A program made the translations under genes and the position numbers. Shown piece after piece: positions 1 through 37,501 of a DNA stretch of 37,501 nucleotides. Each line of letters opens with the position of its first letter. The first letter of the stretch is position 1. Below the pieces are notes generated by a model. The model saw only the letters and a list, made by a program, of their open reading frames with translations. It was not told where the DNA came from and searched no databases. Source of the DNA: a virus; IMG/VR virus record IMGVR_UViG_3300046009_002327, positions 1 through 37,501 of that record; one strand, written 5' to 3'.

Positions 1-149
1 AACAGTGCTTCAGCTTCCCGGTCACCGTGACTGCCGCTCAGTGGGATGTGATCATCGGGTCCGGTGGCACCGCAGGGACCACCTCTGGCGCCGGCACAGC
101 ATCTGCAGCAGGGCAGGCCGGATTCTTCATTGTCGAGTACCTGTCTTGA
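1..149 (+). CDS. 3' end of a truncated phage structural protein (partial)
   Basis: An open frame enters from the left edge and ends at TGA 147-149, leaving 49 residues. The tail is rich in Gly, Thr, Ala and Ser and ends FFIVEYLS. That composition is typical of small beta-rich virion proteins, but no family is recognised. It directly precedes two other small genes and the tail fibre, so a tail or virion role is a positional inference. The stop overlaps the TTG start of the next gene. The true start lies outside the window. Confidence 0.55.
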   Translation, partial: QCFSFPVTVTAAQWDVIIGSGGTAGTTSGAGTASAAGQAGFFIVEYLS

Positions 150-481
150 AAGTCCATCAACTGATCACCCGCGACGAAGGTATCACGAATCCCAAGCGTT
201 CGGTGTGGGGCGTCACGTTTGCCCTGCGCTGGGGGGATGTGTGCCACCCGCTCGGACAGGGCGATTGGTTCAAGCCTCCGTACTTCAGCCGGGTGCTGCG
301 GTTCTGGTCGTACTTCCCGCTTCCGTTCGTTGCGTGGAATCTCTGGGGCTGGCGCGGCTACCTCGGCGCGAAGGTCTACGGCGTCGACTCCCCGGCGTAC
401 AAGAACTGGATCGCACCGGACGAGGTGTATGACGGTAGCCAAGCAATACAATTTTCTGGACGCCTCAAAATATCTGACTAA
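146..481 (+). CDS. Small conserved-looking phage protein, function unknown
   Basis: The protein is 111 residues if it starts at TTG 146, which overlaps the upstream stop in the form TTGA. No ATG or GTG lies nearby, and the sequence looks protein-like only from this point (KVHQLITRDEG onward). It is very rich in Trp, Tyr, Phe and Gly, with a middle stretch containing RFWSYFPLPFVAWNLWGWRG that could touch or cross a membrane. I recognise it as the kind of short protein often found beside phage tail genes but can give no function. The rare start codon suggests translational coupling to the gene before it. Confidence 0.6.
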   Translation: MKVHQLITRDEGITNPKRSVWGVTFALRWGDVCHPLGQGDWFKPPYFSRVLRFWSYFPLPFVAWNLWGWRGYLGAKVYGVDSPAYKNWIAPDEVYDGSQAIQFSGRLKISD

Positions 482-492
482 GGAGAAGCAAA

Positions 493-786
493 ATGACCCC
501 AAACATGACTTATGGATCGCCCATGCCTGCTGCCAGCGTTAAGGTAGCCTATACCGGCACCGCAGGCACAACCGCTGCTGTCAGCGCCAATGCGGTTGCT
601 GTCAGGATCGTTGCTACCACGGACTGCTTCATCGAAATCTCGACTGCCGGAACTGCTGCTGTTGCGGATACTGGCCTGTACCTTCCGGCGCTGGTGCCTG
701 AGTACTTCTCATGCCCTCCGTCTGCCAAGGTATCGGCTATTCAGGTTTCCTCTGGCGGCACCGTATACGTCACTCCGTTCGCGTAA
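493..786 (+). CDS. Small beta-rich virion-associated protein (hypothetical)
   Basis: A 97-residue protein with a clear SD (aaggag, about 8 bases before ATG 493). It is almost wholly Ala, Thr, Val, Ser and Gly with alternating hydrophobic residues (for example VAVRIVATTDCFIEIS), predicting a beta-sandwich without a membrane segment. Small proteins of this type occur among phage tail or capsid-surface genes. Its place just before the tail fibre gene favours a virion role. No family is assigned. Confidence 0.65.
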   Translation: MTPNMTYGSPMPAASVKVAYTGTAGTTAAVSANAVAVRIVATTDCFIEISTAGTAAVADTGLYLPALVPEYFSCPPSAKVSAIQVSSGGTVYVTPFA

Positions 787-795
787 GGATTCGCC

Positions 796-3258
796 ATGAT
801 CGTTCTGCCTGGTCTTCGACGGTTCATAGGTGGGGTCGGTAATCTATTCCGGTCTGCATCCTTCTCAGCCCCCCTGACGCACAGTCTCGTCTTGGAGCGA
901 GGCACCGGCACCCCCACCTTCACCCGCACCACTACCGCGACTGTCACAGACAACGAAGGCATCCTGCGCACGGCTATTGCGGGTGAGGCGAGGTTCGTTG
1001 GGGCGCGGAGGGTGAGGAATTTGGTTGCAGGAAGCAGCGAAGATTTCACCAATGGAAATTGGGTAAAAGACAACGTAACGGCGAGCGCAGACACGCTCAC
1101 TACGTCAGCAACTACGGCAGAACATCGTGTCTATCAGAACCCTGCAAACACTCTAGCGAGTAGCATTGCCGTTGACGCCAAAGCAGGCACAGCAAATTTT
1201 ATTGGTGTCAGCAAAGGCACTCTCGGCCTATACGCCACATTCAATCTGTCAACAGGTGCGGTTGTTGCGTCTGTTGGAGGAACTGCTGCAATCACTTTGA
1301 CCTCTGACGGTTGGTACAGGTGCTCTATTACTGGGCCAATCAACTCGTCATTCCACATGGTTCACGTAGGGGAAAGTTCTGCTAATGCAGTTCCCGGCAC
1401 GGTGTATCTTGGAACCGGGAAAACGGTACAAGTCAGGAAAGCACAACTCGAAGACATCACAGGCCGCACCGACCAGACTACGCCGAGTTCCTATGTTTCG
1501 GTGGGGGTTCTCTCCGCACCATACCACGGCGCAGGCGTCGATGGCGTCGAGTATTTCAACACAGACCTGACGGGTGCTGCCCTCCCCACAGCCTACACCT
1601 ATGACAGCGTGAGTCTGAACGGTGTGGCGGGAACGTATGTCTCGACGCCGGATAGTGTGGCTGCTTCGATCACAGGGGATATTGATATTCGGGTGAAGGC
1701 TGCGCTGGCAGATTGGACGCCTGCTAACTACACAGGGTTGGTTGGCAAGCTAATCACAGCGGGTCAATACTCATACATTCTTTATGTAGACACAGGCAGC
1801 ACTGGGAAATTGCTTTTGCAAAGGAGCAACGATGGCACTGCTGTTATCCAAGCATTGTCTACTGTGGCGACTGGAATTACAGACGGTGCAACCTATTGGG
1901 TCAGGGTGACATACGCATCGGCTACGGGTGCGGTAACTTTCTACACATCTAGCGACGGCGCTACTTGGACTCAACTTGGTGCAGTAGTTAGCACGGCAGT
2001 GGGAACCATATTTAACGGCACTGACATAGTTACGATTGGCGCGCAGTCAGCAGGGTCTATATCTGTTACCGGCAAAATCTACCAAGCCCAAATCTACAAC
2101 GGCATCGACGGCACCCTCGCAGTAGATTTCGACGCATCCCGTTATGCCGGTGGCACTACGCTGCCAGGCAGCACGGGTGAGACTTGGACGCTACAGGGTA
2201 ATGCGAAAATCCACCCGACGAACTCTCCGAACCTCGGCTATCTGGCAGAGGCGGCGGGGACGAATCTGTGCCGCCAAAGTCAAGATTACACAACGACATG
2301 GGCTTTGACTGCTGGTGTAGCTGTAGTAGCGAATCAATACACCGCTCCAGATGGGACGCTGACGATGGATCAGCTAAAGACTGTGGCTGGGAATACACAG
2401 CACTATCTGTCGATGGACGGCATCACCTACACCAGTGCCGCTTACACGCATTCTGAATATCTGAAGTATGACAATCATCGCTACGTCGGGTTAGTTATCT
2501 ATGATGGCACGAATGTCAACTGTGCGGTATTCGACCTATTGAACGGAACGACAGGCGCGGTCAGTGCTGGAGTGACTTCCAGAATTGAAGCCACCAATGT
2601 GGCCGGTCTGTACCGTTGCAGCGTAACAGCAACCGCCGTTGCCATCGTTGGTTTCTATGCGTTTATCACACTGAATAACACCAACACAGCAACGCTTGAA
2701 ACATGGAACGCTGCTGGAACTGAGAAGGTGGGTGTATGGGGCGCACAAGTCGAACTCGGCTCCGCTGCCACCAGCTATATCCCAACGACCACAGCCGCGG
2801 TGACGCGGAATGCAGATGTGCTTACTTTCCCAACTGCCGGAAACGTGAGTGGAACCACTGGAGCTATTTACGCAGAAGGAACTTGGAGTGTTACCGGAAC
2901 AAACGGAGGATTTGTAGATACCGATAGCACAGGCAATCGCGGGTTCATGATTACCACGCCAGGCGTACTTGATTTGTACGATGGAACTTCCCAGAACACC
3001 TCACCTGCTGCTCCGGTTATCCGATCAACACCGGCTAAGGTTGCGGCAACGTGGGGTGGGTCGGCAAAGAACTGCGTGTACGCAGGGACACTAGGCACTC
3101 CTTCTGCGTTCGATGGGGATATGAACATCGGGGCAAACATGAGCGTCGGCATTCGTGGAACTACTGCTGGCGCACAAAACCTTAATGGCACCATCCGCAA
3201 CGTCCGTATCTGGCAACGCGCTCTCAGCAGCAGCGAACTCCAAGCAATCACGCGATGA
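796..3258 (+). CDS. Tail fibre / receptor-binding protein with duplicated carbohydrate-binding-like and LamG-like domains
   Basis: An 820-residue protein, probably the host-recognition fibre or spike. Residues 1-75 form an attachment-type N terminus with the TRTTTATVTDNEGI and GEARFVGARRVRNL motifs seen at the start of many phage fibre proteins. Residues about 75-240 and 480-675 are two related modules, each with an Asn-Leu opening, a GWYRC or GLYRC strand and a closing AQxE...TSYIPT-type strand. They alternate with concanavalin/LamG-like jelly rolls at about 265-445 and 680-820. The second ends with the typical IRNVRIWQRALSSSEL signature. No enzyme active site or chaperone domain is evident. 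The ATG of the next gene overlaps its stop (ATGA). Fibre role is confident; the sugar target is unknown. Confidence 0.85.
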   Translation: MIVLPGLRRFIGGVGNLFRSASFSAPLTHSLVLERGTGTPTFTRTTTATVTDNEGILRTAIAGEARFVGARRVRNLVAGSSEDFTNGNWVKDNVTASADTLTTSATTAEHRVYQNPANTLASSIAVDAKAGTANFIGVSKGTLGLYATFNLSTGAVVASVGGTAAITLTSDGWYRCSITGPINSSFHMVHVGESSANAVPGTVYLGTGKTVQVRKAQLEDITGRTDQTTPSSYVSVGVLSAPYHGAGVDGVEYFNTDLTGAALPTAYTYDSVSLNGVAGTYVSTPDSVAASITGDIDIRVKAALADWTPANYTGLVGKLITAGQYSYILYVDTGSTGKLLLQRSNDGTAVIQALSTVATGITDGATYWVRVTYASATGAVTFYTSSDGATWTQLGAVVSTAVGTIFNGTDIVTIGAQSAGSISVTGKIYQAQIYNGIDGTLAVDFDASRYAGGTTLPGSTGETWTLQGNAKIHPTNSPNLGYLAEAAGTNLCRQSQDYTTTWALTAGVAVVANQYTAPDGTLTMDQLKTVAGNTQHYLSMDGITYTSAAYTHSEYLKYDNHRYVGLVIYDGTNVNCAVFDLLNGTTGAVSAGVTSRIEATNVAGLYRCSVTATAVAIVGFYAFITLNNTNTATLETWNAAGTEKVGVWGAQVELGSAATSYIPTTTAAVTRNADVLTFPTAGNVSGTTGAIYAEGTWSVTGTNGGFVDTDSTGNRGFMITTPGVLDLYDGTSQNTSPAAPVIRSTPAKVAATWGGSAKNCVYAGTLGTPSAFDGDMNIGANMSVGIRGTTAGAQNLNGTIRNVRIWQRALSSSELQAITR

Positions 3259-3398
3259 AATCCCTCCTGCTCATCCTCCTGCTCGCCGGTTGCAATGGTT
3301 CCTCGGTGCTGAGAGGCAGCGGGGAGGTTGCTCCGACTCCAGCCGGCCATGCCAAGCTGTGCGCTGAACAGCCGACGTTTCCAGGGTGTCCGAAATGA
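3255..3398 (+). CDS. Small lipoprotein with lipobox (possible outer-membrane spanin-like or exclusion protein)
   Basis: A 47-residue protein beginning MKS, followed by a leucine-rich signal and the lipobox LLAGC, so cleavage and lipidation at Cys13 are predicted. The mature part is only about 35 residues with several Pro, Gly and Cys. Start and stop both overlap neighbours as ATGA, which supports real translation. It sits at the head of the lysis-type cassette. Rz1-type outer-membrane spanins are short lipoproteins, but no Rz partner encloses it, so superinfection exclusion is an equal possibility. Confidence 0.65.
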   Translation: MKSLLLILLLAGCNGSSVLRGSGEVAPTPAGHAKLCAEQPTFPGCPK

Positions 3399-3787
3399 GC
3401 ATCAGCTACAACGATCTGAAGGTGGTCAACACCAAGGTCAATCTGCTGCCCTATCAGTCAGAGGTCGGTGACGATTGGACGCCTGCCGTGGATGGTGGTG
3501 ACTGCGACAGTTACGCCACTGCCAAGATGCAGCGCCTGATCGCTTACGGCTGGCCGGAACGCTCCCTGCGCCTCGCGTGTTGCTTTGTCGAGCGGAGTGC
3601 CGGGGAGAAGCGGAACCGCTATCACTGTGTCCTGCTGGCTGACATCGACGGACAAACCTACGTCCTCGACAACAGATTCCCGCTGCCGATGGAGTGGGCC
3701 TTCTTGGATTACGAGTGGCACAAGCTGCAAATCCCCGGCACCCAGACTTGGGAATGGGCGCAGGGCGCTGACAAAACGATTTCGTAG
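3395..3787 (+). CDS. Transglutaminase-like cysteine peptidase (BTLCP type), candidate lysis enzyme
   Basis: A 130-residue protein starting at ATG 3395, which overlaps the lipoprotein stop; a GTG nine bases earlier is possible but less likely. It resembles the bacterial transglutaminase-like cysteine peptidase family: Cys37 in GGDCDSYA, His77 in RYHCVLL and Asp92 in YVLDNRF form the expected Cys-His-Asp triad. There is no signal peptide or membrane segment, so export would need the holin. No classical endolysin is visible nearby, so this enzyme or the DUF5675 protein downstream could be the cell-wall or cross-link cutting activity. Family assignment is good; the lytic role is inference. Confidence 0.8.
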   Translation: MSISYNDLKVVNTKVNLLPYQSEVGDDWTPAVDGGDCDSYATAKMQRLIAYGWPERSLRLACCFVERSAGEKRNRYHCVLLADIDGQTYVLDNRFPLPMEWAFLDYEWHKLQIPGTQTWEWAQGADKTIS

Positions 3788-3829
3788 CATAACGCACCGG
3801 CTCCAGAGAGAGCAGGAAGGAAGAAGCAA

Positions 3830-4111
3830 ATGGAAACGCAGACTGTAATCAACATCGTGATCGGGGCTTTTGGAACGCTTCTCGGGGCCATGCTCAAGGC
3901 CGTATGGGATGCGGTGAAAGACCTTCAGTCTGCGGACAAGATCATCGTCAAGGATGTATCGGAACTCCAGGTTCTCGTCGCTGGGACGTACATCAAGCGG
4001 GACGAGTTCGAGAAACTCTCCCAAGCAATTTTCTCCAAACTCGACAAGATCATGGAGAAGTTGGACGCCAAGGTGGATCGGAACGAGTGTGAGCGGTTCC
4101 ACGACAAATGA
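3830..4111 (+). CDS. Small membrane protein with N-terminal TM and coiled coil (lysis-cassette, XhlA/holin-like)
   Basis: A 93-residue protein preceded by SD aaggaag. Residues about 6-26 form a hydrophobic Gly-rich segment (INIVIGAFGTLLGAMLKAVW). The rest is a charged helix with heptad-like spacing ending in a Lys/Glu-rich tail. This layout is common in phage lysis cassettes, where such proteins are labelled holin-associated, hemolysin XhlA-like or inner spanin candidates. With the lipoprotein upstream it could form a split spanin pair, but that is speculative. Its stop overlaps the next ATG. Confidence 0.7.
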   Translation: METQTVINIVIGAFGTLLGAMLKAVWDAVKDLQSADKIIVKDVSELQVLVAGTYIKRDEFEKLSQAIFSKLDKIMEKLDAKVDRNECERFHDK

Positions 4112-4518
4112 TCCTGGAACTGATCCGCGATGACGAGTTACCCACCCGTACCTTCGGGAAGTTATTTGTCGACGGGAAGTATTTCGGTGAGACTCTTGAG
4201 GATACCGACAGGGAGATTGAAAAGGGTGGGCTGAAGGTCTATGGCGAGTCTGCCATCCCACAGGGGCGCTACCGGGTGATTGTCTCTGTCTCCCGCAGGT
4301 TCGGTCGAGAGATGCCAGAGGTTCTGGATGTGCCTGAGTTCAGAGGCATCAGGATTCATGGCGGCAACGGGCCGGAAGATACCCTCGGATGCCCCTTGCT
4401 TGGTCAGGTCAGGACATCGACAGGTGTGGCGAACTGCAAGGGTATCAACGACCGACTGTTGATGATCCTCAAGGCCGCAGAGCAGCGTGGCGAGGAAGTC
4501 TGGCTGGATGTATCGTGA
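4108..4518 (+). CDS. DUF5675 family protein, putative peptidoglycan-active or structural enzyme
   Basis: A 136-residue soluble protein that fits DUF5675: an N-terminal LELIRDDELPTRTFGKL strand, PQGRYRV near residues 51-57, and the signature IRIHGGNGPEDTLGCPLLG with His84 and Cys95. The His...Gly-Cys pattern recalls L,D-transpeptidase-like folds. Family members recur in phage lysis regions, and a cell-wall activity is suspected but unproven. It starts at ATG 4108 overlapping the upstream stop, and its own stop overlaps GTG 4515, so the cassette is translationally coupled. Confidence 0.8.
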   Translation: MILELIRDDELPTRTFGKLFVDGKYFGETLEDTDREIEKGGLKVYGESAIPQGRYRVIVSVSRRFGREMPEVLDVPEFRGIRIHGGNGPEDTLGCPLLGQVRTSTGVANCKGINDRLLMILKAAEQRGEEVWLDVS

Positions 4519-4736
4519 GTGACCTGCTCAACCATCGCATCAAGACTCTGATGCTGAACCTAGACGCAGCGTATCCATCGCAGGCGCGTGACGCGAAGCA
4601 AATGATTAAGGAGTGGAGGCGTGACCAACAGCCCAGATTTAATCTTGTTCGTTCTTGCCGTGACGATACCGATATTTCTTCTGATCGCCTACCTGACGAT
4701 CCTGATGATGGATCTGCACTCGAAGGAGAACGATGA
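4515..4736 (+). CDS. Small hydrophilic protein, overlapping a nested membrane ORF (hypothetical)
   Basis: A 73-residue frame starting with GTG 4515, coupled to the upstream stop (GTGA). The first 40 residues look like a helical protein (RIKTLMLNLDAAYPSQARDA). The second half is very rich in Asp and is the frame that overlaps the membrane ORF 4621-4743, so its composition may be forced by that gene. The functional product could be only the N-terminal part. No family is recognised. Confidence 0.45.
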   Translation: MSDLLNHRIKTLMLNLDAAYPSQARDAKQMIKEWRRDQQPRFNLVRSCRDDTDISSDRLPDDPDDGSALEGER

Positions 4737-4743
4737 TGAATGA
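4621..4743 (+). CDS. 40-residue single-TM protein nested in another frame (holin-associated candidate)
   Basis: GTG 4621 has a strong SD (aaggag and ggagg within the 15 bases upstream). It opens a 40-residue frame with one clear membrane segment, ILFVLAVTIPIFLLIAYLTI, followed by a charged tail (MMDLHSKENDDE). It lies inside 4515-4736 in a different frame and its stop overlaps the holin start. Position next to the holin suggests a second holin, antiholin or pinholin-like role, which is inference. Confidence 0.55.
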   Translation: MTNSPDLILFVLAVTIPIFLLIAYLTILMMDLHSKENDDE

Positions 4744-5260
4744 CACGCTGAAGTCCTTCCTCTCAGGACTCGCACCGACCTTAGCTTCGGCTCTAGGAGG
4801 CCCACTATTCGGCGTTGCAGTCGCAGGGCTGACCAAGATACTCGGCATCGACGGTGGCACGGTTGCAGACGTTACCAAGGCTATCAGTGACGGCAGGGTG
4901 ACGCCGGAACAGGTGGCTGAGATTCGCAAGCTGGAGATGCAGTTCCAGGCTGACGAGAAGGAACGCGGATTCCGCTACGCTGAGTTGGAGTTCAAGGATC
5001 GTGACTCTGCCCGACAGATGCAGATTGCTACCAAGTCGACAACCCCGACCATCCTGACGTACATGATCACGGTGGGGTTCTTCACGATCCTCGGCCTGAT
5101 GCTGTACGACGATGCCGTGGTCGATTCGCCCCCGCTGCTGATCATGCTTGGCTCCCTTGGTACGGCATGGACAGGGTGCATTGCGTACTGGTTTGGTACT
5201 ACGTCGAACAGTCTGAACAAGACGAATCTGCTGGCGCAGTCAAAGCCCCCAAACCCCTAG
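4733..5260 (+). CDS. Three-transmembrane holin (GTA_holin_3TM-like)
   Basis: A 175-residue protein that fits the 3-TM holin family of gene-transfer agents and phages: a hydrophobic Gly/Ala-rich segment about 17-37, a charged helical loop 55-100 with the KDRDSARQMQIATKS motif, then membrane segments about 105-125 and 133-154 containing LIMLGSLGTAW. It would form the inner-membrane lesion that lets muralytic enzymes out or collapses the potential. SD aaggag sits eight bases before ATG 4733; ATG 4736 is an alternative. Its 3' end overlaps the convergent regulator gene by 21 bases. Confidence 0.82.
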   Translation: MMNDTLKSFLSGLAPTLASALGGPLFGVAVAGLTKILGIDGGTVADVTKAISDGRVTPEQVAEIRKLEMQFQADEKERGFRYAELEFKDRDSARQMQIATKSTTPTILTYMITVGFFTILGLMLYDDAVVDSPPLLIMLGSLGTAWTGCIAYWFGTTSNSLNKTNLLAQSKPPNP

Positions 5261-5596
5261 CCTAACCTCTCCAGACAGTCCCTTCTTCAGCGCCCGGTGT
5301 TTCCGTGTCCTCTCGGTGGGGGTCATCTTCTGCGGTTGCTTGGCATCGCCTATACCGAGTCCCCACACCTTCGTACAGACGCCGGCCTTGCCTATCCTGC
5401 GCCAACTGACGATGTGAGTTACTTTGGCCTTGTGCAGCTTGCCAAGGATAATCCTGGCGTACTCCAGCGATGTGTCCAGTTGCTTCGACAACTCGTCGCA
5501 TGACATGGGCTTGTCGTCTAGCAGTTCGATGGTCTTGCGGTACTGAGCAGGGACGAATGCGAGTCCTGTTTTGATCAGTGCTTCTTGTGCGGTCAC
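5240..5596 (-). CDS. Winged-helix DNA-binding protein, putative phage regulator
   Basis: A 118-residue protein starting at GTG 5596, chosen because aggag lies seven bases upstream and the sequence before it does not look coded. Residues about 20-80 form a winged helix: a recognition region MSCDELSKQLDTSLEYARIILGKLHKA, then a wing around VSWRRIGKAGVCTKVWGLG. The tail TERTRKHRALKKG is strongly basic. It is the last gene of the minus-strand early operon and converges on the holin gene with a 21-base overlap, so transcription of one opposes the other. It likely regulates early or late genes; the target is unknown. Confidence 0.65.
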   Translation of the reverse strand: MTAQEALIKTGLAFVPAQYRKTIELLDDKPMSCDELSKQLDTSLEYARIILGKLHKAKVTHIVSWRRIGKAGVCTKVWGLGIGDAKQPQKMTPTERTRKHRALKKGLSGEVRLGVWGL

Positions 5597-5684
5597 TTCA
5601 TATCTCCTAGTAGTACCCCCGCCACACCGCTGTCTCGCCGGTCCTATCAACGGATTGAAAGGTCGCAGCGGGGGCGAGGGTTCG
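5597..5684 (-). promoter_or_regulatory. Structured leader before the winged-helix gene
   Basis: The 88 bases between the small gene at 5685-5831 and the regulator carry several competing inverted repeats on the minus-strand transcript. CCCCCGC (5674-5668) can pair with GCGGGGG (5622-5616). Overlapping bases CGCTG and CTCGCC can instead pair with CAGCG and GGCGAG further down. The SD of the regulator follows directly. This is the largest gap in an otherwise overlapping operon, so it may be an RNA control element. No known riboswitch class is recognised. Confidence 0.35.
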
Positions 5685-5831
5685 TTAAATTCCTGCCTTC
5701 CACCACCGCAGCCACGCCTTGTCCGCTTCGGCAAGGTGCGTGTACATACAGCGTTGATCGTTGTACATCCCGGCGAGGTAGGCTTGCGCCATCTCATAGC
5801 CGTACCTGAGTCGAGCGAGGAGGCGGGTCAT
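5685..5831 (-). CDS. 48-residue hypothetical protein
   Basis: Starts at ATG 5831 with SD ggag five bases upstream, and its start overlaps the preceding stop in an ATGA. The product MTRLLARLRYGYEMAQAYLA... is helical and rich in Tyr, Trp and Arg, ending LRWWKAGI. Small Trp-rich proteins like this are common in phage early operons; some block host enzymes, but nothing specific can be claimed. The perfect coupling and SD support a real gene. Confidence 0.6.
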   Translation of the reverse strand: MTRLLARLRYGYEMAQAYLAGMYNDQRCMYTHLAEADKAWLRWWKAGI

Positions 5832-6154
5832 TTCTCCAACTCCTCGACTGCCGCCACAAGTTCTGGAGCACTGAAGAACGTCGCAGAATTAACTTGCCAC
5901 TGCGCCGCCTCCACAACGGCGATCAGCTTGAGGATGGTGGTGGGGTTGGCGAGGGCGATGAATGTGGCATCTTCATCTTTCACATGTGTCCACTCGGACG
6001 ACCCGACTATGGTGTTGTCACCGTAGCAGTGATTTGCCGGCGGTTGTGGTATCAGAGTTTGTATGCGGGTAGCTTCGTAGTTCCCACCATCTGATACTTT
6101 CCACGGCCCCGGTGTTGCTGCCTCTGCAGCGGCTTTCAGGTCAGCGATGTTCAT
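5828..6154 (-). CDS. Ead/Ea22-like early protein
   Basis: A 108-residue protein starting at ATG 6154 (SD aggag upstream). The N terminus NIADLKAAAEAATPGPW is the hallmark of Ea22-like phage early proteins. Later DATFIALANPTTILKLI and the closing helix ELVAAVEELE also match this type. In lambdoid phages such genes sit in non-essential early or recombination regions and their biochemical role is not known. Its start overlaps the end of a 30-residue gene and its stop overlaps the next start. Confidence 0.68.
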   Translation of the reverse strand: MNIADLKAAAEAATPGPWKVSDGGNYEATRIQTLIPQPPANHCYGDNTIVGSSEWTHVKDEDATFIALANPTTILKLIAVVEAAQWQVNSATFFSAPELVAAVEELEK

Positions 6155-6243
6155 GGCTTCTGGCTCCTGATGGCAGCGTGCCACCAATAGGTGAACTTGC
6201 TGTACCGTTCGTGCGGATAGCAGTAGGCTTGTCCTTCGCTCAC
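6151..6243 (-). CDS. 30-residue hypothetical protein
   Basis: GTG 6243 overlaps the upstream stop (GTGA), and the TGA end overlaps the next ATG. The product MSEGQAYCYPHERYSKFTYW... has many aromatic residues plus Cys and His, unlike random reading. A weak SD (agagg) precedes it. The exact overlap at both ends is the main evidence. Function unknown. Confidence 0.5.
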   Translation of the reverse strand: MSEGQAYCYPHERYSKFTYWWHAAIRSQKP

Positions 6244-6683
6244 GATTGCGCCTCTTTCATGGCTGCGTCGATGGCCATTTCACGGGTTGCATAACACGAC
6301 AAATCGCTGCCTTGTGGGACACAGACCGCTAGGTGAGTTCGCTCTGCGCTCCTAAACCACTCGCCGTGCTTAATCATGTACCTTCCGCGCTCCGCATCCT
6401 TCCGCAGTTCCGCGACCTCGGCTTCTTCCTGCCGCAGTTTGTCTAAGTCGTTCTGGTGAGCGCGCCGTGATCCATCCCTTTCCGCTGTCATGGCGGCGAG
6501 CTTGTCTTGGAGCATCGTGTTCTGTTTCTCTAGACTTTCGATAAGCTCATCGCCACACTTGTCTTGCTCCGTCAGTTCCTCCACCTTGGCTTCCAACTTC
6601 CTGACCAGATCAGTCGGGGTGCAGGTGTGGATGCCGTGATGCAGGCTCTTCAGGCACCGTTGGCAGATCATCGACTTGTCCAT
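6240..6683 (-). CDS. Zinc-binding N terminus plus coiled-coil protein, hypothetical
   Basis: A 147-residue protein from ATG 6683 (ggag seven bases upstream); an in-frame GTG directly before is possible. The N terminus has CQRCLKSLHHGIHTC, a compact Cys/His cluster that could bind zinc. Residues about 28-95 are a long charged coiled coil, and the C terminus (LSCYATREMAIDAAMKEA) resembles short phage domains that end in an Ala-rich helix. It likely oligomerises. No enzymatic motif is visible. Confidence 0.62.
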   Translation of the reverse strand: MDKSMICQRCLKSLHHGIHTCTPTDLVRKLEAKVEELTEQDKCGDELIESLEKQNTMLQDKLAAMTAERDGSRRAHQNDLDKLRQEEAEVAELRKDAERGRYMIKHGEWFRSAERTHLAVCVPQGSDLSCYATREMAIDAAMKEAQS

Positions 6684-7210
6684 CACTTCTCTCCCTTCTT
6701 GGCTGCGGCGAGCATGGCTTTGTAGATGGCAACTAGCCCAGACTCGAATACATCATCAGGCTCAACTTCCAACCATTCCCAATCTGCTTTACGTCCTGCC
6801 TTGAGCATCGCCTCAGTCGGCTCCTCCGGCACAAGCACCATGCCGGGAGGGATTGTTGGTGACAGGTAGAGTGGCTTCATGTGGAATTGTTCTGGTTCAA
6901 TTACTCTGTCTGGTGGTTGATGGGTAAGCACTTCTTCACCGTTGATCTTGCTTGTATAACTCCACGCATACGGCTCCACGTCCTTGGTGTTGTACTGCAA
7001 CGGACGGAAATCACCCAACTCTTTGACGCCTCCCATCAGGTAGCCACCTTGCTGAACGTAGGTCTTGTCGCCTATCGTTGTGGTGTTGTCGAGGTGGGTG
7101 CGGATTTCCTTGACCAGATCGACATACTGTGGGGCAGATTCCCACGTTGTTACCGTGCGATCTGCCTCGGTCAATGCTTCTACCGCCCTTAACAACAGTT
7201 CCCGGCTCAT
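6683..7210 (-). CDS. Modular phage early protein with GMVLVPEEPTEAM-type C terminus, hypothetical
   Basis: A 175-residue protein starting at ATG 7210 with SD gggaggtg. It is built of short modules seen in many phage early proteins: an N-terminal helix RELLLRAVEALTEAD, an EPYAWSYTSKINGEEV segment, KPLYLSP, and the C-terminal GMVLVPEEPTEAMLKAG followed by an Ala-rich helix. Such proteins recombine freely among phages and have no assigned activity. Both ends overlap neighbours. Confidence 0.65.
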   Translation of the reverse strand: MSRELLLRAVEALTEADRTVTTWESAPQYVDLVKEIRTHLDNTTTIGDKTYVQQGGYLMGGVKELGDFRPLQYNTKDVEPYAWSYTSKINGEEVLTHQPPDRVIEPEQFHMKPLYLSPTIPPGMVLVPEEPTEAMLKAGRKADWEWLEVEPDDVFESGLVAIYKAMLAAAKKGEK

Positions 7211-7431
7211 CTCACACCTCCCGCCGCTTCCCTTGTCTTCAGAAACATAGCCATCTCCTTCTTCGTTTTCGGATACGACATCTGCTGCGGGATCAGGACA
7301 GTCGGGCGGCAGGTAGCCTTACCCTGCTCGAATCCGTAGTCATAGACCGTGGCGATCATCAGACAGAAGGTGCTGATCAGGCACACCCAGAAGATGATCT
7401 TGTCACCGAGTCTTGATGGATCGCGGTTCAT
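7207..7431 (-). CDS. Single-TM small protein, hypothetical
   Basis: A 74-residue protein with one membrane segment at about 11-30 (KIIFWVCLISTFCLMIATVY), then a hydrophilic, Lys-rich C-terminal part. The short basic N terminus suggests an N-in orientation. The SD is ggagag upstream of ATG 7431. An early membrane protein may serve in superinfection exclusion or host-envelope change; this is a general possibility only. Confidence 0.6.
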   Translation of the reverse strand: MNRDPSRLGDKIIFWVCLISTFCLMIATVYDYGFEQGKATCRPTVLIPQQMSYPKTKKEMAMFLKTREAAGGVR

Positions 7432-7565
7432 TTCCCTCTCCTCAATGCGACCTCAATAATCCCGTGCAGCGCGATCAGTTCCACCTTGGTCATCACGACT
7501 CGGGTGCTGTTGATCCACACATCGTAGTCGGTGGTGCCGGGGATGCGGGATATGGTGATGTTCAC
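7428..7565 (-). CDS. 45-residue hypothetical protein
   Basis: GTG 7565 overlaps the upstream stop in GTGA, and the terminal TGA overlaps the next ATG. The product MNITISRIPGTTDYDVWINS... continues with strands and a helix (TKVELIALHGIIEVALRRGK). Composition is protein-like and the coupling at both ends is exact. No family recognised. Confidence 0.55.
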   Translation of the reverse strand: MNITISRIPGTTDYDVWINSTRVVMTKVELIALHGIIEVALRRGK

Positions 7566-7795
7566 GGAACATGCCGCTCATGGTAAAGCTGCCATGCGTG
7601 ATCGACCAACTCCTGCTCGACCTCGACCATCTGCTTCTTGGACAACTTCATGCCGCAGATGACATCCTCCAACTCAGGCCCACCCTCTGCCGGGTCGATC
7701 TGGGTAGCTGCACGGGGAGGTATCCAGGTGTAGCGCACCAGGACATTGTGTGGGGTGTCGTTCTCGCCATAGACGATGGTGTTGAACTCGCTCAT
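7562..7795 (-). CDS. 77-residue hypothetical protein
   Basis: Starts at ATG 7795, overlapping the upstream stop, with an aggagg SD inside the preceding gene. The product has a beta-type N half (NTIVYGENDTPHNVLVRYTW) and an acidic helical C half (SKKQMVEVEQELVDHAWQLY). It is small, soluble and without Cys clusters. Function unknown. Confidence 0.62.
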   Translation of the reverse strand: MSEFNTIVYGENDTPHNVLVRYTWIPPRAATQIDPAEGGPELEDVICGMKLSKKQMVEVEQELVDHAWQLYHERHVP

Positions 7796-7929
7796 TTCGC
7801 TTTCCTCCTCTTGCTCAGAAGTTCGCCGCCTCTGTAGTCGAAGACGGCGCAGACGTATTTGAAATTCTCATTGAGTTGCTTGTGGTACTTGATCATGAAC
7901 CTGACTCGGTTTGCATCCAGGGTGAGCAT
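7792..7929 (-). CDS. 45-residue basic hypothetical protein
   Basis: ATG 7929 overlaps the upstream stop as TGATG, and its TGA overlaps the next ATG. The product MLTLDANRVRFMIKYHKQLN... is basic and ends SKRRKAK, so contact with nucleic acid is possible. SD is weak. Retained for its exact coupling and protein-like sequence. Confidence 0.55.
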   Translation of the reverse strand: MLTLDANRVRFMIKYHKQLNENFKYVCAVFDYRGGELLSKRRKAK

Positions 7930-8135
7930 CACAGCAAGCCCCCCAGCAGTTCGGCCCGTTCCCGCGACACACGCAAGCTGTTGTAGCGAGCGTGGAGCCG
8001 CTCCAGCACATTGATGCGGCGTGAGTGCTTCTTCTCATGCTCCAGCAGCACAAGAACCTGATCCTCGCGGAACTCATGCAGGTGGTGGTTCAATGTGCGC
8101 CAGTCCTTCAGCGCCGCCAACAGAACATCATTCAT
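7929..8135 (-). CDS. 68-residue helical phage protein, hypothetical
   Basis: The product is nearly all helix and very charged. It has the pattern LLEHEKKHSRRINVLERLHA then RYNSLRVSRERAEL, which I have seen as a recurring small phage early protein type, though I cannot name a family. The start ATG overlaps the upstream stop in ATGA. No membrane segment or metal site. Possible protein-binding helix bundle. Confidence 0.62.
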   Translation of the reverse strand: MNDVLLAALKDWRTLNHHLHEFREDQVLVLLEHEKKHSRRINVLERLHARYNSLRVSRERAELLGGLL

Positions 8136-8287
8136 TTTGCAATCCTTCGTTCCAGTTCTTCGATCATCTTCACCGTCCGGTTGTAGCCCTTCAGCGAAGC
8201 GTTCTTGTTTCGTTCGCGCATCCGAAGTTCAACTTTCAGAACCTTCAACTTCAGTTTCAGATTGCGCTTGGGGTCATTATTATCCAT
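8132..8287 (-). CDS. 51-residue Lys/Arg-rich helical protein
   Basis: ATG 8287 is chosen because aaagga lies six bases upstream and the longer in-frame extension overlaps the helicase end without coding character. The product MDNNDPKRNLKLKLKVLKVE... is a very basic amphipathic helix with heptad spacing, ending ELERRIAK. It probably forms a coiled coil or binds nucleic acid. It follows the helicase by 26 bases in the same operon. Confidence 0.58.
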   Translation of the reverse strand: MDNNDPKRNLKLKLKVLKVELRMRERNKNASLKGYNRTVKMIEELERRIAK

Positions 8288-8313
8288 GTCGTTTTCCTTT
8301 GTCAAGAACTTAT

Positions 8314-9669
8314 TTACATTAAAGCTGCAACGGCCACATCCGACATATCGCGCTTGTCGCGCAATGCGCCCCACACTTGGTCATCCACCGTGTTGTTGGT
8401 CAGCAGCACATAGCACCACACGGCTTGCTTCTGCCCGCCCCGGTGCAGCCGGCCTATCGCCTGTTCGTACAGTTCCAGGCTCCACGGCAGCGTCAGGAAC
8501 ACCATCTTGTTCTGGCCTTGCAGGTTGATGCCGTGGCCGGCGCTCATGGGGTGGGCCAGCAGCAGTTCGATCTTGCCGTCATTCCACCGGGCAACAGCAT
8601 CCTTATCGTCCAAGGTCTGCGCGTGAGGGTATCGCCGCTGCAACTCCGCGAGTTCTTCCTTGTACCAGTACCACACCAGCGTCGGCGCTCTCTGGTTCTC
8701 GCGCAGCAGATCGTCCAACAGGTCGAACTTGGTCGTGTCAAACCAATGCGGCGTCTTGGTGGTGATGAACTTGCCGGGTACGTCAGACGCTACCGTGGTG
8801 GTTTCATACACCCACCCTCCCGCCATCTGTTGCAGCTTGGCCGTGACCACGCCGGCATTGGCGGCTATGGCCGTCGCGTTGGGGAACTCCGCGATGAAGT
8901 CCTTCTTCATCTTCATGTACGGCTCACGGTTCGCCAGATCGCAACGCATTTCCACAATGTTCAACGGCGGCAATGAGTCAGCGTAATCGCTATTCTCCAA
9001 TACGAACGTCAGGGGCTTGATACGATCCATGACCTTCTGTAGCGAACCAGGGCGAGGCGTCCAATCGCCAAACTGCGGATTGCTGCACCAGAAGTATTGC
9101 TGCAAGAACGCGCCCTTGCTGCGCCCGAGCACTTGCTGGTCGATGATCTTGACCTGACCAAACACATCCTCCAGACCGTTGCTGGTAAAGCTGCCGGTCA
9201 AGCCTATGCGTATCGGTATCTGGTCGATGATGGTGTGCAACGCCTTGAAGCGTTTGCCGCTGGCGTTCTTCAGCCGCGTGAGTTCGTCAAACACTACCCC
9301 GCCAAAATACTCGCCAATGTTGGGGAACTTCTCAACGAGCCATTGCAGTGTGTCGTAGTTGATGACGGCGACATCAGAGGGGCGCATTAGCGCCGACTTG
9401 CGAGTGCTGACAGCGCCCACGGCGACATTGACAGACAACTGGCCCCACTTCTTCGCCTCCTGCGGCCATACGTCCGTACAGACCCGCTTCGGCGCGATGA
9501 CGAGCCACCGCTTGACGAGTTGCTGACTGACATACTCCTGCATAGCGGTGAGGGCGATTGCCGTTTTTCCTGCGCCAACTGCCGCCAGGATCAGCGAACG
9601 GTCACGCTCGAAGATGAAGTCAGCCGCGTTTTCCTGGTATGGTCTCAGACCAACCTTCCGCAAAGTCAT
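8314..9669 (-). CDS. DEAD/SNF2-type superfamily 2 helicase (DNA-dependent ATPase)
   Basis: A 451-residue protein with all core SF2 signs: a Q-motif-like LRPYQ near residue 8, Walker A VGAGKT at 31-36, a DEAD-variant Walker B VVFDELTRLKN around 125, and in the second lobe GHGINLQGQ followed by motif VI QAIGRLHRGGQ near residue 410. The order matches small SNF2-like phage helicases. ATG 9669 is preferred over the adjacent TTG, with aaggag seven bases before it. Its start lies 50 bases inside the VRR-NUC gene, so a nuclease-helicase pair acting on replication or recombination forks is likely. Confidence 0.88.
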   Translation of the reverse strand: MTLRKVGLRPYQENAADFIFERDRSLILAAVGAGKTAIALTAMQEYVSQQLVKRWLVIAPKRVCTDVWPQEAKKWGQLSVNVAVGAVSTRKSALMRPSDVAVINYDTLQWLVEKFPNIGEYFGGVVFDELTRLKNASGKRFKALHTIIDQIPIRIGLTGSFTSNGLEDVFGQVKIIDQQVLGRSKGAFLQQYFWCSNPQFGDWTPRPGSLQKVMDRIKPLTFVLENSDYADSLPPLNIVEMRCDLANREPYMKMKKDFIAEFPNATAIAANAGVVTAKLQQMAGGWVYETTTVASDVPGKFITTKTPHWFDTTKFDLLDDLLRENQRAPTLVWYWYKEELAELQRRYPHAQTLDDKDAVARWNDGKIELLLAHPMSAGHGINLQGQNKMVFLTLPWSLELYEQAIGRLHRGGQKQAVWCYVLLTNNTVDDQVWGALRDKRDMSDVAVAALM

Positions 9670-9922
9670 CAATCTGCTCCTTAGTCCAAAGGCATAAATA
9701 CTTCTGGTTTAACATCAGCATCTCGCCAGCGAAGATTTGCTGCAACGGTGACAACCTGCCACCCTTGGGGCGCTTCAACTCGACAAACCATGTCGAGCCA
9801 TCTGGCATACAGGCGATGCGGTCTGATACGCCACGGTTCGATGGCGAGGTAAATTTCCATGACTTGCCGCCGCGCCGCTCGACCACCCACTTGAAGTAGT
9901 CCTCGATTTCTTTTTCTAACAT
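9620..9922 (-). CDS. VRR-NUC domain nuclease
   Basis: A 100-residue stand-alone VRR-NUC, a PD-(D/E)XK-fold nuclease. Key residues are visible: Glu5 in the first helix, Asp34 in SNRGVSDRI, Glu48 and Lys50 in FVELKRPKGG, and Gln61 in LSPLQQ. Family members cut branched or flap DNA, so Holliday-junction or fork processing during phage replication is plausible. It is the first gene of the minus-strand early operon. No good SD precedes it, and the best promoter -10 lies only six bases before the ATG, suggesting a nearly leaderless message. Confidence 0.85.
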   Translation of the reverse strand: MLEKEIEDYFKWVVERRGGKSWKFTSPSNRGVSDRIACMPDGSTWFVELKRPKGGRLSPLQQIFAGEMLMLNQKYLCLWTKEQIDDFAEGWSETIPGKRG

Positions 9923-9940
9923 TTCGTCACTCTAACGAAA
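9922..9940. promoter_or_regulatory. Palindrome TTTCGT-N7-ACGAAA, candidate operator
   Basis: A perfect 6+6 inverted repeat with a 7-base spacer lies between the divergent early and replication operons. It covers the proposed minus-strand -10 and touches the VRR-NUC start codon. A dimeric repressor bound here would shut off the minus-strand operon. The protein is unknown; the winged-helix protein at 5240-5596 is one candidate. Confidence 0.5.
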
Positions 9941-9957
9941 AAAGTTCTTGACTGCAA
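9929..9957 (-). promoter_or_regulatory. Candidate sigma70 promoter for the minus-strand early operon
   Basis: On the minus strand a -35 TTGCAG (9957-9952) and a -10 TAGAGT (9934-9929) are separated by 17 bases. Transcription would start at or next to the VRR-NUC ATG, fitting the lack of an SD. The match is moderate (each element four or five of six). Confidence 0.45.
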
Positions 9958-9976
9958 GATTTTTCTCCGGTAATCT
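9948..9976 (+). promoter_or_regulatory. Candidate sigma70 promoter for the replication operon
   Basis: TTGACT (9948-9953) and TAATCT (9971-9976) are spaced by exactly 17 bases. The -35 is strong and the -10 weak. It faces away from, and overlaps the -35 of, the opposing promoter, so the two probably compete for polymerase. A start near 9983 gives a leader of about 26 bases. Confidence 0.5.
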
Positions 9977-9988
9977 GCAATCTCCACT

Positions 9989-10006
9989 ACAGTAAAGGAC
10001 AGTAAA
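9989..10006 (+). repeat. Tandem ACAGTAAA direct repeat in the replication-operon leader
   Basis: Two exact copies of ACAGTAAA (9989-9996 and 9999-10006) sit 10 bases apart, one helical turn, just before ATG 10009. The purine-rich aaagga between them serves as SD. The spacing suits protein binding at DNA or RNA level. Confidence 0.5.
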
Positions 10007-10008
10007 TT

Positions 10009-10191
10009 ATGAACGCAAATATGCAGCAATGGGCTGGCGAACTTCGCGCCAACTCTGAAACCATCGCTAATGTCATCCTGACATCTGATGGCTCCCCGTC
10101 TGACCTCCGCACCCTCACCAACCTGCTTACCAGCGTCCGTTGCGCTGCCGAGGCGATGAAGTCCAAGGTCGAAGTGGGAGATACGAAATGA
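10009..10191 (+). CDS. 60-residue hypothetical protein, first gene of replication operon
   Basis: A small helical protein (MNANMQQWAGELRANSETIA...) preceded by SD aaagga. No cysteines or membrane segment; mildly acidic. It ends in ATGA overlap with the DUF2800 gene, so the two are co-translated. Being first after the divergent promoter it could be a regulator or helicase-loading accessory, but nothing in the sequence shows this. Confidence 0.65.
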   Translation: MNANMQQWAGELRANSETIANVILTSDGSPSDLRTLTNLLTSVRCAAEAMKSKVEVGDTK

Positions 10192-11312
10192 GCCACTCCA
10201 AGATCGTCGGCGGCTCCACCGCCAAGCGCGTTATGGCTTGCCCCGGCTCAGTTGCACTCTGCAACAAGATGCCGCCCCAAGTCGAGAACGAGTATATGGC
10301 GAAGGGTACGCTTCTGCACAACGCGATGGATCGCATCTTCTCGTCTGACATCCCCCCGAAGTCCGTGATCGGTATGCAATACGCCGGGCAAGTGCTGACG
10401 GAGGAAGTCTATGAGGACAAGATCAGCGCCGCTATGTGTCTGGTCGATGAACTCGATCCCGCTGGCGACATGGAACTCGAAACCGAAACGCAAGTCGGCT
10501 TCGGCAAGCTGTTGCCGGATGTGTTCGGCACTACCGATGTCATTGGCCGGCTCAATGGCCGCGCCGTGGTGCTTGACTGGAAGTTCGGTGATGGTGTGCC
10601 GGTAGGTGCAGAGGAAAACGAGCAGTTGATGTTCTACGCTGCTGCTGCCATGCGTACCCCCGAAACGATGTGGGCCTTTGAAGGTGTTACGGAAGTCGAA
10701 CTGGTAATCATCCAGCCGCCGCACATCCGTCGCTGGACTACCACGGTGGAGCGCATCCGAGCATTCGAGCAAGACCTGATCTGCGCCGTGTCTGCCGCAC
10801 AGAAGCCGAATGCCAAACTGGTTGCCGGCGAGCATTGCCGCTTCTGCGCTGCCCGTCCGGTCTGCCCCCAGATCACAGGTGCTGTTGATCGGGCCATCAA
10901 GACCAAGATCGACGGTCTGGATGTGGCGCAGATCAATGCGTACTTGAAGAACGCCGATGTGCTGGAAGGCTGGATCAAAGACCTTCGCGCTCTGGCTTTT
11001 CAGATGATGGACAAGGGCGTAACATTGCCCGATTGGAAACTCGTCGCCAAGCGTGGCACACGCAAATGGACGAAGGAAGAAGATGCCAAGGCTGCACTGT
11101 TGAGCCTGGGCGTCAAGGAATCCGACATTACGGTTACTGAACTGCTGTCTCCCGCGCAGGCTGAGAAGGTGCTGAAGAAGCACAAGCTGGCCCTGCCGGA
11201 AGATGTGGTGGTGAGCGTTTCGTCGGGTAGTACCCTCGCGGAGCGGAGTGATCCGCGCCCTGAGGTCTTGCAAATCGGTCAGCAACTCGCTGGCCTTTCT
11301 AAACTAGTCTAG
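10188..11312 (+). CDS. DUF2800 protein, RecB/Cas4-like PD-(D/E)XK nuclease with four-cysteine cluster
   Basis: A 374-residue protein from ATG 10188 (ATGA overlap). It has the layout of Cas4/RecB-type exonucleases: Cys18 in MACPGS, His44 in GTLLHNAMD, Asp117 in TTDVIGRLNG, Asp130-x-Lys132 in VVLDWKFGDG, and Cys217, Cys220 and Cys226 in HCRFCAARPVCP. One distant N-terminal Cys plus three C-terminal Cys matches iron-sulphur-binding RecB-like nucleases. The C-terminal third (about 285-374) is helical and may bind a partner. DUF2800 genes typically sit with a phage polymerase and primase-helicase, as here. The role is likely end processing in replication or recombination. Confidence 0.82.
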   Translation: MSHSKIVGGSTAKRVMACPGSVALCNKMPPQVENEYMAKGTLLHNAMDRIFSSDIPPKSVIGMQYAGQVLTEEVYEDKISAAMCLVDELDPAGDMELETETQVGFGKLLPDVFGTTDVIGRLNGRAVVLDWKFGDGVPVGAEENEQLMFYAAAAMRTPETMWAFEGVTEVELVIIQPPHIRRWTTTVERIRAFEQDLICAVSAAQKPNAKLVAGEHCRFCAARPVCPQITGAVDRAIKTKIDGLDVAQINAYLKNADVLEGWIKDLRALAFQMMDKGVTLPDWKLVAKRGTRKWTKEEDAKAALLSLGVKESDITVTELLSPAQAEKVLKKHKLALPEDVVVSVSSGSTLAERSDPRPEVLQIGQQLAGLSKLV

Positions 11313-11327
11313 GAGTAAAGTTCAATC

Positions 11328-11999
11328 ATGTCTTCAAATATCGTAGCCTTTGCAGGGGCCAATCTGCCGGCAGTTTCCTCCCTCTCCACCGCTTTGCGCT
11401 CCATCAGCAATGATGTCGGGCCGTCGGGCGTGGTCATCCTCAAGATGGACAAGACGGGCCATTGGGTGTTCGGTGCGGATCAGACCGAAGTGGAAGATGA
11501 CTCCACTTGGGCCGTCAATCCGTTCAGCTTCGTGCATGGTTACATCGCGTGGGGTGATGGTGAGGTTCTCGGTGAGAAGATGACGGGTGTTGCTAACCCG
11601 TTGCCGGAAACCCCCGAAGCGCCCCCCGGTGCCAAGAAGGGATGGGAAGTGCAGATCGGCTGTTCGTTGAAGTGCCTGTCGGGTGAAGACGAGGGCATGG
11701 AAGCGCGTTACACCACCACCAGCGTCGGCGGCAAGAAAGCGGTGCAAGCTCTGGCCGTCGCCATTGCCGCACAGGTCGAGAAGGATCAGACCAAGCCGGT
11801 GCCGGTTGTGACGTTGGGCAAGGAGCATTACCAGCACAAGTCGTTCGGGCGTATCTACACCCCGCTGTTCACCGTGGAGGAGTGGATTCCGATTACCGGC
11901 GCTGCTGAACCGGAAGCCCCGGCTGCTGCGCCGGCACCGGAAGCGCCCCCCGTCGAGGAAGGCACTCGCCGTCGCCGTGGCCGTCCGGCTGCGGCTTAA
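11328..11999 (+). CDS. Putative ssDNA-binding-type replication protein with AT-hook-like tail
   Basis: A 223-residue protein between DUF2800 and the DNA polymerase, where related phages often encode a single-strand binding protein. Residues about 30-185 are beta-rich with several aromatic residues (GHWVFGADQ, PFSFVHGYIAWGDG, SFGRIYTPLF), compatible with an OB-like fold. Residues about 190-223 are a Pro/Ala/Glu linker ending RRRRGRP, the core of an AT hook. Typical SSBs end in acidic residues, so this basic end is unusual. Function is inferred from position, not from a family match. Confidence 0.6.
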   Translation: MSSNIVAFAGANLPAVSSLSTALRSISNDVGPSGVVILKMDKTGHWVFGADQTEVEDDSTWAVNPFSFVHGYIAWGDGEVLGEKMTGVANPLPETPEAPPGAKKGWEVQIGCSLKCLSGEDEGMEARYTTTSVGGKKAVQALAVAIAAQVEKDQTKPVPVVTLGKEHYQHKSFGRIYTPLFTVEEWIPITGAAEPEAPAAAPAPEAPPVEEGTRRRRGRPAAA

Positions 12000-12018
12000 T
12001 CAACCAAGCGAAAGGAGC

Positions 12019-12040
12019 GGGGGCTACGGCCCCTGTTTTT
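12019..12040 (+). terminator. Hairpin with T-tract just before the polymerase gene (terminator or attenuator)
   Basis: GGGGC (12020-12024), loop TACG, GCCCC (12029-12033), then TG and TTTTT (12036-12040). This has the form of an intrinsic terminator, but the polymerase ATG is at 12045. The only SD-like sequence (aaaggag, 12011-12017) lies upstream of the hairpin. Partial termination or a folded leader that brings the SD near the ATG are both possible. Confidence 0.65.
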
Positions 12041-12044
12041 ACTT

Positions 12045-13961
12045 ATGCCTATCGCCTGGGTTGATTTCGAGACACGCAGCAACTGCGACCTGCTGAAGAA
12101 GGGCGCGTACAACTACGCGCAAGACATCAGCACCGACATTCTGTGCATGGCCTACGCCATAGATGATGGCGAGGTTCAGTTGTGGCTACCGGGGCAACAG
12201 CTCCCTGACTTCACCGGCTACCAGATCAGGGCGCACAACGCCGCATTCGAGCGGTTGATCTTCTGGTACGTCCTACAGCAAGATTACCCGCTGGAGTCGT
12301 TCTACTGCACCGCCGTTCAAGCCGCTGCCAACTGCCTTCCTCGCAGCCTTGAGGATGTCGGTCGAGCGGTCAGCAGCAAGATGCGGAAGGACTACCGTGG
12401 CGCTGAACTGGTGCGGAAGTGTTGTATTCCTCCGTTCAACACGGAACTGCTACCGGAACTTTACGACTACTGTCTCCAAGACGTTCGTACCATGCGAGCA
12501 GTCAGTCAGTCCCTGCGTGACCTGACGCCCGAAGAACTGTCCGACTACCACATCAACGAGCGCATCAACGATCGTGGTGTGCTGGTCGATGTCGATTTGT
12601 GCAAGGCCGCGATGGGCTATGCCGCGCAGGAGTTGCAAGAAGCCCAGGCCGTGTTCCAAGAGATTACCGGCCTGCCATCGGTGCGCTCACCGCGCATGAA
12701 GGAATGGGTGTGGGATCGTGTCGGGACGGCAGCACAGAAGCTGATGAGCGGCCACGCGGTCGATAAAAATGGCAAACAGAAAAGGAGCATAGACAAAGAT
12801 GTACGCAAGAACCTACTCACCCTCGCGGAAGAAAGCATTGAAGAAGTCTCGGAAGATGTGGCTGAGGTTATTCGGTGCGCCGATGACATTTGGGCAAGTT
12901 CGACTGCGAAGTTCGGCAGGCTTGCGAGCCTGGCAGATGAAGAAGACCACCGAGTACGAGGCGCGTTTGTATTCAATGGGGGCAGCGCAACGGGCCGCGC
13001 AGCAAGCTACGGGGCGCAAGTCCACAACTTCCCCCGCCAGTGTGCCGACGATCCTGCTGCCTTGCGAGATGCAATGGTCAAGGGTGTTGCCCTAGTCCCT
13101 GCATTTGGCCCCCGCGTATCGACGGTACTGAAGTCGATGCTGCGCCCGTCATTCATGCCGGCCCAAGGCAACGTGTTCGTCGTGGCCGATTGGTCGGCTA
13201 TCGAAGGCCGCGTCAATCCGTGGTTAGCGAACACGGCGCAGGGTGAAGTCAAGCTGGACGTTTATCGCGCTGGTCGTGACCCGTACATCGTCAATGCTGC
13301 TGCGTTGTTTGGTGCGCCGTATGAGTCCGTTACCAAGGAACAGAGGTTCGTCGGCAAGGTGCAGGAGTTGGCGCTAGGTTTCTTGGGCGGTGCCGGCGCG
13401 TTCGCCAAGTTCGCCCCAGGCCATGACGAGGCATTCGTCGCCAAGGCAGTCAAGGCATGGCGGCGCGTCAATCCGTGGGCCGTCAACCACGGGCAACTGC
13501 TGGAGGAAGCCTACACCCGCGCCATGCGGAACAAGGGGCATGAGTTCAGCGCAGGGCGCGTCACCTATATGTTCGACGGTGAGCACCTATGGTACGCGCT
13601 GCCGTCCGGTCGAGTCTTACGCTACCCTTACGCCAAGATGGACGAAGATGGTGTGTCCTACCTCAAGGCGTCGTGGAAGCCCGCCGCTGGCGATTCGGAA
13701 TGGCCGCGTGGCCGTCTTTGGAAGGGCTTGGCGCTGGAGAACACTACCCAGGCCACAGCGAACGATCTGCTGCGTAATTCGTTGCGGCAGATTGATGGGG
13801 TTGCCCTGCATGTGCATGATGAAATTGTGGTTGAGTGTCGGGCCGAGGATGCACCTTGCGTCAAGGCCGAGGTCGAGCGCATAATGTGCGAACCTCCACC
13901 GTGGGCTAAGGTGCTACCTTTGGCTGTTGAGGCAAAGATAATGACAAGGTATGGGAAATAG
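12045..13961 (+). CDS. Phage-type family A DNA polymerase with 3'-5' exonuclease
   Basis: A 638-residue replicative polymerase. Exonuclease motifs: Asp7 and Glu9 in VDFETRS, HNAAFE at 64-69, and Tyr142...Asp146 in DYCLQDV. Polymerase motifs: motif A ADWSAIEGR with Asp382, motif B around Lys438 (KVQELALGFLGGAG), and motif C HDE at 591-593. There is no 5'-3' nuclease domain, as usual for this bacteriophage-type group. Motif B has Phe-Leu-Gly where classic Pol I has a Tyr-Gly, as in related phage enzymes. The start lacks an adjacent SD; see the hairpin at 12019-12040. It acts with the primase-helicase downstream. Confidence 0.93.
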   Translation: MPIAWVDFETRSNCDLLKKGAYNYAQDISTDILCMAYAIDDGEVQLWLPGQQLPDFTGYQIRAHNAAFERLIFWYVLQQDYPLESFYCTAVQAAANCLPRSLEDVGRAVSSKMRKDYRGAELVRKCCIPPFNTELLPELYDYCLQDVRTMRAVSQSLRDLTPEELSDYHINERINDRGVLVDVDLCKAAMGYAAQELQEAQAVFQEITGLPSVRSPRMKEWVWDRVGTAAQKLMSGHAVDKNGKQKRSIDKDVRKNLLTLAEESIEEVSEDVAEVIRCADDIWASSTAKFGRLASLADEEDHRVRGAFVFNGGSATGRAASYGAQVHNFPRQCADDPAALRDAMVKGVALVPAFGPRVSTVLKSMLRPSFMPAQGNVFVVADWSAIEGRVNPWLANTAQGEVKLDVYRAGRDPYIVNAAALFGAPYESVTKEQRFVGKVQELALGFLGGAGAFAKFAPGHDEAFVAKAVKAWRRVNPWAVNHGQLLEEAYTRAMRNKGHEFSAGRVTYMFDGEHLWYALPSGRVLRYPYAKMDEDGVSYLKASWKPAAGDSEWPRGRLWKGLALENTTQATANDLLRNSLRQIDGVALHVHDEIVVECRAEDAPCVKAEVERIMCEPPPWAKVLPLAVEAKIMTRYGK

Positions 13962-13975
13962 CCTTTAAAAACAAA

Positions 13976-13995
13976 ACGGCCCCTGCCAGGGCCGT
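13976..13995. terminator. Hairpin after the polymerase gene; terminator form on the minus strand
   Basis: ACGGCCC (13976-13982), loop CTGCCA, GGGCCGT (13989-13995). On the plus strand no T-run follows, so it may act as an mRNA-stabilising hairpin before the primase gene. On the minus strand it is followed by TTTTGTTTTT, a proper terminator, which could stop antisense transcription. Confidence 0.5.
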
Positions 13996-14012
13996 CTAAC
14001 TACGGAGCAAAC

Positions 14013-16307
14013 ATGACTGAATTCCTAGATTATATCGCCGGCTTTGCTGGCGAGGGCGAAACAACCTTAATTGTCAAGCAAAAACCGACAAAAGAACAAC
14101 ACAAGGACGGAACAACCAAGCACGTTTGGCCGGCGTACCTGCCGAGCAAGTGGAAGGATGACGCATCAGCTTGGTACGGGAATACGGGAATCTTCGTTAT
14201 TGACCGTTTCCAGAAGGGTAAAATCAGCGCCGGTTCCGCTATGGTCGAGTACGTTGGTTGCATGGTGCTGGACGACATCGGAACCAAGAGCAAGACGCCG
14301 GCCTTGCCGCCGACATGGATCATGGAGACAAGCGCCGGCAACTTTCAATGGGGCTACGCCTTCAGCGAACAACCACCGAAGGGCGAATACAGCGCCGCCA
14401 TCATCGCCATCGCAGACGCCGGCTATACCGACCCTGGCGCAATCAATCCCGTTCGCAACTTCCGTCTGCCCGGTTCCGTCAATCTCAAGCCTACCGCTGG
14501 GCAGTTCGTTTCCCGCCTGGTCGAGTTCAATCCTGACCGTGAATACACCCTCGAACAGATATGCGCCGCCCTTGGCGTCACGCCGGCCCCGGCGGATACC
14601 GCGCAGCATAGGTCGATCAACGTGGTCGATGATGGCAAGGATGACGTATTCGCATGGCTCAACGCGGAAGGGCATGTCATCGAAGGCGTCAATGCTGCTG
14701 GATGGGCCGGCGTAGTTTGCCCCAATGCCGCCGAGCATAGCGACGGCAACCCGATGGGCCGCTATTCGCCGGTCAATCGGGCGTACTGTTGCCTTCACGC
14801 GCATTGCCAGGAGTGGGACACGGCGCGGTTTTTAAGTTGGGTCGAGGCCGAGGGCGGGCCGGCGCATCAGGGTGGGCTACGCTCCGAATTGCTGGCGATG
14901 ACCATGCAGAGGGTTTATTCGCAGATCAAGCCCGGCGACATCTTCAGTAAGGATACCGACGCCGAGGCTGTTATAGCCGAGGTTGAGCAACGGGAACTGG
15001 CGCGGCTCAAGAAGGAGGAACTGCACGATTTTTTCGCTTACGTCGAGACTGATGACGCCTATTTTGACCTTGCATTCCGAAGGCTGAAGAAGCGAAAGAC
15101 GTTTGACGCACTATATCGTCACCTCGACACAAGATCAAAATTCGGCAAGTCGCCCCGCATTAACGCCGGTATCTGGTTTGATGAGAACCGTTTCGCTCGT
15201 GGCGGCAAGGTGCTGGAAGGTTTGACATACGCCCCAGGAGAATCGGTGCTGGTAGTAGAAAACGGGCTTATATATGGTAACCGCTGGGTCGACGGCAGGC
15301 CGGCAGGTAAGGCCGGCGACATTACGCCGTGGCTTGATCTGTTCAAGCGTGTTGTCCCTAATGACGCCGAGCGCAAGCACATGATGGATGTAATGGCGTT
15401 CAAGGTGCAAAACCCAAGAGAAAAAATCAACCATGCGCTGCTGATCATTGGTGCGCCTGGAATCGGCAAGGACACCATATACGCCCCGTTCCTATACGCG
15501 GTAGGTGGCCCCGCTGGACGTAACACAACCGTTATCAGCGAAGGCGCATTCGAATCGCAATTCAACTGCTTTGTCGAGAATGAAGTCATATCGCTTAACG
15601 AATTGCGGCAACCCGAGGGCAAGGATCGTCGGGCGATGGAAAACAGGCTAAAACCTATCATTGCCGCGCCGCCTGAACGGATAGTAGTCAACCGCAAAAA
15701 TCAACAGCCTTACGACGTAATCAACCGCATCCTGGTGTTAGCCGGATCAAACCATGATGTGCCTATATCCTTGCCCAGCGATGATAGGCGCTGGTTCGTT
15801 GTGAAAAGTAGCGCCGCGCCTATGGGCGATGATGAAGGCCGAGCGTTTTGGGCATGGTTGAAATCTAGTGGCTTTGACGCCGTGGCCTGGTGGCTGCAAG
15901 CCCGTGATGTTAGCGCATTCAACCCTGGCGCACGGCCTGCCATGACGGAAGCAAAGGCGCTAATGATAGAACAAGGGCTATCGAATGCAGAAGCATATCT
16001 ATTGGAGCATATATCAGAGCGCCGTGGCGACTTTGCATCAGGCGCTATAGCAGGCCCGTGGCATGGCGTCATAGACCGCCTGCAAGGGCTTGCGCCTGCT
16101 GGCGTGAAACTCTACCCTGCTGCATTGTTTCATGCCTTCAAAGAGGCCGGGTGGGTAGATGCTGGCCGGGTCAAGTCGGCAGAGTACATGACCAAGCGCC
16201 ACTGTTACCATGCGCCCGAATTGGCCGGCGTGAGCGCATCTGACTTGCGCCGGATGGTAGAGACTGCGCCGGTTCCAAAGACGCCGGCATTGGTTGCGGT
16301 GAAGTAG
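14013..16307 (+). CDS. Primase-helicase with SF3 (DUF5906-like) ATPase domain
   Basis: A 764-residue protein. The N-terminal part (about 1-200) resembles a RepB/archaeo-eukaryotic-type primase: acidic MVLDDIGT near 85-91 and FRLPGSVNLKP near 150. A Cys/His-rich stretch CCLHAHCQEW near 260 may bind zinc. The C-terminal half is an SF3 helicase: Walker A GAPGIGKDT at 480-488, Walker B FVENEVISLNEL near 520, sensor ILVLAGSNHDVP near 575 and an arginine-finger type DDRRWF near 590. It should prime and unwind at the origin with the polymerase just upstream. SD cggag precedes ATG 14013. Confidence 0.88.
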   Translation: MTEFLDYIAGFAGEGETTLIVKQKPTKEQHKDGTTKHVWPAYLPSKWKDDASAWYGNTGIFVIDRFQKGKISAGSAMVEYVGCMVLDDIGTKSKTPALPPTWIMETSAGNFQWGYAFSEQPPKGEYSAAIIAIADAGYTDPGAINPVRNFRLPGSVNLKPTAGQFVSRLVEFNPDREYTLEQICAALGVTPAPADTAQHRSINVVDDGKDDVFAWLNAEGHVIEGVNAAGWAGVVCPNAAEHSDGNPMGRYSPVNRAYCCLHAHCQEWDTARFLSWVEAEGGPAHQGGLRSELLAMTMQRVYSQIKPGDIFSKDTDAEAVIAEVEQRELARLKKEELHDFFAYVETDDAYFDLAFRRLKKRKTFDALYRHLDTRSKFGKSPRINAGIWFDENRFARGGKVLEGLTYAPGESVLVVENGLIYGNRWVDGRPAGKAGDITPWLDLFKRVVPNDAERKHMMDVMAFKVQNPREKINHALLIIGAPGIGKDTIYAPFLYAVGGPAGRNTTVISEGAFESQFNCFVENEVISLNELRQPEGKDRRAMENRLKPIIAAPPERIVVNRKNQQPYDVINRILVLAGSNHDVPISLPSDDRRWFVVKSSAAPMGDDEGRAFWAWLKSSGFDAVAWWLQARDVSAFNPGARPAMTEAKALMIEQGLSNAEAYLLEHISERRGDFASGAIAGPWHGVIDRLQGLAPAGVKLYPAALFHAFKEAGWVDAGRVKSAEYMTKRHCYHAPELAGVSASDLRRMVETAPVPKTPALVAVK

Positions 16308-16335
16308 GTTCGCCAAGGTTCGCCAAGGTTCGCCA
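16306..16335 (+). repeat. Three perfect tandem copies of a 10-bp unit (AGGTTCGCCA)
   Basis: The unit begins inside the primase stop codon and repeats at 16306, 16316 and 16326 without a mismatch. It lies immediately before the minus-strand terminator. Ten-base phasing places the copies on one face of the helix. It may be a protein-binding site or slippage product; function unknown. Confidence 0.7.
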
Positions 16336-16371
16336 AAGAAAAAGCCCGCCAGGTAATGAGCACTGGCGGGC
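16336..16371 (-). terminator. Strong intrinsic terminator for the minus-strand small-gene operon
   Basis: GCCCGCCAG (16344-16352) and CTGGCGGGC (16363-16371) form a perfect 9-bp stem with a 10-base loop. On the minus strand it is followed by TTTTTCTTT. It ends transcription coming from 17950. On the plus strand the T-run is absent, although the hairpin may still slow polymerase leaving the primase gene. Confidence 0.8.
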
Positions 16372-16412
16372 GAAAGGCGCGGGGAGCGCCGAGGGGGAAA
16401 TTGGATTGTAGC

Positions 16413-16475
16413 CTAGTTTCGAATGATGATGAGGAACAAGGCGAGCAATAGTGCGCCGATTGAATGCAACATCAT
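16413..16475 (-). CDS. 20-residue hydrophobic peptide ORF
   Basis: ATG 16475 follows SD aaggag and overlaps the stop of the gene before it. The product MMLHSIGALLLALFLIIIRN is a single membrane-spanning helix with a basic end. Length and makeup recall small membrane-active peptides. It is the last gene before the terminator. Existence as a protein is plausible but unproven. Confidence 0.45.
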   Translation of the reverse strand: MMLHSIGALLLALFLIIIRN

Positions 16476-16741
16476 GCGCTCCTTGCTTTGGCGATAGCTT
16501 CAGCGCGTGACCATGCGCGAACGTAGGTGACAACGGCTTCGCCGTCAATCCATGCCCAGACGCCCCAGACGTTCGAGGGCGTACCCCAATATGCGCCGCC
16601 CTTATCGTACCCTTCGCCTCCACCTTGTCGCCGTGCGTGAAGCCGTTTAACGCCGATAAGGTTAGCGGGATTGTCGCCGTGCCGCCCCATTGGTGCGCCG
16701 TACTTTCCGCTAACTTCAGGGAATGGGTTAAATTGTTTCAT
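16472..16741 (-). CDS. 89-residue hypothetical phage protein
   Basis: Starts at ATG 16741 behind a near-perfect SD aggaggt that lies in the end of the upstream gene. The N half is Gly/Pro-rich and loose (FPEVSGKYGAPMGRHGDN). The C half has strands and a helix (GVWAWIDGEAVVTYVRAWSR then AEAIAKARS). No known domain. Probably an accessory early protein. Confidence 0.62.
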   Translation of the reverse strand: MKQFNPFPEVSGKYGAPMGRHGDNPANLIGVKRLHARRQGGGEGYDKGGAYWGTPSNVWGVWAWIDGEAVVTYVRAWSRAEAIAKARSA

Positions 16742-16744
16742 GGT

Positions 16745-17092
16745 TCAACCTCCTAAAGCTGAAACCGGCTTGCATTCCATAACGTAAGCCGTATAAACCG
16801 CATATAACAATGTTTCCTTGCCTTCGCGCCATGCGGCAAGCTGCGATTCCGTGGCTTCATTGCCTTCTGTGTCTTCCATCTTGCCGCACTCGGTCCGGCC
16901 TACTTCGTCGCAGGCGTCAAGGGCAAGGTCGGAGACTTTGCAACCAATGAAGCCGGCAATCTTCGCCTTCATCTCGTCAAGCGTAGCCGTTCGGAGATGG
17001 TAGTCTATGAAACAGTCCGAACCGTTGCCGATGCAGCCGTTCTCGTAGTCGCCCTGCTCGGTGAATTTGTGGAATCCAGATATGGTGAACAT
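16745..17092 (-). CDS. 115-residue cysteine-containing hypothetical protein
   Basis: ATG 17092 has SD aggggt upstream. The protein has six cysteines spread over its length, an acidic middle (CDEVGRTECGKMEDTEGNE) and a short beta N terminus. It has no recognisable enzyme motif. It lies in a run of small co-transcribed genes. Confidence 0.62.
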   Translation of the reverse strand: MFTISGFHKFTEQGDYENGCIGNGSDCFIDYHLRTATLDEMKAKIAGFIGCKVSDLALDACDEVGRTECGKMEDTEGNEATESQLAAWREGKETLLYAVYTAYVMECKPVSALGG

Positions 17093-17094
17093 GA

Positions 17095-17241
17095 TTAAAC
17101 CCCTTTCAAGTTAGAGTTGCGCGCCAGGCTAATCAGCCTGACAAAGTGTTTCATCCAATAGACTTGCTGCACCGGATCAGTCGTGGCCTGCTCGCAGGCG
17201 AATATCGCACGGGCTAGGTGGTGGAATTGTGCTTGGCTCAT
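17095..17241 (-). CDS. 48-residue hypothetical protein
   Basis: ATG 17241 is chosen over an upstream in-frame ATG because ggaggc precedes it and it overlaps the stop of the 36-residue gene. The product MSQAQFHHLARAIFACEQAT... is helical with a YWMKHFVRLISLARNSNL end. Function unknown; no metal site or membrane segment. Confidence 0.55.
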   Translation of the reverse strand: MSQAQFHHLARAIFACEQATTDPVQQVYWMKHFVRLISLARNSNLKGV

Positions 17242-17348
17242 GGCATCAGCCTCCAATTGACCGAGCACTCGAACGGTACGCCGTGGTTCCACTTACGCAT
17301 TGCTGGCGTGCGGTACAGGGTATACGGCCAGAAGGTATAGGATTTCAT
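17238..17348 (-). CDS. 36-residue aromatic-rich hypothetical protein
   Basis: ATG 17348 overlaps the upstream stop (ATGA), and the TGA overlaps the next ATG. The product MKSYTFWPYTLYRTPAMRKW... ends VNWRLMP and has four Tyr/Phe and three Trp residues. Exact coupling on both sides supports expression. No family recognised. Confidence 0.52.
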   Translation of the reverse strand: MKSYTFWPYTLYRTPAMRKWNHGVPFECSVNWRLMP

Positions 17349-17596
17349 GACTGCAACACGCTATCAGCAAAGCAAAACACGTAACCGCCGCCCGCATCGC
17401 CAAACCTCATGTCGCTGATATTCCAGTTCAGCCCATGCTTGGCAACCAGAGCCTTGACAGCCTTGTAGTGCACAGCCTCATGACTAAGATCGTAAGGGTA
17501 CGAGATGGTGGCCGATAAGCCTTCAAGAGTAAAAGCCTTGATGCGCGCTCCCTTACTATTGGTCGGGCCTAGGTACTTCGTGTATATCGCTTTCAT
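17345..17596 (-). CDS. 83-residue hypothetical phage protein (DNA-metabolism cluster type)
   Basis: The product starts MKAIYTKYLGPTNSKGARIKA, a pattern seen in many small phage and prophage proteins. It continues with HEAVHYKAVKALVAKHGLNW and a Gly-rich GDAGGGYVFCFADS end, giving an alpha/beta look. Its leader (gaacagatc before ATG) is nearly identical to that of the gene upstream, so the two share translation control. Function unknown. Confidence 0.65.
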   Translation of the reverse strand: MKAIYTKYLGPTNSKGARIKAFTLEGLSATISYPYDLSHEAVHYKAVKALVAKHGLNWNISDMRFGDAGGGYVFCFADSVLQS

Positions 17597-17609
17597 GATC
17601 TGTTCCCTT

Positions 17610-17900
17610 TCAGAATTGCAGGTCGGCTACTTGGTCGATAAGATCGCGTGCGCAATCACGCGAATTAGTAGCGCGGTAGACGCGAGTGACACCCCAATCA
17701 CGATAGCCGTAAGCGCCGCCAGTGTAGCTATTGTCGCCGGTCTGATAAGACCATTCGCCAGTCTCAGTGTTGACGCCAATGGTCAGGTCGATTCCAGGTT
17801 TGTCTTCGTCGTCTGCAATGTAGTCGGGGTCGGATTGCGGAACCTGGGCTTTAACGTGGCGAACCAATGCGGCGACATCTTTGATTGTTGGCAGTTTCAT
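17610..17900 (-). CDS. 96-residue hypothetical protein, first gene of the minus-strand small operon
   Basis: Starts at ATG 17900 about 50 bases downstream of a near-consensus promoter. The N-terminal helix KLPTIKDVAALVRHVKAQVP is followed by acidic and beta parts (GIDLTIGVNTETGEWSYQTG) and a Tyr/Gly-rich GGAYGYRDWG stretch. It looks soluble and compact. No family can be named. Confidence 0.65.
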   Translation of the reverse strand: MKLPTIKDVAALVRHVKAQVPQSDPDYIADDEDKPGIDLTIGVNTETGEWSYQTGDNSYTGGAYGYRDWGVTRVYRATNSRDCARDLIDQVADLQF

Positions 17901-17949
17901 GATCTGTTCCCCTTCAAGTTTCCCGCGTCAATGTGCGCGGTATGATTGA

Positions 17950-17978
17950 ACTATAGCAAGGGATTTCCTTACTGTCAA
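17950..17978 (-). promoter_or_regulatory. Near-consensus sigma70 promoter
   Basis: On the minus strand TTGACA (17978-17973) and TATAGT (17955-17950) are separated by 17 bases, the best promoter match in the window. The spacer holds AAGG-N5-CCTT, a short palindrome that might bind a repressor. It drives 17900 to 16413. Confidence 0.78.
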
Positions 17979-18035
17979 GCGTTTTTTGTGCTTTTCATTA
18001 AAATAATTGTAAGGGATTAATTTAACTGCCAATTA

Positions 18036-18365
18036 TGGTCATGGCCTGGGTAAGGAATGGTCAAGCCAATGACCATCTGCGCGGCCTAGTGGCACGCGGG
18101 GCGCGGGGCTTTATGGTCATTATGGTCATTTAATTAGAACCCTTTGAAGTAATGAAATAGTGTAGTAATATAGTAGGGTATTATTGCTCCCGTGCGTTAT
18201 CGCTCCCGCTCCGACTTGAAAACGCTCCAGGATGACCATCCGTGACCATAAACCGATTCGGGGCGCATCCTGCCCCATACGCCACCGTGCTATCTGCCCC
18301 TAGTTGGCGGGTCATTATCGCTCCACACCCAGTTAAATGGCCATGGCCATTTTGACCATTGACCA
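18036..18365. repeat. TGGTCA/TGACCA iteron-like sites (nine copies)
   Basis: Plus-sense TGGTCA at 18036, 18058, 18114 and 18123; inverse TGACCA at 18070, 18233, 18243, 18353 and 18360. The pair at 18112-18129 is a perfect 9-bp tandem (TATGGTCAT). Spacings of 7, 9 and 10 bases suit cooperative protein binding. Two TGGCCA variants sit at 18338 and 18344. Confidence 0.72.
18144..18171 (+). promoter_or_regulatory. Weak candidate promoter toward the terminase genes
   Basis: TTGAAG (18144-18149) and TAATAT (18166-18171) have a 16-base spacer in an AT-rich stretch. It could drive the late operon, leaving a long leader through the repeats, or mark a DNA-unwinding element. Confidence 0.28.
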
Positions 18366-18373
18366 TACGCTCC
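18181..18373 (+). repeat. TTATCGCTCC-type repeats
   Basis: GCTCC occurs at 18186, 18202, 18208, 18224, 18320 and 18369. The fullest copies read TTATTGCTCC (18181), TTATCGCTCC (18197) and TTATCGCTCC (18315). They interleave with the TGACCA sites, as two kinds of site do in some origins. Confidence 0.55.
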
Positions 18374-18390
18374 CTGGCACTAGCTGCTAA

Positions 18391-18440
18391 CTAACTGCTG
18401 GATATCAACCGATTGATGTCCAACAATCTACGGCAGTTAG
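18391..18440. repeat. Nested inverted repeat (possible cruciform or RNA hairpin)
   Basis: Outer arms CTAACTGC (18391-18398) and GCAGTTAG (18433-18440) are perfect. Inside them GGATATCAA (18400-18408) pairs with TTGATGTCC (18413-18421) with one mismatch (wobble in RNA). The element lies directly after the last TGACCA site. Confidence 0.6.
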
Positions 18441-18473
18441 CTGGAAGCCTGATAGTTGAGGGCTGAAGGTGAT

Positions 18474-18499
18474 GGAGGGAGGGGGGGGAGAGGGGGGGG
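18474..18499 (+). other. G-run with G-quadruplex potential
   Basis: Over 26 bases the plus strand is GG, GGG, eight G, G, eight G, separated by single A residues (an A-G-A between the last two long runs). It meets the usual four-run rule for a G-quadruplex and lies 110 bases before the small terminase gene. Confidence 0.6.
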
Positions 18500-18608
18500 T
18501 GTTCGCGGCAGGCCGGGGCTTCGGTTTGAGACTCTTGCGGTATGCCTCAATCTATAAGCCCACAACCGCCACTTGACCGGCTACTGACTATCCGCTACGC
18601 TATCCACC

Positions 18609-19055
18609 ATGTTCATGTCCCTCCCTTTTGAGCCAAGGAATGTCCGTGCTACTGAGGCGCGGCTTACTCGTATATATGAGGGGGCGCGACTTGGGTTGAA
18701 AAAGGACAGGTTGGCAATGTACGCCGGCATGTTGCCTGTTGAGTTCAGCCAGTTGAAGCAACTCGACCCTGTAGTTGAGATAGCAGAGCTGAAGGGGCGC
18801 ACAGATGCAGAGGTCGATATGGCGCAGGTAGTGCGTAGGGCTGCGCTTGAAGGAGATGCAAAGGCTGCGCTGTCTGTACTTCAGCACCAGCACGATTGGA
18901 CGGCGAAGCAGGACACTGGCGGCGGCGGGATTACTGTGGTGGTGCAGCGGGGGGTTACTGCTGAACTGACCGTCGGGGGGGTACTTCGCGTTGGCAACGA
19001 CACAGATAAAGGATACCAACTATCCACCACCGTAGAGGGTGAATTGGTTGGCTGA
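18609..19055 (+). CDS. terS: Terminase small subunit
   Basis: A 148-residue protein directly before the large terminase. Residues about 15-60 look like the DNA-binding N domain (TRIYEGARLGLKKDRLAMYA then a short helix ending QLDP). The next helices (ELKGRTDAEVDMAQVVRRAA, then EGDAKAALSVLQHQHDW) fit the oligomerisation core and the recurring KAAL...L..HDW motif of this terminase type. The Gly-rich C end may contact TerL. Neither ATG 18609 nor 18615 has an SD, which is odd in this genome. It would recognise the packaging site, perhaps in the repeats upstream. Confidence 0.75.
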   Translation: MFMSLPFEPRNVRATEARLTRIYEGARLGLKKDRLAMYAGMLPVEFSQLKQLDPVVEIAELKGRTDAEVDMAQVVRRAALEGDAKAALSVLQHQHDWTAKQDTGGGGITVVVQRGVTAELTVGGVLRVGNDTDKGYQLSTTVEGELVG

Positions 19056-20490
19056 AATAACCCTTCCACACCAATGGACTCCCCGGCCATACCAGAGGCC
19101 GTTGTGGGAGTATTTGAGTGGTGGTGGTAAGAGGGCGGTAGCCAAGTGGCATCGCCGTGCTGGTAAGGATGAGGTATTCCTGCACCACACGGCATGTGCG
19201 GCGCATGAGCGGATTGGTAACTACTGGTACATGTTGCCGGAGTACAGTCAGGCGCGTAAGTCGATGTGGGACGCTATCGACGGACACTCAGGGAAGAAGC
19301 GGATTGACAGGGCATTTCCGCAGGAGATCAGGAAACGGACGCTGGATCAGTCGATGATGATCGAATTCCATTGCGGGAGTACGTTCCAGTTGGTTGGTAG
19401 TGATAATTTCAACAGTCTGGTTGGTTCCCCACCTGTAGGGTTGGTATTCTCTGAGTATGCGATCAGTCAGCCGAGCAGTTGGGGCTACCTGATGCCGATT
19501 TTGGAAGAAAACGGTGGTTGGGCGGGGTTTAACTCGACGCCACGGGGCAAGAACCACTTCAAGAGGTTGTGCGAGTTTGCTCAGAATGAGCCGGGGTGGT
19601 TCTTTAGCTCGCTGAATGCTGACGAGAGTGGGATATTCTCGCCTGAACAGTTGAGTTCGATTCTGAGGCAGTTGCAGGCAGAACATGGCGACGAGTATGG
19701 AATGGCCCTGTTCATGCAGGAATACTACGTTTCGTTCGAAGCGGCGATGCCGGGGGCTATTTGGGGTGATTGCATCTCGAAGTTGGAGGCCAACGGCAGG
19801 GTGCAGACAGAGGCCACTCCGGTAGTGGTGCCGCACACGGATGGATACCCGGTATTTACTGGAAGTGACTTGGGCTTTGACGATGACACGGTGTTCTGGT
19901 TCTATCAGGTCATTGGTGATGAGTTGAATGTGATTGATTACCTTGAGGACAACTTCAAGGATGTCGAGTTTTACGCTCTGGCGCTGAAAAACAAGCACGA
20001 TCAGCTTGGATACCGATATGGGACACACTGGCTACCGCACGATGCCCGGCCACGGACTATTGCGGCGGGTGGTAAGTCGATCCTGCAGCAGTTCATTGAG
20101 TTCAACAAGGATCACAACGACTGTTTGGGCCGGTTTGCGATTGCGCCAAGGCTGGATGTGCAGGAGGGTATCCAGGCAGCACGGGCTACGTTGCCTAAGT
20201 GCAGGTTTGATGGTGACAGGTGCGAGATAGGGATTGACCACCTGAAGGCATACCGGCGTGAGTTCGATGAGGAAAACAATGTGTTTGCCTCGACGCCGAA
20301 GCATGACGGGGCTAGCCACGCGGCAGACGGGTTCCGCACAGTGGCGGTGACATGGCGCAGATCGAAGGCGCTGACGGCAGAACAGCCGTTCGAGCAGAGG
20401 CTGATGGCTGGCAATGTTGTTGGTCTGCACATGGGTCAGATCAAGAATGACCACTTCAAGCGAATGAGGATGGCGAGGAGTGGTGATTGA
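19039..20490 (+). CDS. terL: Terminase large subunit (packaging ATPase and nuclease)
   Basis: A 483-residue motor protein. Walker A is the phage-type RRAGKD at 39-44, Walker B VGLVFSE with Glu139, and coupling motif FNSTPRGK at 164-171. The RNase H-like nuclease has Asp277 in TGSDLGFDDD and Asp423/Asp430 in HDGASHAADGF. It drives DNA into the prohead through the portal. The annotated start is GTG 19039, 17 bases inside terS; TTG 19048 with gaggg upstream is an alternative. Confidence 0.92.
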   Translation: MNWLAEITLPHQWTPRPYQRPLWEYLSGGGKRAVAKWHRRAGKDEVFLHHTACAAHERIGNYWYMLPEYSQARKSMWDAIDGHSGKKRIDRAFPQEIRKRTLDQSMMIEFHCGSTFQLVGSDNFNSLVGSPPVGLVFSEYAISQPSSWGYLMPILEENGGWAGFNSTPRGKNHFKRLCEFAQNEPGWFFSSLNADESGIFSPEQLSSILRQLQAEHGDEYGMALFMQEYYVSFEAAMPGAIWGDCISKLEANGRVQTEATPVVVPHTDGYPVFTGSDLGFDDDTVFWFYQVIGDELNVIDYLEDNFKDVEFYALALKNKHDQLGYRYGTHWLPHDARPRTIAAGGKSILQQFIEFNKDHNDCLGRFAIAPRLDVQEGIQAARATLPKCRFDGDRCEIGIDHLKAYRREFDEENNVFASTPKHDGASHAADGFRTVAVTWRRSKALTAEQPFEQRLMAGNVVGLHMGQIKNDHFKRMRMARSGD

Positions 20491-20515
20491 TTTATTGCGA
20501 GATATAGAGTATTTT
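20487..20515 (+). promoter_or_regulatory. Weak candidate promoter before the portal gene
   Basis: TTGATT (20487-20492) and TATTTT (20510-20515) with a 17-base spacer lie in the 79-base gap between terL and portal. Both elements match four of six bases. It could boost structural gene expression. Confidence 0.3.
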
Positions 20516-20569
20516 TGCGTCCGTCAGGCGAGGATTCCGATGGAAACCGCTGAGACATAAGGAAAAGAT

Positions 20570-22855
20570 ATGGCAAACATAACGGTAGACAAGAAGAAAG
20601 AGCCTTCGGAAGAAGTCAGGCACTGGTTGGGCGAGATTGCCAGCGCAAAGAAGCGCGAAAAAGACTACCGTAAAGACGGCCAAGAGGTCATTGAGATATA
20701 TTCTGGCAAGTGTCCAGACAAAATCCCGTTCAATATTTTGTTCAGCAACGTCGAAACACTGCTGCCGGCGCTGTTCTCGCAGACGCCGCGTCCGGTTGTG
20801 CAGCGCCGGTTCAAGGATGAAGACCCGGTAGGCAAAGCGTCGGCAATGGCCGCGCAGAGAATGTTGGAGTTCCTGTGCGATACCAATGTGGAAGGCTACG
20901 AGACATTCGATCAGGCAATGCGGTACGCCACGCTTGATGGATTGCTTCCCGGCAGGGGTGTTACGTCGATCAAGTACGATGCCGAGATTATCGACCCTGA
21001 AGAAGGCTCTGAAGACCCCCCGGTAATGAAGTGGGAGCAGGTATGCCCTGACTCGCGTGGGTGGGACAAGGTGTATTTCGGCTATGCGAATAAGTGGTCG
21101 AAGGTTCCGTGGATGGCATACGAGGAGTATCTGGACAAGGAAGAATGTACCCGTTTGTTCGGTAAGGATGTCGTAAAAAACATCACCTTCACGAAAGGTG
21201 AAGATGAAGACGAGGATGATTCTGGCTCCAGAGGGACAGGAACGGGAGGCCGCGATGACGCCGATGCCCAAGGTAGCCGCAAGACGGCGCTTGTGTATCA
21301 GATTTGGGACAGGGCTGGCGGTAAGCGGATACTGTACATCTCCCCGGCGTACAACGACGGATACCTCAAGGAAGAAGACGATCCGCTCGGCCTGACAGGG
21401 TTTTTCAACTGCCCTCGACCGTTGCAGTTCATTGAGAAATCGAACGATCTGCTGCCGGTGGCGATGTACAAGCTGTACGAGAACCAGGCGAAGGAACTGA
21501 ACAAGATCACCACCCGCATTGGCCGGGTAGTCGAGGCGCTGAAGGTGCGTGGCGTCTATGACGGCGCTTTGAGCGCACAGTTGGGTGACTTGTTCGAGGG
21601 TGCTGACAATACGTTGATCCCAACGGACTCCGCATCGCAGTTATCCACAGAGAAGGGTCTGGACAACGCTATCTGGTTTATGCCGCTGGAGAAGTTGATC
21701 ACCGTAGCGACCAATCTGGTTGCGGCCCGTGAGCAGTGCAAGCGGGTGATCTACGAGATTACCGGCGTTTCCGACATCATCCGTGGTCAGTCTGTCGCTT
21801 CCGAGACTCTTGGCGCACAGAAGATCAAGGAGTCGTGGGGTACGATGCGGTTGAAGCGGTTGCAGAAGGAAGTGCAGAGGTACTCCCGTGATGTGCTGCG
21901 GATCATGCTGGAGATTGCCGCTACCAAGTTCTCGGTTGAGACATGGGCTTCCGCTACCGGCCTGCCGTTCGTGACTTCGCAGCAAAAGCAGCAGGCCCAG
22001 ATGGTGATGCAGGCGCAACAAGCCCAAGCACAGCAACAGGCAATGATGGCTCAACAGATGGGGCAACCACCCTCACCGCCGCCGCCGATTGATCCGCAGA
22101 TTGAGAAAGCCCTGTCTGCTCCTGAGTGGGAGCAGGTTCTTGAACTGCTCAAGAATGACGTTCAGAGGGCATACCGGATAGACATCGAAACCAACTCGAC
22201 CATTGACGTTGAGGCTACCGAAGACCAGAAGCAAATCGGTGACTTTATGAACGCGATGGGGCAGTTGATGGCTGGCCTGACGCCGATGGTTGAGTCCGGT
22301 GCCATGCCGTTCGAAGCATCGCAGTCGCTGTTGCTTGCTGTGGTTCGCAGGTTCCGGTTTGGTGTTGAGGTGGAAGACCACTTCAAAAACATGAAGCCGC
22401 CGCAGAAGGGCAATGCCGAAGCAGCAGCAGCGCAGGCTGAAATGGCGAAGCAGCAGCAGGAAGCCAAGATCAAGATGGCTGAAATGCAACAGTCCGCTGC
22501 TCAGGCACAGGCTGAAATGCAGCAATCCGCAGCGCAGGAACAGCAAAAGTTGCAGATGGAGTTCCAGAGCAGGCAGGCAGAGATGGCGCTTGAAGTAAGG
22601 GCGGCGCAGATGCAGGCGCAGATGGACATGAACCTTGAGAGAGCCAAGTTGCAGGCACAGCAGGAAGTCGATGGTGCCAAGTTGGCATCCCAGCGCAGTA
22701 TTGAGCAGATGAAGGCCAATATTCAGAAGGATACGCAACTGCAAATGGCGAGGATACAGGCTGATACGCAGATTCAGATAGCCATGATCAACGCGAGGGC
22801 GACAAAAGAGGCAGCAGAGTCTAAGGAAGAATCCACCGAAACCGAAGGAGACTGA
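20570..22855 (+). CDS. Portal protein with long Gln/Ala-rich C-terminal coiled coil
   Basis: A 761-residue protein placed after terL and with podovirus portal size. The N half has the portal-like opening VRHWLGEIASAKKREKDYRK, then KIPFNILFSNVETLLPALFS, and TRIGRVVEALKVRG mid-chain. Residues about 600-755 are an uninterrupted Gln/Ala/Met-rich coiled coil (QQEAKIKMAEMQQSAAQ-like repeats), which in P22-type portals forms a barrel running into the capsid. It makes the dodecameric DNA gate. SD aaggaaaag precedes ATG 20570. Confidence 0.85.
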   Translation: MANITVDKKKEPSEEVRHWLGEIASAKKREKDYRKDGQEVIEIYSGKCPDKIPFNILFSNVETLLPALFSQTPRPVVQRRFKDEDPVGKASAMAAQRMLEFLCDTNVEGYETFDQAMRYATLDGLLPGRGVTSIKYDAEIIDPEEGSEDPPVMKWEQVCPDSRGWDKVYFGYANKWSKVPWMAYEEYLDKEECTRLFGKDVVKNITFTKGEDEDEDDSGSRGTGTGGRDDADAQGSRKTALVYQIWDRAGGKRILYISPAYNDGYLKEEDDPLGLTGFFNCPRPLQFIEKSNDLLPVAMYKLYENQAKELNKITTRIGRVVEALKVRGVYDGALSAQLGDLFEGADNTLIPTDSASQLSTEKGLDNAIWFMPLEKLITVATNLVAAREQCKRVIYEITGVSDIIRGQSVASETLGAQKIKESWGTMRLKRLQKEVQRYSRDVLRIMLEIAATKFSVETWASATGLPFVTSQQKQQAQMVMQAQQAQAQQQAMMAQQMGQPPSPPPPIDPQIEKALSAPEWEQVLELLKNDVQRAYRIDIETNSTIDVEATEDQKQIGDFMNAMGQLMAGLTPMVESGAMPFEASQSLLLAVVRRFRFGVEVEDHFKNMKPPQKGNAEAAAAQAEMAKQQQEAKIKMAEMQQSAAQAQAEMQQSAAQEQQKLQMEFQSRQAEMALEVRAAQMQAQMDMNLERAKLQAQQEVDGAKLASQRSIEQMKANIQKDTQLQMARIQADTQIQIAMINARATKEAAESKEESTETEGD

Positions 22856-22856
22856 C

Positions 22857-22898
22857 ATGGGATGCAAAGGCAAGGGCAAGCGCCCTCCGAAGAAATAA
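22857..22898 (+). CDS. 13-residue basic micro-ORF
   Basis: MGCKGKGKRPPKK, with SD aaggag seven bases before ATG 22857, lies between portal and the FmdB-like gene with only one base to each neighbour's start or stop. Seven of 13 residues are basic and one is Cys. It could be a real DNA-binding peptide or only a coupling device for ribosomes. Listed for its ideal initiation site. Confidence 0.4.
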   Translation: MGCKGKGKRPPKK

Positions 22899-22899
22899 C

Positions 22900-23313
22900 A
22901 TGCCGCTTTACAACCTTTTGTGTGAGAACGGTCACAAGTTCGACCGATTCATCAAACTGGCGAACCTTGACGAGCCGCAGATATGCGAGTGCAACGCACA
23001 GGCGCACCGGGTGATCTCGGCTTGCATGTTCAACATCGATGCCACTAACTTTCCTGCGTATCAGTCTCCCACGACGGGACGGTGGATCACCGGGAAAGCC
23101 CAAAGACGTGAGGATATGGCTGCGTCAGGCTGCGTGGATTACGAACCGAGTCTGATTGCTGAACAGAACAAGCGTGTCGCACGGGAAGACGCGGAACTCG
23201 ACAAGAAGGTCGATGAGCATGTCGAAAAGACCATCTACGAGATGCCGACAGTAAAGAAAGAGAAGCTGGCCGCAGAGATGGAACACTTTGATGTTGATGT
23301 AGTCCGTAACTAA
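22900..23313 (+). CDS. FmdB-like zinc-ribbon protein in the head module
   Basis: A 137-residue protein. The N terminus PLYNLLCENGHKFDRFIKL with Cys8, His12, Cys29 and Cys31 resembles FmdB-type zinc ribbons. The C part (about 80-137) is a charged helix. Such small proteins recur between portal and scaffold genes in podoviruses and may help head assembly, but their role is not established. Confidence 0.68.
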   Translation: MPLYNLLCENGHKFDRFIKLANLDEPQICECNAQAHRVISACMFNIDATNFPAYQSPTTGRWITGKAQRREDMAASGCVDYEPSLIAEQNKRVAREDAELDKKVDEHVEKTIYEMPTVKKEKLAAEMEHFDVDVVRN

Positions 23314-23328
23314 CCCACAGGAGATCAC

Positions 23329-24336
23329 ATGAGCGAAGAAGCAGTAGTCGAAGCGATTGCCGACAGCAGTCCCGTAGAGTCCGAAGGAATTGACATTGAA
23401 AGCACTTCCAACGATCTTGCGGCAGACCTGTTTCCCGACCATGAGCCAAGCAACGATCCTGAGAGCGAAGCGCCGGAACTGAGCGCAGAACCGGAAACTC
23501 AGGAACCTGTTAAGCAGCAGGAACCGGAGATCGTCAGCACCGCCCCGAAGTCGTGGCCGAAGGAGATGCACGACCACTGGGGCAAGATGCCGAAAGAGGC
23601 CCAAGACTACTGGACTGTCCGAGAGAAGCAGATGCTCGACGGGCTGGAGCAGTACAAGGGTGATGCCGGATACGGCAAGCAGATGAAGGAGGCAATCACT
23701 CCGTACATGGCGCTGATCCAGGCTCAGGGCATCGATCCTCCGCAAGCCGTCCAGACGCTGCTGAACGCGCACTACAAACTGTCGGTATCGAACCCCACGC
23801 AGAAGGCTGAGTACTTCCAGAGCCTTGCCCGGCAGTACGGGGTTGATTTGGGCGGTATGCAGTCGCAGGAAGGTCAGCAGCAAGTCGATCCGATGGTTCG
23901 GCAGCTTCAGGACGAACTGCACAACATCAAACAGGTGATTCAGTCAGGTAATCAGCAACAACTTGACGAACAACGAAATAAGATTCAGAATGAGGTCAAT
24001 TCGTTCGCATCTGACCCGAAACATGCGTATTTTGACGAGGTTTCGGAAGAAATCGTGGCCCTGTTGAAGAACGGTGCTACGCTGGAAGATGCGTATGAAA
24101 AGGCAGTATGGGCAAATCCGGTCACTCGCCAGAAGGAGATGTCGCGTGTTCAGACAGAACAGCAAGCGGCGTTGAAAGCAAAGGCGATTGCCGAAGCAGA
24201 AGCAAAGAAGAAGGCAGCATCAGTAAATCTCAGAAATCGGGACAGCCAACGGACTCCTACAGGGCCACGGGCAACGATGTCTGGTCTGGATAGCGCACTC
24301 AGAGAAACAATGCGCGAAATCAAATCACGTCATTAA
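23329..24336 (+). CDS. Capsid scaffolding protein
   Basis: A 335-residue protein immediately before the major capsid gene. It has an acidic, disordered N terminus (about 1-70), then SWPKEMHDHWGKMPKEAQDY, a helical middle with Gln-rich stretches, and a basic C-terminal helix (SALRETMREIKSRH). Basic C-terminal helices dock on coat protein in P22-type scaffolds. It guides prohead assembly and leaves or is cleaved afterwards. No protease domain is seen. Confidence 0.8.
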   Translation: MSEEAVVEAIADSSPVESEGIDIESTSNDLAADLFPDHEPSNDPESEAPELSAEPETQEPVKQQEPEIVSTAPKSWPKEMHDHWGKMPKEAQDYWTVREKQMLDGLEQYKGDAGYGKQMKEAITPYMALIQAQGIDPPQAVQTLLNAHYKLSVSNPTQKAEYFQSLARQYGVDLGGMQSQEGQQQVDPMVRQLQDELHNIKQVIQSGNQQQLDEQRNKIQNEVNSFASDPKHAYFDEVSEEIVALLKNGATLEDAYEKAVWANPVTRQKEMSRVQTEQQAALKAKAIAEAEAKKKAASVNLRNRDSQRTPTGPRATMSGLDSALRETMREIKSRH

Positions 24337-24364
24337 CTCGTAGCACAACCTAAAGGAGCCAATC

Positions 24365-25327
24365 ATGGCTAGCCCCAACAGCACCTTCACGGAACTGGTG
24401 ACTTCCACCTTCCGCAAGGTTCGCAAGGATGTCAAGGACAACCTCACGAACCGCAACGCCCTTCTGAAGCACATGTACAAGCGCGGCAACTATCGCAGCG
24501 AAGACGGCGGCCTGACCATCGTCACCCCGCTCGACTATGCCGAGAACTCGACCTACCAGCGTTACAGCGACTGGGATCTGCTGAACATCGGCGCGTCCGA
24601 CGTTATCAGCGCCGCCGAATACCAGTGGCGTCAGATCGCTGTCAACATCGTTGCCTCTGGCCGCGAGAAGCGCATCAACTCCGGTGAGAGCCGCATCTTC
24701 TCGCTGGCGAAGTCGAAGATGAAGAATGCGATTCGCACCTTCAACAACAACTTCTCGTCCGACCTGTACTCGGCTGGCACCCTGTCCAACCAGATCAACG
24801 GTCTGCAGGCTCTGGTTTCCGATCTCGGCACCGGCACTGTCGGCGGCATCGACTCTGGCGTCTATACGTTCTGGAAAAGCCAGATTTTCGACTGCTCGGA
24901 CAACTCGGTGACTGCCTCGGCTACCACCATTGAGAACAGCATCATGCTTCCGCTGTGGCTCAATCTGGATCGCGGCCCCGATGACCAGCCCGACCTGATC
25001 GTGATGGACAACACGTTCTACAAGTATTTCGAGGCTTCGCAGACCAGCATCAAGCGCTACATGAGTTCCGAAAGCGCCAATGCCGGCCTGGTTTCCCTGA
25101 AGTACAAGAACGCCGACGTCTACTTCGACGGCAACTCCGGTATCCCCACGACCCACGCCTACTTCCTGAACTCGAACTATCTGGAACTGGTTGTGCATCG
25201 TGACGCCGATCTGGAGATCGTGGATTCGCAGCGTCCGATCAACCAAGACGGCGATGTGGTTCCGATCCTGTGGATGGGCAACCTGACTTGCTCCAACCGT
25301 CATCAACAAGGTTTGGCTCTGGCCTAA
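24365..25327 (+). CDS. Major capsid protein
   Basis: A 320-residue protein after the scaffold with strong SD (aaggag). Its pattern (MASPNSTFTELVTSTFRK, SDWDLLNIGASDVISAAEYQ, PDLIVMDNTFYKYFEASQ and the closing VVPILWMGNLTCSNRHQQGL) fits HK97-fold phage coat proteins. Codon choice shifts toward C-ending, efficiently read codons compared with the flanking genes, as expected for the most abundant virion protein. No N-terminal delta domain is evident, which suits a separate scaffold. Confidence 0.88.
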   Translation: MASPNSTFTELVTSTFRKVRKDVKDNLTNRNALLKHMYKRGNYRSEDGGLTIVTPLDYAENSTYQRYSDWDLLNIGASDVISAAEYQWRQIAVNIVASGREKRINSGESRIFSLAKSKMKNAIRTFNNNFSSDLYSAGTLSNQINGLQALVSDLGTGTVGGIDSGVYTFWKSQIFDCSDNSVTASATTIENSIMLPLWLNLDRGPDDQPDLIVMDNTFYKYFEASQTSIKRYMSSESANAGLVSLKYKNADVYFDGNSGIPTTHAYFLNSNYLELVVHRDADLEIVDSQRPINQDGDVVPILWMGNLTCSNRHQQGLALA

Positions 25328-25347
25328 CCGGACAAAAGGAGAAAATC

Positions 25348-25851
25348 ATGACCTACGCAATTCATTCCCAAGCCGGCGCTCAAGCCATCGCCAGCACCAG
25401 CTCTACGGCGGTTCATCCGCTCGGCACTAAGGTGACTGCAACCGACCCCACCTACGGTCAGGGCGAGTTCATCTACCTGCTCGGAGTTGCTTCCACCACC
25501 GTTGGTGATCTGGTTGTTTACAACGCAACCACTTACCAAACCGCCCTGATGACCACTACCAACAGTGAGAACAAGGGTCAGCCGCTGGCAGTTGCGATGT
25601 CGGCAAACCTCGCCGCAGGTTACGGGTGGTATCAAATCCGTGGCAATGCGGTTATCAAGAAGACCGGTGTTGCGGTTACGCCGCAAGTTCCGGTGTTCAT
25701 CTCGGCTACCGCTGGCCGTATCAAGGTTCTCGCCTCTTCTGGGCAGCAGGTTCTCGGCGCTCAGACGGCAAACCTGACCACGGTTGTTACCACCACCTCC
25801 ACGGTTGTTGTGACGATCAATGCCCCGACTTCGCAAGGGCAGATCACCTAA
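25348..25851 (+). CDS. Probable capsid decoration / head-associated protein
   Basis: A 167-residue protein from ATG 25348 (SD aaagga), directly after the coat gene. It is beta-rich and made of Ala, Thr, Val and Gly (GEFIYLLGVASTTVGDLVVY, IRGNAVIKKTGVAVTPQVPV). It resembles the head-decoration or cement proteins often found here. It ends in a Thr/Val-rich strand. Role is positional inference. Confidence 0.7.
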   Translation: MTYAIHSQAGAQAIASTSSTAVHPLGTKVTATDPTYGQGEFIYLLGVASTTVGDLVVYNATTYQTALMTTTNSENKGQPLAVAMSANLAAGYGWYQIRGNAVIKKTGVAVTPQVPVFISATAGRIKVLASSGQQVLGAQTANLTTVVTTTSTVVVTINAPTSQGQIT

Positions 25852-25854
25852 GAC

Positions 25855-25977
25855 GTGAGTTTTACCTACCCGCCCTCACAAGGGGTGGGTAGTATAAAGC
25901 TCATGCTTTCGTTTACAATCCTGTTGGTCGTTTGGGCGCTCATGCTCATAGTCATTTTCAGGGATGATAAATTCTAA
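25855..25977 (+). CDS. Small single-TM protein between head and transferase genes
   Basis: The frame from GTG 25855 gives 40 residues; from ATG 25903 it gives 24 (MLSFTILLVVWALMLIVIFR). Either way it is one strong membrane segment with a charged end (RDDKF). Neither start has a good SD. Its stop overlaps the methyltransferase ATG (TAATG), which favours translation. It might anchor or couple the transferases at the membrane. Confidence 0.4.
   Translation: MSFTYPPSQGVGSIKLMLSFTILLVVWALMLIVIFRDDKF
25866..25892 (+). terminator. Stable hairpin after the head genes
   Basis: CTACCCGCCC (25866-25875) pairs with GGGTGGGTAG (25883-25892) with one G-T pair and a 7-base loop. No T-run follows, so it is more likely an attenuating or mRNA-protecting hairpin that lowers expression of the genes after the capsid block. 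Confidence 0.55.
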
Positions 25978-26420
25978 TGCTAGATCCTTATGCAACGCAC
26001 CTTGAAGCACTGGTGAATGCAGCACTGGAATCAAAAGGGAACATTCTTGAGCTAGGCTGTGGAAACTACTCCACACCGATACTTTCCGCAGTAGTAAGGC
26101 ATCGCGGAGACAACCTTTTCGTAAAGTCATCCAGCCCTGAATGGGCTTTGCAATTCACAGACTTTGCTGAAGTTGAGTTGGTTGATTGGGGATCGTGGGT
26201 TCCCTCTGGAAGATACGGGATGATCTTCCTAGACAATGAACAACTCACATTCCATCGAATCCAGTGGCTTCCTGAGTTAGCGAAGCATTGCGACACAATA
26301 GTCATGCACGACTCCGACGCGGCTATGCAACACGCGCACTATCCAGAGATGATCTCAGGATTCAAGAAGATAACCACCTACAATAAGCACATACCTTGGA
26401 CGGTAGTAATGACATGCTGA
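25977..26420 (+). CDS. Small class I SAM-dependent methyltransferase-like protein
   Basis: A 147-residue protein with a glycine-rich motif I ILELGCGNYSTP (23-34), an acidic strand-end FAEVELVDWGSW, and FLDNEQ in the place of motif IV. It is short for the family, lacking an extra substrate lid, but the core appears intact. It overlaps the glycosyltransferase gene by 7 bases. Together they may build or cap a glycan. Substrate unknown; methyl transfer is inferred from motif I. Confidence 0.65.
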   Translation: MLDPYATHLEALVNAALESKGNILELGCGNYSTPILSAVVRHRGDNLFVKSSSPEWALQFTDFAEVELVDWGSWVPSGRYGMIFLDNEQLTFHRIQWLPELAKHCDTIVMHDSDAAMQHAHYPEMISGFKKITTYNKHIPWTVVMTC

Positions 26421-27829
26421 ATGTCATCTGTCTGAAAGCAGGAAAGGCTTACGGCCCAGAGTACGTCAATATCCTGTTTGATATGGTTCGCAGGAGCCTG
26501 ACCGAAGGATTTCCAGGTAAGTTCTGGTGCATTACCGATGACCCGACCGGGCTTGATGATGGCGTAGAAGTTATCCCGTTGCCGCCAGATTTGGAAACGT
26601 GGTGGGGGAAACTCTACATGTTCAAGCGAGGTCTGTTCCGTGATGGGGCTAGATGCCTGTTCATGGACTTGGACACATTGGTAGTCGGCAACATTGACGA
26701 GATTGCAAAATACGACGGCCAGTTTGCTACTTTAAGAGACTTCTACTATCCGCAGCAACTCGGCCCGGCAATAATCGCATGGGAGGCCGGCGACTTCGCA
26801 GGATCTGTGTGGGGAGAATGGGTAGCTCAAGGTAAGCCGCGTCATGCGATGGGCGACCTATGGTGGCTGAACAATCTTGACCAAGGGCGCTTCGCAAAAG
26901 AGATTGACATTCTTCAAGATCTGTACCCCGGCAAATTCGTCAGCTACAAAGTTTCCTGCAAGCCGTACCCTCCGAAAGGAACTAGCGTTGTCTGCTTCCA
27001 CGGTCAGCCTAAGCCTAGTAATTGCGGTCAGTCGTGGGTTGCCGGCGTATGGAAGGTTGGCGGTAACACAAGCACAGAACTGGAAGTACGCGCTAACACA
27101 GACTTTGAATCAGTCAAGGAAAATGTTTTATCAGCCTGCTCCCGTGATTTGCCGTGGCTTGAACTGAAGTCGGCGCATGATAGTCATGCCGTGATCGTTG
27201 CCGGTGGGCCGTCGCTTGAGCGCACCTTACCAGAAGTCAAGTGGCGGCATTTACTAGGCCAGACGGTCATTGCTCTGAATGGCACTGCCGAATATCTGAA
27301 CAAGCATGGTATTCGGCCTGACATCCATGTGGTGATTGACGCTAGGGCGCATAACGAGCGATTTATGAATTCGTGGTGGAGCAAGGAACGATTTCTAGCC
27401 TCACAGTGCGACCCATCAGTATTCGACAAGTCAGGTGGCAACACCACGCTTTTCCACATGAACACCGAAGGAATCAGCAGCATTCTTCCGGCTGACAGGG
27501 TTGCTCACCTGATAAGTTCTGGCACTACTGTTGGGCTTGCAGCGATGGCGATTGCCTATACGCAGGGGTACAGGACTATTCACCTGCATGGATTTGACTC
27601 CAGTTATTCCGAGAACCATCACGCTTACGCACAACCAGAGAACGATCAGGATGTTACGGTAGAGGTATCTGTCGGGGATCGAACCTTCAAGTGCGCCGCA
27701 TGGATGGCAACGCAGGCGCAGCAGTTTCAAGACCTTGCCTTGCAATTGGCAGCGGAAGGGGTAATAATCACGGTAGCGGGTGATGGTCTTATCCCTTATA
27801 TCGCCCATTGTATGTCCAAAGGAGATTGA
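26414..27829 (+). CDS. Fusion of GT8-like glycosyltransferase and DUF115 (MptE/Maf-like) domain
   Basis: A 471-residue protein starting at ATG 26414, inside the methyltransferase end. Domain 1 (about 1-215) is a GT-A-type transferase: CITDDPTGL, WWGKLYMFKRGLF, the metal-binding DLD at 85-87, and a closing HGQPKP (196-201) like the GT8 HxxGxxKP motif. Domain 2 (about 255-465) fits DUF115: VIVAGGPSLERTL, ALNGTAEYL, RPDIHVVIDA and GTTVGLAAMAIAYTQGY then HLHGFDSSYSENHH. DUF115 domains occur in Maf flagellin glycosyltransferases. The pair likely adds sugars to a virion or host surface; substrate unknown. Confidence 0.8.
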   Translation: MLNVICLKAGKAYGPEYVNILFDMVRRSLTEGFPGKFWCITDDPTGLDDGVEVIPLPPDLETWWGKLYMFKRGLFRDGARCLFMDLDTLVVGNIDEIAKYDGQFATLRDFYYPQQLGPAIIAWEAGDFAGSVWGEWVAQGKPRHAMGDLWWLNNLDQGRFAKEIDILQDLYPGKFVSYKVSCKPYPPKGTSVVCFHGQPKPSNCGQSWVAGVWKVGGNTSTELEVRANTDFESVKENVLSACSRDLPWLELKSAHDSHAVIVAGGPSLERTLPEVKWRHLLGQTVIALNGTAEYLNKHGIRPDIHVVIDARAHNERFMNSWWSKERFLASQCDPSVFDKSGGNTTLFHMNTEGISSILPADRVAHLISSGTTVGLAAMAIAYTQGYRTIHLHGFDSSYSENHHAYAQPENDQDVTVEVSVGDRTFKCAAWMATQAQQFQDLALQLAAEGVIITVAGDGLIPYIAHCMSKGD

Positions 27830-27830
27830 C

Positions 27831-28046
27831 ATGGCTATTACTGGCGCTCAGTTGCAAACCGCATTGGGAGATGGTTCCACCGATGCCAAAGTCACGCAGG
27901 AATTCGGCGTGGTCAGCACCTATCAGGAGTGGTATGTCGAGGGCAATCTCGATGCACCGGGCCGTGCCAAGCTGATCCGCACCACCGCTGCCGACAACGC
28001 GGCTACGCAAGCCGCTGCCGTCCTGACCGCCCTCAACGCAAACTAA
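27831..28046 (+). CDS. 71-residue hypothetical structural-module protein
   Basis: ATG 27831 is chosen for its SD aaaggag seven bases before it. The product (MAITGAQLQTALGDGSTDAK... TQEFGVVSTYQEWYVEGN) is soluble with an Ala-rich C-terminal helix. It resembles small proteins next to phage connector genes but no family is certain. Confidence 0.6.
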   Translation: MAITGAQLQTALGDGSTDAKVTQEFGVVSTYQEWYVEGNLDAPGRAKLIRTTAADNAATQAAAVLTALNAN

Positions 28047-28058
28047 GGAGCCTTACAC

Positions 28059-28790
28059 ATGTCCGTCGGAGAAGTGTCTAACCGCGAAGAACGTCCTGCC
28101 TATGTTCGCTTTGAGCGCCGCCCTGTCGAAGACAAGGAAGCCAGCTTGCGCGAAGGCAGGTACATTGCGAAGGATGTTGATTTCGCTTTAGTGACGCCGC
28201 CGTACTCCAAAGACTGTGTTGAGCAGAAAGTCACCCGTTGGCTTGAAGACCTTGATCGTGGTGTTCGTGATGGACGCATTCCGCAGCAGTGGGCAAGCCT
28301 GTGGAAAGAAGGCTACCAGAAGTGGCAGAACGGGCAGGAGATGCCGATCCACGGTACGCCTATCCTCGGTTGGGGAGTAGTGTCGCCGGCACAGCAGAAG
28401 ATGCTGATCGCTATCAATTGCCTGACCGTGGAAGACCTCGCGCAAATCAACGACGAGGGCATGAAGCGCATTGGCATGGGCGCTTTAGACCTCCGCAACA
28501 AGGCGAAGAACTGGCTGGCTTCCGTGAAAGACCACGGAGGCTTGACTATCCAGATGTCTGCGCTTGAGTCCGAGAACAAGCAGTTGAAAGCAACGCTTGA
28601 CGGGCTGAAGGCTCAGGTTGAGGCGCTGAAGCAAATGATCCCGCAGCAGCCACAGGTGATGCAACAACCGTATGTCGAGCAGGGCATCAGTGCTTCCGAC
28701 TTGCTGGATGATGAGCCTGTCGTAGAGGTTGCAGAACCCGTAAAGCGCCGTGGCCGTCCTCCGAAGCAGGAAGCCCAAACAGAGATTTGA
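28059..28790 (+). CDS. Virion/connector-module protein with helix-hairpin-helix-like region, coiled coil and AT-hook end
   Basis: A 243-residue protein. A segment near 120-155 (NCLTVEDLAQINDEGMKRIG) looks like a helix-hairpin-helix or SAM-type bundle. Residues about 167-200 form a coiled coil, then a Gln/Pro linker, and the end is KRRGRPPK, an AT-hook core. These parts suggest DNA contact within the head or during packaging. Proteins of this build recur upstream of the adaptor in podoviruses, yet the function is unknown. Confidence 0.62.
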   Translation: MSVGEVSNREERPAYVRFERRPVEDKEASLREGRYIAKDVDFALVTPPYSKDCVEQKVTRWLEDLDRGVRDGRIPQQWASLWKEGYQKWQNGQEMPIHGTPILGWGVVSPAQQKMLIAINCLTVEDLAQINDEGMKRIGMGALDLRNKAKNWLASVKDHGGLTIQMSALESENKQLKATLDGLKAQVEALKQMIPQQPQVMQQPYVEQGISASDLLDDEPVVEVAEPVKRRGRPPKQEAQTEI

Positions 28791-28803
28791 GAGGTAGATT
28801 GCC

Positions 28804-29514
28804 ATGTCAATGTTGACCACGATTCAGCGATTCTGCGGTAGGACAAACCTATCCGTCCCGGCAACTGTCTATGGCACTACCGATCCTCAGATCAGGCAGA
28901 TTCTTGCGCTTCTGGAAGAAGAAGGCGACGATCTGTCAAAGCGTGGCGATTGGAACGAACTCACGTTCGAAGCACTGCACACCACGACTGCAGTAGAAGA
29001 CCAAGGAGCAATCACGACGATTGCTGCCAACGGGTTCAACTACATCAAGAACCAGACGATTTGGGACAGGGACTTGCGCCTCCCGGTGTATGTCATTGAC
29101 GGCCCAAATTGGCAAGCGGCAAAGGCTATGGATTTGACCGGCCCACGGTATCAAGCCCGCATCCGTGGTGGCAGGCTGATCTCGAATCCTGTTCCGACGG
29201 CAGGCCATACGTGGGCGTTTGAGTACATTTCGCAGAACTGGATTCTCGGTGCCGACGGAACGACCTACAAGCAGTATTTCACGCTGGATACGGATACCAT
29301 ATTGCTGCCTGAATCCATCGTCCTGATGGGACTGCGGTGGCGGTTCAAGAAGGAAAAGGGATTGGAGTACGCTGAAGACTTCCGCACCTACGAGTCTCAG
29401 GTGATGGATGCCCTGTCGCGCAACGGGATGAAGCGTACCCTGAACATGGGCAATCCTGCTCCGATGGTATCGCCTGGTGTTGTGGTGCCTCTCGGATCGT
29501 GGATCACCCCGTAA
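28804..29514 (+). CDS. Head-tail adaptor / connector protein candidate
   Basis: A 236-residue protein with MSMLTTIQRFCGRTNLSVPA at the N terminus, helix QIRQILALLEEEGDDLSKRG, and a mixed middle with AFEYISQNWIL and KQYFTLDTDTILLPESIVLM. This is the pattern of gp4/adaptor-like phage connector proteins that bind beneath the portal. Gene order (portal, coat, then this) agrees. SD gaggtag precedes ATG 28804. Confidence 0.7.
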   Translation: MSMLTTIQRFCGRTNLSVPATVYGTTDPQIRQILALLEEEGDDLSKRGDWNELTFEALHTTTAVEDQGAITTIAANGFNYIKNQTIWDRDLRLPVYVIDGPNWQAAKAMDLTGPRYQARIRGGRLISNPVPTAGHTWAFEYISQNWILGADGTTYKQYFTLDTDTILLPESIVLMGLRWRFKKEKGLEYAEDFRTYESQVMDALSRNGMKRTLNMGNPAPMVSPGVVVPLGSWITP

Positions 29515-29523
29515 GGGATTATT

Positions 29524-30915
29524 GTGGCTGAACGCATCTACGGCGACCAAAACTTTCGGTTCGATACTTCGAGCGAAGCTGTATTTGTCACTCAGGTTGG
29601 TGCTGATGGTGAGAGCGGAGCATCAGTATCAAACCCAGTTCCGATAAGCCTTGGTGACAGTGCGTCAGTAGATGCGTTTAACCGTCTGCGTGTCAGTCAG
29701 GCATTCACGCTGTTCGACAGTCAGCAGGAATACGGATTCGACACGCTGCGAATCTGGGATGCGACGGCAAACGGTACGCTGTCCTACTCGACTGGCGCTT
29801 CTGACGGCTCCGTGACGAGTGGAAGCAATGCAGTTGGGCCGCGTGACGCTAACACTCGGATGACTCCGATTACCTGCTCCAGCACCGACACGCATTACAG
29901 CATCCTTCAGTCCCGGCAGTACTTCCGCTACATCCCCGGCAAGAGCCACTTGGTTCTGATGACGGGCATCTTCGCTACCGGCGCTAACGCGACAGCATCA
30001 TTCGTCAGGCGCACAAGCACTAGTGGTTCGATAGTGGATAACGATGTTCCGCAAGCGAGTTGGAACATCGACAAGTTCGACGGTACAGGCGTTTCTGGGC
30101 TTACCATCGACTTCACCAAGACGCAGATCATGTTCATCTCGGCGCAGTGGTTGGGCGTCGGACGGGTTGTCGTTGGATTTGACATCGACGGGCTACTGTA
30201 CCCTGCCCATGCGTTTAACCACGCTAACCTCATTGCAGTACCCTACACGCAGACGTTCAACCTGCCGGTGCGTTACGAGGTTAAGACGGTAGGCTCCACG
30301 ACTGAGGCGAGAGTCGGGTACTTTGATCACGCCAACGGAATCTTCCTAAAGACAGTCCGTGCGGTAGCTGGAGGCACGATCCAGTTTGTCTGCTGCTCAG
30401 TTCAGTCGGAAGGTGGTGAGGAACAGCGAGGGTTCCCGCAGGCACGAAGCAACGGCATCACGACGATCACGGTTACGACCCGTAGGCCGATACTGAGTCT
30501 ACGTCCGAAGGCGACTTACAACTCGCTTACAAACAGAGCGCACATTGACTTGGCTGAAATCGCTCTAACAGCACAGACCAATGCATCGTATTGGGAGTTG
30601 GTGATCGGTGGAACCTTGACCGCAGGCGGTGGCGCAGCGACTTGGGTTAGCAACGGGACGAACAGCGTTGCGGAGTACAACATCAATGCTGACGCTATCA
30701 CTGGTGGTGTGACGATCTATGCCGGATACGTCATGGCCGGGAGTGGATCAACGAAAGGTAGCGCGTTGGGTGATCTTGACCTGCGTGGGCCTCTCACGCT
30801 ATCGCAGATCAACGCCCTGACTGCTACGCAACCCAACGTATCGCTTGTCTGCACATCATTCAGTGGTAACAGCATTCTCTCAGGGATGCTTCATTGGCAT
30901 GAACAGGTGATTTGA
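29524..30915 (+). CDS. Virion structural protein (tail or head-fibre), beta-rich
   Basis: A 463-residue protein with GTG start 29524. It contains SVDAFNRLRVSQAFTLFDSQ, LRIWDATANGTLSYSTGASD and QSRQYFRYIPGKSHLVLMTG, a recurring phage structural pattern. It is beta-rich throughout without membrane or enzyme motifs. Found between the adaptor and the hub candidate, it is probably part of the tail or a capsid appendage. The stop overlaps the next ATG as TGATG. Confidence 0.65.
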   Translation: MAERIYGDQNFRFDTSSEAVFVTQVGADGESGASVSNPVPISLGDSASVDAFNRLRVSQAFTLFDSQQEYGFDTLRIWDATANGTLSYSTGASDGSVTSGSNAVGPRDANTRMTPITCSSTDTHYSILQSRQYFRYIPGKSHLVLMTGIFATGANATASFVRRTSTSGSIVDNDVPQASWNIDKFDGTGVSGLTIDFTKTQIMFISAQWLGVGRVVVGFDIDGLLYPAHAFNHANLIAVPYTQTFNLPVRYEVKTVGSTTEARVGYFDHANGIFLKTVRAVAGGTIQFVCCSVQSEGGEEQRGFPQARSNGITTITVTTRRPILSLRPKATYNSLTNRAHIDLAEIALTAQTNASYWELVIGGTLTAGGGAATWVSNGTNSVAEYNINADAITGGVTIYAGYVMAGSGSTKGSALGDLDLRGPLTLSQINALTATQPNVSLVCTSFSGNSILSGMLHWHEQVI

Positions 30916-32474
30916 TGAGAACACCAATCCGATCCAAAGGCGTCAGGCAGCGTGTATCTCGCTCCATGTCCTATTCCGCACCTGTAGGTGGATGGAACGC
31001 TAGGGATGCTCTGGCGGCAATGAAGCCGAATCAAGCTATTGTTCTGAGCAACTGGTTCCCCAAGACTTCGTACTGCGAGATTCGTGGTGGTTATTTGAGC
31101 CATGCCACAGGCGCTACTGGATCAATAAAGACGCTTGCCGTGTATAACGGCATGTCTGGAACTTCCAAGATGTTTGCATCCACGCCTTCTGGCGTATATG
31201 ACGTATCCAGCGCAGGGGCTGTGGGTGCTTCTGTAGCATCAAGGACTGATGGCAAGCACCAGTGCATCAACTTTGCTGACGGCACGAACCAGTACCTGAT
31301 GATGTTCAATGGTGTTGATAAGCCTCTCTACTACGATGGTTCAAGTTGGATAGCGGTTGATGGTGTGACTTCTCCAGCCTTAACCGGGCTGACCACGACG
31401 AGCATTTTCAGCGCCTTTGTGTTCAAGGGAAGGCTGATATTTCTTGAAAAGAACTCGCTCTCCTTCTGGTATCTTGCTTCAGGGGTAGCTGGCGGCGCTT
31501 TGACCGAGTTCGATCTTGGTGGCGTTGCAAAGAAGGGCGGTTACTTGGTAGCCGCTGCAACCTGGACGATTGATGCCGGCGATGGTTCAGACGATAAAGC
31601 CGTGTTCGTAACCTCTGAGGGCGAGTGCTTGGTGTATCAAGGTACAAACCCTTCCAGTGCTACTGCATGGGCGCTGGTTGGCGTCTACGACATTGGCGAA
31701 CCTCTTGGCCGCAGGTGTCTGACCCGGTTGGGTGGTGATTTGATCATCATCACGCAGAACGGTGTATTCCCGCTTTCTGCGGCCCTACAGACGGCGACGA
31801 TTGATAATCGACTCGCTATCACCAACATCATCGAAGATGCCTTTGCCGACGCTGCTAGGTCGTATGGTGCCAACTTTGGCTGGGAGGCGATTCAGTACCC
31901 GGCTCAGGGTGCCATGATCGTGAATGTCCCGATTACTGAGGGCGGCACTCATGAGCAGTATGTGATGAACACCATCACAAAAGCGTGGTGCAAGTTCACT
32001 TCATGGAATGCCGAGACTTTCGCTGTGTTCAATGGCGAGTTGTACTACGCCACAGGAACTACGGTTCAGAAGGCATGGACAGGTACGATTGATGGAGCCA
32101 ACAACATCATTGCTTACGGCAAGACGGCATTCTCGTACTTTGGTGATATGGGAAGCCAGAAGCGGTACAACATGTTCCGGCCCGTATTGACGGTGAATGG
32201 TACGCTTTCCTTCCTGACAGACATCGATGTTGATTTTAGCGACAACATAATGACCGGATCGACAACGTACTCGGTTACGTCAAGTTCGTCGTGGAACGCA
32301 AGTAATTGGGATGTGGCTAGCTGGGCCGCAGGAATGGAAGTCGTTAAGGAATGGACTTCTCCTGACGAAGACCTTGGCTACTGCGCGTCTGGAAAGATCA
32401 AGATTGAGACAAACAGCCTGACGGTTCAATGGATATCTCAGGATTGGATATTCGAGGTAGGGAACGCGCTGTGA
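30915..32474 (+). CDS. Beta-propeller-like tail hub / DNA-stabilisation protein (P22 gp10-like role)
   Basis: A 519-residue protein from ATG 30915 (adjacent TTG rejected). It opens SYSAPVGGWNARDALAAMKP and then repeats blade-like strands (KTLAVYNGM, MFASTPSGVYDVS, LYYDGSSW, AFVFKGRLIFLEKNSLSFWY, LGGDLIIITQNGVFPLS). That is the look of propeller-type tail hub proteins that close the portal channel. It lacks a recognisable enzymatic site. Role is inferred from pattern and order. Confidence 0.68.
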   Translation: MRTPIRSKGVRQRVSRSMSYSAPVGGWNARDALAAMKPNQAIVLSNWFPKTSYCEIRGGYLSHATGATGSIKTLAVYNGMSGTSKMFASTPSGVYDVSSAGAVGASVASRTDGKHQCINFADGTNQYLMMFNGVDKPLYYDGSSWIAVDGVTSPALTGLTTTSIFSAFVFKGRLIFLEKNSLSFWYLASGVAGGALTEFDLGGVAKKGGYLVAAATWTIDAGDGSDDKAVFVTSEGECLVYQGTNPSSATAWALVGVYDIGEPLGRRCLTRLGGDLIIITQNGVFPLSAALQTATIDNRLAITNIIEDAFADAARSYGANFGWEAIQYPAQGAMIVNVPITEGGTHEQYVMNTITKAWCKFTSWNAETFAVFNGELYYATGTTVQKAWTGTIDGANNIIAYGKTAFSYFGDMGSQKRYNMFRPVLTVNGTLSFLTDIDVDFSDNIMTGSTTYSVTSSSSWNASNWDVASWAAGMEVVKEWTSPDEDLGYCASGKIKIETNSLTVQWISQDWIFEVGNAL

Positions 32475-32956
32475 GTGTTACCTACGACATTGAGCCGTTA
32501 TCCGATTGCTGGCCTGAGATTGAAGCAATTGGCCGCGCTCATTGGCAGGAAACGATGGAGTATTACCGTGGGAAGCAGCCTTACGCGCCATCCTATGACC
32601 GTTACAACAGCTACGACAAGGCCGGATGGCTCATTACCTTCACGGCGCGGGACTCCGAGACAGGTCAGATGGTCGGCTACAGCCTGATGTATCTGGTGCC
32701 ATCGATGCACACGCAGACCATGATTGCCACAGAGGATACGATATTCCTGCTGCCTGAGTACAGGCGAGGGAGGAATGGTTTGCGGTTCCACCAGTTCATT
32801 GAGTCCGAGTTGCGAGAGCGTGGAGCGCGGGAGATCGTGGTCACAGCGAAGCCGGGATCAGCCGCTTGCCGATTGCTTGAGCATATCGGGTTCAGCGTTA
32901 TCAATCACCAATACAGCAAACACCTAGACGCGGCAGAGTCTTTACAAGCCGCATGA
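32471..32956 (+). CDS. GNAT family N-acetyltransferase
   Basis: A 161-residue protein with GTG 32471 overlapping the hub stop (GTGA). Core GNAT parts are visible: GYSLMYLVPSMHTQT (strand 4), IFLLPEYRRGRNGLRF with the R-R-G-x-N-G acetyl-CoA loop, then EIVVTAKPGSAACRLLEHIG (strand 5, helix 4). GNAT genes recur in the tail region of podoviruses. It may acetylate a virion protein or a host target; neither is shown. Confidence 0.8.
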   Translation: MSVTYDIEPLSDCWPEIEAIGRAHWQETMEYYRGKQPYAPSYDRYNSYDKAGWLITFTARDSETGQMVGYSLMYLVPSMHTQTMIATEDTIFLLPEYRRGRNGLRFHQFIESELRERGAREIVVTAKPGSAACRLLEHIGFSVINHQYSKHLDAAESLQAA

Positions 32957-32969
32957 TTTAACATATATT
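32941..32969 (+). promoter_or_regulatory. Candidate sigma70 promoter for the ejection-protein genes
   Basis: TTTACA (32941-32946) and TATATT (32964-32969) with a 17-base spacer lie at the end of the GNAT gene. The match is good. It would give a late-module internal start with a leader of about 45 bases containing the hairpin described next. Confidence 0.5.
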
Positions 32970-32982
32970 GCGCGTAGGGGCC

Positions 32983-33018
32983 GACAGTCCTGATAGCGAA
33001 ACCCGTTAGGAGACTGTC
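32983..33018 (+). promoter_or_regulatory. Leader hairpin that overlaps the SD of the next gene
   Basis: GACAGTC (32983-32989) is the inverse of GACTGTC (33012-33018), which runs from the last base of SD AGGAG (33008-33012) to three bases before ATG 33021. Folding would hide part of the ribosome site, so translation of the ejection proteins might be controlled. Confidence 0.5.
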
Positions 33019-33020
33019 CC

Positions 33021-33875
33021 ATGTGTTCACCAAGTCCGCCGCCCGCCCCCGACTATACCGGCGCTGCCGTAGCCCAAGGCATTGCCAACCAAGAAGCCGC
33101 AACCGCTACTTCGCGCCTCAACAACCCGAATGTAGTGAATCCCTACGGGACTCAGACATGGACTGAGGGTGCTACAGCGCAAGACCGTCCGACGATGACG
33201 CAGACGTTCTCGCCGCAACAGCAAGCCCTGTATGATCAGTCGATGCAGACCAAGGGGTTGCTTGGTGGTCTTGGCACACAAGGCGCTACGGCGCTGCAAG
33301 GCGTTATCGGCAACAACCTTGACCTGAGTGGCGCACCGGCAGCACCAGGCTCCGCAGAGCAGACCCGTCAGGGTGCCTACGATGCCATCATGTCCCGCGT
33401 CAATGAGGACACGACAGGGCAGCGTGACCAGCGCAACTCGGAACTGATTGCAGCAGGTATCCGTCCCGGTACGAAAGCCTATGATGACGCGCAGAACCTG
33501 ATTGGCCGGCAATACAACGATGCCCGTCAGCAAGCGATATTGGCTTCCGGTCAGGAAGGCCAGCGCGACTTCAACATGGACACGCAGCGCCGCAAGGACG
33601 CTGTTGCCGAGTTGCTGTTGGGCAGGCAGACTCCGTTGAACGAAATCAACGCCCTGATGAGCGGATCGCAGGTTAGCAACCCGTTTGCTGTACCGGGTGC
33701 AGCGCAGAACTCGAATGTTGCCCCAGCACCGCTGTTTGGTGGGGCGCAGGCGCAGGGTGCTGCGGATATGAATGCCTACAATGCACAGGCGGCAGGGAAC
33801 AATGCCATGATGAGCGGGTTGTTCAGCCTCGGCGGTGCTGCTATTGGCGCTCCGGTTGGCACGTTCAAGTTCTGA
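33021..33875 (+). CDS. Probable internal virion / ejection-associated protein, short
   Basis: A 284-residue protein starting MCSPSPPPAPDYTGAAVAQG, a Pro-rich opening seen in podovirus virion proteins. A helical middle is rich in Gln, Ala and Arg (NEDTTGQRDQRNSELIAAGI, then QYNDARQQAILASGQEGQRD), with a Gly/Ala-rich hydrophobic end. No enzyme motif. With the two genes after it, it fits the set of proteins expelled ahead of DNA. Confidence 0.62.
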   Translation: MCSPSPPPAPDYTGAAVAQGIANQEAATATSRLNNPNVVNPYGTQTWTEGATAQDRPTMTQTFSPQQQALYDQSMQTKGLLGGLGTQGATALQGVIGNNLDLSGAPAAPGSAEQTRQGAYDAIMSRVNEDTTGQRDQRNSELIAAGIRPGTKAYDDAQNLIGRQYNDARQQAILASGQEGQRDFNMDTQRRKDAVAELLLGRQTPLNEINALMSGSQVSNPFAVPGAAQNSNVAPAPLFGGAQAQGAADMNAYNAQAAGNNAMMSGLFSLGGAAIGAPVGTFKF

Positions 33876-33883
33876 GGACGATC

Positions 33884-35137
33884 ATGGCAACTAACCAATA
33901 CGGCCAAACCGAGTGGGATGCTGATCCCGAAACCGCTGCTGAACTGCGGCGTTTATCCAATCAGGAGAAGATGGCTGCTGCGATGATGCAGCGTGGTCAA
34001 GTGCCGCTTACTGGTGGCATGGTGGGTAACACCTATGTCGGCGCATCACCGTTGCAAGGGCTGGCGAATATGTTCCACCAGTACAACGCTAGCAAGGCTA
34101 CGCAGGGTGCGGAGCAGGGCTACAAAGCGTTAAGTGACAGGAAGGCGCAAGAGTACGCTTCCGCGATTTCAGACTACAAGCGCAACACTGTCGGCACACC
34201 AGAGCAACCGATGGGGCCGCCGACTCCTGAAGGTGAGATGGGCGTCAAGCCTGCGTTTGCGCCTTCTCCTGATCAGCGCCGTCAGGCAATCATCGAAGCC
34301 GCTGTGAGTACGAATCCGCGTCTGTCGAAGATGGGGCAGATGGACTTCCAGATGGATGCTCGCAAGGAAGACAAGCAGGACGCTATCCGAGCAAGGATGG
34401 ATGAACTTCAGTTGCGAATTGCTGAAGGCCGAATCACGAAGGAAGAAGCGGATAAGCGGGCTGCTGATCTTCGCCGTGAAATGCAGGAGTCTGCTTTTGC
34501 TAATCAGAAGTCGATGGTTCAGTTAGCGGCAGGATTGCGTCAGGAACCCGCACCCACAGTTACAGAAATTGTAAAAGACGGTAAGGCAGTAAAAGTCGAC
34601 GCAAGGACTGGCCGCGTAATTGGTGAGGCGCTTGTTCAGGGCAAGGGTAAGGGCATGACGCCGACTGCCCAGAAGGAACTGATCCAGACTGATGAGGAAA
34701 TTCAGGGTGGCGCACAGGCACTTGAGTTTCTTAAAGCGGCTAAGGGTATAAACAGCAAGGCAATGGGAGGTCTAGGTTCAGGCGCTATTGCTAACGTAGG
34801 GTCTATCCTTCCCGCAGCAATTCGCCCACAAACTGTTGATGACACTGTTGAATTGGATAACATTCTTCAATCGTCTGCTTTGCCTCAGTTGAAGGCGATA
34901 TTTGGTGGTATGCCGACAGAAGGCGAACGTAAGATTTTGCTTGACGTTCAGGGTTCTTCAGGAAAGACAAAAGAAGTCCGTGAGGGCATTTTTAAGAGAG
35001 CGGAAGATGCTGTGAATGCTCGGCTTAGGTTTGCAAAAGAGAAAGCAAAGTCGCTCCGTGATGGAACGTATTTCTCTGATGACGGTACTCCAAAGTCATC
35101 TGCTTCTGGCGCTTCCGGTGAATGGAAAGACCTGTAA
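33884..35137 (+). CDS. Probable internal virion / ejection protein, coiled-coil rich
   Basis: A 417-residue protein. Residues about 150-215 are a charged helix (MDELQLRIAEGRITKEEADK) flanked by Pro/Met-rich spacers. The C-terminal part (about 265-390) is helical with hydrophobic Gly-rich stretches (KAMGGLGSGAIANVGSILPA). This is typical of ejection proteins that unfold through the tail. Its stop overlaps the next ATG (TAATG), so stoichiometry with the large partner is coupled. Confidence 0.65.
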   Translation: MATNQYGQTEWDADPETAAELRRLSNQEKMAAAMMQRGQVPLTGGMVGNTYVGASPLQGLANMFHQYNASKATQGAEQGYKALSDRKAQEYASAISDYKRNTVGTPEQPMGPPTPEGEMGVKPAFAPSPDQRRQAIIEAAVSTNPRLSKMGQMDFQMDARKEDKQDAIRARMDELQLRIAEGRITKEEADKRAADLRREMQESAFANQKSMVQLAAGLRQEPAPTVTEIVKDGKAVKVDARTGRVIGEALVQGKGKGMTPTAQKELIQTDEEIQGGAQALEFLKAAKGINSKAMGGLGSGAIANVGSILPAAIRPQTVDDTVELDNILQSSALPQLKAIFGGMPTEGERKILLDVQGSSGKTKEVREGIFKRAEDAVNARLRFAKEKAKSLRDGTYFSDDGTPKSSASGASGEWKDL

Positions 35138-37501
35138 TGGCTGATTGGGAATCCGCAGAGAAAGTCCAGAAGAACGATGCTGGAGAGTTTCGCGCCATGA
35201 TTGGCGGCGAGTGGGTTCCTGTCGCCAAAGCACAGAAAAGCGATGCAGGTCAGTATCGTGTTATGCGTGGTGCTTCTGCCGCCGTCCAGCCAGCGCCGAC
35301 TTCTGCGAAGGAACCTAGCCGATTTGAACAAATGGGCAGCAACCCACTTGTGCGCGGCGCTTACGGTCTAGCGGAAGCCGGGACACAGATGCTTACTGGC
35401 ATGGGGGCGTCTGCTGTCGGCGGCATCGAAGGCATCAACAAACTGCTCGGTGGTGGTACGGTAGATCAAGCAGCAGAGCGTGTCCGTGCCGTGCAGGACA
35501 AGTACACCTATCAGCCAAGGACTGCTGAAGGCGAGGTAACGTCAAAGGCTGTAGCCCTGCCGATTGAGTACGCCGGGAAACTTGGCGCGTTCATGGGGAA
35601 GAACAGCGGGATTGCTGAACTTACCGGCACACAGCTTGGCGCTGAGATGATTGGCGAGAAGGCTCCTGAAGCCATTGCCACGATCCTGATGGGCCGCGCA
35701 GGACTGAACAAAGCAGCCAATCGTCCGAATGTAACGGGTACGGCACAAGACCCCTACCTGAGGTCTCAGGCGGCGCGGGAAAGCGTTTCCAATGCTGGTG
35801 TTATTGATGCAGGACGGATTGCAAACCAATACGGGATTGCGATTGATCCTCGCAAGGTCAATCCTTCAGTCAAGAACAAGGTTACAGAGTCATTTGTCAA
35901 AGCCAACGACAAGGCAGAGGCGCTTACCAAGGCTAACGTAGGCAGGCCAGAACAGGCGTTGAAGCTAGATGTCGGGATTGCGGCAGAGACTCCCCTATCG
36001 CTTGAGTCCATACGGGCTGCAAGAGATGCTGCCGGTGGATCACGCGCAACCATTCAGCAGATGGGTGGATTCACCGACGATGGAGCTGTTAGCCAAGCCA
36101 TTGCACGACTTCAGCCGGCGCGTGTTATCGGTGATGAGGCCGCACAGAAAGTTGCGTCAAACCTGATTGATCGCGCTATCACCGACATCCAGAACGGGAT
36201 GAGCGGCGCTGACGTTCTGCGGAACATTGAGCAACTTCGGAAAGAGGCTAGGGACATCCGCAAGGGTACTGATCTCGGCCCTGAAAAGATGGCTATGGCA
36301 AAGGTTCGTGAAGGCATCTCACGCGAACTGGAAGGCTTGATCGATCAGAACCTGCAGCGTCAGGCAGAAGCCAACCCTGCACTTGGGAAACTGCTCGACC
36401 AGTACAAGCAAGACCGTGCAACCCAAGCCAAGACCTACACTCTTGAAGACATCTTCAATGAGAACACAGGCAAGGTCGACATGGGTAAGTTGGCGAAACT
36501 TACCGCAGAGGACAATGCGCTGACCGGGCCGTTTGCTGACCTTGGTAAGGTTGCCGGTGTGTTCCCTGAGTCGTTTAGTTCCGGTGGGCCACTCTCTACC
36601 ATTCAGCGGCATCTGGCTAGGTCAGGTGTTCCTGCTGCAATCGGCATGGGCGTTGGAACTGTGCTAGCGCCTGGTATGGGTACGTTGGGTGGTGCTGTTG
36701 CTGGCGCTGGACTTGGCGAGATGGCAAGTATCCTTGGCGCTCGCCGTATCGCATCACCGGGCTACCAGAGCAAGAACGCTATCCCTGTTGATGCTCGGCC
36801 AATGCGTCAGGCTCTAGGGTACGAGAAGACTCCGGTTGGGCCGGAACCCTTGTCGCTTGCTCCGGTGGGTGAGCCTTTGGTGCCTCCGACTCCGCAAGGG
36901 CCGGTTCCGCAGGGTCGTGGATTGATTGGAATGGCAGATGAAGGGGCAATGCCGGTTCGCGCAGAGCCTCAGATGCCTAGCGTCGAAATGCCAATTGAGG
37001 GGCGCTTGCAGCCTATGTATCAGCGCGGAGGTATTCCAGAGGAAAGTGGACTATCTTTGATCCCAAAAAGTGAGGGGTTAAAGATGCCAGAGGTGCAATA
37101 CCCACCTGCACCTGAAGGCAGGGGGTTGTTGAGCCTTGCCGATGAGCAAGTAGCCGCAATCAAGAATCGTGGTGGAGCAGAGCGTCCTCCTGTGGATTTC
37201 ATGGGCAAGACTGAGTTCTGGCAGCAGAAGCCAATGGTAGAGGCAACAGAAGCCTTCATTCAACGCGCAGAGGAACTGCGTTCTATCATCAACAACAAGT
37301 ACCCGATTGACGGACGTAAGCAGGCTGCTGCGGCAATGGAACTTCAGGCTCTTGAGAAAGAGTTTGGAGCAGGAGCAAAACTAGGTGGATTGCGCGGAAA
37401 GTCAGACGCTTACTCTGCGCTGTATCAGGCTGGCGATACTCAGTTGCCGATACAGAAGACTTTCGATCCTCGCATCACCGCAGCAATACTTGGGAGGAAA
37501 T
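35137..37501 (+). CDS. Large internal virion / ejection protein (partial, runs off the window)
   Basis: From ATG 35137 the frame stays open to the window end, at least 788 residues. The N terminus has two short repeats (KNDAGEFRAM and KSDAGQYRVM) around a WVPVAKAQ spacer. Next come Gly/Ala-rich amphipathic helices near 65-210, long charged helices, a Gly/Ala membrane-active stretch near 500-530, and a Pro-rich linker with paired RGLIGMADE and RGLLSLADE motifs (about residues 594 and 662). It is the type of giant ejection or multi-domain virion protein seen in podoviruses, which may carry an enzyme domain beyond the window. Confidence 0.72.
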   Translation, partial: MADWESAEKVQKNDAGEFRAMIGGEWVPVAKAQKSDAGQYRVMRGASAAVQPAPTSAKEPSRFEQMGSNPLVRGAYGLAEAGTQMLTGMGASAVGGIEGINKLLGGGTVDQAAERVRAVQDKYTYQPRTAEGEVTSKAVALPIEYAGKLGAFMGKNSGIAELTGTQLGAEMIGEKAPEAIATILMGRAGLNKAANRPNVTGTAQDPYLRSQAARESVSNAGVIDAGRIANQYGIAIDPRKVNPSVKNKVTESFVKANDKAEALTKANVGRPEQALKLDVGIAAETPLSLESIRAARDAAGGSRATIQQMGGFTDDGAVSQAIARLQPARVIGDEAAQKVASNLIDRAITDIQNGMSGADVLRNIEQLRKEARDIRKGTDLGPEKMAMAKVREGISRELEGLIDQNLQRQAEANPALGKLLDQYKQDRATQAKTYTLEDIFNENTGKVDMGKLAKLTAEDNALTGPFADLGKVAGVFPESFSSGGPLSTIQRHLARSGVPAAIGMGVGTVLAPGMGTLGGAVAGAGLGEMASILGARRIASPGYQSKNAIPVDARPMRQALGYEKTPVGPEPLSLAPVGEPLVPPTPQGPVPQGRGLIGMADEGAMPVRAEPQMPSVEMPIEGRLQPMYQRGGIPEESGLSLIPKSEGLKMPEVQYPPAPEGRGLLSLADEQVAAIKNRGGAERPPVDFMGKTEFWQQKPMVEATEAFIQRAEELRSIINNKYPIDGRKQAAAAMELQALEKEFGAGAKLGGLRGKSDAYSALYQAGDTQLPIQKTFDPRITAAILGRK

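Follow-up and report, generated by a model that had tools for sequence, protein, structure and literature searches.

Few cases of virion glycosylation in phages are known to us, and in these the enzyme and its target have usually been solved one phage at a time. Maf enzymes, which O-glycosylate Ser/Thr residues of flagellin, a self-assembling surface protein (PMC11339370), share the PF01973/Maf_flag10 domain with the phage protein described here, and the Maf structure 5MU5 is its nearest solved relative by both profile and fold. Only this region is common to the two: the phage protein is without the Maf N- and C-terminal domains, and so does not have the three-domain Maf architecture, being fused instead to GT8, GT2 or methyltransferase domains, and its genes are tied to a decoration protein, not to flagellin. 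As relayed in the passages of two later papers that cite Freeman et al. 2023, the mycobacteriophages Che8, Corndog and Myrna encode glycosyltransferases that glycosylate virion proteins, the glycans being reported from the C-terminal ends of capsid and tail-tube subunits (PMC12619734; PMC12363180). These phages infect another host group, whereas here the predicted target is a decoration protein and the enzyme genes are locked behind its gene. Homologous GT8-type domains (PHROG 1962) are found in P1 PmgQ and P7 HdmD, but these are single-domain proteins encoded outside any decoration slot. 'MptE-like' proteins of uncultured Caudovirales (e.g. A0A6J5PVH5) are ~42% identical to the phage fusion over most of its length; they exist as database entries only, under a misleading name, and the literature that we searched held no functional account of phage MptE-like or DUF115 proteins.

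The locus lies in a 37,501-nucleotide stretch of viral DNA (the window). Its head module resembles that of Myxococcus phage Mx8, in which homologues of the major capsid protein (MCP) and of the decoration protein are encoded in matching order. Unlike the window, Mx8 has no cassette of modification genes; its p50 gene directly follows the decoration gene, and its decoration protein carries a tail of another type.

The slot behind the decoration gene

All features described for this region lie on the plus strand. The MCP gene (24365-25327; PHROG 9953, major head protein, 5.6e-74) is followed by the gene of a decoration-type virion structural protein (DECO, 25348-25851; PHROG 29386, virion structural protein, 4.6e-28), the predicted acceptor, whose homologues in Mx8 and Mx9 are annotated as major virion structural proteins. 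Three open reading frames fill the slot behind it, each touching or overlapping the next, as the sequence-only reading had placed them: a putative 40-aa single-TM peptide (25855-25977), a 147-aa protein (25977-26420) and a GT8-DUF115 fusion of 471 aa from its ATG (26414-27829, with a possible TTG start at 26396). A small protein 3′ of the cassette (27831-28046) has no meaningful family match in Pfam or PHROG, and a conserved gene in the position of Mx8 p50 (28059-28790; PHROG 20268, syntenic in relatives) closes the slot.

The fusion protein joins two enzyme-like domains. Residues 5-215 (26426-27058) match the glycosyltransferase family PHROG 1962 (1.1e-29), and a 26-sequence profile matches PDB structures of GT8 enzymes (6MW5, 3.5e-10; glycogenin, 6e-7; GlyE, 8e-5), which the predicted fold also resembles. 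Within the DLD motif (aa 85-87), D85 and D87 are invariant in 26 of 26 alignment rows and L86 is kept in more than 90%, while the place of the C-terminal H-x-x-G-x-x-K-P-W-like motif of GT8 enzymes is taken in the same alignment by a shortened, conserved F-H-G-x-P-x-P (HG-P-P, aa 196-201). Residues 253-400 (27170-27613) match PF01973 (DUF115, Maf_flag10-like) at 5.5e-20, with 72.3 bits against a curated cut-off of 34.6. With a profile of this part, 5MU5, a Maf glycosyltransferase, is matched at 1.2e-12 and the archaeal MptE 8SD5 at 1.1e-3, and in a model of the whole protein (pLDDT 92.5) Foldseek ranks them in the same order (5MU5, 2.4e-8; 8SD5, 9e-6). By these family profiles the protein is a true fusion of a GT8-type glycosyltransferase with DUF115, and by profile and predicted fold its DUF115 part is nearest to Maf, not to MptE, which bears out what had been read from the sequence. 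Purifying selection acts on both parts (dN/dS between the window and the relative L003, 0.026 for GT8 and 0.071 for DUF115). The MptE-like label that many phage proteins carry in databases is thus misleading and is corrected by the Maf affinity of DUF115; the name '6-hydroxymethylpterin diphosphokinase MptE-like' is borne by BFVD entries A0A6J5PVH5, A0A6J7XC21 and others, which probably belong to the GT8-DUF115 kind of glycosyltransferase.

The 147-aa protein, which begins with an ATG, falls into no Pfam, PHROG or NCBIfam family; profile search against the PDB gave no clear match, and hhalign against the MTase_24 domains of relatives' cassettes was weak (65%). The question left by these searches was settled by the predicted fold: the best 50 PDB matches of the AF2 model (pLDDT 90) are methyltransferases only, and we therefore assign the protein to the class I methyltransferase fold. 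The Rossmann-like fold and motif I are present, ELGCGNYSTP and HD are conserved, and dN/dS against L003 (0.105) indicates purifying selection. The acidic residue after strand 2, the usual contact to the SAM ribose, is absent from the window protein and replaced by Ser or Ala throughout the GT8-linked clade, so that SAM binding is only putative, while homologues in three relatives (L005, L020, L021) have it. The minimal SAM methyltransferase of the sequence-only reading holds in fold and motif I but falls short at this residue. Methyl capping by this protein is plausible.

An RNA hairpin of 22 bp lies 3′ of DECO at 25854-25905 (-32.4 kcal/mol, z -7.5), and all three substitutions in L003 preserve its pairing. 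It had been suggested that the hairpin may lower expression of the cassette. The structure is real, but it carries no T-tract and hence no terminator-type signal, and hairpins of comparable strength occur 3′ of DECO in nearly every relative, whether the slot holds a cassette or is empty. It therefore probably belongs to the decoration transcript as such, and a role as cassette-specific attenuator was rejected; independently of the cassette, it could be an mRNA-stability or translation-tuning element. The candidate start codons of the putative TM peptide (GTG at 25855, alternatively ATG at 25903) all fall inside the hairpin, and the peptide, an open reading frame in both the window and L003, has no family match in Pfam or PHROG.

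Decoration protein type and the cassette in relatives

Relatives, almost all of them uncultured phages, were collected in two scans, one with the window DECO and one with an empty-slot decoration protein as query, keeping the best 80 loci per scan. When loci are divided by the C-terminal motif of DECO, in classes set after the sequences had been inspected, DUF115 occurs at 87 of the 87 distinct loci of one type with a readable slot and at none of the 84 loci of the other type, in scans that kept the 80 best loci each. The 87 include L086, which had appeared to have the DECO type without DUF115; this exception was rejected as an artefact of the ORF start, the domain being found by tblastn. Two exceptions are real: L162 combines DUF115 with a non-typical DECO tail, and L159 has GT8 without DUF115. 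When whole records, which may be fragments, are compared, all 24 cassette phages have PF01973 and none of the 24 empty-slot phages does; the latter thus appear to keep no enzyme elsewhere. One uncultured phage, 63% identical in its MCP, has a very divergent protein in the decoration position and no cassette.

Phylogenies place the association with DECO. An MCP tree of 77 dereplicated loci requires 15 changes in the presence of the cassette, and at least 8 of these fall on well-supported branches; the DECO tree requires only 2, and the same number when the C-terminal part is dropped and residues 1-112 alone are used. On these sequences the cassette is not explained by capsid ancestry. In independent pairs on the MCP tree, DECO type shifts in the same direction as the cassette in 6-7 of 8 and in the opposite direction in none (p ~0.016). 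An apparent discordance of Mx8 in this paired analysis was set aside as a product of the motif pattern, the Mx8 tail being of the empty type. Among 32 cassette phages, once the other neighbours are accounted for, DUF115 divergence follows that of DECO most closely (partial r 0.41, p 0.0005), that of the right-hand neighbour less (0.17) and that of MCP not at all (-0.05). Since DECO and DUF115 are adjacent, hitchhiking may account for some of the co-transfer, yet the right-hand neighbour tracks DUF115 less well. Glycosyltransferase genes that stand behind DECO and travel with it in a large group of Mx8-like phages suggest that these phages add sugars to their own coat and sometimes methylate those sugars.

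On this comparative evidence we consider it fairly probable that the cassette serves specifically to glyco-modify the capsid decoration protein whose gene precedes it. The nearest competing reading holds that the enzymes modify another virion protein, be it the major capsid, a tail or a fibre protein, and that their place behind the decoration gene is incidental. The cassette does sit in the structural operon, and adjacency by itself is able to give joint transfer, but cassette presence tracks the type of DECO and not of MCP, and DUF115 divergence shows no tracking of MCP once DECO is accounted for (in a comparison of DECO, MCP and the right-hand neighbour); we regard this alternative as unlikely. 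The earlier reading had left the choice between a virion protein and the host surface; co-occurrence and co-transfer narrow its first half to a likely target, DECO, and the slot contents described below weigh against its second.

Modules of the slot and other possible roles for the cassette

In Mx8-like phages the decoration and adaptor genes enclose a modular cassette site. The sequence-only reading held that the GT8-DUF115 fusion may be a little-described architecture, which is right in part: the architecture proves widespread in uncultured phages, in variants beyond the one it saw, but the pairing of GT8 with DUF115 is inconstant. Relatives carry FdtA with a GT2-GT8-DUF115 protein (L004), an NAD epimerase-like ORF and a methyltransferase with GT2-GT8-DUF115 (L005), a C-methyltransferase with GT2-GT8-DUF115-DUF115 (L027), GT8-DUF115-MTase_24 (L026, L029, L131), GT8-DUF115-FkbM (L082) or DUF115-methyltransferase (L030, L062), MTase_25 being a further accessory part, and in many phages DUF115 stands alone, starting a few bases past the decoration stop codon. 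Compared across slots, DUF115 is thus the constant part, to which GT8, GT2, methyltransferases, FdtA and others are optional additions. Named phages of the INPHARED set had no relative of DUF115; the matches there are GT8-only, and this set accordingly supplies no isolate with the cassette.

Several further arrangements were seen in the collected contigs. In unrelated phage contigs (L013-L019, e.g. L013:4737-5809), the gene of the small methyltransferase lies next to one for GT8 elsewhere in the genome, with no DUF115. One contig encodes a sulfotransferase-DUF115 fusion outside any recognised slot (L009:7329-8813) together with a second DUF115/alpha-2,3-sialyltransferase-like ORF (L009:14640-15227; PHROG 4603, 5e-37). 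A conserved protein of ~120-140 aa without a Pfam match, often in tandem, lies between DUF115 and the adaptor gene at L044:9267-9991 and ~50 like loci, and two loci (L041:7962-9077, L308:5965-7344) hold a tandem pair of decoration-type genes.

Slot contents also bear on whether the cassette acts on the host, remodelling surface glycans late in infection for receptor masking or superinfection exclusion as temperate-phage glycosyltransferases do. PmgQ and HdmD, being GT8-only relatives outside any decoration slot, would suit such a role, as would the methyltransferase-GT8 pairs at other sites in other phages; in the relatives' slots, however, we saw neither a membrane protein of the Gtr kind nor a flippase or lipid-carrier transferase, and the strict tie to one virion gene type speaks against action on the host, which makes this role quite improbable in our estimate. 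It is very improbable, too, that the genes are selfish or incidental cargo, a mobile pair in a tolerated spot with no part in the particle. The G+C content of the cassette (0.508 against 0.552) does lie at about the 1st percentile of the window, nearly its lowest, and varied modules occupy the same slot, but selection is strongly purifying and, over 171 loci (the best 80 per scan), there is no loss behind the matching DECO type and no gain behind the other. A place in cofactor metabolism, with PF01973 acting as a pterin pyrophosphokinase, we dismiss as scarcely credible: the Pfam name is 'MptE-like' and MptE 8SD5 does match, but Maf is far better by sequence and fold, and in relatives PF01973 is fused to GT8, GT2 or methyltransferases and lies next to FdtA.

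Proposed modification of the decoration protein

If the cassette is dedicated to DECO, as we prefer, the Maf-like DUF115 domain would most likely attach the first sugar to a Ser or Thr of this protein, GT8 (and in relatives also GT2) would extend the glycan, and the methyltransferase would cap it, while the FdtA, epimerase and C-methyltransferase modules of relatives may be the source of unusual sugars. This order of steps is proposed from the domain families, the DUF115 step by its likeness to Maf on flagellin. DECO as the acceptor, the residues used, the sequence of reactions, the donor sugar and the benefit, which might lie in shielding, surface binding or particle stability, are all predictions made from the genes.

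The modified site would probably lie in a C-terminal segment of DECO that is rich in Thr and poor in acidic residues (aa 133-167, 25744-25848) and that in the window ends in ANLTTVVTTTSTVVVTINAPTSQGQIT. Means for this segment in cassette and empty-slot phages are 6.4 and 1.8 Thr and 0.5 and 5.4 acidic residues, respectively, a difference that amounts to one main contrast, as the two DECO types are essentially two clades. Seven exceptional loci, in which the other DECO backbone type is found with a cassette, also have more Thr in the tail. In a second DECO lineage, examined in a replication scan planned beforehand, DUF115 is present at 74 loci, almost all among the matches listed, and the two empty slots have tails with 9 and 3 Thr, so that the prediction is not confirmed there. 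The Thr-rich tail was accordingly dropped as a general predictor, the main contrast and the seven loci agreeing with it and the second lineage not confirming it; in the window it is a candidate glycosylation region.

Because the decoration gene and the enzymes move between phages as one unit, the sugar coat of the particle would be exchangeable. We would give even chances to a broader proposal: environmental podophages would share a widespread, modular system for glycosylating protein, with a Maf-type O-glycosyltransferase genetically tied to a single capsid decoration protein, and the glycan coat of the capsid would be diversified by exchangeable modules for sugar synthesis, glycosyl transfer, methylation and other glyco functions, much as in O-antigen loci. 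The genome data point to a probable target (the decoration protein) and a core enzyme (DUF115), inserted at a shared site in more than 150 phage loci, and a matched natural control is offered by relatives whose decoration protein is of the other type and whose records lack the enzyme throughout. With target, core enzyme and control named, the question of why phages sugar-coat their capsids becomes directly testable.

Another modifying enzyme is encoded within the structural operon of the window, a GNAT acetyltransferase at 32429-32956 (+; PF00583, 5e-6). In BUCT555, ppBjS10J-1 and MW202489, GNAT or acetyltransferase genes are annotated right after a ~520-aa stabilization-type protein, and the GNAT is possibly a second conserved protein-modifying enzyme of the window's phage group.
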